NCBI RefSeq assembly: GCF_013694095.1
Contig: NZ_JACEFB010000007.1
Location: forward strand, 1-64,000
Reading direction: 5' to 3'
Origin: Thermogemmata fonticola
Lineage (GTDB): Bacteria > Planctomycetota > Planctomycetia > Gemmatales > Gemmataceae
DNA length: 64,000 nt
Made by a program: the position numbers and the translations under genes. How positions within the stretch are numbered: the stretch's first letter is position 1; each line of letters opens with the position of its first letter. Shown here one piece after another: positions 1-64,000 of the stretch. The notes below the pieces were generated by a model that saw nothing but the letters and a program-made list of their open reading frames with translations, had not been told where the DNA came from and made no database searches.

Positions 1-1005
1 CACTCAACACAACCCAGGAATTGAAGCGCGAAATTGTCTTTCACATGCAGTGATGCCGAAAGGCGTTTGAAACGGCGATGCGTGATGCGCCGCAGGCCGC
101 CTTGGCCTTTCACATGCAGTGATGCCGAAAGGCGTTTGAAACTTTTGTCCGGGTGGGGCTCGAAGCGGACCCCCATGCTTTCACATGCAGTGATGCCGAA
201 AGGCGTTTGAAACTCTTCCAGCCAGAGGAGGGCGGAGGCGATGGCATGTCCTTTCACATGCAGTGATGCCGAAAGGCGTTTGAAACGGCGTTGAAGTTCG
301 GGCTGGTACCGCCCACCACAGCCCCTTTCACATGCAGTGATGCCGAAAGGCGTTTGAAACAGGTCAGAAGAGGTAAGTTGAAAGAGCCTAGTAGGACTTT
401 CACATGCAGTGATGCCGAAAGGCGTTTGAAACTTGTGATTTTCATGTCAGTGACAAGGAGGTTATCAACTTTCACATGCAGTGATGCCGAAAGGCGTTTG
501 AAACGCGACCTCAGCCGGCCTGGCTGGGGGAGTATCGGTCTTTCACATGCAGTGATGCCGAAAGGCGTTTGAAACATTCCAGGCCAAGCCAGGTCAATTA
601 TGTAGGTTTCTTTCACATGCAGTGATGCCGAAAGGCGTTTGAAACTCTTGCGGCTTACTAACAATTACCTTGCCGACAATTTTTCTTTCACATGCAGTGA
701 TGCCGAAAGGCGTTTGAAACGCGGGACCTGCGGGCCTGGGATAACCGCTCCAGGCTCCTTTCACATGCAGTGATGCCGAAAGGCGTTTGAAACACATCGT
801 GGCGTCACCGTGCCGCGTGGACGGCCCCTTTCACATGCAGTGATGCCGAAAGGCGTTTGAAACTAACTCTCTCAATTCAACCCAGGCGGAATAATGACCT
901 TTCACATGCAGTGATGCCGAAAGGCGTTTGAAACATCCACCCGTACAGCTCCATGAATTCCGGGTCTAACTTTCCCATGCAGTGATGCCGAAAGGCATGG
1001 GAAGT
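1..1005 (+). CRISPR. CRISPR array, trailer end, 14 repeats visible
   Basis: Thirteen identical 36-bp repeats (starting CTTTCACATG, ending GCGTTTGAAAC) begin at 38, 107, 178, 251, 325, 397, 469, 540, 610, 685, 758, 828 and 899. A degenerate fourteenth repeat lies at 970-1005. The thirteen spacers between them are 33-39 bp and all different. Bases 1-37 have spacer length, so the array probably continues past the left edge. The repeat holds a GCC-GAAA-GGC hairpin and its ends (TTTCA/TGAAA) are complementary. The last repeat is altered at its 3' end, which marks this side as the trailer. The leader and any cas genes should therefore lie to the left, outside the window, with transcription rightward so that crRNAs carry a TTTGAAAC-like 5' handle. 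No cas gene occurs in the window, so the type cannot be assigned. Confidence 0.98.
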
Positions 1006-1152
1006 CATCCCCTCTCCCGAAGTTTCGGGAGAGGGGAAAAAGGGGTGAGGGCCAGCCCCTGATGCCGCAAAGGCGTTGGACATACGAATCCCAGAAATCG
1101 CTAACTGTCAGCAGTTCAAGCGAAGTGTGAAGTCGAACGGTCAACGGGGTGG
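1006..1152. repeat. CRISPR trailer with decayed repeat and perfect hairpin
   Basis: Downstream of the last repeat, 1060-1081 still reads like the second half of the CRISPR repeat (TGATGCCGCAAAGGCGTTGG). If aligned, it would be a fifteenth unit starting near 1047 after a 41-bp spacer. Within that decayed spacer lies a perfect 13-bp inverted repeat, 1009-1021 with 1024-1036 (CCCCTCTCCCGAA and its complement, 2-nt loop). It resembles the CCCTCTCCC/GGGAGAGGG hairpins dispersed in many bacterial genomes. It is not followed by a T run on either strand, so I do not call it a terminator. Confidence 0.7.
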
Positions 1153-2298
1153 TTAGTCGGCGAAGAGCCAGCGGGCGAGGAGTTCGGCTTTGGCCTCCCA
1201 GGTTTCGGCTGGAAGGCGGAGGCGGGCGGCCTGTTGCTGGGGCGGTAAACCGCTGCGGAGGCGCTCCAGGACCAGGCGGGCGAACTGTTGCGGGGTGTCG
1301 GCCAGATCGGCGGCGTCGGCCCAGGGTTGGAGTGCGGGCAGGCGGCGGGCGACTACGGGTTTCCCCGTGGCCAGGTATTCCAGGAACTTGAGCGGCTGCA
1401 TGGCCTGGGTCAGGGGGTTGTCGCGATAAGGGGCGATGAGGACGGCGGCGGCGGCGCCGACGGCGGGCAGGTCTTCATAAGGCACTGCTGGCAACATGTA
1501 CAAATTTGACAATTGTGTCAAATCGCGGGGCGGGGCGTCCTGTGGTCCGAGGAGCAGGAGGCTGCCGCCGGTGGGACAACGTTGGAGGGCGCGGCTGAGA
1601 GCGTGGAGGCAGGCGGGGTCGAGGCGCTGGTCGATCAGGCCCCAGTAGATGATCCAGGGCGGGGGAATGGCGAGAGGCGGCTGCCAGGCGGCGGGGGGAT
1701 GCTGGAAGCGGCGGGCGTCCACGCCGTGGGTCAAAAGCAGAGTCGGCAGGCGGTGCGGGGGGAGGCGGTCGAGGAGGCGGGGATGGGTGATGATGAGGCG
1801 GTCGAGGCGGGGAAAGAGTTTTTCTTCACAGCGGCGCAGGGTGGGGCCATCCCAGCCGGGCCAGGCGGCGTAGTCATCGAGGCAGTAGTAGACCCAGCGG
1901 CGGGCGGGGACCCGGCCAGGCAAGTCGGCGACGAGGGGCAGCGTGGTCAGGACGACGGGAGGTTCGGGCCAAGCGGGCAGGGAGCGGAGGAACTGGCGGG
2001 TGTTGAACCGGCGTGCCCAGCAGGAGCGGAAGGCGGGCCAGAGGAGGGGCCGGAGAACCCGGGGAGCGGCGGCAGGGGAGCTGACAGGCGCTTGCCACCA
2101 GCGGCGGAGCTGTTCCCAGGCGCGGCGGAGGTTTTGGACATTCCATTGCCAGCGGCGCAGGCCGATGACTTCGACCCAGGTCACCGCGGTGCGGTCCAGC
2201 AGACGGCGGATGAGATGCTGGCAACTGGAGGGGTGGCGGCCCCAAGGATCGGAGAAGACGAGGAGCGGGGGAAGCGGTGCGGGCGAGGGGGCATTCAC
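1153..2298 (-). CDS. GT-B fold glycosyltransferase (group 1-like)
   Basis: The 381-residue protein has the organisation of GT-B glycosyltransferases used for surface polysaccharides. An N-terminal Rossmann-like half carries VYYCLDDYAAW near residue 145. A hinge reads LLTHGVDARRF, the usual 'HGVD..rF' stretch of this family. The C-terminal nucleotide-sugar half has LLLLGPQ, then APYRDNPLTQAMQPLKFLEYLATGKP, where the E of KFLEY is the usual sugar-nucleotide-binding Glu. Donor and acceptor are unknown. The start is GTG with AGGAG seven bases upstream, inside the end of the preceding acyltransferase gene. The two genes are separated by 3 bp and are probably translationally coupled. Confidence 0.85.
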   Translation of the reverse strand: MNAPSPAPLPPLLVFSDPWGRHPSSCQHLIRRLLDRTAVTWVEVIGLRRWQWNVQNLRRAWEQLRRWWQAPVSSPAAAPRVLRPLLWPAFRSCWARRFNTRQFLRSLPAWPEPPVVLTTLPLVADLPGRVPARRWVYYCLDDYAAWPGWDGPTLRRCEEKLFPRLDRLIITHPRLLDRLPPHRLPTLLLTHGVDARRFQHPPAAWQPPLAIPPPWIIYWGLIDQRLDPACLHALSRALQRCPTGGSLLLLGPQDAPPRDLTQLSNLYMLPAVPYEDLPAVGAAAAVLIAPYRDNPLTQAMQPLKFLEYLATGKPVVARRLPALQPWADAADLADTPQQFARLVLERLRSGLPPQQQAARLRLPAETWEAKAELLARWLFAD

Positions 2299-2301
2299 GG
2301 C

Positions 2302-3039
2302 TCACTCCTGGTCCGGCAGCGGAGCGGGGCAGGAGGGGGGGTCTGGCGGCGGGACGGCGGAAAGGGCGGGGTCTGCTGACTGATTGCTGTCAGCAGAGGG
2401 TGATGGGGCGGTGCGGAAGCGCAGGACGCGGGCGGGAACTCCGGCAGCCACGGCGAAGTCCGGCAGAGGACGGGTGACCACGGCCCCGGCGCCGACCACA
2501 CATCCCCGGCCCACATCCGCCAGGACGATGGCTCCGGCGCCGATCCAAGAGCCAGCGCCCACGCGCACCAGCCGCCGCTCGCCCCCCTGCTCCCGGATGG
2601 GCCGGCTGGGATCCTCGAAGGCGTGGGTGTGTCCGCCGGAGGGGATCAGGACGTGCCCGGCCAGGAGGACATCCCGTTCCAGGTGGACCAGTCCCAGGAG
2701 GCAGCGCGGGCCGACGTAGACGTTCTCTTCCAGCACCGCGCCGCATTGGGAGAAGAGCGTGCCGAACTCCACAAGCACACTGGAGTGACAATGGGCCAGC
2801 ACCTGCTGGAGGAAGGCGCGGCGGAGGTACTGGCCGGTGATGCCCGGCAGGAGGGACAGAAGCTGAGAGGCGGACTCCAGGGCGCGATCCGGCCCGAAGA
2901 GGCCGCTCTGGAGACGGTAGAGGAGGAGCAGAGGCAGCACCAGAATCAGAGCCAGGGCGCGGGCAGCGGCTTTGAGCCAGCGTTTGAGGGGGTTCCCGGC
3001 GCGCGGCGGTGTCCCATCCCTGTCACCCTTCCCGTGCAC
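2302..3039 (-). CDS. Left-handed beta-helix (hexapeptide) acyltransferase
   Basis: After a basic N-terminus and a hydrophobic helix (ALALILVLPLLLLYRL) the protein folds into hexapeptide repeats (VYVGPRCLLG..., VGAGSWIGAGAIVLADVGRGCVVGAGAVVTRPLPDFAVAAGVPARV), typical of WcaF/maltose-O-acetyltransferase-like enzymes that acetylate sugars. GGHTHAF carries the likely catalytic His. I place the start at a GTG preceded by GGAG at 7 nt. The frame is open to 3234, but that would run into the divergent FHA gene. The Ser/Pro-rich tail has no recognisable domain. It forms a two-gene operon with the downstream glycosyltransferase, suggesting synthesis and acetylation of an exopolysaccharide. Confidence 0.82.
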   Translation of the reverse strand: MHGKGDRDGTPPRAGNPLKRWLKAAARALALILVLPLLLLYRLQSGLFGPDRALESASQLLSLLPGITGQYLRRAFLQQVLAHCHSSVLVEFGTLFSQCGAVLEENVYVGPRCLLGLVHLERDVLLAGHVLIPSGGHTHAFEDPSRPIREQGGERRLVRVGAGSWIGAGAIVLADVGRGCVVGAGAVVTRPLPDFAVAAGVPARVLRFRTAPSPSADSNQSADPALSAVPPPDPPSCPAPLPDQE

Positions 3040-3232
3040 GGTTACGCTCCGAATGCAGAGTTGGCACTGGGGCGAAAGAAGGTTTTGCTCCACCCCCGAA
3101 AGCCCAGGGCGGCGGATGATTTTTTGGCTGCCAAGGATTCCGACATGAGGTATTATAGGAGCAATGCGTTGGTCAGGACCGGCCACGGTGGCGGTGTCGG
3201 CGCAGCAGCCAACGGATGGGAGGTCAACGCCC

Positions 3233-4831
3233 ATGACCGACCCAATTCTCGAACGCTTCGCTCAGAGCTGCGGGATGCAGCAGGCGCTGGAGCTGCGCAT
3301 TCATTTGCACGACGGAGACAAGCTGGCGGAAGGGGAGATCGAGTCGCCGTTCGTGCTGGTGGGGCGGGATGATGCCTGCGATGTAACACTGACGGACCCG
3401 GAGGTGGACCCGCGGCATTTGTGGCTGCAAGTGCTGGAGGGGCAGGTTTACGCGGTGGATTTGGGGAGCCGGGCGGGACTGCTTTGGTCCGATGGGCGGC
3501 GGGGGTCGGGCTGGCTGCGGCAGGATCGTTCCCTGAGTGTGGGTCCGTTCGTGCTGATGTTGCAAAGGCCGCCGGCGGAGTTGGCCGAGAGCGAGGCGTT
3601 CCCGGAGGAGTACCAGCCGCTGCAATCGGATGCGACCCTGGCCTGGCACTTCCCGACCGCGGTGCTGGAGTTCCGTAACGGCAAGCGGGCGCGGGACCGC
3701 TGGCAGGTGAACCGACGGCTGACGCTCATTGGCCGAGCGCCGGAGTGCAAGATCCGCCTGTCCGCCGAGGACATCAGCCGCTATCACTGCGGCCTGGTCT
3801 TCACGGCCAGCGGTTTGTGGATCGTGGACCTGTCCGGCCGGGGCGTGGTGGTGAACGGGGAGCGGATGCGGGTGTCGCCGCTGGCAGACGGGGCAGACTT
3901 GTGGGTGGGGCGCTTCCGCATCGGGGTGCAGGTGGGCGCCCCAGCAGCGGGGTCAAGGGGAAGCGAGAGGCCGCCAGGGGTGACATCCGCCGGGCCAGGC
4001 AGGCCGGCCTCTCCCGCTAGCCGATCGTCCGCTTCCGGACTGGAGGAACCGCAGCGGGGAACGCCGGCGGAACCGCCGCCGTCTCTGCACGACGAGGACG
4101 AAGTCCCCCTGGGCATTCTGCCTTCTTCCAGTTCAGCCTCCGCGGCGGGTCTGTCCAGTTCCCACATCATGGCGGAAGCGTTCACCCCCGGCACGAGCGG
4201 CGGCGAAGTTTCGCAATCGATTCTCATCGCGCAGTCTGGCAGTTTGACTCCCCCGCCCCAGCCGCGGCCCACCGAGGCCGGTTCCGTACTGGAGGAGCTG
4301 TCTGCCTCATTATCCCGTGCCGGGGCGGAAGAAGCGGGGAGCAGTGCGGTGGCACTGGCTGAAACCCGCGGAGCTGCCGCGGCGGAGACGCGCGAAGAGG
4401 GCCGCCTGGTCCTGCTCCTGCGGGAGATCGGGCAGTTGCACCAGCGGATGGCGGCGCTGCTCCAGCAGTCCTGCGCGCTGTTGGTGGAAGTGGGGATGCA
4501 TTTGCCGCCGGGGCAGCAGGCAAAGCTGGAGGAAACGCTCCACAGCCTGCGACGGGTGAGCGAAAGCCTCCAAGGCGTGCACGCGGAGCTATCCCGTTGG
4601 GCCAGCGAGACACCGCGGGAAATCCGGCATCCACCGCCGCGAGTGCGCCCGCCGATTCCGCCGGCGCCGATTCCTTCCTCACCCCCCTTCCCTCCTTCGC
4701 CCCCCTCGTCGGGACCCTCCGGGGAAGCTGCCGATCCGCCCGCCGATCCCACCGATGCGTCCATGTTGAGCACGCTGCCGCACGCCCGCGTGGAACCGCG
4801 GAGCAAGTCCCGCCACAACAGCGCTGGGTGA
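3233..4831 (+). CDS. Double FHA-domain protein with Pro/Ser linker
   Basis: A 532-residue protein with two forkhead-associated modules. FHA1 (about residues 40-110) has LVGRDDACDVTL but P-R-H in place of the canonical SxxH, so it may not bind phosphothreonine. FHA2 (about 163-230) keeps GRAPECKIRL, ISRYHC and VVVNGERM, i.e. the GR, SxxH and N needed for phosphopeptide binding. A low-complexity Pro/Ser/Gly linker follows, then a predicted helical segment (about 388-456) and another Pro-rich tail. FHA proteins read out Ser/Thr kinase signalling, which is abundant in planctomycetes, but no kinase is adjacent. Start: ATG with GGGAGGT 8 nt upstream. An in-frame upstream extension exists but lacks such a site. 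Confidence 0.85.
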   Translation: MTDPILERFAQSCGMQQALELRIHLHDGDKLAEGEIESPFVLVGRDDACDVTLTDPEVDPRHLWLQVLEGQVYAVDLGSRAGLLWSDGRRGSGWLRQDRSLSVGPFVLMLQRPPAELAESEAFPEEYQPLQSDATLAWHFPTAVLEFRNGKRARDRWQVNRRLTLIGRAPECKIRLSAEDISRYHCGLVFTASGLWIVDLSGRGVVVNGERMRVSPLADGADLWVGRFRIGVQVGAPAAGSRGSERPPGVTSAGPGRPASPASRSSASGLEEPQRGTPAEPPPSLHDEDEVPLGILPSSSSASAAGLSSSHIMAEAFTPGTSGGEVSQSILIAQSGSLTPPPQPRPTEAGSVLEELSASLSRAGAEEAGSSAVALAETRGAAAAETREEGRLVLLLREIGQLHQRMAALLQQSCALLVEVGMHLPPGQQAKLEETLHSLRRVSESLQGVHAELSRWASETPREIRHPPPRVRPPIPPAPIPSSPPFPPSPPSSGPSGEAADPPADPTDASMLSTLPHARVEPRSKSRHNSAG

Positions 4832-4976
4832 ATGGCCCGCCTTCCCCTCCGCCGGGGCGGAGCCGAGAGAGGCCGAGCGGCAGCCCAGCGCGGGCATAAG
4901 AGTGACAAAGTGTTATCACACCAACAGCAGAGGGCTGACTCCGGGCGCGAGGATGCGAGGCGTGTCTGCCGGGCCG

Positions 4977-5885
4977 TCAGGCGGGCAATCCCGGCCAGTC
5001 GATCCTGCCGGTGAGGCGGCGGAGGGCGTCCCGGTATTTGGCGGCGGTGCGGGCTGCCACCTCCGGGGGCAAGGGCGGCGGCGGACTCTGCTTGTCCCAG
5101 CCGCAGCTCTCCAGCCAATCGCGGACATACTGCTTGTCGAAGGAAGGCGGAGAAGAGCCGGGGGAATAGGACTCCTTCGGCCAGTAGCGGGAACTATCCG
5201 GTGTCAGCACTTCGTCAATGAGCAAGAGGGTGCCGCCGGGTGTCAAGCCGAACTCCAGCTTGGTGTCCGCCAGGATGAGGCCGCGTTCTTCGGCATAGGC
5301 GGCGGCGCGGCGGTAGATGTCCAGGGTGCGGCGGCGCAATTCTTCGGCCAATTCCCGGCCTAGCCGTTCCTGCATCTGGGCCAACGAGATGTTTTGGTCA
5401 TGCCGCCCGCCTTCCTCCTTGGTGGCCGGGGTGAAGATCGGCTCTGGCAGGCGCTCGGCTTGACGCAAACCCGGTGGCAAAGGAATGTCACAGACCGTGC
5501 CGCGCTGGCGGTACTCGTTCCAACCGCTGCCGGCCAGATAGCCGCGGGCCACGCATTCGATCGGAATCACCGCCGTCTTGACGACCAGCATGACCCGTCC
5601 GGCTAGCTCCGGCTGCTGAAACGCCGCTGGCAAATCTTTCAGCTCCGTGCTCAGGAGATGGTGCGGCACCTGAAGCCACTGAAACCAGAAGTCACTCAGC
5701 GCGGTCAGGATGCGCCCCTTGTGAGGAATGCCCGTCGGCAGCACCCAGTCGAAGGCGCTCAAGCGATCCGTGGCCACGATGACCAGGCGGTCCCCCAGAT
5801 CGTAAATATCCCGCACCTTGCCGCGGCGGCAGGGGTAGCCGGCAATGTCGGTCGTCAGAAGAGGGGCGTCAGACAGGTCGCTCAT
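4977..5885 (-). CDS. purC: Phosphoribosylaminoimidazole-succinocarboxamide synthase
   Basis: SAICAR synthetase condenses CAIR with aspartate using ATP in purine synthesis. The 302-residue protein shows [10 protein letters not shown] near the N-terminus (nucleotide loop), [10 protein letters not shown], the [16 protein letters not shown] region, DQNIS and ADTKLEFG, all family signatures. Its length fits the longer bacterial/eukaryotic form rather than the ~235-residue Bacillus form. It stands alone and converges with the FHA gene over a 145-bp gap without a recognisable terminator hairpin. Confidence 0.96.
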
Positions 5886-5988
5886 AGAGGCATCCTAGGA
5901 GGCAGCCCTGGCCCAGGAAACAGGCGAAGAAGGCAGCACGCCCGGGGGGACTCAAGCGGCAAGGCCCCTGGCGCCAGCAAGGCCAGAC

Positions 5989-7542
5989 TTAGCGGACGCG
6001 GGCCTGGAAGCGGATGACACCGCCCTGTCCAGGCAGCAGGTCGCCGACCAGTTCCCAGCGGAGTTGCTGCGTACCACCTTCCTGTTCCTGGAGGAAGAAA
6101 TTGGCAGCGCGGCTGCTCTGGGACGAACCGGGAACATACTCCAGGCGCGGGCTGAGATGGTCGGTGATGGCCAGTTGGCTCAAGGGTTGATCGCCGCTGT
6201 TGAAGAAGCGAATAGTGATGGTGACCACGTCGCCGGGCTGCTTGGGTCCCGGAGGGTCGATTTGCTTGCTGGCGGTGAGCGGGGCGAGGGTGGGGTACGC
6301 CGTCAATTGTTCCGGGGCGACGAGGACGGCGGCGACTTTCACGCCCTGGACTTGAGCAACAGCTTCCAGGCGCTGAGCAGCCGCAAAGAGGGACGTGCCC
6401 GTCTGGCTGAGATAGAGCGACGGCCTGAGCTGGCCGCTGAAGGCTTGCAGGCGCTGGTAGTGGAAGTCGGCGCGCGGCTGCTCCCGCTGCCGGACGGCCA
6501 GGGGGAAGCTCCGCTCCTCGGCCAGGGCAGCATGGTGGACGGCATAGACTCCCTGGGGCAGCCATTCGGCTCGGCGGAGGACGAAGCGCGGGGCGCAGAG
6601 GCGCACGGGGTTGGTCGTGGCCACGCGCCGCTGCTGGCGGAGGGTGTACTCCACGGCGACATCGCCCACATCCAGGCCGCCGAGCTGCTGCCGGGGATTG
6701 ATTCCCAAAGGCCAGCCGCGATCCCCGCCGTTGAGGAAGCATTCTTCCTGGAGCGGTTTGGGACCGGCCAGCGGGTCGAAGGGAGGCACGTGCCAGACGG
6801 GAAACTGCGGGGGCCGCATCGGGGCGGGCAGACGGGCCATCTCCGGCAACAGGATGGTGTTGGCGATCGCCGCCTGGCGCAACTCCTCCGCGGTCGGCAG
6901 ACGGTTCCCCAGCCGCAGCACCACGAACAACCGGCCCTGCTGCTCGGCGTGCTGGCGGGCCGTCGTTTCATTGGCATCGTTCAGTTCCAGAGGCGCATCC
7001 GGCGTGGTCGCCGCCGGGATCGCCCGCGCCGGGTCTTCCAGATAGACATACTTGACGACCACCCCTCCGCTCAGCGCCCGGCTCAGGTCCTCCCGGCTCA
7101 GGAGCAGAGGCACGGGAAAATCCTCGGCCCGGATTCCCCCGCGGGACAGCAGGCTGCCATACACCGTCACTTCGGGATACAGCGCCGTGGGCGCCTCCGG
7201 CGGTACGAACAGCTCCGGCGGTAAATTCGACAGCTCGAAGCGGTAGCTATAGCCGGGGCGCAAACCCAGGCGGACCGAACCAGGGTAAAGCCGTGCCGCC
7301 GACGTGCCGGGATAGACCGTCACGCGCACCCCCTCCGGCAGCAGGAAGCGCACGTAGGTCAGCGGCGCCAGGTCCGCAGCCGGAACCCCAGGGCGCGGCG
7401 CACTCGGCCCGCTCGGATGGCTCGGATCGCTCGCTGGAGCCGCCGGCACCACCCCGCCGCCGATCACCGCGGCTAGCAAAAGCGGCATCAGGCCGGCACC
7501 CACACCTGGCCCGACTCGCACCCTGCGCTGCATCCGTCCCAT
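5989..7542 (-). CDS. Secreted protein with C-terminal DUF11-like repeat
   Basis: A 517-residue protein with an N-terminal signal peptide (basic start, then GLMPLLLAAVIGGGVVPA). The middle part contains a block YRFELSNLPPELF ... LSREDLSRALSGGVVVKYVYLED ... GRLFVVLRLGN that recurs in the next gene to the right, so the two are paralogues. The C-terminal ~90 residues (PGDVVTITIRFFNSGDQPL, then LAITDHLSPRLEYVPGS) match the DUF11/conserved-repeat domain of envelope proteins. Start ATG has AGGAG five bases upstream; the reading frame stays open upstream but that part is repeats. Function unknown; probably a cell-envelope or adhesin-type protein. Confidence 0.75.
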   Translation of the reverse strand: MGRMQRRVRVGPGVGAGLMPLLLAAVIGGGVVPAAPASDPSHPSGPSAPRPGVPAADLAPLTYVRFLLPEGVRVTVYPGTSAARLYPGSVRLGLRPGYSYRFELSNLPPELFVPPEAPTALYPEVTVYGSLLSRGGIRAEDFPVPLLLSREDLSRALSGGVVVKYVYLEDPARAIPAATTPDAPLELNDANETTARQHAEQQGRLFVVLRLGNRLPTAEELRQAAIANTILLPEMARLPAPMRPPQFPVWHVPPFDPLAGPKPLQEECFLNGGDRGWPLGINPRQQLGGLDVGDVAVEYTLRQQRRVATTNPVRLCAPRFVLRRAEWLPQGVYAVHHAALAEERSFPLAVRQREQPRADFHYQRLQAFSGQLRPSLYLSQTGTSLFAAAQRLEAVAQVQGVKVAAVLVAPEQLTAYPTLAPLTASKQIDPPGPKQPGDVVTITIRFFNSGDQPLSQLAITDHLSPRLEYVPGSSQSSRAANFFLQEQEGGTQQLRWELVGDLLPGQGGVIRFQARVR

Positions 7543-8052
7543 GCGCACTCCTGGGAGCATGCTCCATTCCCCCCACCACGAATCCCGGCAGCTTCCGCTC
7601 TTTCCCCCATGGCTGCCGATGCTTCCCGGCGGCTGCCGATGCTTCCCGGCGGCTGCCGATGCTTCCCGGCGGCTGCCGGTTGTCCCCCGGCTGTTTCTCA
7701 CGTTGCCGGTCTGATCGGCCCATACCTGAGCGCGGGGAGAAACCCAGGGCACCTGCCTCTGGCCCGCTGGCTACACTTCCGCCCGTCCTGAGCTGGAGGA
7801 AAAAACCAGGGGCCGTAGGATTTTACCGCCCCGTTGGGGCTTCCGCGCCGTCGCCCGCGCTCCTCGCTTCCCCTCGTCGTTTCCCCTGGTCCTGGGCGTC
7901 AGATTCGGCGAAAAAACGGCCCGCGGGTGTTCCTTGGTCCCGCAGGCCGCCCTGAGCTTGTCTGCACAGTGTGACCATGACCCGCAGGCGGCTCTGGTCT
8001 GTCTGCGTCGTGTCACCATGACCCGCAAGCGGCCCTGGCTGTCCGTAGAGTG
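7543..8052. repeat. Intergenic region with two tandem-repeat clusters
   Basis: This 510-bp gap between two minus-strand paralogues holds no supported gene. Bases 7611-7670 are three exact copies of a 20-bp unit (GGCTGCCGATGCTTCCCGGC), with a half copy to 7680, just upstream of the left gene. Bases 7939-8060 are three imperfect ~41-bp copies sharing 'cccgcaagcggc...gtgtcaccatga'. The third copy overlaps the stop codon of the right gene, so the 3' end of that gene was duplicated outward. Confidence 0.85.
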
Positions 8053-9324
8053 TCACTTCACGGGCGGTAGGACGGCCGGGAGCGAAGCTGGACCCTGGGC
8101 GGCACTCGGTGGTGCGGGCGGCACCGCGGGCAGCGGCGGCAGCGGAGCGGGGCCAGTGACACTCCGTTCCGGCGCGACCGATCCCGGCACAGGAGCTAGC
8201 GGCGGGGCCACGCTGGGCGAAGCCGGAGCACTGGGCGAAGCCGGAGCGCTGCTCACCGTTCCCTTTTTCGGCTCCGGCGGCGGGACCGGCATCGGCGGCG
8301 TCGGCGGCATCACCCGCGGCGGAGCGGCCGGCGGAGTCACCGCGGGCGGAGCATTCATCGCCGGAGAGTTTTTGTTCTCCAGATCGATGTTCCCCAGGCG
8401 GATGATGCACAGGATGCTGCCGCGGCTCTGGGCTTCCTGGATCGGGTCGGCTCCCGGCGGCAAGCGCGTCGAGACCAATTCCTCCGCCCCCGCCACCGCA
8501 AACTCCTGATTCTCCCGATCCGGCAGGTAGATCACCTTGACCACGAGATTGCCCGCCTTGGCCTGCTGGAAATCTTCGCTGGTGAAGCTGACGGGCACAC
8601 TGGAATGCGCCAGGAAGGTCAGCGTCTTGGGATTACCCGGCGCCACTTCCAGGGTGGGGTAGAAGGTATCGCCGACGAAGTCCGGTCCGAGATTGCTCAG
8701 GCGCAGGCGGTAGATTTGGCCCTGGAGGAAGTTGTAGGCCGCCGGGGCTTTCAACCCTTGCTCGCTGAACTGTCCGTTGGCCAACTGCCAGGTGATGGTC
8801 ATGCCGGCGGGGCCGGTGAACTTGATCGACGTGCGTCCCATCGCGGCGGGCGGCGCGCCCAGCGGTCCAGTCGGCATCATGCCCGGCACCAGGGCACCCA
8901 CCGCGGCCACCGCACCCGGCGGACCCATCCCCGGCACCGGCAGAATCCCTTTGTGGGTTTCGCTCACGACCGGGGCCGAAGTGCCGCTGCTGACCTTGGC
9001 CCATTTGTCGAAGTGCGGCCCGAAGAGGGGGGCATGGGCACCAGGCACATGGGCGCAGGTGGTGCAGCCATCGTCCGCGGGACGGAGCCAACCGGCCGGC
9101 CGCACGGCACTCCCACCGCTACTGCCGCTGCTGGAACCCGAAGCGGGCATCACCCCCCGCGCCGCAATCACCGGCTCGCCGCTCGGACCAACCACTCCCG
9201 GCACCACCCGGCCGTAAGTGACCGTATTGTATCCCCCCGGACTCGCTGGCCGCGCGCCGTCAGTGCTCACGCAGCCGCCTCCGAAACCGGCCAGTAACAC
9301 CAATGTCGTCGCCGTTCGTTTCAT
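8053..9324 (-). CDS. Putative lipoprotein, paralogue of the neighbouring secreted protein
   Basis: A 423-residue exported protein. MKRTATTLVLLAGFGGGC looks like a lipoprotein signal, though the residues before Cys are only glycines, so the lipobox is weak. The central block YRLRLSNLGPDFVGDTFYP ... SFTSEDFQQAKAGNLVVKVIYLPD ... RGSILCIIRLGN aligns with the neighbour at 5989-7542 and defines a shared domain of about 150 residues that I do not recognise. A Pro/Ala-rich tail follows. The chosen ATG has a G-run immediately upstream; a GTG twelve bases earlier is also possible. Confidence 0.75.
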   Translation of the reverse strand: MKRTATTLVLLAGFGGGCVSTDGARPASPGGYNTVTYGRVVPGVVGPSGEPVIAARGVMPASGSSSGSSGGSAVRPAGWLRPADDGCTTCAHVPGAHAPLFGPHFDKWAKVSSGTSAPVVSETHKGILPVPGMGPPGAVAAVGALVPGMMPTGPLGAPPAAMGRTSIKFTGPAGMTITWQLANGQFSEQGLKAPAAYNFLQGQIYRLRLSNLGPDFVGDTFYPTLEVAPGNPKTLTFLAHSSVPVSFTSEDFQQAKAGNLVVKVIYLPDRENQEFAVAGAEELVSTRLPPGADPIQEAQSRGSILCIIRLGNIDLENKNSPAMNAPPAVTPPAAPPRVMPPTPPMPVPPPEPKKGTVSSAPASPSAPASPSVAPPLAPVPGSVAPERSVTGPAPLPPLPAVPPAPPSAAQGPASLPAVLPPVK

Positions 9325-9704
9325 AGTCCCCCCCACATACCCCGTGCGGACTCCGCAACCCTAGGATTCCATTTCCTCGGAATCATCTTCGGCACCGCAC
9401 CGGCCTGATCTTTGCTCAAACTCGTAAAGATTCCCCCAGGCTATTCGACAGATCGGTCAGGCGTCTTCGGCACCGGAGAAAAAATCCTCTCGCTCGGCGG
9501 CTTTCCGCCGTTGGTCCGGCGGGAGTGATTCGTCTCTTTGGGTGAAGAGGGGTAGAAGAGGCAGCGGCAGGGACCGGACCGGGCGCACGCCCAAGGCGGG
9601 TAAGCTGGGATAAGCTGGGAAAGGGCTGCTGGCCTCGGCGCTGGGCGGCAGCGGCGGCGGGAAAAACTCCGGAGGAGGCGGACCTTCAGGCGGGATGGCA
9701 ACGT
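9325..9704. other. Intergenic region, no gene seen
   Basis: A 380-bp divergent region between the lipoprotein gene and the winged-helix regulator. It must hold promoters for both, but I cannot point to a convincing -35/-10 pair. A short duplication (gggataagctgggaa-like) occurs near 9600-9620. Confidence 0.5.
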
Positions 9705-10532
9705 ATGGGCAAGCTCCTCGTCATCGCCCCAGCGGGGAAAGAGCGGCAGCAACTGGTACGCTGGCTGGAGCACTTGGGCCATGCGGCGGTCCCGGCCACT
9801 CTGCGCGACCTGGAGCCGGAGTTGCTGCGCCGTGTGGATTTGGTCCTCGCCTCCACCCGTCTGCTGCTGAACACCGACTGGTCGCGTTGGCCCCGCGGAA
9901 TCGCCTGCCCCCAGTTGTGGCTTCTCGATGCTCCCCTCCCGCCGCAGCAGCTCCGGGAGCTGCTCGCGCCGCTCCAGCCGGTCCGCTGGGGTTACCTGGC
10001 CACCCCTTTCACCCGTGCGGAATTGGCCGCCGCCCTCGCCGCCTTGCTACAGCCCGATTCCGCCGCGCCTCCCGCCGCCGCCTCCCCGGCCTCGGCCAGT
10101 GCCCCGCCGCCTTCCCCGACCCCCGCCGGTGCCCGCCCTGCTCCGCCGCTTCCGGGAGCTGCCGCTGCCCTTGCGCCTCCCGCCGCCGGCCCCCTACGCG
10201 TCCACGACTGCCTCGTCAACCTGGAGCAGCGCTGCATCCACCGCCCGGATGGCACCTGCATCCGCCTGTCCGAAATGGAGGCGGCCATCTTGCGTTACCT
10301 ACTGACGCACCGCTCGCGGGTCATCAGCCGGGAGGAACTCTTGCGACAAGTCTGGGGCATTCCCGCCGAGGGCTTAACGACTCGAACCGTGGACATGCAC
10401 ATCGCCCGCCTGCGCGCCAAGCTCCGCCCCGCCGACTCCGACCCCGCCTCAGCCCCGGCCATCGTCACCATCCGCAAGCGCGGCTACCAGGTCGGCCCCG
10501 CCTGGTGCGAACCCCCCGCTCCGGCTCTGTAG
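9705..10532 (+). CDS. OmpR-type regulator with degenerate receiver
   Basis: Residues 1-120 have the length and hydrophobic pattern of a response-regulator receiver (LLVIAPAGKERQQL..., VDLVLASTRLLL, WGYLATPFTRAEL), but the acidic pocket and phospho-acceptor Asp are absent; the expected DLxLxD reads DLVLAST. After an Ala/Pro linker comes a clear winged-helix DNA-binding domain (about 165-265): IRLSEMEAAILRYLLTHRSRVISREELLRQVWG, TRTVDMHIARLRAKL and IRKRGYQV. It is probably a transcription regulator not controlled by aspartate phosphorylation. No cognate kinase is adjacent. Confidence 0.85.
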   Translation: MGKLLVIAPAGKERQQLVRWLEHLGHAAVPATLRDLEPELLRRVDLVLASTRLLLNTDWSRWPRGIACPQLWLLDAPLPPQQLRELLAPLQPVRWGYLATPFTRAELAAALAALLQPDSAAPPAAASPASASAPPPSPTPAGARPAPPLPGAAAALAPPAAGPLRVHDCLVNLEQRCIHRPDGTCIRLSEMEAAILRYLLTHRSRVISREELLRQVWGIPAEGLTTRTVDMHIARLRAKLRPADSDPASAPAIVTIRKRGYQVGPAWCEPPAPAL

Positions 10533-10812
10533 GTCTTCCCTACGTCGGCAGGTGACAGGAGGACGACATCACAAATACCAGGAAGACAACACCACAAACG
10601 ATCGGCTCGCACCTTTCCGGCAAGGCGATCTACCTTTCCGGCAAGGCGATCTCCAGGAGAACTCACTCCACCAGGGGATACCCCTGGAGAAATCGCCGCC
10701 CCAAGGATACTCCCCGGAGGAATTGTTCGCCCAAGGATACTCCTCAGAGAAATCACGCACCCACACGCTATTCCCCCAAGGCATCGAGGCATCACTCCCC
10801 GGAGGAATCGCC
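10533..10812 (+). repeat. Leader region of GH172 gene with short direct repeats
   Basis: Between the regulator stop and the GH172 start, 10611-10631 is repeated exactly at 10632-10652 (21 bp). Diverged copies of 'ccaaggatactcc..gga(g)gaa' recur near 10690-10760, and a GGAGGAAT-like site is repeated, the last one serving as ribosome-binding site at 10800. No gene is supported here. Confidence 0.7.
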
Positions 10813-13170
10813 ATGAGCCAATCCCTCTCCCCAGTCCCCGCTCCAGGGATCAATCGGTTGACGACGCGAGTGGCGGGCAGCGTGCTCAGTTTTCTGCTGG
10901 CAGTGACGGCGAGCATAGTCCTGGGGACGGAGCCGCCCCTTCCCAAGGCAGAACCGCCCCTTCCCAAGGCAGAACCGCCCCTTCCCAAGGCAGAACCGCC
11001 GGGGAAAAAGACGGAACCGCCCGTGATTCCCGTCGGTCTGGATGCTTACCGGCAATGGGATCGCTGGTACCTGCAACGGATTGGCGTGCGGGCTTACATG
11101 CGCAGCACCTATGACCGCACCGGCGGGAACAAGGGAGCGGACTCCAGCCACTTTCTCTATCAGACCGCCGACGACTTCAACGTCACCCTCGATGTGCTTG
11201 GACCAGGCGTGTTGTACTTTGCCCGGTACAATCACTGGCACGGCAGCCCGTGGCATTATGAGGTGGATGGCCGAGATTTCATCGTCCAGGAAACCGGCAC
11301 CGCCGACCCGGTCCATGCCCGGAAGTTGACCCGCACCGTCTTCCTGCCCGAAAAGGCCTTCCCGCATCCTCTGACCTGGACCTGGCCGGTCACCCAAGGC
11401 GCCGACCTGATGTGGGTGCCCATTCCCTTTGAACGCTCCTTCCGCATGGCCTATGGGCGCACTCACTACGGCACCGGCTATTACATCTACCATCTTTTCG
11501 ACCCCAGTGCCAAGCTCTCCCAACCGATCCGTTCCTGGACCAGCGACGATGCGCCGGCGTCCGACGTGCTGGAGTTGCTACGGCGGAGCGGCACCGATTT
11601 GATTCCCGAACCGGATTCCCCGGACGGGCAGAAGCTGGAGCTACGGGCCGCCACCGGCCAGGGCGATCTGCCGGCTGGCCAGACCCAAAAACTCGTGGAG
11701 TTGACCCAGGCCCCGTCGGTCCTTCGCGCATTGGAGTTTTTTGTGCCGCGTACCCAAGCCCGCGCCTTCGGCCGGGCCACGCTGCGGATCACCTGGGACA
11801 ACCGCGCCCAGCCCTCGGTGGAAGCGCCCCTGGCCCTCTTCTTCGGCGCCGGCACCCTTTACAACCGCAACGCCGCCGAGTACCTGGTTCGGGGATTCCC
11901 CATGTTCATCCGCTTTGAGGCGGAGCAAGTGCGGCTGAGTTGTTTCTTCCCCATGCCGTTTTATAAGTCCGCCCGCATCGAACTAGTTGGCGCCCCCACC
12001 GAGGGGGTCTCGAACATCCGCTGGCGCGTCCGCTTCATGCCCCTGCGGGAACCGCCATCCCACGTCGGCTATTTCCATGCCACTTTCAGCGACCATCCGA
12101 CGCCGGAATTGGGGCACGATCTGCTCCTGCTTGACACACGGGGGGCGGAAGGCGTGCCAGAGTGGTCGGGCAGCTTCGTCGGTATGTCCTGGATTTTCAC
12201 GCATCGCGGCGAGCTGTCCACCCTGGAAGGGGACCCGCGCTTCTTTTTCGACGATAGCCAAACCCCGCAGGCCCAAGGCACCGGCACCGAGGAATGGGGC
12301 GGCGGCGGCGATTACTGGAAGGGTGGCCAAACCTCGACCCTTCCCCTGGCCGGCCACCCTTGCGGCGCTCCCCGCAATGAAAAACCCAAGTCCGACGACG
12401 ATCTCATCCATTCCGCCTATCGCTTCCTGCTCGCCGACCTGTTCCCCTTTGGCCGAAGGGCGATCATCCGCTTGGAACACGGCGGGCAGAACGAAAGCAC
12501 GGAACATTACCAGGCGGTCGTCTACTGGTACGGTGCCCCCGCCCCGGCCCTCATTCCCACCGACAGCTTGAAGATCGGCGATCCCCAAAGCGAGACCAGC
12601 CACCGCTACGTCTCCCCTCAGGCCTCCGCACCCTACACGATCACCTCCCGCTACGAGTGGGGGCCGGACGAAGTGAGAAAGGAACCCCGCAAGGTGCTCG
12701 TCGTCTATCCCGAACAAACCGACACGGCCCGCAAGACCCGCGGCACTTCCGAGTTTTCGATCCAACTTCGGCCCGACAACTGGGGCGTGCTCCTGCGGCG
12801 GAAACTGGACTACGCCTACCCCCATCAACGGGCCGACGTGTACGTGGCCGAGGAAAGCGACGGCCAAGTGGGCGAGTTCCAGAAGGCGGGGACGTGGTAC
12901 CTGGCTGGCTCCAGCACCTGCGTCTATTCCCGTCCGCCGGAGGAACTGGGCCAGACGCAACACATCGTGGTCACGTCCAACCGCCGCTTCCGGGAGGACG
13001 AGTTCATCATTCCGGCGGCGCTCACACGGGGCCGATCCCGCCTGCGCGTCCGCCTCCAATTCGTCCCGGTGGAAAGGCCCCTCTTTCCCGGCTATCCCTT
13101 GACCGAGACCGCCTGGACGGAGATTGCCTACACCGCCTACTGCTGGGTGCTGCCGGAATGGAAACCTTGA
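10813..13170 (+). CDS. Secreted DUF2961 / GH172-family glycoside hydrolase
   Basis: A 785-residue exported protein: hydrophobic leader (VLSFLLAVTASIVLG), then three exact EPPLPKA repeats, then a DUF2961 core. GTGTEEWGGGGDYW corresponds to the GTGTEDYF-type motif whose Glu is catalytic in the characterised GH172 enzymes (difructose-dianhydride synthase/hydrolase, fructofuranosidase and arabinofuranosidase activities). Its substrate cannot be deduced. GGAGGAATCGCC precedes the ATG. The C-terminal half (after about residue 600) has another beta-rich region ending LRVRLQFVPVERPLFPG. It probably degrades fructan- or arabinan-type polysaccharide outside the cytoplasm. Confidence 0.82.
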   Translation: MSQSLSPVPAPGINRLTTRVAGSVLSFLLAVTASIVLGTEPPLPKAEPPLPKAEPPLPKAEPPGKKTEPPVIPVGLDAYRQWDRWYLQRIGVRAYMRSTYDRTGGNKGADSSHFLYQTADDFNVTLDVLGPGVLYFARYNHWHGSPWHYEVDGRDFIVQETGTADPVHARKLTRTVFLPEKAFPHPLTWTWPVTQGADLMWVPIPFERSFRMAYGRTHYGTGYYIYHLFDPSAKLSQPIRSWTSDDAPASDVLELLRRSGTDLIPEPDSPDGQKLELRAATGQGDLPAGQTQKLVELTQAPSVLRALEFFVPRTQARAFGRATLRITWDNRAQPSVEAPLALFFGAGTLYNRNAAEYLVRGFPMFIRFEAEQVRLSCFFPMPFYKSARIELVGAPTEGVSNIRWRVRFMPLREPPSHVGYFHATFSDHPTPELGHDLLLLDTRGAEGVPEWSGSFVGMSWIFTHRGELSTLEGDPRFFFDDSQTPQAQGTGTEEWGGGGDYWKGGQTSTLPLAGHPCGAPRNEKPKSDDDLIHSAYRFLLADLFPFGRRAIIRLEHGGQNESTEHYQAVVYWYGAPAPALIPTDSLKIGDPQSETSHRYVSPQASAPYTITSRYEWGPDEVRKEPRKVLVVYPEQTDTARKTRGTSEFSIQLRPDNWGVLLRRKLDYAYPHQRADVYVAEESDGQVGEFQKAGTWYLAGSSTCVYSRPPEELGQTQHIVVTSNRRFREDEFIIPAALTRGRSRLRVRLQFVPVERPLFPGYPLTETAWTEIAYTAYCWVLPEWKP

Positions 13171-13385
13171 CAATTCAGGCGATTTAGTACATCTATACAC
13201 CGGAAGCGTGAAACGGGGCGGGCCTCGCCTCCGGGTTCACCCACCGTCCTTGTCCCCCGTTCGCCCCGCTTCCCTGGCCATCGACCGGCCAGGCTAGCCA
13301 CGGCTTTTTCCGCCGACTTGGGTCTCGACCCGCTCGTCTCAATTCCGCTGTCTTGGCGTGGACTTGGCGTCTGGATCGGCCTGTC

Positions 13386-14099
13386 TTAGCCCCGCTCGAT
13401 CGACTGGAACAGCTCGCTCATTTTCATGCCCAGGGCCAGGCAGATGCGGTAGAGCGTCTCGATGGAGGCGGAGTTTTTCCCCAGTTCGATCTGGCTAAGG
13501 TAGCCGAGGGAGATGTTGGTGCGGTCGCTGACGTTGGCCAGGGTGAGGCCCAGGCTCTTGCGCCGCTCGCGGATGGCGTTGCCCAGGGATTCGCGCAGGG
13601 CCTCTTCGGTCATGCGCAAGAGGCCCTTGCTTTCCAGGCAGCGGAAGACGGTGTCGCGGAGCTGATCGACCTGGAACGGCTTGGTGATGTAGTCGTAGGT
13701 GCGGGCACGCAAGCAACTCAGGGCGCTATCCACCGAGGGGTAGCCGGTCACCACGATGATGTTGGCCTGGGGCTGATGGTCCCGCACCCAGGCGAAGACC
13801 TGCTCCGCTTCCAGACCGGGCAGCACATAGTCCAGGATGATGAGGTGGTACTGGGTGGGGGAGGCGAGCGTGGCTTCCACGAGGGCGGGATCGGAGACCG
13901 TATCGATGATGAAGTTACGGCTGGAGAGCGCCGCCTGGATCACCGAGCAGGTTCCGGGATCGTCATCGATGATGAGGATGCGGATATCGCCGGCGGATTG
14001 TAAATCGCGCATGGCAGGTTGGGGCCGGGTTCGTGTCCCCGGAGCTTTGAACACGGGTTTCGGAGTTTGCGTCAGGCGATCATCGATGTCAAACGGCAT
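13386..14099 (-). CDS. Response regulator with XRE-type HTH output
   Basis: The 237-residue protein has a complete receiver (ILIIDDDPG near 41-49, phospho-acceptor D90 in LIILDYVLPG, T118 in VVTGYP, K140 in YITKPF) joined to a C-terminal helix-turn-helix of the Cro/XRE kind (IRERRKSLGLTLANVSDRTN, then SLGYLSQIELGKNSASIETLYRI, about 176-220). Receivers usually carry OmpR, NarL or NtrC outputs; XRE output is uncommon. The gene follows the histidine kinase gene after 5 bp. Its ribosome-binding site GGAGG is part of the last codons of the kinase, which indicates coupling. Confidence 0.92.
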   Translation of the reverse strand: MPFDIDDRLTQTPKPVFKAPGTRTRPQPAMRDLQSAGDIRILIIDDDPGTCSVIQAALSSRNFIIDTVSDPALVEATLASPTQYHLIILDYVLPGLEAEQVFAWVRDHQPQANIIVVTGYPSVDSALSCLRARTYDYITKPFQVDQLRDTVFRCLESKGLLRMTEEALRESLGNAIRERRKSLGLTLANVSDRTNISLGYLSQIELGKNSASIETLYRICLALGMKMSELFQSIERG

Positions 14100-14104
14100 G
14101 GATG

Positions 14105-15355
14105 CTATCCTCCAACAACCTGGGTGGCCGGATTTTTACTGCTTGTGCTGGCCGGGGCGGGAGTCGTGGCAGCGGGGGTATTGGCCAGAGGCAAAGCGAT
14201 GCGCACCTGCGTGCCACTGCCCGGAGGCGGCACCGGTTCCAAACTGATGCCTCCGTGATGGACCCAGAGAATGCGGTAAGCGATGGCCAATCCCAATCCG
14301 CGATGCCGGACTTTCGTGGTGAAAAACGGCTCGACGAAGAGGCGGCGGCGGACCTCCGGCTTCAAGCCCGTGCCGCTATCGACCACCTGGATCACCACAT
14401 GCTCCCCCGGCTGGAGGCGGCCCAAAAACGTCCGCGCTTCCGCAGCCGAGAGAGTCTGCACCCGGGCGCTGATGCGCACGCTTCCCCCCTGGGGGCAGGC
14501 CTCTACCGCATTTTCCAGAATGTGCCCCACCACCACTTGCAGCGCCGGCGTGTCCAGGGCCACACTCGGCAGTTGCACCGGCAGCTCCTTCTCCACGCGC
14601 AGGTGGGGATGCATGTGCGGCTTGAGCCGGCCTTCTTCCCGCGCCACCGCCAGGGCCACCGAACCGGCCGTCGGCTTGTGCTGCCCGCTGCGGCTGAGCT
14701 GATGCAACTGCTGCGTGAACTGAATCCCGCGCTGCCCCACCTTGGCGATCTCGGCGATGTAGGAGGCGGCTTGGGAACCGCTCGGCAAAAGAGGCAGAGC
14801 CAAATCCGAGAAACCGATGATGCCGGTGAGGATGTTGTCAAAGTCGTGGGCCATGCGCCCGGCGATGACGGCAGCGTCCGAGAGCCGCTGGTGCAGCCGC
14901 TGCGGATCAATGATCGGACCGGCCAGCACTTGCAGCACCGGGGTCTGTTCCAGCACCCGGCCGGTCAGTACCAGATACGCCTGCTCAAACTCGCCCCAGG
15001 GCTGCTCGCGGGGCGCCTGGGCCCAGACCGCGCCGATTCCCCGCCCCGGCAGAGTGATCGCCGCAAAATACCGCCCGCTGCTCTCCGCCGCGCTGTAATG
15101 CACTCCGCTTTCCCCGCCGCGCAAACGCCGGAGGGCATCGGGGGCTTCCGGAGGCACTTCCCGGCTCGCCCCACCCCCCTGCACCGTCAACGCCGCGAGT
15201 TCCTCGCCGGTGGGCACCACCAGCCCGCAGCTCTGCCAGCCGCACACCGCCGCCCACCGCGCCAGCAGATGCTCCAGCACCGCCGGCTCCGTCCCCTCCG
15301 ACCACCACTGCGGCACGAATTCCAGCCACGCTCCCATTTTGCTATTTCGTGCCAT
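14105..15355 (-). CDS. Sensor histidine kinase, partner of the RR-XRE protein
   Basis: A 416-residue soluble histidine kinase without transmembrane helices. The first ~145 residues may be a GAF-like sensor. The HisKA helix carries the phospho-accepting His in RMAHDFDNILTGIIGFSDLAL (about 167). The ATPase domain has an N box (GHILENAVEA), G1 (VDSGTGL), F box (FVEPFFTTK) and G2 (HRGLGLAIAYRILWVHHGG). The LxH-D-F-N-N type H box is close to NtrB/HWE-like kinases with a cytosolic signal. Start ATG has GGAGGAGG 9 nt upstream. It should phosphorylate the adjacent response regulator. Confidence 0.92.
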   Translation of the reverse strand: MARNSKMGAWLEFVPQWWSEGTEPAVLEHLLARWAAVCGWQSCGLVVPTGEELAALTVQGGGASREVPPEAPDALRRLRGGESGVHYSAAESSGRYFAAITLPGRGIGAVWAQAPREQPWGEFEQAYLVLTGRVLEQTPVLQVLAGPIIDPQRLHQRLSDAAVIAGRMAHDFDNILTGIIGFSDLALPLLPSGSQAASYIAEIAKVGQRGIQFTQQLHQLSRSGQHKPTAGSVALAVAREEGRLKPHMHPHLRVEKELPVQLPSVALDTPALQVVVGHILENAVEACPQGGSVRISARVQTLSAAEARTFLGRLQPGEHVVIQVVDSGTGLKPEVRRRLFVEPFFTTKVRHRGLGLAIAYRILWVHHGGISLEPVPPPGSGTQVRIALPLANTPAATTPAPASTSSKNPATQVVGG

Positions 15356-16053
15356 CCGCTTTGGCCTCCTCCGGCGCCTCCGCCTCTGCACCCATAGCGT
15401 GGTCTTCACTATCTTCAGTGAAACTTTCAACCTGTATCTAGAACGCCTTCAAGCGATGTCAAATCGTTTCACCTCACTTTTCCCGCGATGACACCCGCCG
15501 TATTCCTCAATCGCTTGCGGCACTAGCAGTTACGCAGCGGCCAGACTTGCCAGCTACTATTGTAGAGAAACCATTCTTCTTCAGGCCGGTTCTCATCCTT
15601 CCACTACAGCTCGGAGTCTGCGGGAACTTGTGTCGCCCCGTGCCAATGCTTTAGCCCCCCCTACTCTCGACCCGGCCACAAATTGCTTCCTCCGCGTACC
15701 AACAATTCTCACGGGGAGGAGAACAAGTTCGCGCCGTTTCGCTTGGGGCATGAACATAATTCGTTTTTCCCCTCAATTGCGGACAGAGTGAAACTGAGCC
15801 GCTCCAGACCGGCAGGAAACGAGGCAAGTCCGGACTTTTCAGGAATAAGTCAGGAACAAGTCAGGAACTCATGAAGGAACTCATGAAGGAACTCATCAGG
15901 AACAAGTCAGGGAAAGGAACAAGTCAAGGAGCTGGCCGCGCCTGCCGCCCGCGATCCTGGACTAGGGAAGCTGATGGGAGAAACAACTAGATTCGTCGAG
16001 GGACCAGCCAGTTCAAGCAGCAAAAATAGAGCTATTGATTGAGGCGTCAGCCG
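15356..16053. repeat. Long intergenic region with short repeats
   Basis: About 700 bp without a supported gene, richer in A/T than its surroundings near 15430-15500 and 15720-15860. From 15841 to 15930 the words 'ggaacaagtca' and 'ggaactcatgaa' alternate in tandem (at least six copies in total). Upstream of the kinase, this region should contain its promoter. The weak 63-codon plus-strand frame at 15683 has no ribosome-binding site or family features. Confidence 0.6.
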
Positions 16054-16490
16054 TTAGCTCTGCGTTTTGGGATCGATCCAAATCCGTCTCAAGTGAGTGG
16101 GGTCCAGGTGGTCAAAATCGCGGTCAGTCGTCAGAAGCGTGCAGCCGCTGGCCTTCGCCGTCGCTGCAATCCACACATCATTGTCTTCCATTCTGGTCCC
16201 CTGCCCCTCGCTGAAACATGCGATCTCTGCATAAGCCGAAAATATCGCCGGATCGTTGATGTCAATCCCGATCAACTGCTGGAGCAGCTCTCGCATCTTG
16301 GACAGTTTGTTATTGCCCCAACCCAGCAAGCGCGCCAACTTTTCCATCTCGCCCACCGTAACCACGGAAATCAGGCAGCGCGTGATAATAGAGCCCGCAG
16401 GTTGTATTGGGTCTGGATCCGCTGGCCCAAGGACTTGTTTCGAATCAAGTGCACCAAGATATTGGTGTCGAGCAAGTGATCGGTGGGCAT
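16054..16490 (-). pseudogene. PIN-domain (VapC-like) toxin gene with a frameshift
   Basis: The gene starts at ATG 16490 and reads MPTDHLLDTNILVHLIRNK, the classic PIN N-terminus with its first catalytic Asp (LDTN). It then meets a TGA at 16373-16371. The rest of the PIN fold continues in the -1 frame: LISVVTVGEMEKLARLLGW, then RMEDNDVWIAATAKASGCTLLTTDRDFDHL down to 16054, with the D-x-W-I-A-A and TTDxDF motifs. The join lies near 16371-16395. The evidence fits a one-base deletion or a sequencing error; no obvious slippery heptamer supports programmed shifting. Intact length would be about 137 residues, normal for VapC RNases. The start lies 3 bp after the upstream partner gene. Confidence 0.85.
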
Positions 16491-16493
16491 GTT

Positions 16494-17438
16494 TTAGCTC
16501 AGGCGGCGGAGTGCTTCCTGGATTTGTTCGTCCGTTTCGTCTCCCGGCCATTTGCCAACGATGGCCGCGAGTTCCCCGCGAGCTGCTTGTCCCCCGATGA
16601 TCCGCTTCGAGCAGCCTGGGGGCAGTGTTCCACGGGGGATTGTGGTGAAGAAGCGGTCCTGCTCCAACGCCGGCACGATCTCGTTGGCGTCGATGCGCAA
16701 CAGTCGACCGGAAGGACGGAAGACTGCCGTGCCATAAACCGTGACGGGGCAACCGAGCAATCCCTGCAACTGCCGCACGTCACCTTGCACCAGCACTCCC
16801 GGGGCTTTCTCGCCGCTGTCCAATCGAATCTCAAACCCCTGGGTACTGGCCCGAAGCATGTCGAGCGTGCCGTAGAGCTTCAGGCGTCGCGGCAGAGGTG
16901 TTGTTCGATGTATGCTCTCCGCCGTGTGCAGCACCGTCCGATTCAGATGCGGAGTCATCCCATTTTTGTGCCGTTGACTCCCGACTTCGATGTCGCCAAA
17001 AATGCCACGCTGGAATAGGGACCGCAGCTTTAAAATGTGCTTCAACAGCCCCCGATCATATCGATCACTGTCGCGGCAGTCGGACGAAATGTCTGCCAGC
17101 ACATCGCCCAACACCTCGAACCCTGTATCCACCGGTTCCGGCCTCGATGGCCAGAGTTCGGGCTGCTGATAAAGCTCCGGGGCGGCTTCCCCCAACCGTG
17201 GCGCTTCAAAGATCAGTTCGCTCGCGTCATCCCCCTCATGACCGATGAATCGAATGTCCGTTGCGGCCTTGAACCATCCAGGCTTTTTGCCCGGAAAACG
17301 GCTTTGTCGTCGGAAGGCCATGGAAACGGAGTCCGCGATCAACACCGGCAGCCACTGAATGACCATCCCCACTTGGGGCGGCAGGCGTTTGCCGTAATGG
17401 TGGTCGCTGGTCAGGATGATGCGTCGAGTCTCAGGCAC
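16494..17438 (-). CDS. Large putative partner (antitoxin) of PIN toxin
   Basis: A 314-residue protein that I cannot place in a named family. Its position, three bases upstream of a PIN toxin on the same strand, and its C-terminus VGKWPGDETDEQIQEALRRLS are typical of antitoxins, but most VapB proteins are 70-100 residues. The central part contains TTPLPRRLKLYGTLDML ... FEIRLDSGEKAPGVL, which looks beta-rich. Start is GTG with AGGAGG and a 7-nt spacer. The frame is intact although the toxin is broken. Confidence 0.6.
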   Translation of the reverse strand: MPETRRIILTSDHHYGKRLPPQVGMVIQWLPVLIADSVSMAFRRQSRFPGKKPGWFKAATDIRFIGHEGDDASELIFEAPRLGEAAPELYQQPELWPSRPEPVDTGFEVLGDVLADISSDCRDSDRYDRGLLKHILKLRSLFQRGIFGDIEVGSQRHKNGMTPHLNRTVLHTAESIHRTTPLPRRLKLYGTLDMLRASTQGFEIRLDSGEKAPGVLVQGDVRQLQGLLGCPVTVYGTAVFRPSGRLLRIDANEIVPALEQDRFFTTIPRGTLPPGCSKRIIGGQAARGELAAIVGKWPGDETDEQIQEALRRLS

Positions 17439-17700
17439 GGCCCACCTCCTCCCGCTTTCCTGACCTGGAATGGAGATGTCTGTCTCTCAGATCACCCCCC
17501 TCTGCATAAGGGTAGCCTGTAGAGTCAGTTCAATCAATCCACTTGATCACGGCCATGAGATGGAAGGCCAAAACCGTTCACTGGATCGCGGCTGTTATCT
17601 GATGGGAGCGCAAAACTGTTCGCCCACCGTTTCACTGTTTAGCGTTCACCTTGGGCTTTCAGGAACTGCCGATAACGTCATTCATTTGAACTGGGGTCCC

Positions 17701-18909
17701 TCACTCCTTGTCCGCTTTGGGTTTCGGTTCGAGGCGTTTGAGGGCGGCGGCGGCGGCTTCCCGGACCTTGAGATGAGGATCGCTTAGACGCTGACGCAGG
17801 CTGCGGAGGGCCTCGGCGTGGTTCTGGAGGGCGGGTCCCAAGGCGCCAACTTCTTCGACCACGGCCAGGCGGACTTCGTACTCCGGGTCTTTGAGCAGGC
17901 TGAGCAGTTCCGACAGATGCTGGATCAGCTCCGGTCCGTGGAGCGCGGCGAAGGTATGGACGGCTTCCTGACGGACGCTTTTGAGAGGATCGGAGCGGGC
18001 CAGGCGCAGGACCTCTGCGGCGCTTCCTCTTGCAGCCGTTTTGAAGCTCCCTAGCACACGCAGGGTGCGCAGACGCAGTTCGCCGTCCTCCTGCTGGAGC
18101 AGTTGGTGGAGCGCCTGGAGCACGGCGGGGGTTTTCTCCTGGAGCAAGCCGAGGCTGATGACGATCTCCCAGCGCAGCTCGCGGTCTTTTTCCTGGGTGA
18201 GAAGAGCGGCGAGGGTGTCGGCGACGGCGGCGGCCCCAGCCGGTTCGATTCGGCCCAAGGCGCGCACGGCCGCTCGGCGGACTGCCGGGTCGCTATCGCG
18301 CAGCAGAGTGACCAAGTCGGCGGCGGCGGACTTGGCCTCCGGTCCCGCGACGGCCAGCGCCTCGGCGGCGGCGGCTCGGACGGCCGCTTGCGGATCGCGC
18401 AGGGCTTGCACCAAGCCGGGGACCGCGGGGCGGGCCAGCTCTTCATGCCGGGCCAGCAGCAGGGCCAGTTCCCGCCGCACGCGCGAATCTTTTTCCGCCT
18501 GCATGGCTTCGGCCAGCTCCTTGGCACAGGCGCGCAGGTCCCGTTCGGGCAAGCCGGCCAGCACCTGGGCGGCCGTCCCACGCACCGCGGCGGAGGTGTC
18601 CACCCGCACGGCGCGCAAAATCCCGGCCAGCGCCTCGGTGTAGCGATGCTCCTGCCAGAGCCGGCCCGCCGCTTCTGCTGCCAGCGCACGCTTGCGAACC
18701 GAGGCATCGTTGGCCAGCATGTCCAGCCACAGCGACGCTTTCTTGCCCTGATACTCCGGCTCCTGCGCCGCCAGCCGTGCGGTCAGCCGCCCCTCGCTTC
18801 CCAACCCCAGCACCAGGGGAAACAGCAGCAGCAGGGCGAATCCCCCGCGCCGGAGCACAACCGCCGCCCTTCCGCTTCCCCGCCACCCTCTGCATTTGGC
18901 ATTGCTCAT
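17701..18909 (-). CDS. Exported HEAT-repeat protein
   Basis: A 402-residue protein with an N-terminal signal sequence (GGFALLLLFPLVLGLGSEG) followed by about eight HEAT/PBS-lyase-type repeats, for example PAVPGLVQALRDPQAAVRAAAAEALAVAG, LRDSDPAVRRAAVRALGRI and LKDPEYEVRLAVVEEVGAL, to the C-terminus. Such solenoids act as protein-binding scaffolds. These proteins are numerous in planctomycetes, often periplasmic, with unknown partners. Start ATG has GGGAGGAT 7 nt upstream; an upstream extension of the frame is unlikely to be translated. Confidence 0.88.
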   Translation of the reverse strand: MSNAKCRGWRGSGRAAVVLRRGGFALLLLFPLVLGLGSEGRLTARLAAQEPEYQGKKASLWLDMLANDASVRKRALAAEAAGRLWQEHRYTEALAGILRAVRVDTSAAVRGTAAQVLAGLPERDLRACAKELAEAMQAEKDSRVRRELALLLARHEELARPAVPGLVQALRDPQAAVRAAAAEALAVAGPEAKSAAADLVTLLRDSDPAVRRAAVRALGRIEPAGAAAVADTLAALLTQEKDRELRWEIVISLGLLQEKTPAVLQALHQLLQQEDGELRLRTLRVLGSFKTAARGSAAEVLRLARSDPLKSVRQEAVHTFAALHGPELIQHLSELLSLLKDPEYEVRLAVVEEVGALGPALQNHAEALRSLRQRLSDPHLKVREAAAAALKRLEPKPKADKE

Positions 18910-19264
18910 GAGGAATCCTCCCGGCTGGCAGAACGGCCTCGGCTCCCTTCCTCCCTCGTCCCGGCGGAGCCGCCCTAGCCCGCGACTGTCCGCGCGATCC
19001 GCCCCGCAGGAACGCAGCACCCGCCGCTATTGATTATGACGGTCCGCGTGCGGCGCACCAACCTTTTCCTTTGCCTCAGGAGCTGAAAAAAAGACGGCAG
19101 CAGGAACAACAGGGAGCGTCGTCCCCACCGCAGGCCGGGGAGTTCCCCCCCAGGAACAAAGAAGTGCACGCCCGGGATGAGGAAATCCCAGCAGGAAAAG
19201 GGAAGCGGGAAGGGGGCGGCTCAACTGCACCGCGTCGCTTTCGGAAAAAGGAAAAAGGGGCGGC
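18910..19264 (-). repeat. Spacer with duplicated nrdJ 3' end
   Basis: The 355 bp between nrdJ and the HEAT gene contain no gene. The last bases of nrdJ (GGGGCGGCTCAACTGCA, 19257-19273, including the stop codon) recur at 19213-19230, and the intervening segment repeats 'ggaaaaagg'. This is an outward 44-bp-period duplication of the gene end. Confidence 0.8.
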
Positions 19265-22200
19265 TCAACTGCATCCCGTGGTTTCGCCGCAGGTGTCACA
19301 GCGGAGGCAGGCGCCGCTACGCACGAGGGTCAATTGGCCGCATTTGGGGCAGGGGTCGCCTTCGTAGCCTTTCTGACGAGCGAGGCGGATGCGTTCGGCC
19401 AAGGCCTGAGCGGTAGGACTGCTCCCAGCCGCCGGGCCGCTTCCCGCAGTCGGGCTGCTCCCCGCGGCAGAGTGGGCGGTAGTGGCATTGCGAACCGGGA
19501 CGCTTGGGACGGCGGCGCTGGTGCTTCCGGCTGGAGCGGTTCCGCGCCCCCGCAACGGATGCAAATGGACCGAGCGCGGATGAGACACTCCTGCCGCCAG
19601 GCCGCTGGCTCCTGCACTGCCTCCTGCCGCACCGCCGGCCAGACCTCCGGGCACTTCCACCGTCCGCTCCGCCACGACTTCTTCCTCGTCGAAGTCTGGA
19701 TCATCCTGTGGATCGTGCTGGGCATCCCCGCGTAAATCTTCCGGCATGACATGGGCCAGATCGTACCGCCCCAGATAGGTGATGGCCAGCTCCCGGAAGA
19801 TGTAGTCGATGATCGAGGTGGTCATCTTGATGTGGGGATTGCCCTGGACCACGCCGTTCGGCTCGAAGCGGGTGAAAAGGAAGGCATCGACGAACTCTTC
19901 GAGCGGCACGCCGTGCTGCAAGCCCAGGGAGACGGCGATAGCGAAGCAGTTGGTCATGCTGCGGAAGGCGGCCCCTTCCTTGTGCATGTCGATGAAGATT
20001 TCGCCGAGGGTGCCATCTTCGTACTCGCCGGTGCGGAGGTAGATTTTGTGGTTGCCGATGCGGGCTTTTTGGGTGTAGCCAGCGCGGCGATCGGGCAGTC
20101 GGCGGCGGCGGGCAATGTAGCGGTGGACGATCTTCTCCGTGATCCGTTCGGCGGCCTGGACCGCGGTGCGCGGCGGTTCAGCGGCGGTTCCCACGCTGGA
20201 GGCCGTCTCCCGCCGGGCTTCGCTGCGGGAACTATTGCTGTCCGATTTGGCATTGGTCCCCGCCTCGGCCACCACGCTGGCCAGCAGCTTCGCTTCCGGG
20301 GAATCCGTCGTGCTGAGCGGCTGGCTGAGCTTGGAACCGTCCCGATAGAGCGCATTGGCCTTCGTCCCCAACTGCCAGGAGAGCCAGTAGGCCTTCTTCA
20401 CGTCGTCGATCGTCGCTTCGTGCGGCATGTTGATCGTCTTGCTGATCGCCCCGCTGATGAACGGCTGGGCCGCCGCCATCATGCGAATGTGTGCCTCCCA
20501 GCTCAGGAAGCGCTGCCCCTTCTCCCCGCACTTGTTGGCGCAGTCGAAGACGGGATAGTGCTCTTCCTTGAGATGGGGTGCGCCTTCGATGGTCATGGTG
20601 CCGCACACATACGCCTCCGCCGCCTCGATCTGCTCCGGGGTGAAGCCCAGCCAGGCGAGCAGGTCGAAATCGCTTTGCCGCAGCTTCTCCTCCGGCACGC
20701 GCAGCACGGTGCGCAGGAACTCCTCCCCGATCGTCCAGCGGTTGAACACGTAGCGGAGTTTGAAGGCTGTGGGCAACTGCTCCTCGATCCGTTGCAGGAT
20801 TTCGTCCGTGAATCCCTTGGCTTTGAGCGTGCCGGGATTGATGTGGGGGCAGCCTTCGAGCGTCCCCGCCCCGCGGACGTAGCGGACGATGTCCTCAATC
20901 TGCCACGGAGCATAACCCAGGCGGCGCAGCGCCGGCGGCACGGACTGATTGATGATCTTGAAGTAGCCGCCCCCCGCCAGCTTCTTGAACTTCACCAGGG
21001 CGAAGTCCGGCTCGATGCCGGTCGTGTCGCAATCCATGACCAGGCCGATGGTGCCCGTGGGGGCGAGCACCGTGACCTGGGCATTGCGGAAGCCGTGGCG
21101 TTGGCCCAGTTCGAGCATGCGATCCGCCTCGGCTCGCGCCGCCGCCAGCAACTCCGGCGGGCAATCCCTCTCCTGCAAGCCCTGTGGCAGGATCGTCAAG
21201 CCCTCGTACTCCTGCGGCGGAGCATTCCAGGCCGCCCGCCGATGATTGCGGATGACGCGCAGCATCGCCTCCCGATTGGCCGCATAGCGGGGGAACGGCC
21301 CCAACTCCGCCGCCATTTCCGCGCTGGTGCTGTAGGCCACGCAGTGCAGGATCGCCGTCAGAGCAGCACAGACCGCCCGGCCCCGCGGCGAATCATACGG
21401 AATCCCCTGCACCATCAACAACGCTCCCAAATTGGCATAACCCAATCCCAATGTGCGATAGTCATATGATCTGCGGGCGATCTCCGCACTGGGAAATTGG
21501 GCCATATACACACTGATTTCCAGCACAATCGTCCAGAGGCGAATCGCATGGCGATAAGCCTCCAGATCATAGTGGCCAGTTTCAAGATTGTAAAAGCGTA
21601 ACAGATTGAGTGAAGCGAGATTACAGGCCGTGTCATCGAGGAACATGTATTCACTACAGGGATTGCTCGCGCGGATGCGGCCATCGACCGGGCAGGTGTG
21701 CCATTCGTTGATCGTGGTGTCGAATTGCACCCCCGGATCGGCGCAGCTCCAGGCGGCATAGGCGATCTGGTCCCACAGGTCGCGGGCGCGGAGGGTGCGG
21801 CAGGGGCGCGGCGGGCGGCCTTCCGCCTTGGCCCGCTCCAGCTCCGTGCGCCAATACAAAGGCCACGGGCCGTCGGCCTCCACCGCCTCCATAAACTCAT
21901 TCGGAATCCGCACGGAATTGTTGCTGTTCTGACCACTGACGGTGTAATAAGCCTTAGAGTTCCAGTCCGTATTGTATTCCTCGACTTCGATATGCTGGAT
22001 TCCTTGACGCCCCAATTGGAGAACGCGGGCTATGTAATTGTCAGGAATCCATACAGATCGCGCCTCCAGGATCGCCTGGCGTAAAGCCGAGTTCCGGCGT
22101 GGATCGAACCGTTCTTCTTCTGTACCGGCATATTGATGAATCGCCTGGAGAATCGCATTGAGATGTTTATTCATGAGGCGGGAACCGACGACCAGGTCCG

Positions 22201-23092
22201 CCACCTTCTGCTCCTCGATGACCTTCCACTGGATGAACTCTTCGATATCGGGATGGTCGAGGTCGAGGATGACCATTTTGGCAGCGCGGCGTGTGGTTCC
22301 CCCGCTTTTGATCGAGCCGGCGGCGCGGTCGCCGATTTTCAGGAAGCTCATCAGGCCGCTGGACTTGCCCCCGCCGGACAGCGGCTCCCCTTCCGCCCGC
22401 AGGGTGCTGAAATTGGTCCCGGTGCCGCTGCCGTACTTAAAGATGCGGGCCTCACGCACCCACAAATCCATAATGCCGCCTTCATTAACCAGATCATCCT
22501 GAATACTTTGAATGAAGCAGGCATGTGGAGCCGGTCTTTCATAAGCACTTGTGGAATCTTTGATCTCACCGGTTTGCGGATCGACATATTTGTGCCCCTG
22601 GGGCGGGCCGGAAATGCCATAAGCCCAGTGCAATCCTGTATTGAACCATTGCGGGGAATTGGGTGCCGCCATTTGCATGGCCAGCATGTAGACCAGTTCA
22701 TCATAGAAGGCGCGGGCGTCGGCCTCGCTGGAGAAGTAGCCGCCCTTCCAGCCCCAGTAGGTCCAGCAGCCAGCGAGGCGGTGGAAGACCTGCCGGGCGT
22801 CGGTCTCCGTCCCCAAAGGCGTGTCGGAACTGGCTCGCTCGCTCCGCCAGAGCCACTCCGGCACTCCTTCCTCCGGCACCCGTCGCGTCTGCGCCGGCAC
22901 ACCGGCCCGCCGGAAATACTTCTGCGCCAAAATGTCTGTCGCCACTTGCGACCAGTGCTCCGGCACCACCACGTTCTTCATCTCAAAGACGACAGACCCA
23001 TCGGGATTGCGAATCACCGATGATCGTGAGACAAAGGGAATGCCTGTATATGGGTCTTGTCCTTCACGAGTGAAATAACGCGGAATTTTCAT
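19265..23092 (-). CDS. nrdJ: Adenosylcobalamin-dependent ribonucleotide reductase (class II)
   Basis: Reduces ribonucleotides to deoxyribonucleotides using B12, oxygen-independently. The 1275-residue protein has the class II catalytic barrel: the substrate motif [23 protein letters not shown] near residue 475 (N-x-C-x-E radical chemistry), [21 protein letters not shown] and [26 protein letters not shown]. The tail ends in a zinc ribbon, [22 protein letters not shown], after an Ala/Gly/Pro-rich linker of low complexity (about 1130-1235). This long form with C-terminal Cys pairs is usual for NrdJ. Start ATG has GGGAG 7 nt upstream. dcd lies just upstream on the same strand, so two steps of dNTP supply sit together. 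No cobalamin riboswitch was recognised. Confidence 0.97.
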
Positions 23093-23108
23093 TGCTTCAC
23101 TCCCAGAT

Positions 23109-23120
23109 ATTGCTAGCAAT
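23109..23120. promoter_or_regulatory. Palindrome in nrdJ leader
   Basis: ATTGCTAGCAAT is a perfect 12-bp palindrome 17 bp upstream of the nrdJ start, immediately before its Shine-Dalgarno site, with a related 'attgcaa' 4 bp beyond it. It could be a repressor site or a short RNA hairpin over the ribosome-binding site. It does not match the NrdR-box consensus as I know it. Confidence 0.35.
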
Positions 23121-23367
23121 CATTGCAAATTCGTGAACCTAGTCACTATCTCATACAGCTATCGTCTCATGTCTTGTACATTCCAGACATTAAATCCTGC
23201 ATAGAGCACATTTGACGGCTGCGGCACCTGGACCCCAAATCACTCGAAGAGGTAGAAGGCGGATCCGGTTTGGTTTGTCCTCTCAGGGGATGGCGCGGCG
23301 ATTCGCAGCGGTCCCCCCAAATATCCTATGATATACTAATTATCCGTCTATGTAACTGTTCAGTGGG

Positions 23368-23997
23368 TTATGCCACTGTTCCGGGGTTGGCGAGCCGGTG
23401 GGAGGAGGGGCCGTCCTCGGCCGCTTTGGGCGTTTCCGCTTCGCCGTTGCTTCCCGGCACCCGCGGTAAGGTCAATCCCGCCTGGTCTTGATATTTGCCT
23501 TTCTTATCCGCGTAGGATACATGGCAGACAGCTTCGGCTTTTAAGAAGATGATTTGTGCAATTCCTTCCCCCGCATAGATGCGGGCTGGCAGCGGCGTGG
23601 TGTTGCTGATTTCCACGGTGACCTTGCCGCGCCATTCGGGTTCCAGCGGGGTGACATTGACGATGATGCCGCAACGGGCATAGGTGGACTTGCCCACGCA
23701 GATGCACAAGACATCCCGCGGAACTTCAATATATTCGACAGTTTCCGCTAGTGCGAAACTATTCGGAGGAATCAATACGGAATCCGCTTCAATATCCACA
23801 AAGGATTTGGGATCGAAATGTTTGGGATCCACCACGCTACACCAGGCGTTGGTGAAGACCTTGAAGCGGCGGCCAATGCGAACATCGTAGCCGTAACTCG
23901 TCACCCCATAGGAGATGACACCGGGGCGGTGTCGGCCCTCGGCGAACGGCTCGATTTTGATATCCCGCTGGATCATCCAATCGGGTAGAACGCCCAT
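23368..23997 (-). CDS. dcd: dCTP deaminase
   Basis: Converts dCTP to dUTP (or, in bifunctional forms, dUMP). The 209 residues include [35 protein letters not shown], the [21 protein letters not shown] signature with catalytic Glu (E of LEPEW) and [14 protein letters not shown]. The C-terminal Ser/Pro-rich extension after [15 protein letters not shown] is dispensable in the family. Start ATG has CGGAGGG upstream. It precedes nrdJ by 275 bp on the same strand. Confidence 0.96.
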
Positions 23998-24324
23998 GGC
24001 TGGCCCTCCGGGGGAGCGACTCTATCCCGCTGTCCGAAGCGGGATCCTGCTCCCAGTTCCTGATCGCAGGAGCGATGACGGCATCCAAGCTCGGCATGTT
24101 AGCATAGCCGCGCCGGGCCGGGCCTTCGCTAGGAGGGAAGCTGAATTGGCCCGCGCTTTGGTGCGCTGAGGATTGCGCGTGTCGCAAGGGCCGCACAGAC
24201 TGCTCTTCCACTTTAGCCGTCACAATTCGGATAATAGATACGATCGCTTTATGAGCTTCCGGCGGAAGATTCGGGCCGGAAAACGAAACCCGCGGTAGCC
24301 AGGGAACTTTCAGGAGCAGGGACG
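23998..24324. other. Divergent intergenic region, no gene seen
   Basis: The 327 bp between dcd (minus) and the hydrolase gene (plus) contain no convincing coding frame. An A/T-richer stretch near 24215-24255 is the likeliest place for promoters. Confidence 0.5.
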
Positions 24325-25191
24325 ATGGCCACAGGGTTGCTGACGATCACGGCGTTGCTGTTCGGTTTGGGGGCGGATGTGCCAGTGGAGCTGTGGCAGG
24401 TGGCCCCGGACATGAAGGGGAAGTCGGCGCGCGAGGAGCTGCGCAAGACGAAGGAGCGGGCGGTGGTGCTGATTCCGGGGTTGAAGCTGCATCCGGTGCG
24501 TCCGGCGCTGGCAGCCTGTCCGGAGATGCACAAGTGGCAGCAGCCGCGGGGAGAGCTGGTCCGTGCCCTGGCGGAGGATTTCGACGTGTTCGCCCTGGGT
24601 TATGCTCAGACGGCGCCGGTGGATGTGGTGGCGCGGGCGCCGGCGCTGCGGGCGGCGGTGGAGCTTCTGGAGAAGGCGGACTATCGGGAGATCGTGTTGA
24701 TCGGCCATTCCGCCGGCGGAGTGCTGGCGCGCCTGTTTGTGGCGACGTATCCGCAGACGCGGGTGAGCAAGGTGATCACCACGGCGTCGCCTCATGCCGG
24801 TGCTCTGCTGGCCCGCTTGCCTTTCGGCTATCCGAAGATTCAGGCGCCGTTTGTGCAATCGCTCACCCCGGAAGCGCGGCGTGCTTTGGCCCAGCCGGTC
24901 GATGCGGACCCGAACAAGCCGATGGAGATGGTCTGCGTCGTGGCGCGCCTGCCCAAGCTTCTGAGCGACGGCCTGGTGGATGTGGACAGCCAGTGGCCGG
25001 CGGAGTGCCGCGCTGCCGGGGTGCCGGCTGTGGTCGTGGAAATCAATCACTTCGAGGTGCTGATGCATCCGGCGAGCGTTCAGGTGGTGGCCCGCTTGGC
25101 CCGCGAAAAACTCCGCCGCTGGACTCCGGAGGAAGTGGACCAGGCGGTCCGGCTGCTCCTCCTCAAACCGGGCAGACATCGCCGACCGTGA
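24325..25191 (+). CDS. Alpha/beta hydrolase (lipase/PGAP1-like)
   Basis: A 288-residue protein with a short hydrophobic leader. VVLIPGLKLHP supplies the oxyanion-hole region. IVLIGHSAGGVLARLFVATYP contains the nucleophile elbow GHSAGG (Ser about 131). A late VVEINHFEVLMHP supplies the probable catalytic His. This pattern is that of lipases/esterases with a PGAP1- or LCAT-like elbow; substrate unknown. ATG with AGGAGCAGG upstream. Confidence 0.82.
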   Translation: MATGLLTITALLFGLGADVPVELWQVAPDMKGKSAREELRKTKERAVVLIPGLKLHPVRPALAACPEMHKWQQPRGELVRALAEDFDVFALGYAQTAPVDVVARAPALRAAVELLEKADYREIVLIGHSAGGVLARLFVATYPQTRVSKVITTASPHAGALLARLPFGYPKIQAPFVQSLTPEARRALAQPVDADPNKPMEMVCVVARLPKLLSDGLVDVDSQWPAECRAAGVPAVVVEINHFEVLMHPASVQVVARLAREKLRRWTPEEVDQAVRLLLLKPGRHRRP

Positions 25192-25326
25192 GGACCGATC
25201 GCTGAGCTTGAGACACGGCGGCTGAGGGGGGAACCGTTCGGCGGAACGGCTTCACCCGTGAGATGTCCTGCCTCCCTGCGACGCCTTGCTAGGAGAATCG
25301 TGGGCCAAAGTTCAGGAGAACCGGCA

Positions 25327-25758
25327 ATGGGGCTGTGGCTTTTCAAGTCGGAACCTTCGGAGTACAGTTACGCGGATTTGGAACGGGACGGGGAGACGGA
25401 GTGGGACGGCGTGACGAACCCGCTGGCGCTGCGGTATTTGTCCCAGGTACGGCGGGGGGACCAGATTTATCTGTATCACACGGGGCGGGAGAAGGCGGTG
25501 GTGGGGATTCTGGAAGCGGTGGCGGATGCGCAGGGGGATCCGGGGGCCGCTGCGGGCCGACGGTGGATGGTGCGGGTGCGTCCGCTGCGCCGCCTGGAGC
25601 AGCCGGTACCGCTGAGCCGGATCAAGGCGGACCCGGCCTGCGCGGCGTGGGAACTGGTGCGCCTGGGACGGCTGTCCGTCATGCCGGTGCCGCCGCCGAT
25701 CTGGGAGAAGATCGCCCGCTGGGCCAGCTCGCCGTCTGCGGAGAAGGGCCGCGGCTGA
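25327..25758 (+). CDS. EVE-domain protein
   Basis: A 143-residue protein beginning MGLWLFKSEPSEYSYADLERDG and continuing WDGVTNPLALRYLSQVRRGDQIYLYHTGREKAVVGILEA, the hallmark of EVE (PUA-like) proteins related to human Thy28/THYN1. These folds bind modified bases in DNA or RNA and some are linked to modification-dependent restriction. No nuclease partner is visible here. ATG with AGGAG ten bases upstream. Confidence 0.93.
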   Translation: MGLWLFKSEPSEYSYADLERDGETEWDGVTNPLALRYLSQVRRGDQIYLYHTGREKAVVGILEAVADAQGDPGAAAGRRWMVRVRPLRRLEQPVPLSRIKADPACAAWELVRLGRLSVMPVPPPIWEKIARWASSPSAEKGRG

Positions 25759-25923
25759 TTTTCCCGCCCTCCTGCCAGCGCGGAGTATTTCGCCCGCCGG
25801 AGTGGTCAGGGAAGGCGGCGGTAGCAACAATAAAGAAAAAGAAGAAGAGAAGCTGGCCGTCGAGGAGCGGTTCCTCCTGTCCAGAGGGTGTCCCCAGGCG
25901 ATCCCAGGCTAGTAGGTGACGTC

Positions 25924-26724
25924 ATGCTGACAGCAATAGTAGCAGCGGCCCTGAGTTTGGCCCCAGCTCAGGGGGGCGAATTGAAGCTCAGCAATGTACG
26001 TTTCACGGTAGGGGAGATGGGCCCGCCGCGCCCGGAGGCCCGCTTCCTGCCGGGAGACATCGTGTACATTGGCTACGACATCGTGGGCTTGATGATCGAC
26101 ACGGACGGCACCGCCCGCTACCGCATGGCCATGGAGATCAGCGACGCGGCGGGCAAGGTGTACTTCAAGGAGAACCCGCGGGACCTGACCGATTTCGTGC
26201 CGCTGCGGGGGCAGGTGATACCAGCCCGGGCCTTCGTCACCGTTGGATTGGACCAACCGCCGGGGCAGTATCAGTGCAAGGTCACCGTGACGGACACGAC
26301 GACGAAAGCTACGGCGAGCTTCACGGCCCGCTTCGAAGTGCTCAAGCCGGCCTTCGGCATCGTGGCGCTCCATCCGACGTTCGACCCGCAGCGGCAGATT
26401 CCGGCGCCGACCCAGGCCTTCGTCGGCCAGACGCTCTTCATCAACTTCTCGGTCGTCGGCTTTGAACGAGACGGCAAAACCCGCCAGCCGAACACCCTCA
26501 ACGAATACCAGGTGTTCGACGAGAAAGGGCAGCCCTTGCTGGCCAAGGCCATCAGCCAGGTGGTGGATCGCGGCCTGGACCCCAGCGTGCCAATCTACAC
26601 CTTGCAGTTTCCTTTGTTTTTGAATCGGCCCGGACGCTTCAGCGCGCGCATCACCGTCACGGATAAACTCAGCGGCAAAAGCGCCCGTGTCGAACTGCCG
26701 GTGACAGTGCTTCCTGCTCCGTGA
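25924..26724 (+). CDS. Secreted protein with two Ig-like beta domains
   Basis: A 266-residue exported protein: signal MLTAIVAAALSLAPAQG, then two beta-sandwich-like modules, each ending in a pattern like 'GQYQCKVTVTDTTTKATASFTARFEV' (about 115-140) and 'PGRFSARITVTDKLSGKSARVELPVTV' (about 240-262). I know no named family; similar small proteins are common in planctomycete genomes. AGGTGACGTC precedes the ATG. Confidence 0.75.
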   Translation: MLTAIVAAALSLAPAQGGELKLSNVRFTVGEMGPPRPEARFLPGDIVYIGYDIVGLMIDTDGTARYRMAMEISDAAGKVYFKENPRDLTDFVPLRGQVIPARAFVTVGLDQPPGQYQCKVTVTDTTTKATASFTARFEVLKPAFGIVALHPTFDPQRQIPAPTQAFVGQTLFINFSVVGFERDGKTRQPNTLNEYQVFDEKGQPLLAKAISQVVDRGLDPSVPIYTLQFPLFLNRPGRFSARITVTDKLSGKSARVELPVTVLPAP

Positions 26725-26778
26725 GGCACCGGGGGGAAGGAGACAATCGCCGCACGCCGTCGCCCCGTGGAAGCGCTC

Positions 26779-26854
26779 GCGGAACCCCGAATCCACAAAC
26801 CACGGAAGTGCCAAACCACCGAAACGCGGAACCCCGAATCCACAAACCACGGAA
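26779..26854 (+). repeat. 29-bp exact direct repeat
   Basis: Bases 26779-26807 recur without change at 26826-26854 (starting GCGGAACCCCGAATCC, period 47 bp) in the gap before the TPR-YggX gene. No gene overlaps it. Confidence 0.9.
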
Positions 26855-26915
26855 CTTGCCGAACCGAATGGCGACGCGCCCATCGTCCTGAAAACTTCGA
26901 GGAAGGTACCAAGCC

Positions 26916-27545
26916 ATGACTCCTGCGGAACGTGCCGAACAGATCGCTCGCTTTCGGGCCATGGCGGAGGGGGACCCCGATGACGACCTGGCCCACTTCC
27001 GCCTCGGCCAAATTTTGATGGAAGACGGGCAATATGCCGAAGCGGCCCGCGCTTTCGAGCGGGTGTTGCAGATCAATCCCCATTTTTCGCGGGTGTATCA
27101 GCATCTGGGGGAATGTCTGGTGCAGCAGGGGCAGAAGGAGCAGGCGGTCGAGGTGTTGCAGCGCGGCTGGCAGGTGGCGCAGGAGCGCGGGGACCGCGTA
27201 CCCAAGGAGGCGATCGAGAAGCTGCTCGTGCAACTGGGGGCGGCCATCCCGCAAGCGAGCCAGGCGGCGGAGGAGGTCGGCGGCCCAGGGGGCTTTCGCT
27301 GCCAGCGGCCCGGCTGCATGGAAGGGAAACGGGCACGCCCGCTACCGGCCCCACCTTTTCCCGATGAACTGGGTCAACGCATCGCCCGCGACATCTGCGC
27401 TGCCTGCTGGAACCTCTGGCACCGCGACCTGAGCATCAAAGTCATCAACGAGCTGCGCCTGGACCTCAGCTCCGAGTTCGGCCAGGCGGAGTATGATAAA
27501 TACATGCGGGACTTCTTCGGCTTCGAGCAGGAATCCCCAGCGTGA
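26916..27545 (+). CDS. TPR protein fused to YggX-like Fe(II)-trafficking domain
   Basis: The N-terminal half (about 20-100) is TPR-like (DDLAHFRLGQILMEDGQYAEAARAFERVLQINPHFSRVYQHLGECLVQQGQ). From about 125 it reads FRCQRPGCMEGKRARPLPAPPFPDELGQRIARDICAACWNLW and ...KVINELRLDLSSEFGQAEYDKYMRDFFGFE. That matches YggX in order and spacing: a Cys near its start, PG/DELGxRI, W..W, INE..L, and the F-L-F end. YggX protects Fe-S proteins and labile iron. Stand-alone YggX is ~90 residues; fusion with TPR is unusual. Its stop overlaps the GTG start of the next gene. Confidence 0.85.
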   Translation: MTPAERAEQIARFRAMAEGDPDDDLAHFRLGQILMEDGQYAEAARAFERVLQINPHFSRVYQHLGECLVQQGQKEQAVEVLQRGWQVAQERGDRVPKEAIEKLLVQLGAAIPQASQAAEEVGGPGGFRCQRPGCMEGKRARPLPAPPFPDELGQRIARDICAACWNLWHRDLSIKVINELRLDLSSEFGQAEYDKYMRDFFGFEQESPA

Positions 27546-28288
27546 CGGCTCCCCACCCATCCCTGGTGCGTTACAGCAAACTCGGCTGGCTCGGCAGCTT
27601 CCCAGCCCCGGAAGCCTACCCGCGGGGCGCAACGGTCCTCCTGCGCACTCCCCGCGGCCTGGAACTGGGAGAAATCCTCGTGCCGGCGCTGGCCACGGGG
27701 ACCGTCCCTTCTGCCCCGCCGCGCACTGCCCCGCCGTTGGGCGGCTCGATTCTGCGCCGGGCCACGCCGGAGGACCTGCACGCCGCCCAGGAGGCGGATC
27801 AGACCGTCCAGCGTCTGCTGCCCCTCTTCGAGGCCGACGCGCCCCCCTGGCTGATCGTCGATGCGGAAGCGACCCTGGACCACTGCTGCATCCTCCACAC
27901 GCTGCCTGCCCCGGCGCAAGTCGAGCGCGATCCCGCCGCCTGGACAGCCGCCTGGCAAGAACAGACCGGCTGGCGCTTCGAGGTGCTGGACCTGGCCCGC
28001 TTTTCTCCCCCGCTGGCTCCCTCGCGCACCGCGGCGCGCCGTCCGGCTCCGGTTTCCACTCCTTCCACCTCCGGTTGTTCCTCCGGCGGTTGCTCCAACG
28101 GTGGCTCCAACGGTTGCTCCAACGGTTGCTCCAACGGTGGCGGTTGTTCCAACGGTTGCTCCAACGGTGGCGGTTGTTCCAACGGTTCCTGCGGACGGGG
28201 AACCCTCTCCACCGAGGAGCTGTACGCCTACTTCGCCCTGCTGCGGGAACACTACCCGGAGCACCTCAGCCGTTATTCCTTGCTGTGA
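27542..28288 (+). CDS. PSP1/RicT-like protein with Cys-Ser-Asn-Gly repeat
   Basis: A 248-residue protein whose residues 25-160 match PSP1/RicT (YaaT) proteins: VLLRTPRGLELGEIL, ILRRATPEDLHAAQEAD, and ..DAEATLDHCCILHTLP... near the C-terminus of the fold. In Bacillus RicT forms a complex with RicA and RicF that binds Fe-S clusters and aids RNase Y. Residues ~177-216 are a repeat of GCSN units with eight Cys, followed by a helical tail. Start is GTG, overlapping the previous stop (GTGA), so the pair is translationally coupled. Annotation as PSP1 rests on pattern, not a search. Confidence 0.75.
   Translation: MTAPHPSLVRYSKLGWLGSFPAPEAYPRGATVLLRTPRGLELGEILVPALATGTVPSAPPRTAPPLGGSILRRATPEDLHAAQEADQTVQRLLPLFEADAPPWLIVDAEATLDHCCILHTLPAPAQVERDPAAWTAAWQEQTGWRFEVLDLARFSPPLAPSRTAARRPAPVSTPSTSGCSSGGCSNGGSNGCSNGCSNGGGCSNGCSNGGGCSNGSCGRGTLSTEELYAYFALLREHYPEHLSRYSLL
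28073..28195 (+). repeat. 12-bp coding repeat GGTTGCTCCAAC
   Basis: Units of 12 bp (GGTTGCTCCAAC, coding Gly-Cys-Ser-Asn) alternate with GGTGGC units within the PSP1-like gene. Both unit lengths are multiples of three, so changes in copy number would keep the frame. Confidence 0.85.
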
Positions 28289-28296
28289 ACTCGATG

Positions 28297-28366
28297 GTCC
28301 GACAGCGCAAACGATCATGAGCTAACACCCACAGTCCGACAGCGAAACCGATCATGAGCCGACAGC
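28297..28366 (+). repeat. Duplicated start region of hydrolase gene
   Basis: The stretch gtccgacagcgmaaacgatcATGAGC occurs at 28298 and again at 28334 (period about 37), with a third partial copy after 28358. The first copy reads ATG AGC TAA, an aborted start; the second carries the true start ATG of the hydrolase. Confidence 0.8.
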
Positions 28367-29544
28367 GACGGTGGCTCGCCGTGCTGCTACTCGCGCTAGC
28401 GCTGCCAGTGCTAGCGGCGGATGGGAACGACGTTTTTGACCCGCTGGCGTGGCTGAGGGCGCGGAAGCTCGGCAAGCTGACGACTGTGACGCCGCAAAGC
28501 GGCAAGCCCCTCCGGCGTCTGGCGGCCACCACGCTGGAAGAGTGGCACAAGGAGCGCGCGCTGTATCAGCAGGCATTCCGGGAACTGATCGGCCCCTGGC
28601 CATCGGAGCGGCCGCCGCTGCAAGCCCGTGTGCTGGAGCGGAAGGAGTTCGCCCAGTTCATCCGTTACAAGGTGGGGTTCCGCTCGCTGCCCTCGGAGGC
28701 CGAGTACGCCTCGGAGATTCGCGCCTGGCTGTTCGTGCCCACGGTTCCGAAACCGCCCCGCCCGGCGATTGTTGTGTTGCACCAGACGGTCCCGCAGGGA
28801 AAGGACGAACCCGCCGGAGTGCGAGCGACTTTACCGTGGCTGGCCCACGCCCTCTACTACGCACAGCGCGGCTACGTCACCCTCGCTCCCGACGCCATCG
28901 GCTATGGGGAGCGCACCGCCGGCGGCACCGCACGGACCGGCTTTGAACTGGCCGATGCTGCCCCGATCCTCGACCGCCACCCCCCTATGACCTTGCTGGG
29001 ACTGATGCTCTACGATGTGACGCGATGCGTGGATTACCTGGAAACCCGGCCAGAGGTGGACCGCGACCGCATCGGCGTGCTGGGCCACTCCCAGGGCGGC
29101 CTCTTGGTGAACTGCGTGCTGGGGCTGGAACCGCGGTTCCGAGTGGGCATCGCCTCGTGCGGCTACGGGCTATTCCGCACAGACCAGCTCTTCCCGCAGC
29201 GCTGGGCCGGCAAAAACTCGGCCTACCTTCCGCGATTGGCCCTCTACGCCGGCCAAGCCGACGAGCTGCCGCTGGACTTCCTCCACATCCTGGCCTTGGC
29301 GGCTCCGCGACCCCACCTCATCCAAACGTGCTTGGGCGACACCATCTGGACCCCGCCGGCCGTCGCCGAGAACGCCTTCGTGATGAAGGAATTGAAACGC
29401 GTGCGCTCCTTCTACGGTCAGGAGGCGGAAGCCCACCTCGTTAGCATCGAACCGGGCGGCGGCGATCGACACAAAAACCACGGCTGGTACCCGGAAACCC
29501 AAAAGGCGGCGGACGCTTTGCTGGATAAAGTCCTCCAACCCTGA
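28354..29544 (+). CDS. Secreted alpha/beta hydrolase (acetyl-xylan-esterase/DLH-like)
   Basis: A 396-residue exported hydrolase: signal WLAVLLLALALPVLA, a long N-terminal segment (residues 25-125), then PAIVVLHQT, YVTLAPDAIGYGER, DRIGVLGHSQGGLLVNCVLGLEPRF (nucleophile elbow GHSQGG), and a late acid/His region ending GGGDRHKNHGWYPETQKAADALLDKVL, whose His is the likely base. The layout is that of Planctomycete acetyl-xylan esterase/dienelactone-hydrolase-type enzymes acting on polysaccharide side chains. No Shine-Dalgarno site precedes the ATG. Confidence 0.82.
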   Translation: MSRQRRWLAVLLLALALPVLAADGNDVFDPLAWLRARKLGKLTTVTPQSGKPLRRLAATTLEEWHKERALYQQAFRELIGPWPSERPPLQARVLERKEFAQFIRYKVGFRSLPSEAEYASEIRAWLFVPTVPKPPRPAIVVLHQTVPQGKDEPAGVRATLPWLAHALYYAQRGYVTLAPDAIGYGERTAGGTARTGFELADAAPILDRHPPMTLLGLMLYDVTRCVDYLETRPEVDRDRIGVLGHSQGGLLVNCVLGLEPRFRVGIASCGYGLFRTDQLFPQRWAGKNSAYLPRLALYAGQADELPLDFLHILALAAPRPHLIQTCLGDTIWTPPAVAENAFVMKELKRVRSFYGQEAEAHLVSIEPGGGDRHKNHGWYPETQKAADALLDKVLQP

Positions 29545-29650
29545 CACTTAGCGGACACCGGCGAATGCCGCTTCCCCATTCCCTCGCAGGAAAAGGTCCT
29601 CCAACCCTGACGCGAGACGAACTCCCGGCGGATGCTGCTTCCCCTGCCCG
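29528..29650 (+). repeat. 3'-end duplication of hydrolase gene
   Basis: The last codons and stop of the hydrolase (TCCTCCAACCCTGAC at 29531) recur at 29597, period 66 bp. The following 'cggcgaatgccgcttcccc' recurs as 'cggcggatgctgcttcccc'. The copy is imperfect and untranslated. Confidence 0.75.
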
Positions 29651-29812
29651 CTCCGAGCTGTCGCTGGCGGAATGGGCGGACTCCCCTTCCCCTCTTCCTT
29701 CCTAGCCATCGCTCGTGGCCACTCGTGCTCCTAGAATGCCTTTCTCCGGGCCGCAAGGCGGTGCGGCGGTGCGGCGCCGGCCCGGAGGACGCCTTCGCAG
29801 GAGGTTCCAAAC

Positions 29813-30385
29813 ATGTTGTCGGCCAAAATCCTGATCCTGACGTTTGCTGTGTTGGGCATGGTCATGGTGCAAACGAGCCGGGCGGCCAACCCCATCGTCG
29901 TCATGGAGACGAACATGGGGACAATCACCATCGAACTGTACGAAGACAAAGCCCCGATCACCGTCAAAAACTTTTTGCAGTACGTGGATGACAAGCATTA
30001 CGACGGCACGATTTTCCACCGGGTCATCGACGGGTTCATGATTCAAGGGGGCGGCTACGAACCAGGGATGAAGGAGCGCAAGACACGCCCGCCGATCAAA
30101 AACGAGTCCGCCAATGGCTTGTCCAATCTGCGGGGCACCATCGCCATGGCGCGCACGCCGGACCCGGATAGCGCCACCGCCCAGTTCTTCATCAACGTCA
30201 AGGACAACACCTTCCTGGATCGGGCCAATGCACGGGACAAAGTCGGCTACTGCGTCTTCGGGCGGGTGATCGAGGGGATGGATGTTGTGGACAAGATTAA
30301 GGCGGTCAAGACGACCCGCCGCGGAATGCACGACGATGTGCCGGAAAAGGACGTGATCATCCTCTCCGTGCGGCGGAAGCAGTAA
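29813..30385 (+). CDS. Exported cyclophilin-type peptidyl-prolyl isomerase
   Basis: A 190-residue cyclophilin with an N-terminal signal ([19 protein letters not shown]). It carries [42 protein letters not shown] (catalytic Arg of FHRV), [27 protein letters not shown] and [17 protein letters not shown], the full PpiA/PpiB core. Proline isomerisation outside the cytoplasm is inferred from the leader. AGGAGGTTCCAAAC precedes the ATG. Confidence 0.96.
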
Positions 30386-30609
30386 GGACCGCAGCGGGCC
30401 AATCTCCGTCGCTTCCGGGAAAAGTCGAGGCGGCCAAGCGGCGGGGGGAACAGGGCATCGCTCCGGTCAGCCGCGTCGTGGTTCAGTCCGGCCACAGCTC
30501 GGCTTGGGCATCGCTCCGGTCAGGATGGGAGACGGGAAGCGGGGCAGGCCGTCTCTGCTGGCTGCTTTCCCCGCGTGTGGTGCTCAGCGTATCCGGCCCC
30601 GCGGCGGCG
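30386..30609. repeat. Convergent gap with 18-bp direct repeat
   Basis: The 224-bp gap between the cyclophilin and a minus-strand gene has a direct repeat GGGCATCGCTCCGGTCAG at 30452 and 30507 (period about 55) and no terminator-like hairpin that I trust. Confidence 0.6.
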
Positions 30610-32106
30610 TCATTTCGGGCGCATGGGGGCCTCGGCGGGCAGGGGCGGCTGCCGCCGGCGTTCTGGGTTCCAGAGGCGGAAGCCCAGGAGCACGCCTTCG
30701 GGCAGTCCCGCGGTTTTGTAAGCCCCCTGGAGGGGCGGCACCCCCTCCTGTTGCTGCGCACCGGAGTGGATCGCGATCCCGTCCGCTGTCCGGGTCAGGC
30801 GAAGGGGTTGGCCGGTGAAGGGATCGAGGGGAACCTGCGGCAGGAATTCGGGGGTCAGGTCGCTGAGGCGGTCGGGCCAGCGCTGGTGTTTGAGCCGATA
30901 GCGTTCGCAGGCGAGGCCGACCTGGGCGCAGCGGATCAGGGTCAGGGTGTGCAGTTGGGCGGTGGCAAGGCGGCGGCTGGCGGTGTAGCGGAGGAAGTAG
31001 CCTGACAGCGGAGCGGCGGAGGCTTGGGGGTCTGCCTGGAGGGATTCCTCAAAGGCGCGCGCGGCGGCGAGTCGTTCCTCCACCGGGCGGTGCACCACCT
31101 CTTCGAGCCAGCGGGTCATGGCCCGCAGATAGTAGGCGTGTTCCCGCGGCAGGCGGTACCAGGCACTGGCGCGCAGCCACTGGTAGGCGTACCAGTCGCC
31201 GTGGGGGATGTCGTGGCCGAGAATGTCCTGGATGGAGACCTGGCCCCGCTCCAGGGCCACGAAGAGGAGGTGGTGGCTTGCCCGCTCGCTGCGCCAGCCC
31301 AGGTCCGACTTCAGGGCGTCGTGCACGTCTTCGAGCCAGCGCTGGACCTGCTCAAGCTGTTCCGGGGCGCTGTCCTGAGCCAGCCAGTGCTCCAGCTTCT
31401 CGACGCCGAGCCGGTAGCCGCCCCAGGCAATCAAGCTCGTGATGAGGAACGGCGTGTCCCCGATAACGCGGGAAATCTGGAACATGGCCTGGATGTTGCC
31501 AGCGGCGCGGCGGAAGTCCCCTTCCTCCAGAGCCAGCAAGGTGTCGAATCCGAGGAGTTCCCGCACGCCGCCCCAGTAGTGCGCGAACTCCAGGCGGGTC
31601 GCCAAGGGGTTGGTTTCCAGGGTGATGTTCACCGAGCCGCGGGGATAATTTTTGAGAGAACGGACAATGGGGATTGCTTCGGGATATTTCTGGAGGTCGC
31701 TACGCACGACTTGAACGGCAGAAGGAATCCAACGATGATTGGGCGGCACGCTGGAAAAATACTCTCGCCAGTCCGGGTGATGGCTATCCCAGGTCTGCGG
31801 CGGCTTGCCGAAGGGGTAAACTTGCTGGCCGATCCGCTGAACCAATTCCATCACATTCTGCTCCGGCGGTACCGAGGGGCGGCCCGCTTGCAAGCTCTCC
31901 CAGCTCCACGCGGGGTCCTTCTGCTCCAGCTCCGCCAGCACGGTCTGGAGTTCTCGCTGCCCCTGGTAGCGCAGCACCAGTCCGACGATGCCCCAGGCCA
32001 GCAGCGGCAGCCCGACGAAGATGAGCAGCCCCAGCAGGAGGAAACGCACCCAGCGGATCACGGCGCGCCGGACGGACGCCTTCGGACGCGGAGAGGATGC
32101 CGTCAT
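30610..32106 (-). CDS. Membrane-anchored protein of unknown function
   Basis: A 498-residue protein with one N-terminal transmembrane helix (FLLLGLLIFVGLPLLAWGIVGLVL) and a large extracytoplasmic part, largely helical. The C-terminus contains RLKHQRWPDRLSDLTPEFLPQVPLDPFTGQPL, a pattern (P..L.DL.P.YLP.VP.DPF.G.PL) that recurs in many planctomycete proteins and in pilin-like minor subunits. No enzyme motif is seen. AAGGAG lies upstream of the ATG with a 10-nt spacer. Confidence 0.75.
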   Translation of the reverse strand: MTASSPRPKASVRRAVIRWVRFLLLGLLIFVGLPLLAWGIVGLVLRYQGQRELQTVLAELEQKDPAWSWESLQAGRPSVPPEQNVMELVQRIGQQVYPFGKPPQTWDSHHPDWREYFSSVPPNHRWIPSAVQVVRSDLQKYPEAIPIVRSLKNYPRGSVNITLETNPLATRLEFAHYWGGVRELLGFDTLLALEEGDFRRAAGNIQAMFQISRVIGDTPFLITSLIAWGGYRLGVEKLEHWLAQDSAPEQLEQVQRWLEDVHDALKSDLGWRSERASHHLLFVALERGQVSIQDILGHDIPHGDWYAYQWLRASAWYRLPREHAYYLRAMTRWLEEVVHRPVEERLAAARAFEESLQADPQASAAPLSGYFLRYTASRRLATAQLHTLTLIRCAQVGLACERYRLKHQRWPDRLSDLTPEFLPQVPLDPFTGQPLRLTRTADGIAIHSGAQQQEGVPPLQGAYKTAGLPEGVLLGFRLWNPERRRQPPLPAEAPMRPK

Positions 32107-32372
32107 GATCGGATTCTCCTTCCTTCAGTCAGATCAGAGACGTGAGGCGCGATCGGGTACAAGCCGAAGAACGCCGCGGATTCCCGACTGCTCCCGTCAA
32201 ACGCTGGCCATTATAACCGGTTCCCCCCAGCCGGGCCAGAACAAATCCGGGGGCGTGCGGGGGCGCTTCAGCAGGAGGGTCCTCAGTCTGGGATCAGGGG
32301 TCGCCATCCGGGGACGGGGAGGTGAAGTAAGGGGCATGCGGGGCGGAATCTCCGCAGAAGGAGGAGGGCAAA
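32107..32372. other. Divergent intergenic region
   Basis: 266 bp with no gene. It should contain promoters of the membrane protein (minus) and rsmH (plus); no repeat or operator stands out. Confidence 0.4.
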
Positions 32373-33302
32373 ATGGCGTTGACGGAGGGGAAGGGTGAGT
32401 TTATGGGTTCGGAGCGTCCGGTGCGGCATGTGCCGGTGCTGGCGGAGGAAGTGCGGGCCTGGCTGGCGCCGGCGGCGGGTCAAGTGTGGGTCGATGCGAC
32501 GGTGGGCGGCGGCGGCCATGCGCGGCTTTTGGCCGAAGCCGTCGGTCCGCAAGGACACCTCATCGCGGTGGATCAGGACCCGGCGATGCTAGCGATCGCC
32601 CGCGCACGCCTGGCCGGTCTCCCCGTGACTTTCCTCCACGCCCGCTTCGATCGCCTGCCGCAACTCCTCGCCGAACTGGGCCTGGAGCGGGTGGACGGCT
32701 TGCTGGCGGACCTGGGGTTCGCCAGCGACCAGGTGGAGGACCCGCAGCGCGGCCTGAGCTTCCGCCAGCACGGCCCTCTGGACATGCGCCTGGACCCGAC
32801 CGCTGATTTGACAGCCGAGGAAATTGTGAACAGTTGGTCAGAACAGGAACTGGCTCGACTTCTGTGGGAATACGGCGAGGAGCGGTACAGCCGGCGGATC
32901 GCCCGGCGGATTGTAGAGCAGCGGCAACGGCAGCCCTTGCGTACAACGACGGAGCTGGCCGAGCTGGTGCGCCGCTGCGTGCCCCGGTCGGGAGGGATCG
33001 ATCCGGCCACGCGGACCTTCCAGGCCCTGCGCATCGCGGTCAACGACGAGCTAGCGGTTCTGGAGCGCCTCTTAGCTGCCCTGCCTGACCTGATCCGTCC
33101 CGGCGGCCGCGTGGGCATCATCAGCTTCCATTCGCTGGAAGACCGGCGTGTCAAGCAGGCGTTTCGCCAGGCGGAAGTGTGGGACGTCCTCACCCGCAAG
33201 CCGATCATGCCTACGGACGAGGAAATTCGGACCAATCCCCGTGCGCGGAGTGCTCGCTTGCGGGCCGCCCAGCGCCGCACTAGCTCCCCGGCTCCGCCGT
33301 AA
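32373..33302 (+). CDS. rsmH: 16S rRNA m4C1402 methyltransferase
   Basis: RsmH (MraW) methylates the N4 of C1402 in 16S rRNA with SAM. In the 309 residues: HVPVLAEEVRAWL, DATVGGGGHARLLAE (SAM loop, about 41-54), AVDQDP, DGLLADLGFASDQVEDPQRGLSF, DMRLDP, the LLWEYGEERYSRRIARRI stretch and IISFHSLEDRRVKQAFR at the end are all diagnostic. GGAGGAGGGCAAA precedes ATG 32373. A second ATG at codon 11 is possible but lacks this site. In most bacteria rsmH heads the division cluster and is followed by ftsL; here a LysM protein follows. Confidence 0.97.
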   Translation: MALTEGKGEFMGSERPVRHVPVLAEEVRAWLAPAAGQVWVDATVGGGGHARLLAEAVGPQGHLIAVDQDPAMLAIARARLAGLPVTFLHARFDRLPQLLAELGLERVDGLLADLGFASDQVEDPQRGLSFRQHGPLDMRLDPTADLTAEEIVNSWSEQELARLLWEYGEERYSRRIARRIVEQRQRQPLRTTTELAELVRRCVPRSGGIDPATRTFQALRIAVNDELAVLERLLAALPDLIRPGGRVGIISFHSLEDRRVKQAFRQAEVWDVLTRKPIMPTDEEIRTNPRARSARLRAAQRRTSSPAPP

Positions 33303-33370
33303 GGGCCGCCCCCCGCCCGACACCCGGACCCGCAGGAAGCAGGCACCCAACCCCAGCAAGGAGGCATCGC

Positions 33371-35128
33371 ATGGTCACTCCCTCGAACCCGGCCCCCAGC
33401 AGTCCCACCAGCAGCAGTAGCACGCGTGCTGGCAGTTTTTCCTGGAAGCGGCTCTGGCGCCGGCGCCCGACGAGTTCCGCCAGCTCAAGCGGTTCCGCCG
33501 CAGGAAAGGCCGCCGCAGGACGCAGTCTCTCACGCTGGACGATCGGCAGCGTGGCGGTCGTCAGCTTGCTGGCAGGCTTTACGGCCATGTACCTGTTCTA
33601 TCCTCCCTCTTCCGTCCCGCCGGAGGACAGCTCTCGGAGCGAAGCGCCGCCTGCCGAGACCCAACCCGGCAGCGGGGGGAAAGCGGTGGCGCAATCTTCG
33701 TTCGGCCTTCCTGCATCCGGCAGCTCTCCGCGAGCTGAGACGAGCGCCCCGTCAGCACCAGGCCTGCTGCCGGCGCCGAGCGGGCCGTTGGCCGCTGCGC
33801 CTTCGGGAACAGCCGCCCCCCCGCCGGGAGGAGTAGCGCCGCCGCCGATGGACAACGCCTTGCCACCGCTGCCGCCGGTGGAGGCCGGGGCGGGGCTGCC
33901 GCCACCAGCGCTGCCTGTGCCGCCGGTGATTCCCGCCGGGGGTGTTCCGCCTGGAGCCGGGAGGAGTGCGCCGCCTTCCAGCGATCCGCCGCCTTCCAGC
34001 GGTACGCCTCCGCCGCCGATTCCGTTGCCGCCGGTGTCGCCGGGGGGGAGTCCCGCGGTGCCTCCGCCGAGTGGGGATGTGCCCGCAGTCGCTCCGCCGG
34101 CGCTGACTCCGCCACCTCCGGCTTCGCTCAGTCCGGCGCCGCCTTCCAGCACGCCGCCGTCGTCTGCTTCTTCTGCCGGGCCAGTTTCCACGGGATCAGC
34201 AGGAAGCGCTTCCGCGCCGCCTGGGCCGCCGTCGGTGGCACCGCCTGCCCCAAGCGAAAATACTCAGCCGCCCTCCCCGGCTCCGCCCGCAGGAGGGGAA
34301 AATCCCTCGGCCCTGCCAGTGCCTCCCGCTGCCAGTGTGCTGCCACCGCCTCCTGCGAATGCCGGTCCGGCCAGTCCGCCGCCCGCCCCTCCGCTTGTGC
34401 CTTCTGGAGGAAACGCCGGCTCGACTCCCGCAGCCGCCGGGGGAAACGATCGCGGCGCCCGCTTGACTTTACCCCAATCCGCCGAGGCCTCCCGCAATAG
34501 CTCACGCCCGCTGGAGCAGCCGACCGCTGGGATGCCTTCGCTTCCGACCGCCGCTTCTTCTTCTCCAGGGCGCACGGAAAACCCACCCGCCGTAGCGGAG
34601 CGGCCGCCCACGACGTCCTACGATGTGGACATTTACGAACCGCGGCCTGGGGACACGTGGGAGTCGATCAGCCGGGAGTTCTACCAGGATGGGCGGTATG
34701 CGGCAGCGCTGCGGGCATACAACCGGAACAAGCCGCTTCACGGCAGCGGGGCCATCGACATCCCGCCGCTTCACATCCTGCGCCGCCTGGGAGGCGATGC
34801 CACCCGTATGTCACCAGCTTCCTTTGGTCCGGGGGGCAACTCCTCTCCCGCGGGGTTGCAGCCGGCGGGGCGAGCGGTGCCGACGGACCCGTGGAACGCC
34901 GCCGCGCCAACCTATCACTCCGGCCCCGCAAGTGCCGCACCAGGAGGGTTCAAAATCTATCGGGTCCCCACCGACGGCCTCAGCCTGCCGACCATCGCCC
35001 GGCAACTGTTGGGCAACGAGCGGCGCTGGGTGGAAATCTACGACCTCAATCCAGAAGTGAACGCTTCGCGCGTGCCGGCGGGTACGGAACTGCGGCTGCC
35101 AGCGGATGCCCGCCTTCCGGGAAACTGA
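33371..35128 (+). CDS. Single-pass membrane protein with Pro-rich stalk and two LysM-like domains
   Basis: A 585-residue protein: a basic Ser-rich cytoplasmic start, one transmembrane helix (WTIGSVAVVSLLAGFTAMYLFYP, about 57-80), a ~330-residue Pro/Ser/Ala stalk, then LysM-like modules near 418-465 (YEPRPGDTWESISREFYQDGRYAAALRAYNRN) and 530-580 (YRVPTDGLSLPTIARQLLGNERRWVEIYDLNPEV). LysM domains bind glycan, usually peptidoglycan. The gene follows rsmH by 68 bp with AAGGAGGCATCGC at its ATG and occupies the place of ftsL. It is probably envelope- or division-related, but this is inference from position. Confidence 0.82.
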   Translation: MVTPSNPAPSSPTSSSSTRAGSFSWKRLWRRRPTSSASSSGSAAGKAAAGRSLSRWTIGSVAVVSLLAGFTAMYLFYPPSSVPPEDSSRSEAPPAETQPGSGGKAVAQSSFGLPASGSSPRAETSAPSAPGLLPAPSGPLAAAPSGTAAPPPGGVAPPPMDNALPPLPPVEAGAGLPPPALPVPPVIPAGGVPPGAGRSAPPSSDPPPSSGTPPPPIPLPPVSPGGSPAVPPPSGDVPAVAPPALTPPPPASLSPAPPSSTPPSSASSAGPVSTGSAGSASAPPGPPSVAPPAPSENTQPPSPAPPAGGENPSALPVPPAASVLPPPPANAGPASPPPAPPLVPSGGNAGSTPAAAGGNDRGARLTLPQSAEASRNSSRPLEQPTAGMPSLPTAASSSPGRTENPPAVAERPPTTSYDVDIYEPRPGDTWESISREFYQDGRYAAALRAYNRNKPLHGSGAIDIPPLHILRRLGGDATRMSPASFGPGGNSSPAGLQPAGRAVPTDPWNAAAPTYHSGPASAAPGGFKIYRVPTDGLSLPTIARQLLGNERRWVEIYDLNPEVNASRVPAGTELRLPADARLPGN

Positions 35129-35349
35129 AAGGGTGCACCGTGGGTGTCCGCGCCTCTGTCCGGTTCTACCCGCTACTGGGTTCGGTTTCCCTCGGTCCTG
35201 CGCCTTTCTAAAACAAATCCGATCCACCACCCGATCCAGGGGAAAGTTCTGCAAGCCGAACGGCTGGCTCCTGCCGGGCTTTCCCTGGAACCGGGACAGT
35301 CCGTGGCCTTACCGACCGCGGCGTTCCGTGGCGTTACCCTGGTGTCCCC

Positions 35350-35979
35350 ATGATCACTCGGATGACCGGCGTGCTCAACCGCGTGCTGGACGAGGAAGTT
35401 CGCCTGCAAGTCGGACCGCTCGAGTATCAGATTCTGGTACCCGAAACGGTACGGCGGCAGTTGCAGAACCGCCTCGGTCAGGAAGTCACCCTGCACACGC
35501 TGGAATATCTCGAAGGGGTCGGCAGCGGCAACCGCTTCATCCCCCGCCTGGTCGGCTTCCACACCGAGGCCGAGTTGGAATTGTTCGAGTTGTTCTGCAC
35601 CGTGGAAAAGATCGGGATCAAAAAAGCCCTCAAGGCGATGGCCCGACCCAGCCACGAAATCGCCGACGCCATCAGCCGCCAGGATGTGTCTTGGCTGAGC
35701 ACCTTGCCCGGCGTCGGAGCAGCCACTGCCGAGCAGATCGTGGCAACCCTCAAGCGCAAAGTCACCCGGCTAGCCTTTACCCGCGACACTGCCGCCGCTA
35801 CCGGCGACTCCGCTTCGCGCGTTGACAGTCAGATGATCGACGATGTGTATCAGGCCCTTCTCGCACTCGGGCATAGTCCCCTCGAAGCCCGCCAGCGCCT
35901 GGACATCCTGCTCGCCAGCGGTAAATCCTTCCGCTCCGTCGAAGAGGCCCTCACCTTCATCTACAGCAGCAGCTCCTAG
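35350..35979 (+). CDS. ruvA: Holliday junction DNA helicase subunit RuvA
   Basis: RuvA binds four-way junctions and loads the RuvB motor. The 209 residues show an N-terminal OB fold (MITRMTGVLNRVLDEEVRLQVGPLEYQILVP), HhH motifs (EKIGIKKALKAM, LSTLPGVGAATAEQIVATLKRKV) and the C-terminal RuvB-binding three-helix domain (DDVYQALLALGHSPLEARQRL). ruvB and ruvC are not adjacent. The ATG lacks a strong ribosome-binding site. Confidence 0.93.
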   Translation: MITRMTGVLNRVLDEEVRLQVGPLEYQILVPETVRRQLQNRLGQEVTLHTLEYLEGVGSGNRFIPRLVGFHTEAELELFELFCTVEKIGIKKALKAMARPSHEIADAISRQDVSWLSTLPGVGAATAEQIVATLKRKVTRLAFTRDTAAATGDSASRVDSQMIDDVYQALLALGHSPLEARQRLDILLASGKSFRSVEEALTFIYSSSS

Positions 35980-36040
35980 GATCAATGAAGAAAGCAGCCG
36001 CTGCCCTCCAGATCGTCCGGTCCAGAAGCGACCAGCGCCG

Positions 36041-36718
36041 TTAGGGCCGGGGAACGGCCAGGCGGATGCCGAAATGCTCCGGCGGAGGCAAAGGCGGCAA
36101 CACGAGCGAGGAAGACATCCCGGCTCCCGCCGATTCCACCCCAGCCGAGCCAGAGGCCGCCGAGCCAAGGAAGGACGGCGCTTCCCCTGCCAGGCGGATG
36201 CCGAAATGCTCCGGCGGAGGCAAAGGCGGCAGCACCATCTCAGCCGCTGGCAGCGAAGCAGGAGAGCGCGGCGTTTTTCCGAGCGGCGGTGACACCGCGG
36301 CGGCAGTCGGCGGGCGGGAACCGTTTCCTCCCGAAGCCGTTCCGGCAACACCGGCCGGCGGCCGGCTTCCTCCCGAAGGCGGCAGCCCGGCAAGTCCCGG
36401 CGAACGAGGGCTACCCCCTGCCCCCGGATGGATTAGCCCCGGCGGCATCCCCGCAGGCAGGCCAGAATTCGCTGGCAACGGAGCCAGCACCGCTGGAGGC
36501 ATCCCGGACCAACCCGGACCCGCTCCGAGCAGCCCCCCGTTACTCCCCGGCATCCACCCCGGCAGACCACCGGGCACCGGGCAGCCCGCCGGCGTTCACC
36601 CCGCCCCCGATCGACCCGGTGTAAGGGCGAACCACAGCACCATCCCGCCGACCAGACCAGCCACGGGGAAAATCCCCCACCACCGCCGACCGCCTATCCT
36701 CGCTCTGCCTTGAGGCAT
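36041..36718 (-). pseudogene. Pro/Gly-rich single-TM protein interrupted by in-frame TGA
   Basis: An ATG at 36718 has an excellent site (AAAGGAGG, 5-nt spacer) and encodes a short basic start, a transmembrane helix (WWGIFPVAGLVGGMVLWFAL), then a TGA at 36598-36596, giving 40 residues. The same frame continues open for another ~185 codons to 36041 as a Gly/Pro/Ala-rich protein containing the phrase PPLPPPEHFGIRLA twice. Either the full-length gene has suffered a nonsense mutation, or a 40-residue membrane peptide is made and the rest is fortuitous. I favour a recent nonsense mutation. GC-rich DNA keeps many frames open, so the evidence is moderate. Confidence 0.5.
36060..36235. repeat. 45-bp near-identical direct repeat
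   Basis: Bases around 36058-36104 recur at 36189-36235 with very few changes (aggcggatgccgaaatgctc...). They code for PPLPPPEHFGIRLA on the minus strand in the interrupted gene above. Confidence 0.85.
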
Positions 36719-37055
36719 CCTTGCCTCCTTTCTCTGAAATGCGACTCTGTGGCCCAACGTTCCTTTCGGAAACGGATGGAGTTGTCCAGCCTGTATCACG
36801 TCGTTGCCGCAACCGCTGCCTCTCCAACAGCCGCCCCACCTTTACCACACCCCTCCCCTGCCACGAAAGGCCAATTCATTCCGACTCACAGGGCAACTGG
36901 CACAGGACCGCCACGGAGCTATAATCCGGGAACACCGGAACCATGAAGCCCTACGGCGGTGCGACGAGAAGATCAGGTCGATGAGCACTCAGGTCGATGA
37001 GGAGTTAGGAAGAAAAAAGGTCATAACGAATTCGAGCCTACACTGGCTCGAGGAA
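36719..37055. other. Intergenic region, no gene seen
   Basis: About 340 bp upstream of the interrupted TM gene and downstream of ndk. A short direct repeat, 'tcaggtcgatgag', occurs twice near 36974 and 36990. No coding frame is convincing. Confidence 0.4.
37013..37051 (-). terminator. Possible terminator after ndk
   Basis: Five bases after the ndk stop, TCGAGCC (37032-37038) pairs with GGCTCGA (37045-37051) around a 6-nt loop. On the minus strand a run of six T follows only after 13 nt. The separation makes a canonical intrinsic terminator doubtful. Confidence 0.3.
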
Positions 37056-37502
37056 TCAGCCGATCCAGGCGGCGTCGCTGGAGGTGTAGTGCACCAACTC
37101 TTCCGGGTGGAACCAGAGGGCGATTTCTGCTTCCGCATTTTCGGGGCTGTCGCTGCCGTGGATGAGGTTGTTCTGGACGCTCAGGCCGAAGTCTCCGCGG
37201 ATGGTTCCGGGGGCGGAGCGGGCGCCGTCGGTCAGGCCCATGAGCAAGCGGGCGACGCTCACCGCTTCCCGCCCTTCCCAGACCATCGCCACGGTCGGGC
37301 CGCTAGTCAGAAACGCTAGCAGGCTTTCGTAGAACGGCTTGCCGCGATGGACGGCGTAGTGCCGCTCCGCCAGTTCTCGGCTCGCCTGCACCATTTTCAA
37401 AGCGACCAGGCGCAGGCCTTTGCGCTCGAAGCGGCCAATGATTTCCCCGACTAAGCGGCGTTGGACGGCATCCGGCTTGAGCAGAACGAGCGTCTTTTGC
37501 AT
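37056..37502 (-). CDS. ndk: Nucleoside diphosphate kinase
   Basis: Transfers the gamma phosphate of ATP to other NDPs through a phospho-His. The 148 residues include TLVLLKPDAVQRRLVGEII at the start, YAVHRGKPFYESLLAFLTSGP and NNLIHGSDSPENAEAEIALWF, with catalytic H115. Length and motifs are standard. GGAGGATGAACTGCCC precedes the ATG. Confidence 0.98.
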   Translation of the reverse strand: MQKTLVLLKPDAVQRRLVGEIIGRFERKGLRLVALKMVQASRELAERHYAVHRGKPFYESLLAFLTSGPTVAMVWEGREAVSVARLLMGLTDGARSAPGTIRGDFGLSVQNNLIHGSDSPENAEAEIALWFHPEELVHYTSSDAAWIG

Positions 37503-37891
37503 GGGCAGTTCATCCTCCAGTCGCGTGCAGGTTCTTCCCCGGCGCTGAGAGCTTTTTGGGAAGCGGCGTCTCGCCCGCGCTCCTTCCCCCCTGTTGGTAT
37601 GATCTTATGGTCTATTTATTCCGCTGCCCTGTCTGGGATTGAGGCTTCCGGTTTCCCTGGGCGTTCTCCCTGGCGATGAATCCGGCTTTCCTCCACACTG
37701 AGTCCGGCTAGCCTCGCTGATCTTCCCGGCGGGATTGGAGATAGGCACCGAGTGGCCCAACGGCCACATGAAAAAGCAGACAGCAGGTGAGGAATGCCAA
37801 AAAAACGAAGCGCCGACTTGGGGAGGTCGGACGCTTCGCGGGGGGGTGGATTGGGAGCAAGCCTGTCAGCCGCTCTCCCGGAGGGGGGGTA
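37503..37891. other. Intergenic region, no gene seen
   Basis: 389 bp between ndk and the YTV protein gene, both on the minus strand. No repeat, hairpin with T run or coding frame is convincing; it should hold the ndk promoter near 37560-37640. Confidence 0.4.
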
Positions 37892-39211
37892 TCACTTGGA
37901 GCACCCAGCGGCGGCACCCGCGACGACCGGAGCGTGGCAGCAGTCGTCTTTGGCCTTGCGGCAGAGGTTCAGGCCATCGAAGAGGCGGCGGCGCGGAGCG
38001 GCGCAGGGATCGCAGGGTTGCGGCGGGCAGGGGGCAGCTTGAGCCGGAGCCGGTTCGCAGGCCGGCGGGCACGGTTCCGCACAGCGCTTCTTGGCCAGCA
38101 AAGCCCGCAGGCGATCGAGCAGTCCGGGCCGGTCGCAGGGCTGGGCGCAGGGGGCGCTGGGGGGACACGGAGCGGCCTGGGCTTGGGCCGGAGCCGGCAC
38201 CTTCACTTCCTTCTCCACCACCTTCGGCACCAGCTTGCAGACTTTGACCTTCTGCTCAACCGGCACGCAGACGGTCACGCACCGCTTGGCTTCATACGGC
38301 ACGCACTTTTTCACATGTACCACGCAGGTCACTTGCTCGCACACCGGCACGCACTTGACCTTGGTCACCGGGCAGGCCACCTGCTTGCGCACGCACTCGT
38401 AGGTGCAGATCGTCTTGGTCACGGGCCGGCACTCGTAAGCGCAGACAGTCTTGGTCACCGGCACGCACTCGTAGGTGCAGATCGTCTTGGTCACCGGCAC
38501 GCACTCGGCGATCTTCTTGCAGACGGTGACCGGCTCGCAGATCGTCTCCTTGTGCTTTTCCGTCTTGCAGATGGTCACGGTGCGCGGGCAGGGTTCATAG
38601 CACGGATCGCAGATTTTCCGCAGCCGGTCGGCCAGAGTGGGGCCTAGCTCCACTGTCACGGGAACCGAGACCTTGTGAGTCACCGTCTTGGGGCGCATCT
38701 CCGTCACCAGGACGCGCTTGTACTGGACCTCATTGACGGTGACTTGCTTCTGGACCGGGCGGCGCTCCATGACGGTGATCTGCTTTTGGACCGGCACACG
38801 CTCCATGACCGTCACCTGCTTTTGCACCGGCACACGCTCGACGACAGTGCGCATCTCGGTGACCGTCTCCGTCACTCGCTGGTAGCGGACCACTTGCCGC
38901 GTGACGGTTTCCGGCACGTACTCGAGGCGGTAGGCCGTGTAGGTTTCCTCCCGCTGCTGCGGCTGCATGACGGTGACCGTTTCCTCGACCCAGGTCGGGA
39001 CCAGTTCGGTGACCTGGATTTTCTGGGTGATCCAGCCGCTGCCAGCCTGACCGCTGTTGCCAGATGGCTGGGCAGGCGCAGCGGGCTGTTGGGCGGCTAC
39101 CGGCGCGCTGGACAAGCCGTCGGCAAACGCTTCCGCATCTCCGAACGCCAGCGACGCCAAACCGGCACACACGCCTCCCATCAGCCACTTCTTGAACCAT
39201 CGTCCTTTCAT
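37892..39211 (-). CDS. Cys-rich YTV-type planctomycete surface protein
   Basis: A 439-residue exported protein (leader KKWLMGGVCAGLASLAFGDAEAFA). From about 60 to 340 it consists of short repeats, first of the form 'YVPETVTRQVVRYQRVTETVTEMRTVVERVPVQKQVTVMER', later Cys-rich 'CVPVTKTICTYECVPVTKTVCAYEC'. This is the pattern of the YTV repeat (planctomycete-specific Cys-rich surface proteins described in Rhodopirellula, where walls were thought to be protein). The C-terminal part is Pro/Ala/Cys-rich with many CPP and PCPP units. Disulphide cross-linking in the envelope is inferred from the high Cys content. Confidence 0.85.
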   Translation of the reverse strand: MKGRWFKKWLMGGVCAGLASLAFGDAEAFADGLSSAPVAAQQPAAPAQPSGNSGQAGSGWITQKIQVTELVPTWVEETVTVMQPQQREETYTAYRLEYVPETVTRQVVRYQRVTETVTEMRTVVERVPVQKQVTVMERVPVQKQITVMERRPVQKQVTVNEVQYKRVLVTEMRPKTVTHKVSVPVTVELGPTLADRLRKICDPCYEPCPRTVTICKTEKHKETICEPVTVCKKIAECVPVTKTICTYECVPVTKTVCAYECRPVTKTICTYECVRKQVACPVTKVKCVPVCEQVTCVVHVKKCVPYEAKRCVTVCVPVEQKVKVCKLVPKVVEKEVKVPAPAQAQAAPCPPSAPCAQPCDRPGLLDRLRALLAKKRCAEPCPPACEPAPAQAAPCPPQPCDPCAAPRRRLFDGLNLCRKAKDDCCHAPVVAGAAAGCSK

Positions 39212-39861
39212 TGGTTTTGACCCCCCTTGAGTTCCGGGTTGCCTCACTCGGGTCACAGCCGCAGCGGCCTTCCTCACGCCGCTCTCCCACGACTGTGCCT
39301 TCCCTGAGTGCTCTCACTTATATGAACGCGCCACCGCCTCCAGGGAAATCCCGCCGCCCATTTCCGCCACAATTTGCCCTCGATTTCCGAACGAATCTAA
39401 CTGGGAAACCTAAAACGCCGCCTCTAGGATTCACACCTGTTTCAACTTCCAGAACAAGCGGTAACGAGGATAGCGGCCTCCTCGTCGTGTTTGTAAAAAT
39501 TGCAAGCCGATTTTCCTCAAGTCTCGCCTGTCTTCTGCCCCCCCCCTCGGCCAGGCGTTGACCCGGACTTTCCCCCAGCAGTTCCCGTCCTGTCCTGGAG
39601 CTGCCCGGATCATCGCCGGGATTCCCACGCATGAGGACCAACCTTTTGCGGAAGGCTTGCAACCCAAGGCGCAGAACCCGGTGCAGGCCAAGGCCAGAAT
39701 CCGCTGGCGGCAGGAGGGTTGCGAGAAGACGGAATGCGTAAGATGATAGAAAGGCACCCGCGGAACCGAAGGCGGAGGGAGGCGAAGGGGTCATCCGGTG
39801 CAGGGGCGCTGCGGGAGAGGCCGACCGGCTCGCCGCCGCCCGAACCGAGGAGGAGCGAACC
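39212..39861. other. Divergent intergenic region
   Basis: 650 bp between the YTV protein gene and nadA, with no supported gene. The segment 39330-39540 is A/T-richer than its neighbours and is the likeliest promoter region. The minus-strand frame opposite nadA's start is a shadow. Confidence 0.5.
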
Positions 39862-40833
39862 ATGCCCGCGGTACTGGACGATGTGACGGCGGAGATTCTG
39901 GCACTCAAAAAGGAACGCGAGGCGATCATCCTGGCCCACTATTACCAGCAAGGGGAGATTCAGGAGCTGGCGGATGTGACGGGGGATAGTCTCAAGCTGG
40001 CACGGGCCGCCGCCGCGGTGCGCAACCCCGTGATCGTCTTCTGCGGCGTAGTGTTCATGGCCGAGACGGCCAAGATGCTCAACCCGGACAAGCGGGTGCT
40101 GGTGCCGGACTTGCAGGCCGGTTGCAGTCTGGTGGATTCCTGCCCGGCGGACAAACTGCAGCGCTATCAGGAGATGCTCCGGGCCAACGGGCGGCGCTTC
40201 CAGACGGTTTGCTACATCAACAGCTCGGCGGCGGTCAAAGCGCTTTCGGACTGGGTAGTGACCAGCGGCAATGCCGTGGAGGTCGTGCGCGACCGGGTGC
40301 CTGCGGATTACGAAATCCTCTTTGTCCCGGACCGGCATTTGGGGGCGTATTTGCAAGAGGTGACTGGCCGGTCGATGATCCTCTGGGACGGTGCCTGCGT
40401 GGTCCATGAGGTCTTCAGTCTCACGGACCTTTTGGAGATGCAGCGGCGCTACCCGCAAGCGAAGACCATCGCCCATCCGGAATGCCCGAAGAACATCCTG
40501 GAGCATGCGGACTTTGTCGGCGGCACGGAGGCGATGCGGCAGTTCGTCGCCCGCCAGGCGCAGCCCACCACCTTCCTGGTGGCCACCGAGGCGAACATGA
40601 TCTGGGAGTTGCAGCGGCATTATCCGCAGCACACCTATCTGCCGGTGCCGGGGATCAGTTGCGCCTGCAATCGCTGCCCCCACATGGCCCGCAACACGCT
40701 AGAGAAAGTCCGGGACTGCCTGCGGAACCTCGCCCCGGAGATTCTCTGGCAACCGGAGTTCGACCGCGCGCGCGAGGTCCTGACGCGCAGCCTGCTTCAG
40801 CCGCCTGCGCCCAATCCCCCCGCCGGAGATTGA
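39862..40833 (+). CDS. nadA: Quinolinate synthase
   Basis: NadA condenses iminoaspartate with dihydroxyacetone phosphate using a [4Fe-4S] cluster, in de novo NAD synthesis. The 323-residue protein has [22 protein letters not shown] (substrate site), C88 in [12 protein letters not shown]179 in [11 protein letters not shown] and C272 in [12 protein letters not shown] as the three expected cluster ligands, and HPECPKNI between. CGAGGAGGAGCGAACC precedes the ATG. nadB and nadC are not adjacent. Confidence 0.97.
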
Positions 40834-40883
40834 CATTTCCCCCACCCAGGACGTGCCGGCCGGACTCACGCCAGGAGTGCACC

Positions 40884-41552
40884 ATGCTGCCTTCCCCCCG
40901 TCTGATGCTCCGCCTATCCCACCCCTGCCCTTACGTCGCGGATATGCCTCGTGGGCTGGACGACCCCACCGCCGAGCTACTGGAGCTGCCCGCTAGCGGC
41001 ATCGTGCAGGCCCACGCCGCCCTGGAAGAGAAGCGCCCCTATGCCGAACTCCGCCTGGGATGGAACGAAAAAGGGCTGGGCGTACAACTGACCGTCACTG
41101 GCAAGCGGCAGGGGTTGCAAGGGGACCAGGAACGTCCCGGTTCCTGCGACGGCCTGCATCTGTGGCTAGCCACCCGGCCTGTCGGCTCCAGCCGCCGCGC
41201 CACCCGCTACTGCCACCACCTGATCCTTTTGGCCACCGGCTGCGGACCGCAACGGGACCAACCCGGCCTCACCGCCCAACGCATCCCCCGCGCCCTTCAG
41301 GACGCCCCCCTGCCCCGCACCGAACTCGGCCTCATCCGCCGCTACTCCCTCCCCACCGGCCACGACTACCGCCTCCAGGCCTTCCTCCCCGCACCCGCCC
41401 TGCCCGGCTACGACCCGGAGGAATCCCCCCACCTCGGCTTCTTCTTCCTCGTCCGCGATCACGAACTCGGCGACCAGTTCCTGGCCCTCGACTGGAATTT
41501 CCCCGTCGGCGAAGACCCCGCCCTCTGGGACCAGCTCCACCTCATCCGCTGA
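40884..41552 (+). CDS. Unknown protein with CBM9/DOMON-like beta fold
   Basis: A 222-residue protein without signal peptide. The block YAELRLGWNEKGLGVQLTVTGK ... DGLHLWLATRP, with later WNFPVGEDPALWDQLHLI, resembles sugar-binding CBM9/DOMON-like beta sandwiches, where strands of the form 'a.v.~~~~.glyv.v.v.d' are followed by 'D.~~~~~~~r'. This is weak evidence. CAGGAGTGCACC precedes the ATG, 50 bp after nadA, so the two may be co-transcribed. Confidence 0.7.
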   Translation: MLPSPRLMLRLSHPCPYVADMPRGLDDPTAELLELPASGIVQAHAALEEKRPYAELRLGWNEKGLGVQLTVTGKRQGLQGDQERPGSCDGLHLWLATRPVGSSRRATRYCHHLILLATGCGPQRDQPGLTAQRIPRALQDAPLPRTELGLIRRYSLPTGHDYRLQAFLPAPALPGYDPEESPHLGFFFLVRDHELGDQFLALDWNFPVGEDPALWDQLHLIR

Positions 41553-41699
41553 CAACCGGTGAGCACCCCCCTGCCCCGCCCGGCACCTTCCCCAAACGCC
41601 GAAGCCACGACCCGCCAACGGCAGGCCGTGGCCCCGTGTGTGCGACTCTTCCTACTTGCCAGGCTGGTGGTTCTGCCTCGCAGCTCGGCTGTCGCGTGC

Positions 41700-42434
41700 T
41701 CAATCCTGGGCCTGGCGCTGGGCACGCCACTGCCGCCACCCCAACGCCCCCAGCATCAGCCCGAACACCACGAGCGTCGCCGGTGCGGGGATGGGATCAC
41801 CGGTGCCACCACCACCGCCGTTGCCACCACCACCGCCACCACCGCCACCACCACCGCCACCACCGCCACCACCGCCACCACCACCGCCACCACTCTGAGG
41901 CATGTAGAGGCTCATGTGGCTCAAGTTGGGTTGATTGCCACTCCCCACGGACTGCAATCCCGCCGTCGTGAAGAGAAACCCTAGGACATTGCTGAAAGAG
42001 TTGTCAAAGTAATAAGCGGCGTAACTGTCGCCCCCTTTGACAGCAATCACAAACGGCCCGTTGATCGGATTATCCAGCAGGATCTGCCCCGATGTGGCCG
42101 AGGGGTTGGAGGTAAACGGCCCGTTGTTCGTGTCATCGGAAGAGCCGATCAACGTCCAGGTGGTAAGTCCTGTATTGAACAAGTTCTGGTTATTCAACCG
42201 GTCGAGCAAATCCGTGGGTTTGTCGTTGCCGGAGAAGGGTCCTGCCGCGGCGGTGGCGTTAGTGAAAACGGGTGTTAGCGGCGGTGGTGGCAGCGGTGGT
42301 GGCGGCGGTGGTGGGATGGTAATCGCTTGGACATCGCTAGTCATCGGTCCCGCTTGCACTGAGGCAGTTTGGGACAACGTCAGGGCAGTCGCAAGGCTTG
42401 CCAACAGCACAAAGCGGCGAACGTGGGCGAACAT
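41700..42434 (-). CDS. PEP-CTERM-like secreted protein with Gly tract
   Basis: A 244-residue exported protein: signal VLLASLATALTLSQTASVQA, a Pro run, then a ~120-residue beta-type domain (NLFNTGLTTWTLIGSSDDTNNGPFTS, ...FVIAVKGGDSYAAYYFDNS). After a tract of 23 Gly, Asn, then 5 Gly comes a C-terminal PIPAPATLVVFGLMLGALGWRQWRAQRQ, i.e. a PEP-CTERM-type sorting tail (P-x-PAT then hydrophobic helix then Arg cluster). Such proteins are sorted and often linked with exopolysaccharide. GGGGAGGAAGTACC precedes the ATG. Confidence 0.88.
   Translation of the reverse strand: MFAHVRRFVLLASLATALTLSQTASVQAGPMTSDVQAITIPPPPPPPLPPPPLTPVFTNATAAAGPFSGNDKPTDLLDRLNNQNLFNTGLTTWTLIGSSDDTNNGPFTSNPSATSGQILLDNPINGPFVIAVKGGDSYAAYYFDNSFSNVLGFLFTTAGLQSVGSGNQPNLSHMSLYMPQSGGGGGGGGGGGGGGGGGGGGGGGNGGGGGTGDPIPAPATLVVFGLMLGALGWRQWRAQRQAQD
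41805..41891. repeat. Trinucleotide (Gly codon) microsatellite
   Basis: A run of CCACCACCG-type triplets, coding on the minus strand for 23 consecutive Gly (41823-41891), one Asn, and 5 Gly (41805-41819). Unit lengths of 3 and 9 bp mean slippage would alter the stalk length without changing frame. Confidence 0.9.
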
Positions 42435-43131
42435 GGTACTTCCTCCCCAAGGTGCGCGGTCAAGGTGGAACGTCTGAGTGGGGAGCCGCGACTCTCCCCG
42501 ACGTAACGTCCGGACTGAAAAATAAGCTGTTGAACCAAGATACGTTTGAATTTTTTGCTAGGCAATAAATTGCTCAGCAGAAAACTCAATCGTTTGATTC
42601 GACTACATCTATGGTATTGCGTCCCTAAAGGACTACAAATCGAATTGCAGAAAAAAATCCATTTTTTTACGTACATTTTTGCTGACAGAGGAATATCATT
42701 GGTGATTCATTTCTGAATGCAAAAAATTCATCGGATAGCAAATCGACACGGTGTCTGCACGCTTGACAATTCGACCCGTGAGGGGAAGTGGTGGGCGGTT
42801 GGCATCGTCCTGGGCATCCTGTCAGTCTCCCGACATCGCTCCCGGCACTGGCAAAGGGGCAAGCTCAAGCAAGCCAAGCGGTGAGGAGAAGGAAGGGAAA
42901 TGGACTCAAGCGGAGCGGTCGGGAGCGTCGTTTGACCCACAGCAATCCGGCGTTCTAGAGCGGGATGGCAGCCGCGGCCAATGGCGGCTCCAATCAGAAA
43001 CCCCTGCCAGGCGAGGCGCTCAGCCACCCGCAGGGGTTGCAGCGACAGATAGGGGGAGATGGAGAGCAAGGCTGGCGTAACAGACGGGGGAATACGCTGG
43101 GGACGCCCGAGGCGGGGCCGACCGGCGGGTG
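42435..43131. other. Intergenic region with A/T-rich island
   Basis: About 700 bp between the PEP-CTERM gene and the protease gene, both minus strand. Bases about 42520-42740 are A/T-rich with runs such as tttttttacgtacattttt, unlike the rest of the window. A short hairpin, 42480-42485 with 42494-42499 (GGGGAG/CTCCCC), lies in the leader of the PEP-CTERM gene. No gene is seen. Confidence 0.6.
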
Positions 43132-44208
43132 TCACTTGCGGAGCAGGTCGATCTTCATCTCCTCCTTGTCCACCGCGAAGATGTACTCCATCGCGTCCAG
43201 ATCGCGGGAGGGATTGACGCCACGGCCCAACTGGCGGGTGTAATAAGCGAGCTTGTAACTCTTCTCCTGATACCCTTCCTCGAAGGAGGCGTCGAATTTG
43301 ATATAGGGGATTTGGTCGAAGGGTCCCTTGAGCCAGTGGACGGTGTAGGTGTGCGGCTTGATGGCGTGGTTTTCCCATTCGCCATTTTCTCCCCAGCGGA
43401 CCTGGTAGTGGAGGGTGAAGCGGGTGGGGTTTTCCACGCTGAAGACGCGATGGAGGACGATGGAATCGAGGAGGTCGCGGATTTCCGCGAAGTGGATCGC
43501 TCCGGTGAGGATGCCGCCGGGTCCGCCGTTGAAGGAGGCAATGCCGACGACCTCGCCGTCATCGTTGAGAACAGGCCCGCCGCTGTTGCCGTTGAAGGCC
43601 GCACAGCAGCAGAGAATCACCTTGCTGTTGCGCACCGCGATGTTGGGGATGCGGTTGCGGGCGTCGATCTGCCCCACTGCCGGCTGAGTGCCCGCGGCCC
43701 AGCGCCACAGGGGGCGTTCCGCCGGATTGCCGAGAATGTGGAGCGTATCCTGCGCTTTGGGATCGAAGCGGGCTAGCGGCAGCTCCTTGGCCGAGTCGGG
43801 AATCTGGTCGAGCTGGAGGATGGCCAGGTCCTTGTCCTTATCCTGGGCGACGATGCGTGCTCTGGAGAAGAAGCGGTTTTTGATCAGGCGCGGAGCATTA
43901 TCGAAATAATACTTTCTCTCGGAGATGACCTCGCCGAAGAGGCCGCGGACGGGGAAGAGGACCAGGATTTTGTCCTTTTCCTTTTCCTGGGTGACGTGGT
44001 AGTTGGTGACGACAAGTTTGCGGCGGCGATCGATGAGGAAGCCGCTCCCCTGGCTGACTTCATCCCGGAACAGTCCTTCGCGGAGGACCGTTTCGACGTA
44101 GACGACGCCGTCGATGCAGCGGTCGTACACCTGGAGGGCTTGCGGTTGGGCCAGGCCCAAGCTGGCGGCGACACCGAGGACCAAAGCGACAGAGAGCAGG
44201 CGGTACAT
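43132..44208 (-). CDS. Secreted trypsin-like serine protease
   Basis: A 358-residue exported protein with the chymotrypsin-fold triad: His in LVVTNYHVTQ, Asp in DKDKDLAILQL, Ser in AAFNGNSGGPVLNDDGEVVGI. Leader MYRLLSVALVLGVAASLGLAQ. No PDZ domain; the C-terminal ~100 residues (RVFSVENPTRFTLHYQVRWG...) form an extra beta-rich domain. This places it near the HtrA/DegP-like peptidases without being one. GGGAGGTTCGCCC precedes the ATG. Confidence 0.9.
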   Translation of the reverse strand: MYRLLSVALVLGVAASLGLAQPQALQVYDRCIDGVVYVETVLREGLFRDEVSQGSGFLIDRRRKLVVTNYHVTQEKEKDKILVLFPVRGLFGEVISERKYYFDNAPRLIKNRFFSRARIVAQDKDKDLAILQLDQIPDSAKELPLARFDPKAQDTLHILGNPAERPLWRWAAGTQPAVGQIDARNRIPNIAVRNSKVILCCCAAFNGNSGGPVLNDDGEVVGIASFNGGPGGILTGAIHFAEIRDLLDSIVLHRVFSVENPTRFTLHYQVRWGENGEWENHAIKPHTYTVHWLKGPFDQIPYIKFDASFEEGYQEKSYKLAYYTRQLGRGVNPSRDLDAMEYIFAVDKEEMKIDLLRK

Positions 44209-44659
44209 GGGCGAACCTCCCGGATTCAGGGTCCTGCCATCCCTGGCGCGTCTGCCGCTCGTGGGAGCGATCCTCGAAGGGGTCAGGCTCCGGGGGAAGA
44301 ATCACCTCCCGCGGGCGGACCATCCTTGGGAGCCGACATACAAATCCAAGCTCGTCTATCCACGATATTCGTGAGCCGGATCATTTCCTTGAGATTTTTT
44401 CCATGTTTTCCCGAAAAGAAAGAGGGTTGAAAAGGTAAGTTGTTCCCAAAGCTGGACAGTTTCGGAAGAAAGCTATCCGCGTCCGGGTGCAGGGCAGGGG
44501 GTGGCTAGGGATGCCCGGCAGCAGCCAGCGAGGCCGGAACCGAGCGCCCCATGCCGGAATCAAATGCTCCGCCCTGGTGATGGGGAATGCTCCGCCCTGG
44601 TGATGGGGAAGTTTGGCGTTTTCCAGCAGGAACGGGAGGCAGGGGAAGGGCGGGGAGGC
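44209..44659. repeat. Intergenic region with 23-bp duplication
   Basis: 450 bp with no supported gene. The 23-bp word atgctccgccctggtgatgggga occurs twice in tandem at about 44564-44609, upstream of the 3' end of the sialidase gene. An A/T-rich stretch near 44370-44430 probably contains the protease promoter. Confidence 0.6.
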
Positions 44660-45817
44660 TCAGGGCTGGGTGAGCCAGCGGCGGGAGAAGCGGGCGAAGG
44701 TGAGGGTTTGGTAGGGGTGTTGGGTGCCGGCTTCGTAGAGGCAGGCGCAGGTGCCATCGGGGAGGACGGCCAGGCAGGAGTAGGCGGCGGGTCCCTCGTG
44801 GAGGAGGCGGGCGTGGGGCCAGGTCTTGCCGCCGTCGGGACTGAGCCGGACGGTCAAGCGCTGGCGGCGCGTGCTTGCGGGATTGGAGAAGAGGAGTTCA
44901 TCGCCGCGCTCCGAGAGGCGGATGAGGCTGGCCTGGCAGACGGGATCGACCAGGGCGGGGTCCTCGACGGGTTCGGAGAAGGTTTTTCCCCCGTCGCGGC
45001 TGCGGGCAATCAGGCGGCGGAAGTGCTGCGGGCGGTAGGTGCGGATGTTGAGCAGGATGGTGCCATCGCTCAGTTCGACAGCCTGGCATTCGTTGCAATC
45101 GGGTCCGGTGCTGCCGCCGAGGTGCCAGGTTTTGCCGCCGTCGTCGCTGTAGATGACGTGGGAGCGGCGGGTCTTGCCGCCATCGGCTTTGTGATCGCAG
45201 GGGATGAGGAGTCGGCCGCTGCGCAGTTGGATGCCGACCCCGGGTCCGGTGGCGTACCAGCTCCACTCCGGCTTTTTGACCGCCGCCGTGATCTCCCGCG
45301 GCGGACTCCAGGTGCGTCCGTCATCACGGCTGGAGGTGATCCAGACGGTGCGGCTGCCGCGGCTTTTGCCGCTGACGATGGCGGCTTCTGTGTCGCTGCC
45401 GAGGTTGTGGGTCATGAGCAGCCAGATGGTGCCGCTCTGGCGCTCGACGACGGGGCAGGGGTTGCCGCAGGTGTTGGCCCCCTCGTCCCAGAGGACCTGG
45501 AGGGGTCCCCAGGTTTTGCCGCCGTCGGTGCTGCGTTTGTACACCAGGTCGATGTCGCCGCTATCGCCGCTGCCCTTTTTCCGGCCTTCGCAGAAGGCCA
45601 AGAGCGTACCCTGCGGGGTGACCAAGAGCGAGGGGATGCGGAAGGTGTGGTAGCCCTCCTGACCGGCGGCGAAGAGGACGGTCTTCTGGGGTTCGTCCGC
45701 AGCGGGGGGCGGAGCCGGGGAGGGGGTCGGGGGCTGAGCTGTCCCTGACGTGGGGAAGTCCAGGGACAAAGCCACCAGCAGAACCAGGGGCAGAAGCAGG
45801 CGCAGGCGGGACCGCAT
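44660..45817 (-). CDS. Secreted sialidase / BNR-repeat neuraminidase
   Basis: A 385-residue exported protein (leader LLLPLVLLVALSLDFPTSGTA). FRIPSLLVTPQGTLLAFCEGR is the N-terminal arginine-triad motif of sialidases. Five Asp-box-like repeats are visible: STDGGKTW, SRDDGRTW, SDDGGKTW, SRDGGKTF and SPDGGKTW. These define a six-bladed propeller of the GH33 exo-alpha-sialidase fold. Many planctomycete members may act on substrates other than sialic acid. GGAGGACACCTGCC precedes the ATG. Confidence 0.93.
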   Translation of the reverse strand: MRSRLRLLLPLVLLVALSLDFPTSGTAQPPTPSPAPPPAADEPQKTVLFAAGQEGYHTFRIPSLLVTPQGTLLAFCEGRKKGSGDSGDIDLVYKRSTDGGKTWGPLQVLWDEGANTCGNPCPVVERQSGTIWLLMTHNLGSDTEAAIVSGKSRGSRTVWITSSRDDGRTWSPPREITAAVKKPEWSWYATGPGVGIQLRSGRLLIPCDHKADGGKTRRSHVIYSDDGGKTWHLGGSTGPDCNECQAVELSDGTILLNIRTYRPQHFRRLIARSRDGGKTFSEPVEDPALVDPVCQASLIRLSERGDELLFSNPASTRRQRLTVRLSPDGGKTWPHARLLHEGPAAYSCLAVLPDGTCACLYEAGTQHPYQTLTFARFSRRWLTQP

Positions 45818-45887
45818 GGCAGGTGTCCTCCAGCGTTTTCGGCGAGGGTTGAGTGCAGAGGAAAGTTTCCTCCGGATGGCCGGCCCG

Positions 45888-47021
45888 TCAAGGTTCGGTG
45901 CAGAGGCGGGCGATGTGGGGAGCGGGGACGGCCATTTTCAGGATCATTTGGACGGCGGGGGGCTGCGGGGGTCCAGCCGGTGGCATGGGTTTGTCATCGT
46001 CTGAGTGTCGGCCCAGGGATTTGTTAGACGGGAGACGGAAGGCGCGCGGGACGGAGAAGGGGGTGGGGGGAAGGGCGGGGAAGCGGCGAACGGAGGGGTG
46101 GGGGTGCCGGGCGCTTCCGCCCTGGTCTTCCAGGGTCAGCGTCAGGGCGGCCATGCCGACCACCGCGCCGCGGGCATCGAGCACTGGACTGCCACTGGAG
46201 CCGCCGGCAAACTCAGCGGTTACCCCCATCCAGGATTCCTGCTGTCCGTCGTCGTTGCGCTGGGTGCTGTAACGGGTCACGCTGCCGGTGGTAAAAACGT
46301 AGAAATTGTCCCCCGGATGTCCCAGGACGGCGACCCAACTGCCGACGGGGGCGTAGTCCCGGCTCAGGGGTAGGGGGGTCAGATCGCGGGCGGCGATGCG
46401 GACAATGGCGACATCCGCTGCTTTGTCCGCTGCAAGGATTTCCTTCACGGGATAAACCCGGCCCTGATAATCGGCGGCGGCGAACACTTCCCCCTCTTGT
46501 AGCTCGCTGAAGACGTGCCAGTTGGTGACCACAATGCCATCCGCGGCGGCGACCCAAGCTGTGGCATACATCCCTTCCACCCACGTACCGTCTTCGTCCG
46601 GGTAAACGCTTCCCAGGAGCAGGACGGCGGGCAAAGCCCGGCGGTACACCTCGTGCGGGCTGAGCTGTTCGGCGGCGGGCGGCGCCAGCTTGCAGGCGGC
46701 CTTGCCACCCCGCTGCCACTGCTGCCGCAACTTCTCCGTCGGCAGGCACTCCCCTTTCTCCGCTAGCTCCGTCAGGCGTGCGATGAACTGCTGGTAGAAG
46801 CGTTCATCATCGACGAACCAGGGTTCCGGGCGCGTCGGCGGGGCAGGGGCGGGTCGGCGAGCATCGGCACGATCCGCCGCGGTACGGGCCGGAGGAGCAG
46901 CCGAGGCGGAAGGCAGCTCCGGGGGCGCGGCGGGGGCCGGTTGCGGCGCGGGAGCAGGGCAGGGCCAGGTCAAAGCAACGGCACTGGCTGCCAGGACCAA
47001 GAGGGAAAGCCAGCGTGTCAT
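45888..47021 (-). CDS. Secreted trypsin-like serine protease, second
   Basis: A 377-residue exported protease: leader WLSLLVLAASAVALTWPC, Pro/Ala-rich region, then His in VVTNWHVFSELQ, Asp in AADVAIVRIAARDL, and Ser in FAGGSSGSPVLDARGAVVGM. The residues after GSPV differ from those of the protease at 43132, so the two belong to different subgroups. The last ~90 residues are low-complexity. ATG 47021 has GGAAGGG upstream. It lies 38 bp downstream of the DHS-like gene. Confidence 0.88.
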   Translation of the reverse strand: MTRWLSLLVLAASAVALTWPCPAPAPQPAPAAPPELPSASAAPPARTAADRADARRPAPAPPTRPEPWFVDDERFYQQFIARLTELAEKGECLPTEKLRQQWQRGGKAACKLAPPAAEQLSPHEVYRRALPAVLLLGSVYPDEDGTWVEGMYATAWVAAADGIVVTNWHVFSELQEGEVFAAADYQGRVYPVKEILAADKAADVAIVRIAARDLTPLPLSRDYAPVGSWVAVLGHPGDNFYVFTTGSVTRYSTQRNDDGQQESWMGVTAEFAGGSSGSPVLDARGAVVGMAALTLTLEDQGGSARHPHPSVRRFPALPPTPFSVPRAFRLPSNKSLGRHSDDDKPMPPAGPPQPPAVQMILKMAVPAPHIARLCTEP

Positions 47022-47056
47022 AGAAATACCCTTCCAAGCCCAGGGCAGGCGGGGAA

Positions 47057-48211
47057 TCATTCCCCCCGTTGGGCGCGGACGGCAGCGTACTCTTTCTCCA
47101 GGCGGGCCGTCAACTCCGGCAGGCGATCGATCAAGCGCTTGAGGGGCCGGCGGGGATGGCGGGCCAGGGCGTAGGCCGTCAGCAAGGGCAGGGCGATGGT
47201 GCTGTCTACATAACAGGTCACGGAATCGGGCAGCTTGTCCGGATCGACTTTGCCCCAGGTCATCGCTTCGCTGGGGGTGGCACCTGACAGGCCGCCGGTA
47301 TCCGGCCGGGCATCGGTGAATTGCAGGAAGTAATCATGGCCCGCCTCGGTCAAGCCGAGAACCTCCTGAATCTGCGGCTCGGTTTGCAGCATGAAGTTTT
47401 TGGGGCTGCCCCCGCCGAGGATCAGCACGGAACTGGTCCGCCCGGAGGACTTGGCCTCCCAGACGATGGCCGCCGTCTGATTGACATCCCGCAGCGGATC
47501 GAGGCGTAACTGGGAACCTTCGAGCTGCAAGGCGGCCAGGTTCATCCCGATGGAACTATCCCCGGGGGAACTGGTGAAGACCGGCACGCCGCAACGGTAA
47601 CAGGCCGCCAGGAGGTTCTTGCCGCCGCGGCCCGTCTGCTGTTCCCGCTCGTGGAGATACTTGCCGACCAGATGGTGGAACTCCGCCGTGCTGAAGGTGC
47701 GCTGGAAGGCCGGTCCCCGGCACAACGTCCGGAAGAAGGCATCGGTGCCCAGGAGATTCTCGTAGTCGAAGACGATGTCGTAAATCCGGATCAGTTGATG
47801 CTCCCGCAACTCATAATCCGGCAGGTGGGGGCCGGCCTGGTGCAACTCCATCCCCAGGGCATAGTGGGTATCGTGGTAAAGATTGGCCCCGGTGGAGACG
47901 ATCCAATCCACGAAGCCCGCTTCGACCAGGGGCACCAGGCAGGAGATGCCCAAGCCGGCGGGAGTCAGAGCACCGGAGAGGGCCAGGCCGACTGTTCCCT
48001 CCTCCGCCAGCATCTTGCGGACGAAAAGCTGGCACCCCTCGCGCAGCCGACCGGCGTTGTACGAGAGGAAGGCGGCATCAATCAGCTCCGCCGTGCTCAT
48101 CTCCGGCGTCACCGGGGGCGGATCAATCCGCTGGCGGCTGATCCGTTGCAAATACTCCCGGCTGCTGGCATTGCCGGGGCGGCGCTCATAATGCGGCTTG
48201 TGGGGATGCAT
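47057..48211 (-). CDS. Deoxyhypusine-synthase-family protein
   Basis: A 384-residue protein with the deoxyhypusine synthase fold: [79 protein letters not shown] (with the Lys corresponding to the catalytic site) and [14 protein letters not shown]. Bacteria lack the eIF5A substrate of true DHS, so a polyamine role (homospermidine-type synthesis from spermidine and putrescine) is more likely; I infer this from the family. GGACGGACC precedes the ATG. Confidence 0.9.
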
Positions 48212-48457
48212 GGTCCGTCCTCATGACTCCCGCCGGACTTCTTTGCCTCCGCGGGCCAAAACCCAACCTTTGATCCGCGGTCCGGCAACAGCAATAGGAA
48301 CAGCAATAATGGCCGTCACGGCACTTCTGGAACAGTAGTTATGGAACAGTATAGGCCGAGGGCAGGGGGAAGCAGTGACATCGGGCCGGGGAGAGGGCCG
48401 AACAAGGGCGGGCCAATTCGGACAAGTCCACCCGTCCGGCCAGGAGCGAAAGGTCTT

Positions 48458-49225
48458 TCAAACTTCCGTGGGCTGGGCGGCACCGACGAGGGTCTCCGTG
48501 GGCTGGGCGGCACCGACGAGGGTCTCCGTGGGCTGAGCGGTAGCGGAGGGGGCCTCCGTGCGCTGGGCGGTAGCGGAGGGGTTCCAGGCGGCAAGGGCGG
48601 CGGCATAATCCGCGGGCGTGTTGAGGTTGGCCAAGCAGCGGTCGCTGGGGTCGAGAGCGCGGAGCTGGTCCAGGGAGACGGGGCGCACTTTCAGGGCGGC
48701 GGGCAGGTCTTGCAAGCGGCGGCTCCCCCCTTCCACCAGGGCGTGCAGCACTGGCAGGCAACGGCGGCGATAGGCGGCCAGCAGCGGCTGCCAGCGCTCC
48801 CCCAGATAGGGAACGACGGCCTCCACCGCCGGCTCGTCCTCCAGCCACCGGAGCAACTGCCGCAAGAGCACCGGCGGGACGCCCGGCATGTCCACCGCCA
48901 GAACCAGGGCCGCGTCCACCGTCGGCGGCAAAGCGCGCCAGCCGGTCAGCAAGCCCACCAGCGGCCCCGGATACGGCTGCGGATCGCGGACCAGGCGGAC
49001 GCTCTGCCCAACCTCCGGCGGCAGTGGTGGCAGGGATTGCTCCGGAGCGGCCACCACTACCACCTCCCGGACCACCTCGCGCAGGGATCGGAGCATGTGT
49101 ACCAGCAGCGGCACGCCGCCGAAGTCCAGCCATTCCTTCGGCTGCCCCATCCGCCGGGACCGCCCGCCGCACAACAGGATGCCCGCCGCGCCTTCCACCT
49201 GCTCCTCCTGCACGCCCGCTGCCAT
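48458..49225 (-). CDS. mobA: Molybdenum cofactor guanylyltransferase MobA
   Basis: MobA links GMP to molybdopterin. The 255-residue protein opens with GILLCGGRSRRMGQPKEWLDFGG (nucleotide-binding loop and catalytic Lys), followed by LVRDPQPYPGPLVGLLTGW, ALVLAVDMPGVPP (metal-binding Asp) and LANLNTPADY, the characteristic C-terminal motif. It ends in a repeat, TAQPTETLVGAAQPTETLVG, generated by four 30-bp tandem units. No other Moco gene is adjacent. Start ATG has a weak site; GTG at codon 5 is an alternative. Confidence 0.92.
   Translation of the reverse strand: MAAGVQEEQVEGAAGILLCGGRSRRMGQPKEWLDFGGVPLLVHMLRSLREVVREVVVVAAPEQSLPPLPPEVGQSVRLVRDPQPYPGPLVGLLTGWRALPPTVDAALVLAVDMPGVPPVLLRQLLRWLEDEPAVEAVVPYLGERWQPLLAAYRRRCLPVLHALVEGGSRRLQDLPAALKVRPVSLDQLRALDPSDRCLANLNTPADYAAALAAWNPSATAQRTEAPSATAQPTETLVGAAQPTETLVGAAQPTEV
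48465..48584 (+). repeat. Four 30-bp tandem units at the 3' end of mobA
   Basis: Units start at 48465, 48495, 48525 and 48555 (tccgtgggctgggcgg... pattern). The first two are identical, the last two share a changed second half. They extend the MobA C-terminus by about 40 residues (ten per unit), keeping frame. Confidence 0.88.
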
Positions 49226-49669
49226 CGCCGCCTGGCTTCGCCTCGTTCCTCAATAGGGCGCCGGTGGGAGGCGGGAACCGTTCGGCCTCGCTCGCCATCA
49301 GCCCAGGAGAACCGGCTGTTTTCCCCGCCCTCGCGTTCTTCCCCAGCTCTTTCCCGCTTTTCCCCCCGTTCCCCCAGAGACGTTTCAGCAAGGGGACGCC
49401 AGAGACGTTTTAGCGAAGGGACGCTATGATGTCGGGGATGTCGGGGATGTCGGGGAACCGGGAAGCCGGCAAGACCGCGAGATCACCGGGAAGATTCCGA
49501 GGACCAGGCCCCAGGCACAGGAAAGACTCCGAGGACCAGCCCCAGCCACTGGGAAGACTCCGAGAACTAGCCCCAGAACACGGGGAGAACCTGGGCCTTT
49601 CCAGTCCAGGCCGGCTCGCCTTCTGAGGACTCCCGGAACGACCGAAGCGCAGGTGGAGAAAGGAACGGT
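49226..49669. repeat. Intergenic region with several tandem repeats
   Basis: 444 bp with no supported gene. It contains agacgttt(c/t)agcgaagggacgc twice (49378, 49402), three-and-a-half copies of a 9-bp word gatgtcggg (about 49428-49458), and about three imperfect ~31-bp copies of aagactccgaggaccagccccag (49490-49590) just upstream of the DJ-1 gene. Confidence 0.75.
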
Positions 49670-50230
49670 ATGGCGCGGATCATGCTTGCGATCGGGGATG
49701 CCGCCGAGGTGCTGGACACCTTCTATCCGCTCTTTCGGCTGCAAGAGGAAGGGTACGAGGTGGTGGTGGCGGGACCGCAGCGGCGGCGGTATCATCTGGT
49801 GCTGCACGAGCGGCCGGAGGGGTGGGACATCACGCAGGAGCGCCCCGGTTACACGCTGGAGGCGGGGGCGTGCTTTGCGGAGCTGCGGGTGGAGGACCTG
49901 GCCGGTGCGGTGTTGACCGGCGGGCGGGCACCGGAATACCTGCGCTATGACGCTGACCTGATCCGCCTGGTCCGCGGCCTGTACGCCCTGGGCAAGCCGC
50001 TGGCCGCCGTCTGTCACGGCATCGAAATCCTCGCCGCAGCGGACATCATCCGGGGGCGGGAAGTCACTACGGTGCCCAAGTGCCGCTACGATTGCGAGTT
50101 TTCCGGCGGCATCTACGTGGACCAACCGGTGGTGATCAGCGGTCCGATCGTCACGGCGCGGACCTGGCATGACAACGCCGCCTGGATGCGGGCTTATGTC
50201 CAAATGCTGCGGCTGGCTTTAGGCCGCTGA
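49670..50230 (+). CDS. DJ-1/PfpI superfamily protein
   Basis: A 186-residue protein of the DJ-1/PfpI fold: MARIMLAIGDAAEVLDTFYPLFRLQEEGYEVVVA, GAVLTGGRAPEYLRYD, LGKPLAAVCHGIEILAAADIIRGREVTTVPKCRYDCEF. AVCHGIEI is the nucleophile elbow, Cys about 110; the His following it is the usual partner. Function within this family (amidase-, chaperone- or glyoxalase-like) cannot be fixed. AAAGGAACGGT precedes the ATG. Confidence 0.93.
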   Translation: MARIMLAIGDAAEVLDTFYPLFRLQEEGYEVVVAGPQRRRYHLVLHERPEGWDITQERPGYTLEAGACFAELRVEDLAGAVLTGGRAPEYLRYDADLIRLVRGLYALGKPLAAVCHGIEILAAADIIRGREVTTVPKCRYDCEFSGGIYVDQPVVISGPIVTARTWHDNAAWMRAYVQMLRLALGR

Positions 50231-50436
50231 GAGAACGCCGCGGGACAACGGCGGGAAAGGCTTGCAGGAAGCGCCGGCGCACCGCCGTCCTCTCCACGAA
50301 GTCAGGCCGCCGAACACCCTTCGCCAGGTGATCACGCTGGCCCAGCCAAGCCCCCATCCCGGCCATCTCGGAAGCAGCAGGCCGGTCCTACCCAGGCCGT
50401 CTCAAACCTGGGCTGTCCAGCGAGAGTTAGAGGAAG

Positions 50437-51072
50437 TCAAGTGCCGCAGGTGTTCCCCCGCGTTGCGCTGGGAGTGAGGGAGGAAGCCGAGTTGCGGCTG
50501 GGGGCGTTCTCTTCATCACAGGGAGCGGAGGGCCGAGCGGGGGGAGAAGACGGCGTGAAGTGCGTCCCCTTGACCGGCGAATGGGCCGGATGAGGTTGAA
50601 CCGAGCGGGCCACTTCCGCGGCTACGCTGGTGTAGGTGACCGGCGTGTCTTCGTAGTCGTAATCATCCAGGTCGTAGGTGCAGACGTAGCCGGGCTGCTG
50701 CGCCTTTTCCTTTTCCTCGTAGTAAGCCTTGATGATGGCGTTATGGATTTGCTCGCGGGCGGCGGCGTGGATGGGGTGGGCAATGTCGGCATGGAGTCGG
50801 ACCCGCCCGTCGCCGAGGCGGACCGCCCGATTCTCGTCGAGCCGAGTGCCGCAGTTGTTGCAATAGCGGGCGCGGAGATGGTTCTTGCCGCCGCATTTGG
50901 GACAGCGGTCGGCCAGCTTGCGGCTGGGCATGGCCACAAATAGCCCCTTGGCGCCTTCGATGATCTTCAAATCCCGCACAACGAAGGCGTTGTCGAAGGT
51001 GACGGAACAGAAGGCGAGGAGGCGCTCGCTATTCTCCTCACACAGCTTGATGCGCACTTCCGTGATGACCAC
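50437..51072 (-). CDS. spoVG: SpoVG-family protein with inserted zinc ribbon
   Basis: The first 50 residues ([51 protein letters not shown]) and [26 protein letters not shown] are SpoVG, a small nucleic-acid-binding regulator. Between them, replacing a short loop, is [19 protein letters not shown] (about 57-76), a four-Cys zinc ribbon not found in Bacillus SpoVG. A Ser/Pro-rich tail follows the SpoVG fold. Start is GTG with AAGGAG 8 nt upstream. The start overlaps the end of ispE by 35 bp; the ispE-spoVG order is also known from Firmicutes. Confidence 0.92.
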
Positions 51073-52030
51073 CGCTTTTCTCCTTGCAAGTCCGATCGGG
51101 AGCTAGACTCTGGACCACCACAACACGGGATCGCGGTTCATCCGCCGGCTGCTGGCGGAGGAACTTCTCAGCCACATGGACCGCTTCGGAGCGGGAGCGG
51201 CACAGGGCGAACAAGGCCGACCCGCTGCCGGAAAGGCAGGCGCCGAAGGGGGCCGCCTGAGCCAAGCGGCGGTGCAGCCGACCCAGCAGCGGTTCCAGCT
51301 CCAAGGCCGGTTCCTGCAACCGGTTGAACAGGCACTCCCCCAGAGCGGAAACCTCTCCGCGGCGCAGGGCCTCCCGCACGCCGGACCCATCCCGTGGCAC
51401 CGCCGGCAGCTTCACAGCCGCATAAACACGGCTCGTCGCCAATCCCACCGGCGGGCAGACGACCACGAAATGGAGCGGGCATGCCATCCTTTCCTCCGCC
51501 ACCACTTCTCCCCGTCCAGTGCACCACCCCACCGGAGCCGCCAGGAAGAAGGGGACGTCTGAACCGACGGCTGCCCCCATAGCAAGCAGTTCTTCGTTTG
51601 TCAGCGCCAATTTCCACAACCGCTGCAAGCCCACGAGCGCCGCCGCCGCATCCGAGGAACCGCCGCCCAATCCCGCCTGGCTCGGCACCCGCTTGCTCAA
51701 GCGCATCCGCCACCCCGCCGCTTTCCGCCCCGCCCGGTCCGCTAAAAGCTCCGCCGCCCGCCACACCAGATTTTCCGGACCGCAGGGCACCGACCCCGCC
51801 GGCTCGCATTCCAGATACCGCTCGCCCTCCGCCCCCAGGCTGATCTCCAGGGTATCGCACCAGTCAATCGCCACCATGAGCGTGGCCAGCTCGTGGTAAC
51901 CATCGCGGCGGCGCCCCAAAACTTCCAGAAACAGGTTCAACTTGGCCGGTGCGGCGAGTGCGACCGCCGTGGAAGATGTGGAAACAAAGAGCGGCGCAGG
52001 CCGCTGCTCTGCGGGCCGGAGTGCCACCAT
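51038..52030 (-). CDS. ispE: 4-diphosphocytidyl-2-C-methyl-D-erythritol kinase
   Basis: IspE phosphorylates CDP-ME in the MEP isoprenoid pathway. The 330-residue protein has the GHMP kinase fold: [46 protein letters not shown] (ATP loop), [16 protein letters not shown] and [15 protein letters not shown]. Start is uncertain: ATG 52030 (20 residues before the fold) has no strong site, and the frame stays open to 52132. The last 35 bp overlap the spoVG start, suggesting coupling. Confidence 0.93.
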
Positions 52031-52524
52031 AGGTGAATGCTTCAGAACGGCTCGCCAACGGGAAGGGAGCACGCCCATCCTAGGGGCGAGTACCTGGCCA
52101 CGGCGCGGATCCCTAACATCGCAGCGGTCCACCCGCCGCTGTTGGCCCTTCCTGCCGCGCTCCTCGTGGCCCCCCAGGTCGCCACCAAATCAAATCCCTA
52201 GCCCTGACCTAGACCCCATCCCTGAAACGCGGGCGGCACCCTTCATCACTCGACTGCAATTACTAAACGAAAATTTCAACCACGTCAAGAGCAAATCCCC
52301 CCTATTCTCAGCAATTTTTTAGCTTCCCCGACCCTGGACCTTTCGCCTTTTCCACCTCCACTGCCAAGACTTCTTGACCACTCACGCAGCACTAACGTAG
52401 GAGGAAAGGACAATAGGATGAAATGAAGAGAGGAAGAACACAACCTGGTTCCACCCCGCTATTCCCACCGCTTCCGAGGGAAGGCGGGGATGAGAGCCGC
52501 TGAGCCAAGCGGAGAGTCCCGCCC
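52031..52524. other. Divergent intergenic region
   Basis: About 490 bp between ispE (minus) and the methyltransferase gene (plus), with an A/T-richer part at 52240-52330 (accacgtcaagagcaaat... ttctcagcaatttttta). No gene is seen; promoters of both flanking genes should be here. Confidence 0.5.
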
Positions 52525-53472
52525 GTGTCACAATCGGTGTCATCATCCGCGAGCTGCCGCTTCCCCCTTCCCGCCGAGGTCGTAGGCCAGATTTACCTGG
52601 CCGACAACCTGGCCGTCCTCCGGGAACTGCCCGACGCCTCCATCGACCTGATCTACATCGATCCCCCCTTCAACACGGGCAAAGTCCAGCAGCGGACGCA
52701 GCTCCGCACGGTCCGTTCGGAGGAGGGGGACCGCGTAGGGTTCCAGGGCCGACGCTACCAGAGCATTGTCATTGGGAGCCGCCGCTTCCAGGACACGTTC
52801 GACGACTACCTGGCCTTCCTGGAGCCGCGCTTGATCGAAGCCCACCGCCTCCTGGCACCTCACGGCAGTCTTTACTTCCATGGGGACTACCGCGAGGTCC
52901 ATTACTGCAAGGTGCTTTTGGATGCCATCTTCGGGCGAGACTGCTTCCTCAACGAGATCATTTGGGCCTATGACTATGGCGGACGGCCCAAAGACCGCTG
53001 GCCGGCCAAACACGACAACATTCTGCTCTACGTCAAAAACCCCTCGCAGCATGTGTTCAACGTCGAGGAGATCGAGCGGATTCCCTACATGGCCCCGGAG
53101 TTGGTCGGACCGGACAAGGCGGCGCGCGGCAAATTGCCCACCGACACCTGGTGGCACACCATCGTCCCAACCACCAGCAAGGAAAAGACCGGCTATCCGA
53201 CCCAGAAACCGCTGGGCATCCTACGGCGCATCGTCCAGGCTTCCTCGCGTCCCGGCGCGCTGGTCCTCGACTTCTTCGCCGGCAGCGGCACCACAGGGAG
53301 GGCTGCCCTGGAGTTGGGCCGCCGCTTCCTCCTCATCGACAACAATCCCGAAGCCCTGGAAGTCATGGCTCGGCGCTTCGACGGCATCCGCGGCATCGAA
53401 TGGATCGGCTTCGACCCTTCTCCCTTCCAGAAACGGCAGCAAGCCCCAAAGCCGAAAACCCTCCGCAAGTGA
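52525..53472 (+). CDS. Orphan DNA methyltransferase (N6-adenine/N4-cytosine type)
   Basis: A 315-residue methyltransferase: LIYIDPPFNTGKVQQRT carries the DPPF catalytic motif IV, and LVLDFFAGSGTTGRAALELGRRFLLIDNNPEALEVM the SAM-binding motif I. The order (IV before I) makes it a beta-class enzyme. A gap of ~100 residues between them holds the target-recognition part. No restriction nuclease, no mod/res pair and no mobile-element gene is adjacent. GTG start has GGAGAGTCCCGCC upstream. Confidence 0.93.
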   Translation: MSQSVSSSASCRFPLPAEVVGQIYLADNLAVLRELPDASIDLIYIDPPFNTGKVQQRTQLRTVRSEEGDRVGFQGRRYQSIVIGSRRFQDTFDDYLAFLEPRLIEAHRLLAPHGSLYFHGDYREVHYCKVLLDAIFGRDCFLNEIIWAYDYGGRPKDRWPAKHDNILLYVKNPSQHVFNVEEIERIPYMAPELVGPDKAARGKLPTDTWWHTIVPTTSKEKTGYPTQKPLGILRRIVQASSRPGALVLDFFAGSGTTGRAALELGRRFLLIDNNPEALEVMARRFDGIRGIEWIGFDPSPFQKRQQAPKPKTLRK

Positions 53473-53555
53473 GCGGCAAGACCGGGAAAAATCCCTGGGA
53501 TAACAGAAGAATCCTAGGGTGCCCAGGACCAGGAGCTACCTAATATCCGCAGAAA

Positions 53556-53978
53556 TCAAGGAGCCGAAGAAACGGAAGAAGGGGCGGAGGAGGAGCAGGC
53601 GGCGGAGGAGGGGTGCTCGTCGAGGAGCCATTCGTCGGCGGGATCGAAAGCAGGCAAGGCGAAGACGATGGTGCGCAGGCCGGCCTCGCTGAGGACGCGA
53701 TGGCGAACGCCCGGCGGAATCCAGACGGTGCTGCCCGGTTCTACCGGGTACCAGGTGCCGTCGAGTTCAATCTTGCCCGTTCCTTCGAGAATGTAGTACA
53801 CCTCGGTGGTGCGCTGGTGGTAGTGGAGGAGCGCCTCGCGGATGGTGGTGACGTGGAGGGAGCAGGGGGCGCCATCAGCGGCGGTCAGGATACGCGTGCT
53901 GACACCGCAGGGGCAGGGCACTTGAGGAGCTTCTCGCTCGTGCCGAATGAGGAAACGTCCAGGGGCAGGAGGCGTCAT
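53556..53978 (-). CDS. Small cupin-fold protein
   Basis: A 140-residue single cupin domain: LLHYHQRTTEVYYILEGTGKIELDGTWYPVEPGSTVWIPPGVRHRVL has the two conserved motifs (H-x-H..E..G and P-G..H), so a metal may be bound. A Ser/Ala-rich tail follows. Such stand-alone cupins bind small sugars or act in sensing. Its ATG (53976-53978) overlaps the ATG of the divergent lipoprotein gene. Confidence 0.9.
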   Translation of the reverse strand: MTPPAPGRFLIRHEREAPQVPCPCGVSTRILTAADGAPCSLHVTTIREALLHYHQRTTEVYYILEGTGKIELDGTWYPVEPGSTVWIPPGVRHRVLSEAGLRTIVFALPAFDPADEWLLDEHPSSAACSSSAPSSVSSAP

Positions 53979-53979
53979 G
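53976..53979. promoter_or_regulatory. Overlapping head-to-head start codons (CATG)
   Basis: The start codons of the cupin (minus, 53978-53976) and lipoprotein (plus, 53977-53979) share CATG. Both have credible ribosome-binding sites (AGGAGGCGTC on plus, GAAGG with 8-nt spacing on minus), each located inside the other coding sequence. Promoters must therefore also lie within the opposing genes, unless one start is wrong. Confidence 0.55.
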
Positions 53980-55083
53980 GCGATGACCTTCAGCGCAAGG
54001 AGGTTCAGGCCTCGAAGGGGAGGACCGCGTTCCGCGGCGGGACCGCTCCTAGCGGCAGGTCTGGCGGCCCTGGTGCTGGGAATCAGCGGCTGCGCGGGAG
54101 GGTCCGATTCGCCGGTGCCGGCAGGGCCGAGCGAGAGTGAGCGCGTCTCTGCCGGGCCAAGCCGCCGGGAAGCGCCGGGCGATACCGCAGGTCCGCCGGG
54201 CCAAGCCGCTTGGGTTTCCCTCCAGGGTCAGGTGGTCTGGTCCGGCCCGATGCCCGCCATAGCCGATTGTATGGCCATCCGCACGACGGGGGCAGGGGGA
54301 GTGGCACTCCAGGCGGTGCCGCATCCGAACCGCTTGCAGCGGGAGCCGGTCCACGGGGGCGTGGCGGAGGCCTTCGTCTGGCTGGAGCCGTTATCTCCGC
54401 GGCGGGACGGGGAAACCACACCAGCGGCTAGCCGCCAGGAGGAAGGAGCAGCCCCTGAGCCGGGCGCGGCAGCACACTGGCCGCCGCTGCACGTGCGTTT
54501 GCACAATCAGGCCCTCTTCATTGAGCAAGGGAAGCGGTCCGGGAGACTGGGCATCGCCGCTGCGGGAGCGGAGATCACGATCACGGGGGAAGGGGAGGGC
54601 TTTTACGCCTTGGCGGGCCGTGGAGCGGCCTTCTTCCGCTGGGCGGTACCGGCGGGATGCTCCCCTCTGGTGCGCCGCCTGCCGCCGTTGCGCCGGGAAG
54701 TTGGCCCCAGCCGGGCCGTAGACGACGCCGTCCCGGCCGATTCCCCCGCCTCGCCCTGGCCGATCATCGAGCTATTTGACGATGCCCGCCGTTACTGGAC
54801 ACGTGCTTACATTCTGGTGTGCGATCATCCCTACGCCGCCGTCACGGACGCCCAAGGCCGCTTCCAGTGGCCGGCGGTGCCCGCGGGAGAGTGGGAACTG
54901 ATCGTCTGGCATCCCAGTTGGACCGTGCGCCGCCAGGAACGCGATCCGGAAAGCACGCTGGTGGTCCGCCAGTTTTTCACCGCTCCCCACGTCCGCCGCC
55001 GAACGCTGAAGCTCTCCCCCATCCCCGCTGCTGCTCCGCCAGTTCCCCTTGTCATCGAGCTGTCCGCCCCGGCGAGCCGCTAA
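53977..55083 (+). CDS. Lipoprotein of unknown function
   Basis: A 368-residue protein: twin-Arg-rich start (RRFRPRRGG), hydrophobic stretch (LLAAGLAALVLGISGC) with an ISGC lipobox, then WVSLQGQVVWSGPMPAIADC, a pattern of carboxypeptidase-regulatory-like beta domains, and ...RFQWPAVPAGEWELIVWHPSWTVR near the end, which again resembles such a domain. AGGAGGCGTC gives a strong site at ATG 53977. Frequent in planctomycete genomes, no known activity. Confidence 0.78.
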   Translation: MAMTFSARRFRPRRGGPRSAAGPLLAAGLAALVLGISGCAGGSDSPVPAGPSESERVSAGPSRREAPGDTAGPPGQAAWVSLQGQVVWSGPMPAIADCMAIRTTGAGGVALQAVPHPNRLQREPVHGGVAEAFVWLEPLSPRRDGETTPAASRQEEGAAPEPGAAAHWPPLHVRLHNQALFIEQGKRSGRLGIAAAGAEITITGEGEGFYALAGRGAAFFRWAVPAGCSPLVRRLPPLRREVGPSRAVDDAVPADSPASPWPIIELFDDARRYWTRAYILVCDHPYAAVTDAQGRFQWPAVPAGEWELIVWHPSWTVRRQERDPESTLVVRQFFTAPHVRRRTLKLSPIPAAAPPVPLVIELSAPASR

Positions 55084-55218
55084 TGGCCGGCGGGGGGACG
55101 CCCTTCGTCCGCCAGGTCCTCCCATCCCGCCCAAGTCCGACACCTGGCCGCGGCAAGGGATCACAAAGGAGGGCCGAGGAGAAGGCAAGGCGGTCCCCGA
55201 ACGGCTCAGGCGCCCGGC

Positions 55219-57801
55219 TCAGGCGCCGTAGTCGATCTCCTCAAAGTTGTGGATGGCGCGTTTCATGATGAACTGCTTGCGCCCTTCGACTTCTTCCCCC
55301 ATGAGCATACGGAAGAGTTCCTCGGCCCGCTGAGCATCGGAGAGGGTGACGCGCATGAGGGAGCGGTGTTTGGGGTCCAGGGTGGTAGCCCAGAGTTCCT
55401 CCGGGTTCATTTCGCCGAGTCCTTTGAAGCGAGTGATGGAGATACCGGCTTCGCCGAGGCGGCGGATTTCGGCAGGCAGGGCGAGCAGGTCCGGCAGAGG
55501 AATCTGCTGGGCTTCCCGGATCAAGGTGAAGCGGATGGGGGGTTCGCGCCCGGCGATGCGGGGCAGGGGGAGCAGATCGGCAGGGAGGAAGCCGGCGTCG
55601 AGAAGTTTGGCCAAGGCGCGGTTGAGGGCGCGCAACTCGTGCCATTCTTCGAGGGCGTAGTGATCCGCAGCCAGGGGCGGGGGAGAAGAGCCGTCGGCAG
55701 GCGAGGCCGCTCCCAGCGGAGGAACCGTTTCCGAGAGGGTCAATTCCTTGCCCAGGGCCTGGGCCTGAGCGCTGCGGAAAGCTTGCAACTCCTGCTGCGT
55801 GGCGAACCAGTAGTCCTGACCGGCAAAGCGGACGTGATAGACGGGTACTTCCAGGATGGTTTTGCCGTCGCGTTCGGTGGTTCTGGCCCGGCGCAGGACG
55901 CTTTCGAGGGTTTGGCCGCGGCGTTCGAGTTGGCCGACGACGGTCTCAATGTCGGCGAGGATAGGCAAGAGCGGGGCCAGCTCTTCGCTGGAGAGTTCGC
56001 GGGGGGGTTGATCGGGCCGAGTGAGGCGCAAGCGGGTGCCGCGCAGGCCGCGCTCGGTCAGCTCCCGGAGCATTTCCTCGCGGGTGGCCACGAAGCGCAC
56101 CTCCTTTTTCTGGGTCACCTTGTAAAGCGGAGGGCGGGCCACATAGACGTATCCTTCTTCGATCAGTTTGCGCATCTGGCGGAAGAAAAAGGTGAGCAGC
56201 AGGGTGCGGATGTGCTGCCCATCCACGTCGGCATCCGTGAGGATGATGATTTTGCCGTAGCGGACTTTGCTGATGTCCTCGACGTTGTCGATGTCGATGC
56301 CGATGGCAGCGATGAGGGCGGCGATCTCGTTGTTTTTCAGGAGTTTGTCCAGGCGGGCCTTTTCGACGTTGAGCACTTTGCCGCGCAGGGGAAGGACGGC
56401 CTGGAAGTAGCGGTCGCGTCCGCTTTCCGCGCTGCCGCCGGCAGAGTCGCCTTCCACGAGGAACAGTTCGCTCTGGTCGCGCTGGCGGGTGGTGCAGTCC
56501 ATGAGTTTGCCGGGCAGTCCGCCGCCGCCGAGGATTTTCTTGCGATCGATGAGGGCGTCGCGGGCCTTCTTGGCCGCGATGCGCAGCTCAGCCGCCAGGG
56601 CCACCCGCTTGCAAATCCGTGCCGCCTCCTTGGGATTCTTCTCCAAATAGTCGGTCAGGAAGTCATAGACGGCGCTGGCGACGATCCCTTCCACCTCCGG
56701 ATTGTTCAGCTTGATCTTGGTCTGGGACTCGAAGACAGGATCGGGATGGCTGAGGCTGACGACGGCGGTCAGGCCGGCCCGGAAGTCTTCGCCGCGCAGC
56801 TCCAGATCGGGCTTGAAGTGTCCTTCCTTTTTGCCGTAGGTGCTGATGGCACGGGTCAGGCCAGCGCGGAAGCCAGACAGGTGGGTGCCGCCGCCGGGAT
56901 TGAAGGCGTTGTTGGTATAGCAGCGGACGCGTTCCTCATCGGCATGGGTGTATTGCAAGGCGACTTCCACGATGATGGGCAAGGTGCGCCCGGCGGCATC
57001 GGGGAGGGTATAATCCACCTGGCGGCGGAGATAGATGGGGGGATGCTCGACCGTCTCGCCCTGGTTGAGCCAGGCGACAAACTCGGCGATCCCGCCCTCG
57101 AAATAGAAGGTGTCGCTGCGGCCGTCGCGCTCATCGAGCAGGGCGATGGTCAAACCCCGGCAGAGATAAGCGATCTCGCGGAAGCGGTCGGCGAGGGTGT
57201 CGTAATCGAGGGTGAGGTCGCCGAAGATTTCGGGATCGGGTTTGAAGGTGATGGTGGTGCCGGTCTGGCCGGGGGGAGCGGGACCGAGGTCCTGCAATTC
57301 GCTGGTGGCATAGCCGCGCTCGAATTCCATTTTGTACACCCGGCCTTCGCGGCGGACCTCCGCCTCGCACCATTCGGAGAGGGCGTTCATGGCCTTGGCC
57401 CCCATGCCGTGCAAGCCGACGGAGACACGGTAGGCCTCGTTGTCAAACTTGCCGCTGGTGCCGGCGATGGTCAGGGCCTCTTCCAGCGCCGACTTGCCCG
57501 TCTCCGGGCGGATGCCCACCGGGATGCCGCGGCCATCGTCGATGACGGACACCGCGCCGTCCTTGTGCAGAATGACCCGAATATGCTTGCAATACCCGGC
57601 CATCCATTCATCGACCGAGTTGTAGACGATCTCGTAAACGAGATGGTGCAGCCCGGCCGACTGCGTGTTGCCGATGTACATACCGGGGTTCTGCCGGATG
57701 TGGGCGGCATCCTTGAGCGTCTTGAGATGCTCTTCAGTGTATTCGCCGTTGGAACGGGTCGCCGAGGTCGAAGCTGCGATCGGGGTTTCGTCCTGTTTCA
57801 T
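55219..57801 (-). CDS. gyrB: DNA gyrase subunit B
   Basis: The 860-residue protein shows the type IIA topoisomerase ATPase: HIRQNPGMYIGNT, NSVDEWMAGYC, VIDDGRGIPVGI, and GLHGMGAKAMNALSEW. It continues with the transducer domain and the TOPRIM metal site, LVEGDSAGGSAESGRDRYFQAVLPLRGKVLNVEKARLDKLLKNNEI and IIILTDADVDGQHI. A C-terminal region typical of GyrB (RFKGLGEMNPEELWATTLDPKHRSLMRV) ends it. Its length fits GyrB with the usual ~170-residue insert seen in Gram-negative forms. GAGGAGCTTC precedes ATG. It is third in the dnaA-dnaN-dciA-gyrB block. Confidence 0.98.
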   Translation of the reverse strand: MKQDETPIAASTSATRSNGEYTEEHLKTLKDAAHIRQNPGMYIGNTQSAGLHHLVYEIVYNSVDEWMAGYCKHIRVILHKDGAVSVIDDGRGIPVGIRPETGKSALEEALTIAGTSGKFDNEAYRVSVGLHGMGAKAMNALSEWCEAEVRREGRVYKMEFERGYATSELQDLGPAPPGQTGTTITFKPDPEIFGDLTLDYDTLADRFREIAYLCRGLTIALLDERDGRSDTFYFEGGIAEFVAWLNQGETVEHPPIYLRRQVDYTLPDAAGRTLPIIVEVALQYTHADEERVRCYTNNAFNPGGGTHLSGFRAGLTRAISTYGKKEGHFKPDLELRGEDFRAGLTAVVSLSHPDPVFESQTKIKLNNPEVEGIVASAVYDFLTDYLEKNPKEAARICKRVALAAELRIAAKKARDALIDRKKILGGGGLPGKLMDCTTRQRDQSELFLVEGDSAGGSAESGRDRYFQAVLPLRGKVLNVEKARLDKLLKNNEIAALIAAIGIDIDNVEDISKVRYGKIIILTDADVDGQHIRTLLLTFFFRQMRKLIEEGYVYVARPPLYKVTQKKEVRFVATREEMLRELTERGLRGTRLRLTRPDQPPRELSSEELAPLLPILADIETVVGQLERRGQTLESVLRRARTTERDGKTILEVPVYHVRFAGQDYWFATQQELQAFRSAQAQALGKELTLSETVPPLGAASPADGSSPPPLAADHYALEEWHELRALNRALAKLLDAGFLPADLLPLPRIAGREPPIRFTLIREAQQIPLPDLLALPAEIRRLGEAGISITRFKGLGEMNPEELWATTLDPKHRSLMRVTLSDAQRAEELFRMLMGEEVEGRKQFIMKRAIHNFEEIDYGA

Positions 57802-57995
57802 GAAGCTCCTCTTAACTCCGGGTTCCTATGAGTCCTCGCTTTCGGTTCACCAACTTCGGGTCTATCAGGGTTTCGCCGCCCGCCGGCTTGAGCCGCTGTT
57901 CACGGCCTCCGCTCTGGGCCATTCACCGCTTGCTGGTCCAGGCCGTTGCCCATCCCCGGCGTGTCGGGGGCCAGCAGCAGAGCCGCGGGGAAAGC

Positions 57996-58373
57996 TCACC
58001 AAGCCCCGGCGCGGAAGCGGATGTCCGCGATAGTCGTGCCGGGCAGGGCCTGGCGGAGGGCCGCCAACAGCCGGCGTTTGTGGAACTGGTTGAGTTCCTG
58101 CATCAGAGGAGCGGCGTTGACCTCCACCTCCAGCACTCCGCGGCGCAAGCTGGCCACACGCGTGTGCTGCCGCAGGGACCGCGGCACGACTGCCTCCAGA
58201 GCGGCTTCCCAGGCTGCCTCTAGCCGCAAGCGTTCGCTCTTGCGCCCCCAGCCCCGGCTGACGAACAAGCGGGAGAGGATGTCCGCGAGCGGTTCCGGCC
58301 CACGCTCCCGCCGCCCCCCGTCCGAACCGGAGGCTGGCTCGCGCCGCTGGAAGGAATCGTTTGCCATCCCCAC
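57996..58373 (-). CDS. DUF721/DciA-like protein
   Basis: A 125-residue protein with ADILSRLFVSRGWGRKSERLRLEAAWEAALEAVVPRSLRQHTRVASLRRGVLEVEVNAAPLMQELNQFHKRRLLAALRQALPGTTIADIRFRAG, the DUF721 pattern (helical start, then W....G...A.HT....~~g.L.V.v~~~~W..EL). DUF721 includes DciA, the ancestral loader of the replicative helicase in bacteria without DnaC. Its place between dnaN and gyrB agrees. Start is GTG 58373 or ATG 58367; both share GGAGGG. Confidence 0.9.
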   Translation of the reverse strand: MGMANDSFQRREPASGSDGGRRERGPEPLADILSRLFVSRGWGRKSERLRLEAAWEAALEAVVPRSLRQHTRVASLRRGVLEVEVNAAPLMQELNQFHKRRLLAALRQALPGTTIADIRFRAGAW

Positions 58374-58415
58374 TGGCCCTCCTCACGCGGAAGGAAGTTT
58401 CTCGGCCCTGCCCCC

Positions 58416-59741
58416 TCATCGGCGGTTCTCCACGGACATCGGCATCACCAGGTAAACCCACTTGGAAACACCGCCACCGCTGGGAGCGGTCCCATCGCTG
58501 GAAGCGGTCCCACCGCTAGGAGCGGTCCCACCGCTCACGTTGAAGCGAAACAGAGCGGGCTTGTCCGCGGCGATCAGTTCCAGCGTCAGCGGGGAACTCG
58601 GGGAGGCGTCCGCCGCTGGACGCGAACCTTCCGCCTTTGGCTCGGCTACTTCGTTGCGGGCGATGTTCAAGTACTCGACGAGGAAGTCCGGGTCGAAGGC
58701 GACGTGGATGGCGGGTCCAGCGAAGTCCGGCAGGGCCAGCTCCACATGGCCGCTGCCAGTGGCCGGTCCGCGACCTTCCAGAATCGCCACGCCGGGCCGG
58801 AAGGAAATGTCCACCCGCCGGCTTTCCTCGTCGGTCATGACGCGGATCTGCCGCACCGCCGCCAGGAACTCCTCCAGTGGCAGGGGAATCTTGATCTTGG
58901 CTGCCTTTTCCGTCTTCTCCAGGATGTCACGGTAGGGGGGGAAGCGGCCTTGCACCAGTGTCGTGTAAATGGTAGCCCGCTCGGTGAGGAAGCGGACGTC
59001 GTTGGTTCCCAAATAGGCCCGCACCACCTCGCCGTCGTGGGTCAGGACGCGTTCCAGCAAGGTCATCGCGCGCGCCGGGACCAGCGGATGCAATTGCACG
59101 CCGGACGGGGAAGCCTGGACTGTGACAGCCGACTCGCAGAGGGCCAGGCGCTTGCCATCCGTACCGACCAGCCTCAAGGCCAAAGAGGCGGAGGGTCCGC
59201 TTCCCGCAGCCCCCCCTCCTGTGTCCCAGAGCAGACCCTTGAAGGCATAGCGATCAGTGACATCCTTTTTGGGGATGGCAAAGAGGGTGCGGCGAATCAT
59301 TTCACGGAATTGTCCGGCTAGGCCCTCGATAACGATTTCCTTGGGGTCGGTCCCTTCGGGCAATTCGGGGAACTCCTCGACCGGGCGCTGGGGCAACTCG
59401 AACTTGGCTGTGCTGCCGCAGCGCAAGGTGGCAGTTGCTCCGTCCGGTCCGTCGGAAGACGTTAGGGGCGCTTCGAGTTCGACGCCTTCCGCTCGGCTTT
59501 CCCGCAGAATCTGGGTCAACTGGGCAGCGGGCAGGAGGGTACTGCCGGGGCGGACAACCTCGACCCCGCGCAACTCCTGGCGGATACCTAATTCCATATC
59601 GAAGGCCGTCAGGGTTAGGCTGTCCTCCCGCGCATCCAGGCGGAAGCAGGCGAGTACTTCCCGAACGGCCCGGTTGGGCAGGGCTGCTCCCGCCGACTGG
59701 CAGGCTTCCAACAACGCTTCCCGATTCACACGCAGTTTCAT
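58416..59741 (-). CDS. dnaN: DNA polymerase III sliding clamp (beta)
   Basis: The 441 residues contain the three clamp domains: MKLRVNREALLEACQSAGAALPNRAVREVLACFRL (domain 1), RRTLFAIPKKDVTDRYAFKGLLWD (domain 2), and FLAAVRQIRVMTDEESRRVDISFRPGVAILEGRG into DFLVEYLNIARNE (domain 3). It is longer than most clamps (about 370) through Gly/Pro/Ser insertions near 178-185 and 385-431. The second comes from three 18-bp tandem units coding GTAPSG, immediately before the final strand KWVYLVMPM. AAGGAGAAGCC precedes the ATG. Confidence 0.97.
   Translation of the reverse strand: MKLRVNREALLEACQSAGAALPNRAVREVLACFRLDAREDSLTLTAFDMELGIRQELRGVEVVRPGSTLLPAAQLTQILRESRAEGVELEAPLTSSDGPDGATATLRCGSTAKFELPQRPVEEFPELPEGTDPKEIVIEGLAGQFREMIRRTLFAIPKKDVTDRYAFKGLLWDTGGGAAGSGPSASLALRLVGTDGKRLALCESAVTVQASPSGVQLHPLVPARAMTLLERVLTHDGEVVRAYLGTNDVRFLTERATIYTTLVQGRFPPYRDILEKTEKAAKIKIPLPLEEFLAAVRQIRVMTDEESRRVDISFRPGVAILEGRGPATGSGHVELALPDFAGPAIHVAFDPDFLVEYLNIARNEVAEPKAEGSRPAADASPSSPLTLELIAADKPALFRFNVSGGTAPSGGTASSDGTAPSGGGVSKWVYLVMPMSVENRR
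58476..58529. repeat. 18-bp tandem repeat in dnaN
   Basis: Three copies of ACCGCTGGGAGCGGTCCC (with single changes) at 58476, 58494 and 58512 plus a part copy. On the minus strand they code for repeated GTAPSG in the clamp just before its last beta strand. Confidence 0.9.
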
Positions 59742-60300
59742 GGCTTCTCCTTGCTCTCATCCTGGAGCTGGCCGCTGGGAGAGCGGCCGGTATCTGGGGT
59801 CGTCGATTTCCAGCCGTTCCGTTAGTCTCTTCAACCCATTTTTCGGCTCGCCGTCGGAGCGGTATCCGCTTCCCTCTTCTGTTTGGAAGTCTATCCAGGC
59901 AGTGACAGAAGTAATATCCGGCCTGGGCCTGTCGCGCAGGGGTGGAGGAACTGGCGCAAGTGTTTGGGCGAACGAGGTTTGTGGTTCTGTCGGGGGTTGT
60001 GGAAAAGTTGGCGCGCCGGCGGCGCGCTTTGGCCGCGCCGTGAGCACAACCCGCGGGGGGAAGGCTGTCCTGCCGATAGGAGGGAGCGGAGCGCGCCTGA
60101 AAGTTTCCGCCGCGCTCCAAGCGCGCGCCAGCTTTTCCACAGGGTTAGTCACACGTCCTCCTCTCCCCGCGGCGATGGGGAAACCCCCAGGAGCGGGCGT
60201 CATGAGATCGGAATGGGGTCATCCGGGCACATCTCCTAGCGTATCCGGGGCGGGCGGGACCGGCGGAGTCGAAGCGGGGATGCCGCAGCCGGTGCGAGTC
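59742..60300. other. oriC: dnaA-dnaN intergenic region, candidate replication origin
   Basis: A 559-bp gap between dnaA and dnaN, without a gene, carrying two perfect DnaA boxes (TTTTCCACA, matching TTWTNCACA) in opposite orientation at 59998-60006 and 60131-60139. Each is extended by the same GC-rich word, so TGTGGAAAAGTTGGCGCGC (59998-60016) pairs with GCGCGCCAGCTTTTCCACA (60121-60139), 18 of 19 bases. This lies in the expected place for oriC. An A/T-rich unwinding element is not obvious within it; nearest are 61440-61545 (upstream of dnaA) and 62800-62960. Confidence 0.55.
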
Positions 60301-61416
60301 TCAGCGCAATCCGGCTTGCACCTGGCGTAAGGCCGCGAGTAGGGACGCATCGGTGTTCAGGCGTTGCTCCACCTTTCGGCAAGCGTGCAGGACGGTCGCA
60401 TGATCCCGGCGGAAGGCCTGGGCCAAGCGCGGCAGCGACCAGCCCGCCTGGCGCAGCAGGTACATCGCCAGTTGGCGGGGGAGCAGGATCCGGCTCAAAC
60501 GGCTGCTACTGAGCAGTTCCTGCTGGCTGACCCCAAAGACGGCGCTCACCTGCCGCAGCACTTGCTCCCACAGCGAAGGGCGGGCGGATTGTGCCTCCTG
60601 GTTCAGCTCCGCGATCAGAGCTGTCAGCTCGGCCGGGGAAAGGGGTCCAGCGCGAGGGGACCGCTCCTGGTGGCTTAGGTGCTGGCGCAAGCGCTGGAGC
60701 TTTCCCACCGCCGAGCGCAGGCCGTCCGCCTCGTCCGCCAATTGCCGCACTTGGGACTCCGTCAGGGGAAGTTGCCAGCGCTGGGCCAAGGCTGCGATGA
60801 TTTGCCGCCGGCTGTCCGGGCCGGCCGGCCAAAGGGGCACCACCAGGCCTGCGCTCAAGCGAGAAGTCAGCCGCCGGGGTAGATGGCGCAGGTCCGCCAC
60901 CGTTCGCCCGCTGGTCAGGATTACCCCTTGGCCGCAGGCCCGCCGCTGATCCAGCACCTGGCAGAGCGCCTCGGCATCCCGCCGCGCCAAATGTTGCAAG
61001 TCTTCCACAATCAGAAGTCCGGCGCCGACTTCGGCCAGCAATTCCCCGCATTCCGCCGCGGACAGACACCAGGCCGGTTCCTCCGTCCGCTGGCTCCACC
61101 AGGCCACCGCACCTTGCATCAACTGGCTTTTGCCGCTGCCCGGCGGGCCATAGATGACCACCGGATAATTCACGGCCCGGCCCTGAGCCAACCGGCGTAA
61201 AACGCCCAGCACCGCCTGCACCGCCGCCCGGTTCTCTGCGATCCGGATCACACCCGGCAGCGCGGACCGGCCCCCTTCTCCCGCTTCCCGCCGGCGCGCT
61301 GCCGCGGCGGAGGGTGGCCTCATGAGATGGGGCAGGGCTGCCCCTGCGGGGGCCGCTTGGCTCTCCAGGGCCGGCGGGGATATGCCTTCGGCCGCTCGGT
61401 CCTCGCTCTTTGCCAT
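60301..61416 (-). CDS. dnaA: Chromosomal replication initiator DnaA, short form
   Basis: The AAA+ and DNA-binding domains are clear: Walker A VVIYGPPGSGKSQLMQ (about 89), Walker B LLIVEDLQHL, sensor region ILTSGRTVADLRHLPRRLTSRLSAGLVVPLW, and the domain IV signature LPRQLAMYLLRQAGWSLPRLAQAFRRDHATVLHACRKVEQRL that binds DnaA boxes. From ATG 61416 the protein has 371 residues, without the ~80-residue domain I that normally recruits DnaB. The frame is open further upstream but overlaps the 3' end of the desulfurase gene. Walker A lacks the canonical GLGKTH form (GSGKSQ). Confidence 0.9.
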   Translation of the reverse strand: MAKSEDRAAEGISPPALESQAAPAGAALPHLMRPPSAAAARRREAGEGGRSALPGVIRIAENRAAVQAVLGVLRRLAQGRAVNYPVVIYGPPGSGKSQLMQGAVAWWSQRTEEPAWCLSAAECGELLAEVGAGLLIVEDLQHLARRDAEALCQVLDQRRACGQGVILTSGRTVADLRHLPRRLTSRLSAGLVVPLWPAGPDSRRQIIAALAQRWQLPLTESQVRQLADEADGLRSAVGKLQRLRQHLSHQERSPRAGPLSPAELTALIAELNQEAQSARPSLWEQVLRQVSAVFGVSQQELLSSSRLSRILLPRQLAMYLLRQAGWSLPRLAQAFRRDHATVLHACRKVEQRLNTDASLLAALRQVQAGLR

Positions 61417-61439
61417 AAACCCATCCGCCCTCCGGACCG

Positions 61440-61545
61440 CGGCGCGACTAACTGCTGACCATTCTAGAAAATCGGCCTTCTTTCGTAAAGAGCTATAAAA
61501 ATGATACAAGTGTTTGAAAAATAGGGACTTGTGTCGACAGAATCC
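61440..61545. promoter_or_regulatory. A/T-rich leader of dnaA
   Basis: In a GC-rich window this stretch (ttctagaaaatcggcc... gctataaaaatgatacaagtg) is A/T-rich and lies directly upstream of dnaA. It is a candidate promoter and possible DNA-unwinding element; I see no perfect DnaA box in it. Confidence 0.4.
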
Positions 61546-61589
61546 CTGCCACTCGGACCGCCTCGATTCCAGGGGTGTTTCCAATCTCA

Positions 61590-62714
61590 TCAGGACTTGG
61601 TTCGCAGACGGCGGACTGTGGCGATGATCCGCTCGGCGGCGGCGTCGATCTGCTCCAGCGTGTGCAGGGGACTGAAGCTGAAGCGGACGGCGGAGCGGAG
61701 ACGTTCCGGCCCGACCTGCATTGCTTCGAGCGTGGGACTGGGAAGCAGCGATCCGCTGGAACAGGCGGCTCCGGTGGAGCAGTGGACACCGGCCAGGTCC
61801 AGGGCCATAACCAGCAGGTCGCCCCGGCAACCGGGAAAGGAGACGTTGAGGGTATTGGGCACGGCACTTTCGTCGGCGATGGGGGGGCCGTTGAGGAATA
61901 CGGGGGCGGCTGCCTGGAGGCGATGCCAGAGGTGCTCCCGGAGGCGGCATAGATGCTGGTGGTGCGCCTGCTGGCGCTGGCACATCCACTCCAGGGCAGC
62001 GGTCATGGCGGCGATAAGCGGCGCCGGTTCCGTACCCGCCCGTCGGCCCTGCTGCTGGGGGCCGCCCCGCAGCAAGGGAGGAAGCGAGCAATCCCGCCGC
62101 ACCAGGAGCAGGCCCACACCCATCGGCCCGCCGAACTTGTGCCCCGAAGCCGACAGCGTCGCTACCCTCAGGCGGTGGAAGTGGACCGGTATCTTGCCCA
62201 CCGCTTGCGCCGCATCGCAGTGCAAGTGCACCTCCGGCGGCAAGGCGGCGGCCAGTTCGGCCACCGGCTGCACCGCGCCCGTCTCATGATTGGCCAGCAT
62301 CAGGCAGGCCAGGCGGACGCCCGGCGGCACCGGCTCCAGCCGCACCACGCCCCGCTCATCCACCGGCCACCAATGGACCGGCGCGCCTCGCCGCTCCCAA
62401 ACCCGCACCGGCTCCACCACGCACGGATGCTCCAAAGGGGATAGGATGATCCCCGCTCCCTTTCCCGCCGCCTCCAGCGCTGCGTGGATCGCCCAGTTGT
62501 TCGCCTCCGTCGCCCCGCTGGTGAAAAACACCTCCTCCGGCGAGGCCCCCAACAAAGCCGCACACCGTTCCCGTGCCGCCTCCACCGCCTGGCGCGCCGC
62601 CCGCCCGCGGCCATGCACCGACGACGCATTCCCCCCCGGTGCCGAGCGCAGTGCCTCCCACGCTACCGGCAGCATTCCCAACGTCGCATTCGCATCCAGA
62701 TCAATCTCCATCAT
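61590..62714 (-). CDS. Cysteine desulfurase (NifS/IscS-like)
   Basis: PLP enzyme releasing sulfur from cysteine for Fe-S cluster and thio-cofactor synthesis. The 374-residue protein has MEIDLDANATLGMLP at the start, FFTSGATEANNWAIHAA, LANHETGAVQPV, HCDAAQAVGKIPV, SASGHKFGGPMGVGLL (PLP Lys) and STGAACSSGS (catalytic Cys). Start at the double ATG 62714/62711 fits the family; the frame opens at 62741. No iscU/sufU neighbour. Its 3' end leads to dnaA after 173 bp on the same strand. Confidence 0.95.
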   Translation of the reverse strand: MMEIDLDANATLGMLPVAWEALRSAPGGNASSVHGRGRAARQAVEAARERCAALLGASPEEVFFTSGATEANNWAIHAALEAAGKGAGIILSPLEHPCVVEPVRVWERRGAPVHWWPVDERGVVRLEPVPPGVRLACLMLANHETGAVQPVAELAAALPPEVHLHCDAAQAVGKIPVHFHRLRVATLSASGHKFGGPMGVGLLLVRRDCSLPPLLRGGPQQQGRRAGTEPAPLIAAMTAALEWMCQRQQAHHQHLCRLREHLWHRLQAAAPVFLNGPPIADESAVPNTLNVSFPGCRGDLLVMALDLAGVHCSTGAACSSGSLLPSPTLEAMQVGPERLRSAVRFSFSPLHTLEQIDAAAERIIATVRRLRTKS

Positions 62715-63090
62715 CGCGCACCACCCGCCGGCCCCCGTCATCTATCCATCCCATTCTAGACCCGCCCTCCTCCCCCGCCTCGGTGCCACACATCATCTCA
62801 CTGTCATCAGAACGATTCTCTTAATGTAATATAAGGTAGTATTAGTAAAGGAAATCATGAATAAATGATCCACAACATGATGCCAGGATAATATCTGTAA
62901 GCATTGTGACTGAGAAGTCATCATCAACCTCGATGCTTGACGGTGTAACAGGGTGGTGATACTATTGGGGTGGGCGGACGTCAGGTTCCAGCCGCGGATG
63001 GTGTAAAAATTCCGAGGGGGCTGCTGGCGGTTCTTGGAGCGGCTTGTTCCGGCGCAGTCCGGCGGCGCGCACCAGCAATGAGGCTCAGGC
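62715..63090. other. Divergent A/T-rich region
   Basis: 376 bp between the desulfurase and the ExbB-like gene. Bases 62800-62960 are A/T-rich (ttaatgtaatataaggtagtatt...), containing TGATCCACA at 62866-62874, one base from a DnaA box. It could hold promoters and be part of the origin region. No gene is seen. Confidence 0.5.
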
Positions 63091-63504
63091 ATGTGGGAAG
63101 CCTACTGGCAAACGGTACAGACAAGTCAATTGGACTGGGTCATCCTGGCAGTTGGAGCCGTGCTGGTCCTGCTTCATCTCTGGGGGCTGCTCGGCTACTG
63201 GCATGGTAAGTGGGTGCTGTTCGTGCAGGACCTGGATCGTTACCGCACAGGGCTGTTGTTGCTGACCGAGCTATTGCCGGTATTGGGGCTGCTCGGCACG
63301 GTCATCAGCCTGATGTACACCTTCAAAACCTTCCAGGTGGGAACTGCTGGCGAAACGCTCGACTTGGGACAGATGATCCAAACGTTTGCCCCGGCGATGA
63401 GCACGACGATTTCCGGCTTGATCATGGTCGTTATCAATCTGCTTCTCAACGCCGTGCTGTGGTTTTTCTGCCCTGCGGTTGAGGCCAGGCGAGGTTCTTC
63501 ATGA
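63091..63504 (+). CDS. Small MotA/TolQ/ExbB-family channel subunit
   Basis: A 137-residue protein with three transmembrane helices (WVILAVGAVLVLLHLWGLLGYW, about 16-38; LLPVLGLLGTVISLMY, about 60-76; TTISGLIMVVINLLLNAVLWFF, about 107-128). The second and third match ExbB/TolQ/MotA: PVLGLLGTVISL and FAPAMSTTISGLIMVV line the ion pore. These proteins form proton-driven motors with ExbD/TolR/MotB. Typical ExbB is ~240 residues, so this is a minimal form. Its stop overlaps the next ATG. Confidence 0.9.
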   Translation: MWEAYWQTVQTSQLDWVILAVGAVLVLLHLWGLLGYWHGKWVLFVQDLDRYRTGLLLLTELLPVLGLLGTVISLMYTFKTFQVGTAGETLDLGQMIQTFAPAMSTTISGLIMVVINLLLNAVLWFFCPAVEARRGSS

Positions 63505-63950
63505 AGGTCACGAGTGTTATCGCCCGCTTTATCTCGCTGGTGGATGTCGTTCTCATCCTTCTGGGAGTGTTGTTGCTGGTGCTCCTGCACGCTCAGGTGC
63601 GCACTCAGGTTCAGCGGCCCCAAGAGGACAAGCGGGACGAAATCCAGAAAGTCGCAGGTCTCGACTTCCTCTACTTCTACGTCGGCTGGAAAGGGCCGGA
63701 AAAAGACCGATGCTATTTCCTCGATACCAATCTTAAACTCGGCCGGGAAGTGCGCACCGAGACCGCCGATGACCTCCAAATGATCCTCAAGACACGCCAT
63801 CCCCAAGGGGAGCGAACCAACCCCGTCGTCCTGCTCCTCTTTAGTGAGGAGGGTTGGTACTCCACCTGGGATAGCAAACGCATTGCCGCCCTGGAGCAGA
63901 CCTGGAAGATCAAAGTCGTGCCGGTTTACAACGTCCGGTTCCCTCACTAG
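63501..63950 (+). CDS. ExbD/TolR-like partner protein
   Basis: A 149-residue protein with one N-terminal transmembrane helix containing the pore Asp (FISLVDVVLILLGVLLLVLL; D about 15), as in ExbD/TolR, then a ~105-residue soluble part: GLDFLYFYVGWKGPEKDRCYFLDTNLKL ... ILKTRHPQGERTNPVVLLLFSEEGWYS. That part is longer than the usual ExbD tail and I do not recognise it. The ATGA overlap with the ExbB-like gene implies co-translation. Confidence 0.85.
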   Translation: MKVTSVIARFISLVDVVLILLGVLLLVLLHAQVRTQVQRPQEDKRDEIQKVAGLDFLYFYVGWKGPEKDRCYFLDTNLKLGREVRTETADDLQMILKTRHPQGERTNPVVLLLFSEEGWYSTWDSKRIAALEQTWKIKVVPVYNVRFPH

Positions 63951-63959
63951 GAGTAGGCC

Positions 63960-64000
63960 ATGAAAAGCTACCTGCTACTCGCCGCCACGGGCTTGCTGTG
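63960..64000 (+). CDS. Start of an exported protein, cut by window end
   Basis: ATG 63960 with TAGGAGTAGGCC upstream opens a frame MKSYLLLAATGLL, a signal-peptide-like beginning, nine bases after the ExbD-like gene. It is probably the third gene of the channel operon. Only 13 complete codons are visible. Confidence 0.65.
   Translation, partial: MKSYLLLAATGLL

Follow-up and report, generated by a model that had tools for sequence, protein, structure and literature searches.

The window (the whole 64,000-nucleotide stretch of the Thermogemmata fonticola genome analysed here) carries two adjoining genes on the forward strand, ORF A, encoding a TPR-YggX protein, and ORF B, encoding a short, cysteine-tailed PSP1 protein (Table 1). 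ORF B begins with a GTG codon contained in the GTGA that it shares with the stop codon of ORF A; coordinates, reading frames and overlap all agreed with a preliminary description of this DNA. Among 28 Gemmataceae loci, the two genes overlap by 4 nt in 16 and are spaced by 8 nt or less in 23, and the best explanation of the sequences is that ORF A and ORF B are cotranslated. Of 20 Gemmataceae loci, 17 have next to the pair a homologue of the gene that precedes it here, which is itself probably Ig-like and probably secreted. Between this gene and ORF A (window positions 26793-26854), a 15-base sequence, CCACAAACCACGGAA, is directly repeated without mismatch inside a longer repeated stretch; there are two exact copies of it genome-wide, both in this gap. 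An Rfam search around ORF A and ORF B found no match.

Table 1. Features of the ORF A/ORF B locus in the window, and related loci in other planctomycetes
Feature	Position	Strand	Remarks
Upstream gene, probably Ig-like, probably secreted	25888..26724	+	Sub-threshold Ig/PKD hits only
TPR-YggX gene (ORF A)	26916..27545	+	209 aa, ATG start; AF2 pLDDT 91.2
TPR region	26916..27245	+	aa 1-110; Pfam TPR families, structural matches
YggX / Iron_traffic domain	27291..27530	+	PF04362, PDB YggX-family chains, four invariant Cys
GTGA stop/start overlap, ORF A/ORF B	27542..27545	+	4 nt; reading frames checked
Cys-tailed short PSP1 gene (ORF B)	27542..28288	+	248 aa, GTG start
PSP1 core	27554..27997	+	aa 5-152; hhalign E=3.9e-32; AF2 confident
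Cys-rich tail	28076..28192	+	aa 179-217; CX4C ... CX4C, four further Cys between
12/30-bp tandem repeat encoding the CSNG expansion	28087..28187	+	TRF
C-terminal helix after the Cys tail, TEELYAYFALLREH	28211..28252	+	Alignment; AF2 helix 224-237
Rieske-PSP1-Cys-tail fusions	L090 1147-1980; L087, L089, L091; L226 4428-5468		
bioB head-to-head loci	L128-L130, L133, L134, L136, L225, L229, L233-L235, L237, L239		

The reading of ORF A as YggX fused to TPR repeats, already made in the preliminary description, held. Pfam places TPR repeats at residues 24-90, and PF04362 matches residues 137-205 (E=6.9e-9) with 35.8 bits, above its cutoff of 27. Since a profile of the YggX half (A3) also matched YggX-family chains in the PDB (2mzy, E=2.5e-9; 1t07, 4.3e-6; 1xs8, 2.9e-4), ORF A is, judged by Pfam and by solved YggX structures, a member of the YggX family. 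It does not have the stand-alone form of ~90 aa, a length that is a usual but not an essential criterion for membership of the YggX domain; it is a TPR fusion with four cysteines (C129, C134, C161 and C164) that are invariant in 40 of 40 aligned relatives. TPR-YggX fusions are common throughout the phylum, with one or four cysteines. The structural matches listed for the model of the fusion were taken up by SycD/PcrH-type and other TPR proteins (Z ~16) and did not reach the YggX half.

Single-sequence searches of Pfam, NCBIfam and the PDB with ORF B found no match, and PF04468 is passed by relatives of ORF B but not by the window protein alone. ORF B does match the canonical PSP1 encoded in the same genome (E=2.6e-6), and hhalign of its family profile against 17 canonical PSP1 proteins gave P 99.9 and E 3.9e-32 over residues 2-186. 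On these comparisons ORF B is a divergent member of the PSP1 superfamily, homologous across the PSP1 core, as had been proposed. The core was modelled confidently by AF2, and the cysteine tail had low pLDDT and is predicted to be disordered. A Foldseek search with the PSP1 model returned no significant match, a repeat structural comparison reached a Z of only ~7, its matches being spread over many alpha-beta domains that included several RNA-binding domains of the KH type, and a profile of canonical PSP1 matched none of the solved structures. Short Cys-tailed PSP1 proteins occur class-wide in Planctomycetia, and the genomes that have them usually encode a canonical PSP1 at another locus as well.

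Conservation of the pair and of the cysteine tail

Conservation of the pair, a point raised in the preliminary description, was plain: the pair is real and is found in nearly every Gemmata-type bacterium that we examined. An ORF B match was present in 75 of 95 genomes of the family (some of these matches being canonical PSP1), and among the best 29 ORF B loci beyond the window's own, TPR-YggX lay immediately upstream in 28, the remaining locus ending at a contig end. An independent scan for the YggX domain in 84,980 species found 59 loci, with a Cys-tailed PSP1 gene directly downstream in 48; two of the remaining eleven run into a contig edge. In a class-wide sample, TPR-YggX was present in 49 Gemmatales genomes and ORF B adjoined it in 43 (coordinates being matched by hand); four of the others have no PSP1 of any kind, and in two (G041 and G510) no adjacent placement was established. 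The fact that TPR-YggX is kept in the PSP1-less genomes G058, G059, G069 and G079 implies that it has a role independent of PSP1 and that the pair is not obligate.

The only invariant ORF B residues in a 40-member alignment are D78, C179, C184, C212 and C217, and the invariance of the tail cysteines in these 40 relatives, together with adjacency at 48 of 59 loci, is far beyond chance. The usual tail has six cysteines (CX4C-X6-CX2C-X5-CX4C), and deeper branches end in CX2C. The CSNG tract of the window has eight, and the nearest relative, from the same genus, has six. The preliminary description had singled out this eight-Cys CSNG repeat. Its eight cysteines and its nature as a true tandem repeat stood, but the repeat is not supported as the key feature: it is a tandem expansion, at the level of this species, of a conserved tail in which six Cys are usual. 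We also considered the tract as mere low-complexity sequence and rejected this, since conservation within the family is highest at its cysteines.

In Bacillus subtilis, RicT holds a [4Fe-4S] cluster through C161, C166, C198 and C203 of the motif CX4CCX30CX4CC (PMC6751060). The first CX4C of the tail (CGKPxC) was aligned by profile on the first CX4C of RicT, an Fe-S ligand pair. The full RicT motif is absent from the window's ORF B and its 39 aligned relatives and is retained in the canonical PSP1 paralogue of the same genome; in ORF B, the second CX4CC of RicT and its C-terminal domain have been replaced. The tail, with its predicted disorder, could also bind Zn or Cu, which we counted against the Fe-S reading.

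RNase Y, Fe-S contexts and a proposed function

The RicT-RNase Y complex of B. subtilis needs the Fe-S clusters of RicT (PMC10470536). RNase Y was found in the genome of the window and in 174 of 198 genomes overall (absent in 24), and PSP1 was absent in 26. Both were missing from 20 genomes and present in 168, with 6 and 4 carrying only one of the two, an association with a Fisher p of 1.6e-18 that ignores relatedness and rests on two combined tables in which unlisted genomes were inferred by elimination and canonical and short PSP1 were pooled. The losses are spread over several families and thus represent more than one event. The canonical paralogue may carry this correlation; genomes of family f4 have a single PSP1, of the canonical type, with RNase Y present. 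The preliminary description had also pointed to RicA/RicF homologues (PF06133), but none was found in the window's own genome and they were missing from 58 of 59 Planctomycetia genomes, with one weak match, and a RicA/RicF partnership for ORF B was rejected on that ground.

Outside Gemmatales, relatives of ORF B occur in other company. In another planctomycete family, members of two genera (g41, and one genome of g357) have a Rieske domain fused to a Cys-tailed PSP1, with both parts recognised by Pfam in one case (Rieske, 2.5e-19; PSP1, 8.4e-11). At 13 loci in families f3, f5, f106, f108 and f109, the short PSP1 gene lies head-to-head with bioB, a neighbourhood found by protein clustering and checked with Pfam at one of the 13 loci. 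A small TPR protein resembling the TPR half of TPR-YggX is encoded near the short PSP1 gene at some loci (L129, 4071-4433; L130; L128, 2159-2488). In another planctomycete class, a NifU_N (SufU-like) gene is followed just downstream by a four-Cys YggX gene (L140, 5012-6928). Among the conserved neighbours of the ORF A/ORF B pair we saw no SUF or ISC gene.

Taken with the tail CX4C placed on RicT Fe-S ligands, the Rieske and bioB contexts are consistent with the metal and Fe-S theme of the preliminary description. Its iron/Fe-S module fared less evenly: a coupled, conserved pair stands, but a closed module is not supported, because TPR-YggX is phylum-wide and survives without PSP1, and PSP1 tracks RNase Y.

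The reading that we favor, tentatively and at somewhat less than an even chance, is that ORF B resembles RicT, probably binds an Fe-S cluster or iron, and is a partner in the RNase Y pathway, cotranslated with an iron-handling protein. ORF B would be a short RicT/PSP1 paralogue that keeps the PSP1 core and the first CX4C pair of RicT, the remainder of the Fe-S loop and the C-terminal domain having been replaced by a compact Gly/Ser-rich tail, usually with six cysteines, which is probably the seat of iron or of a labile Fe-S cluster. ORF B would most likely act on RNA, beside canonical RicT, in mRNA maturation by the RNase Y pathway. TPR-YggX would supply or protect iron for the labile tail site, or signal iron or oxidative status to the tail, its TPR part providing a docking surface for what we infer to be a physical complex with iron passing in that direction. 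The need of the B. subtilis RicT-RNase Y complex for Fe-S clusters makes an iron-supply partner sensible, and the iron source for bacterial Fe-S assembly has been described as unknown (PMC8593673). We consider unlikely the fuller proposal of a second, Fe-S-tuned Planctomycetia RicT with its cluster in the Cys tail, which would let RNase Y-dependent mRNA maturation, in the absence of RicA/RicF, respond to redox state or iron and would be served by a dedicated, cotranslated TPR-YggX in Gemmatales, and by the Rieske fusion (in other genera) or bioB-linked control.

The bioB neighbor in five families, the Rieske fusion and the YggX partner, as well as the YggX gene beside NifU_N in another class, would suit an iron/Fe-S maintenance pair with no role in RNA, in which the Cys-tailed PSP1 carries Fe-S clusters or serves as a scaffold for their repair, with TPR-YggX its iron source and proteins such as BioB and Rieske proteins the clients. 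We regard this as somewhat unlikely, given that PSP1 is lost along with RNase Y (a comparison made with RNase Y only) and that no SUF/ISC gene was seen among the conserved neighbors of the pair. It is distinctly unlikely, in our judgment, that the tail is a Zn/Cu site or thiol buffer and the four-Cys YggX carries structural Zn, the two forming a metal/redox-stress buffer and not an Fe-S system: Gly/Ser-rich Cys tails of variable spacing and the zinc-ribbon-like arrangement of the YggX cysteines would fit, but the first tail CX4C aligns with RicT Fe-S ligands, and the Rieske and bioB contexts of relatives also argue otherwise. That the genes merely share regulation in an operon and have unrelated functions accords with the occurrence of TPR-YggX without PSP1 and with the different neighbors of short PSP1 outside Gemmatales, but is less likely still when adjacency has been kept across an order despite PSP1 relatives being just 25-47% identical to the window's, and when the neighbors elsewhere come repeatedly from Fe-S biology.

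Comparison with RicT, YggX and Rieske proteins

So widespread an overlapping pair hints at a connection of iron with RNA processing that has yet to be characterised. Our literature searches found no paper joining planctomycetes with the PSP1 domain or YggX, and none combining PSP1, YaaT and RNase Y. The pair, the paralogue with its remodelled cluster loop and the natural Rieske fusion offer concrete proteins on which to test why RicT carries Fe-S clusters and where iron is handed on or protected by YggX, and the co-loss of PSP1 and RNase Y carries the association of RicT with RNase Y into a group that lacks RicA/RicF.

ORF B resembles RicT (YaaT) of B. subtilis in its PSP1 core, in a first CX4C that is in register with RicT C161/C166 and in the class-wide co-occurrence of PSP1 (paralogues pooled) with RNase Y. 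It differs from RicT in having a compact Cys tail in place of CX4CCX30CX4CC and the C-terminal domain, in being a second paralogue beside canonical PSP1, and in belonging to a class in which 58 of 59 genomes are without RicA/RicF. ORF A belongs, by Pfam and by solved structures, to the same fold family as YggX, the Fe(2+)-trafficking protein (PF04362) of E. coli and Salmonella, but ORF A is a PSP1-linked TPR fusion with four invariant cysteines, whereas YggX in its classical form stands alone at ~90 aa (91-100 aa in the PDB chains). With Rieske [2Fe-2S] proteins the connection is through relatives: two planctomycete genera join the Rieske domain to the same kind of Cys-tailed PSP1, whereas ORF B itself lacks that domain.
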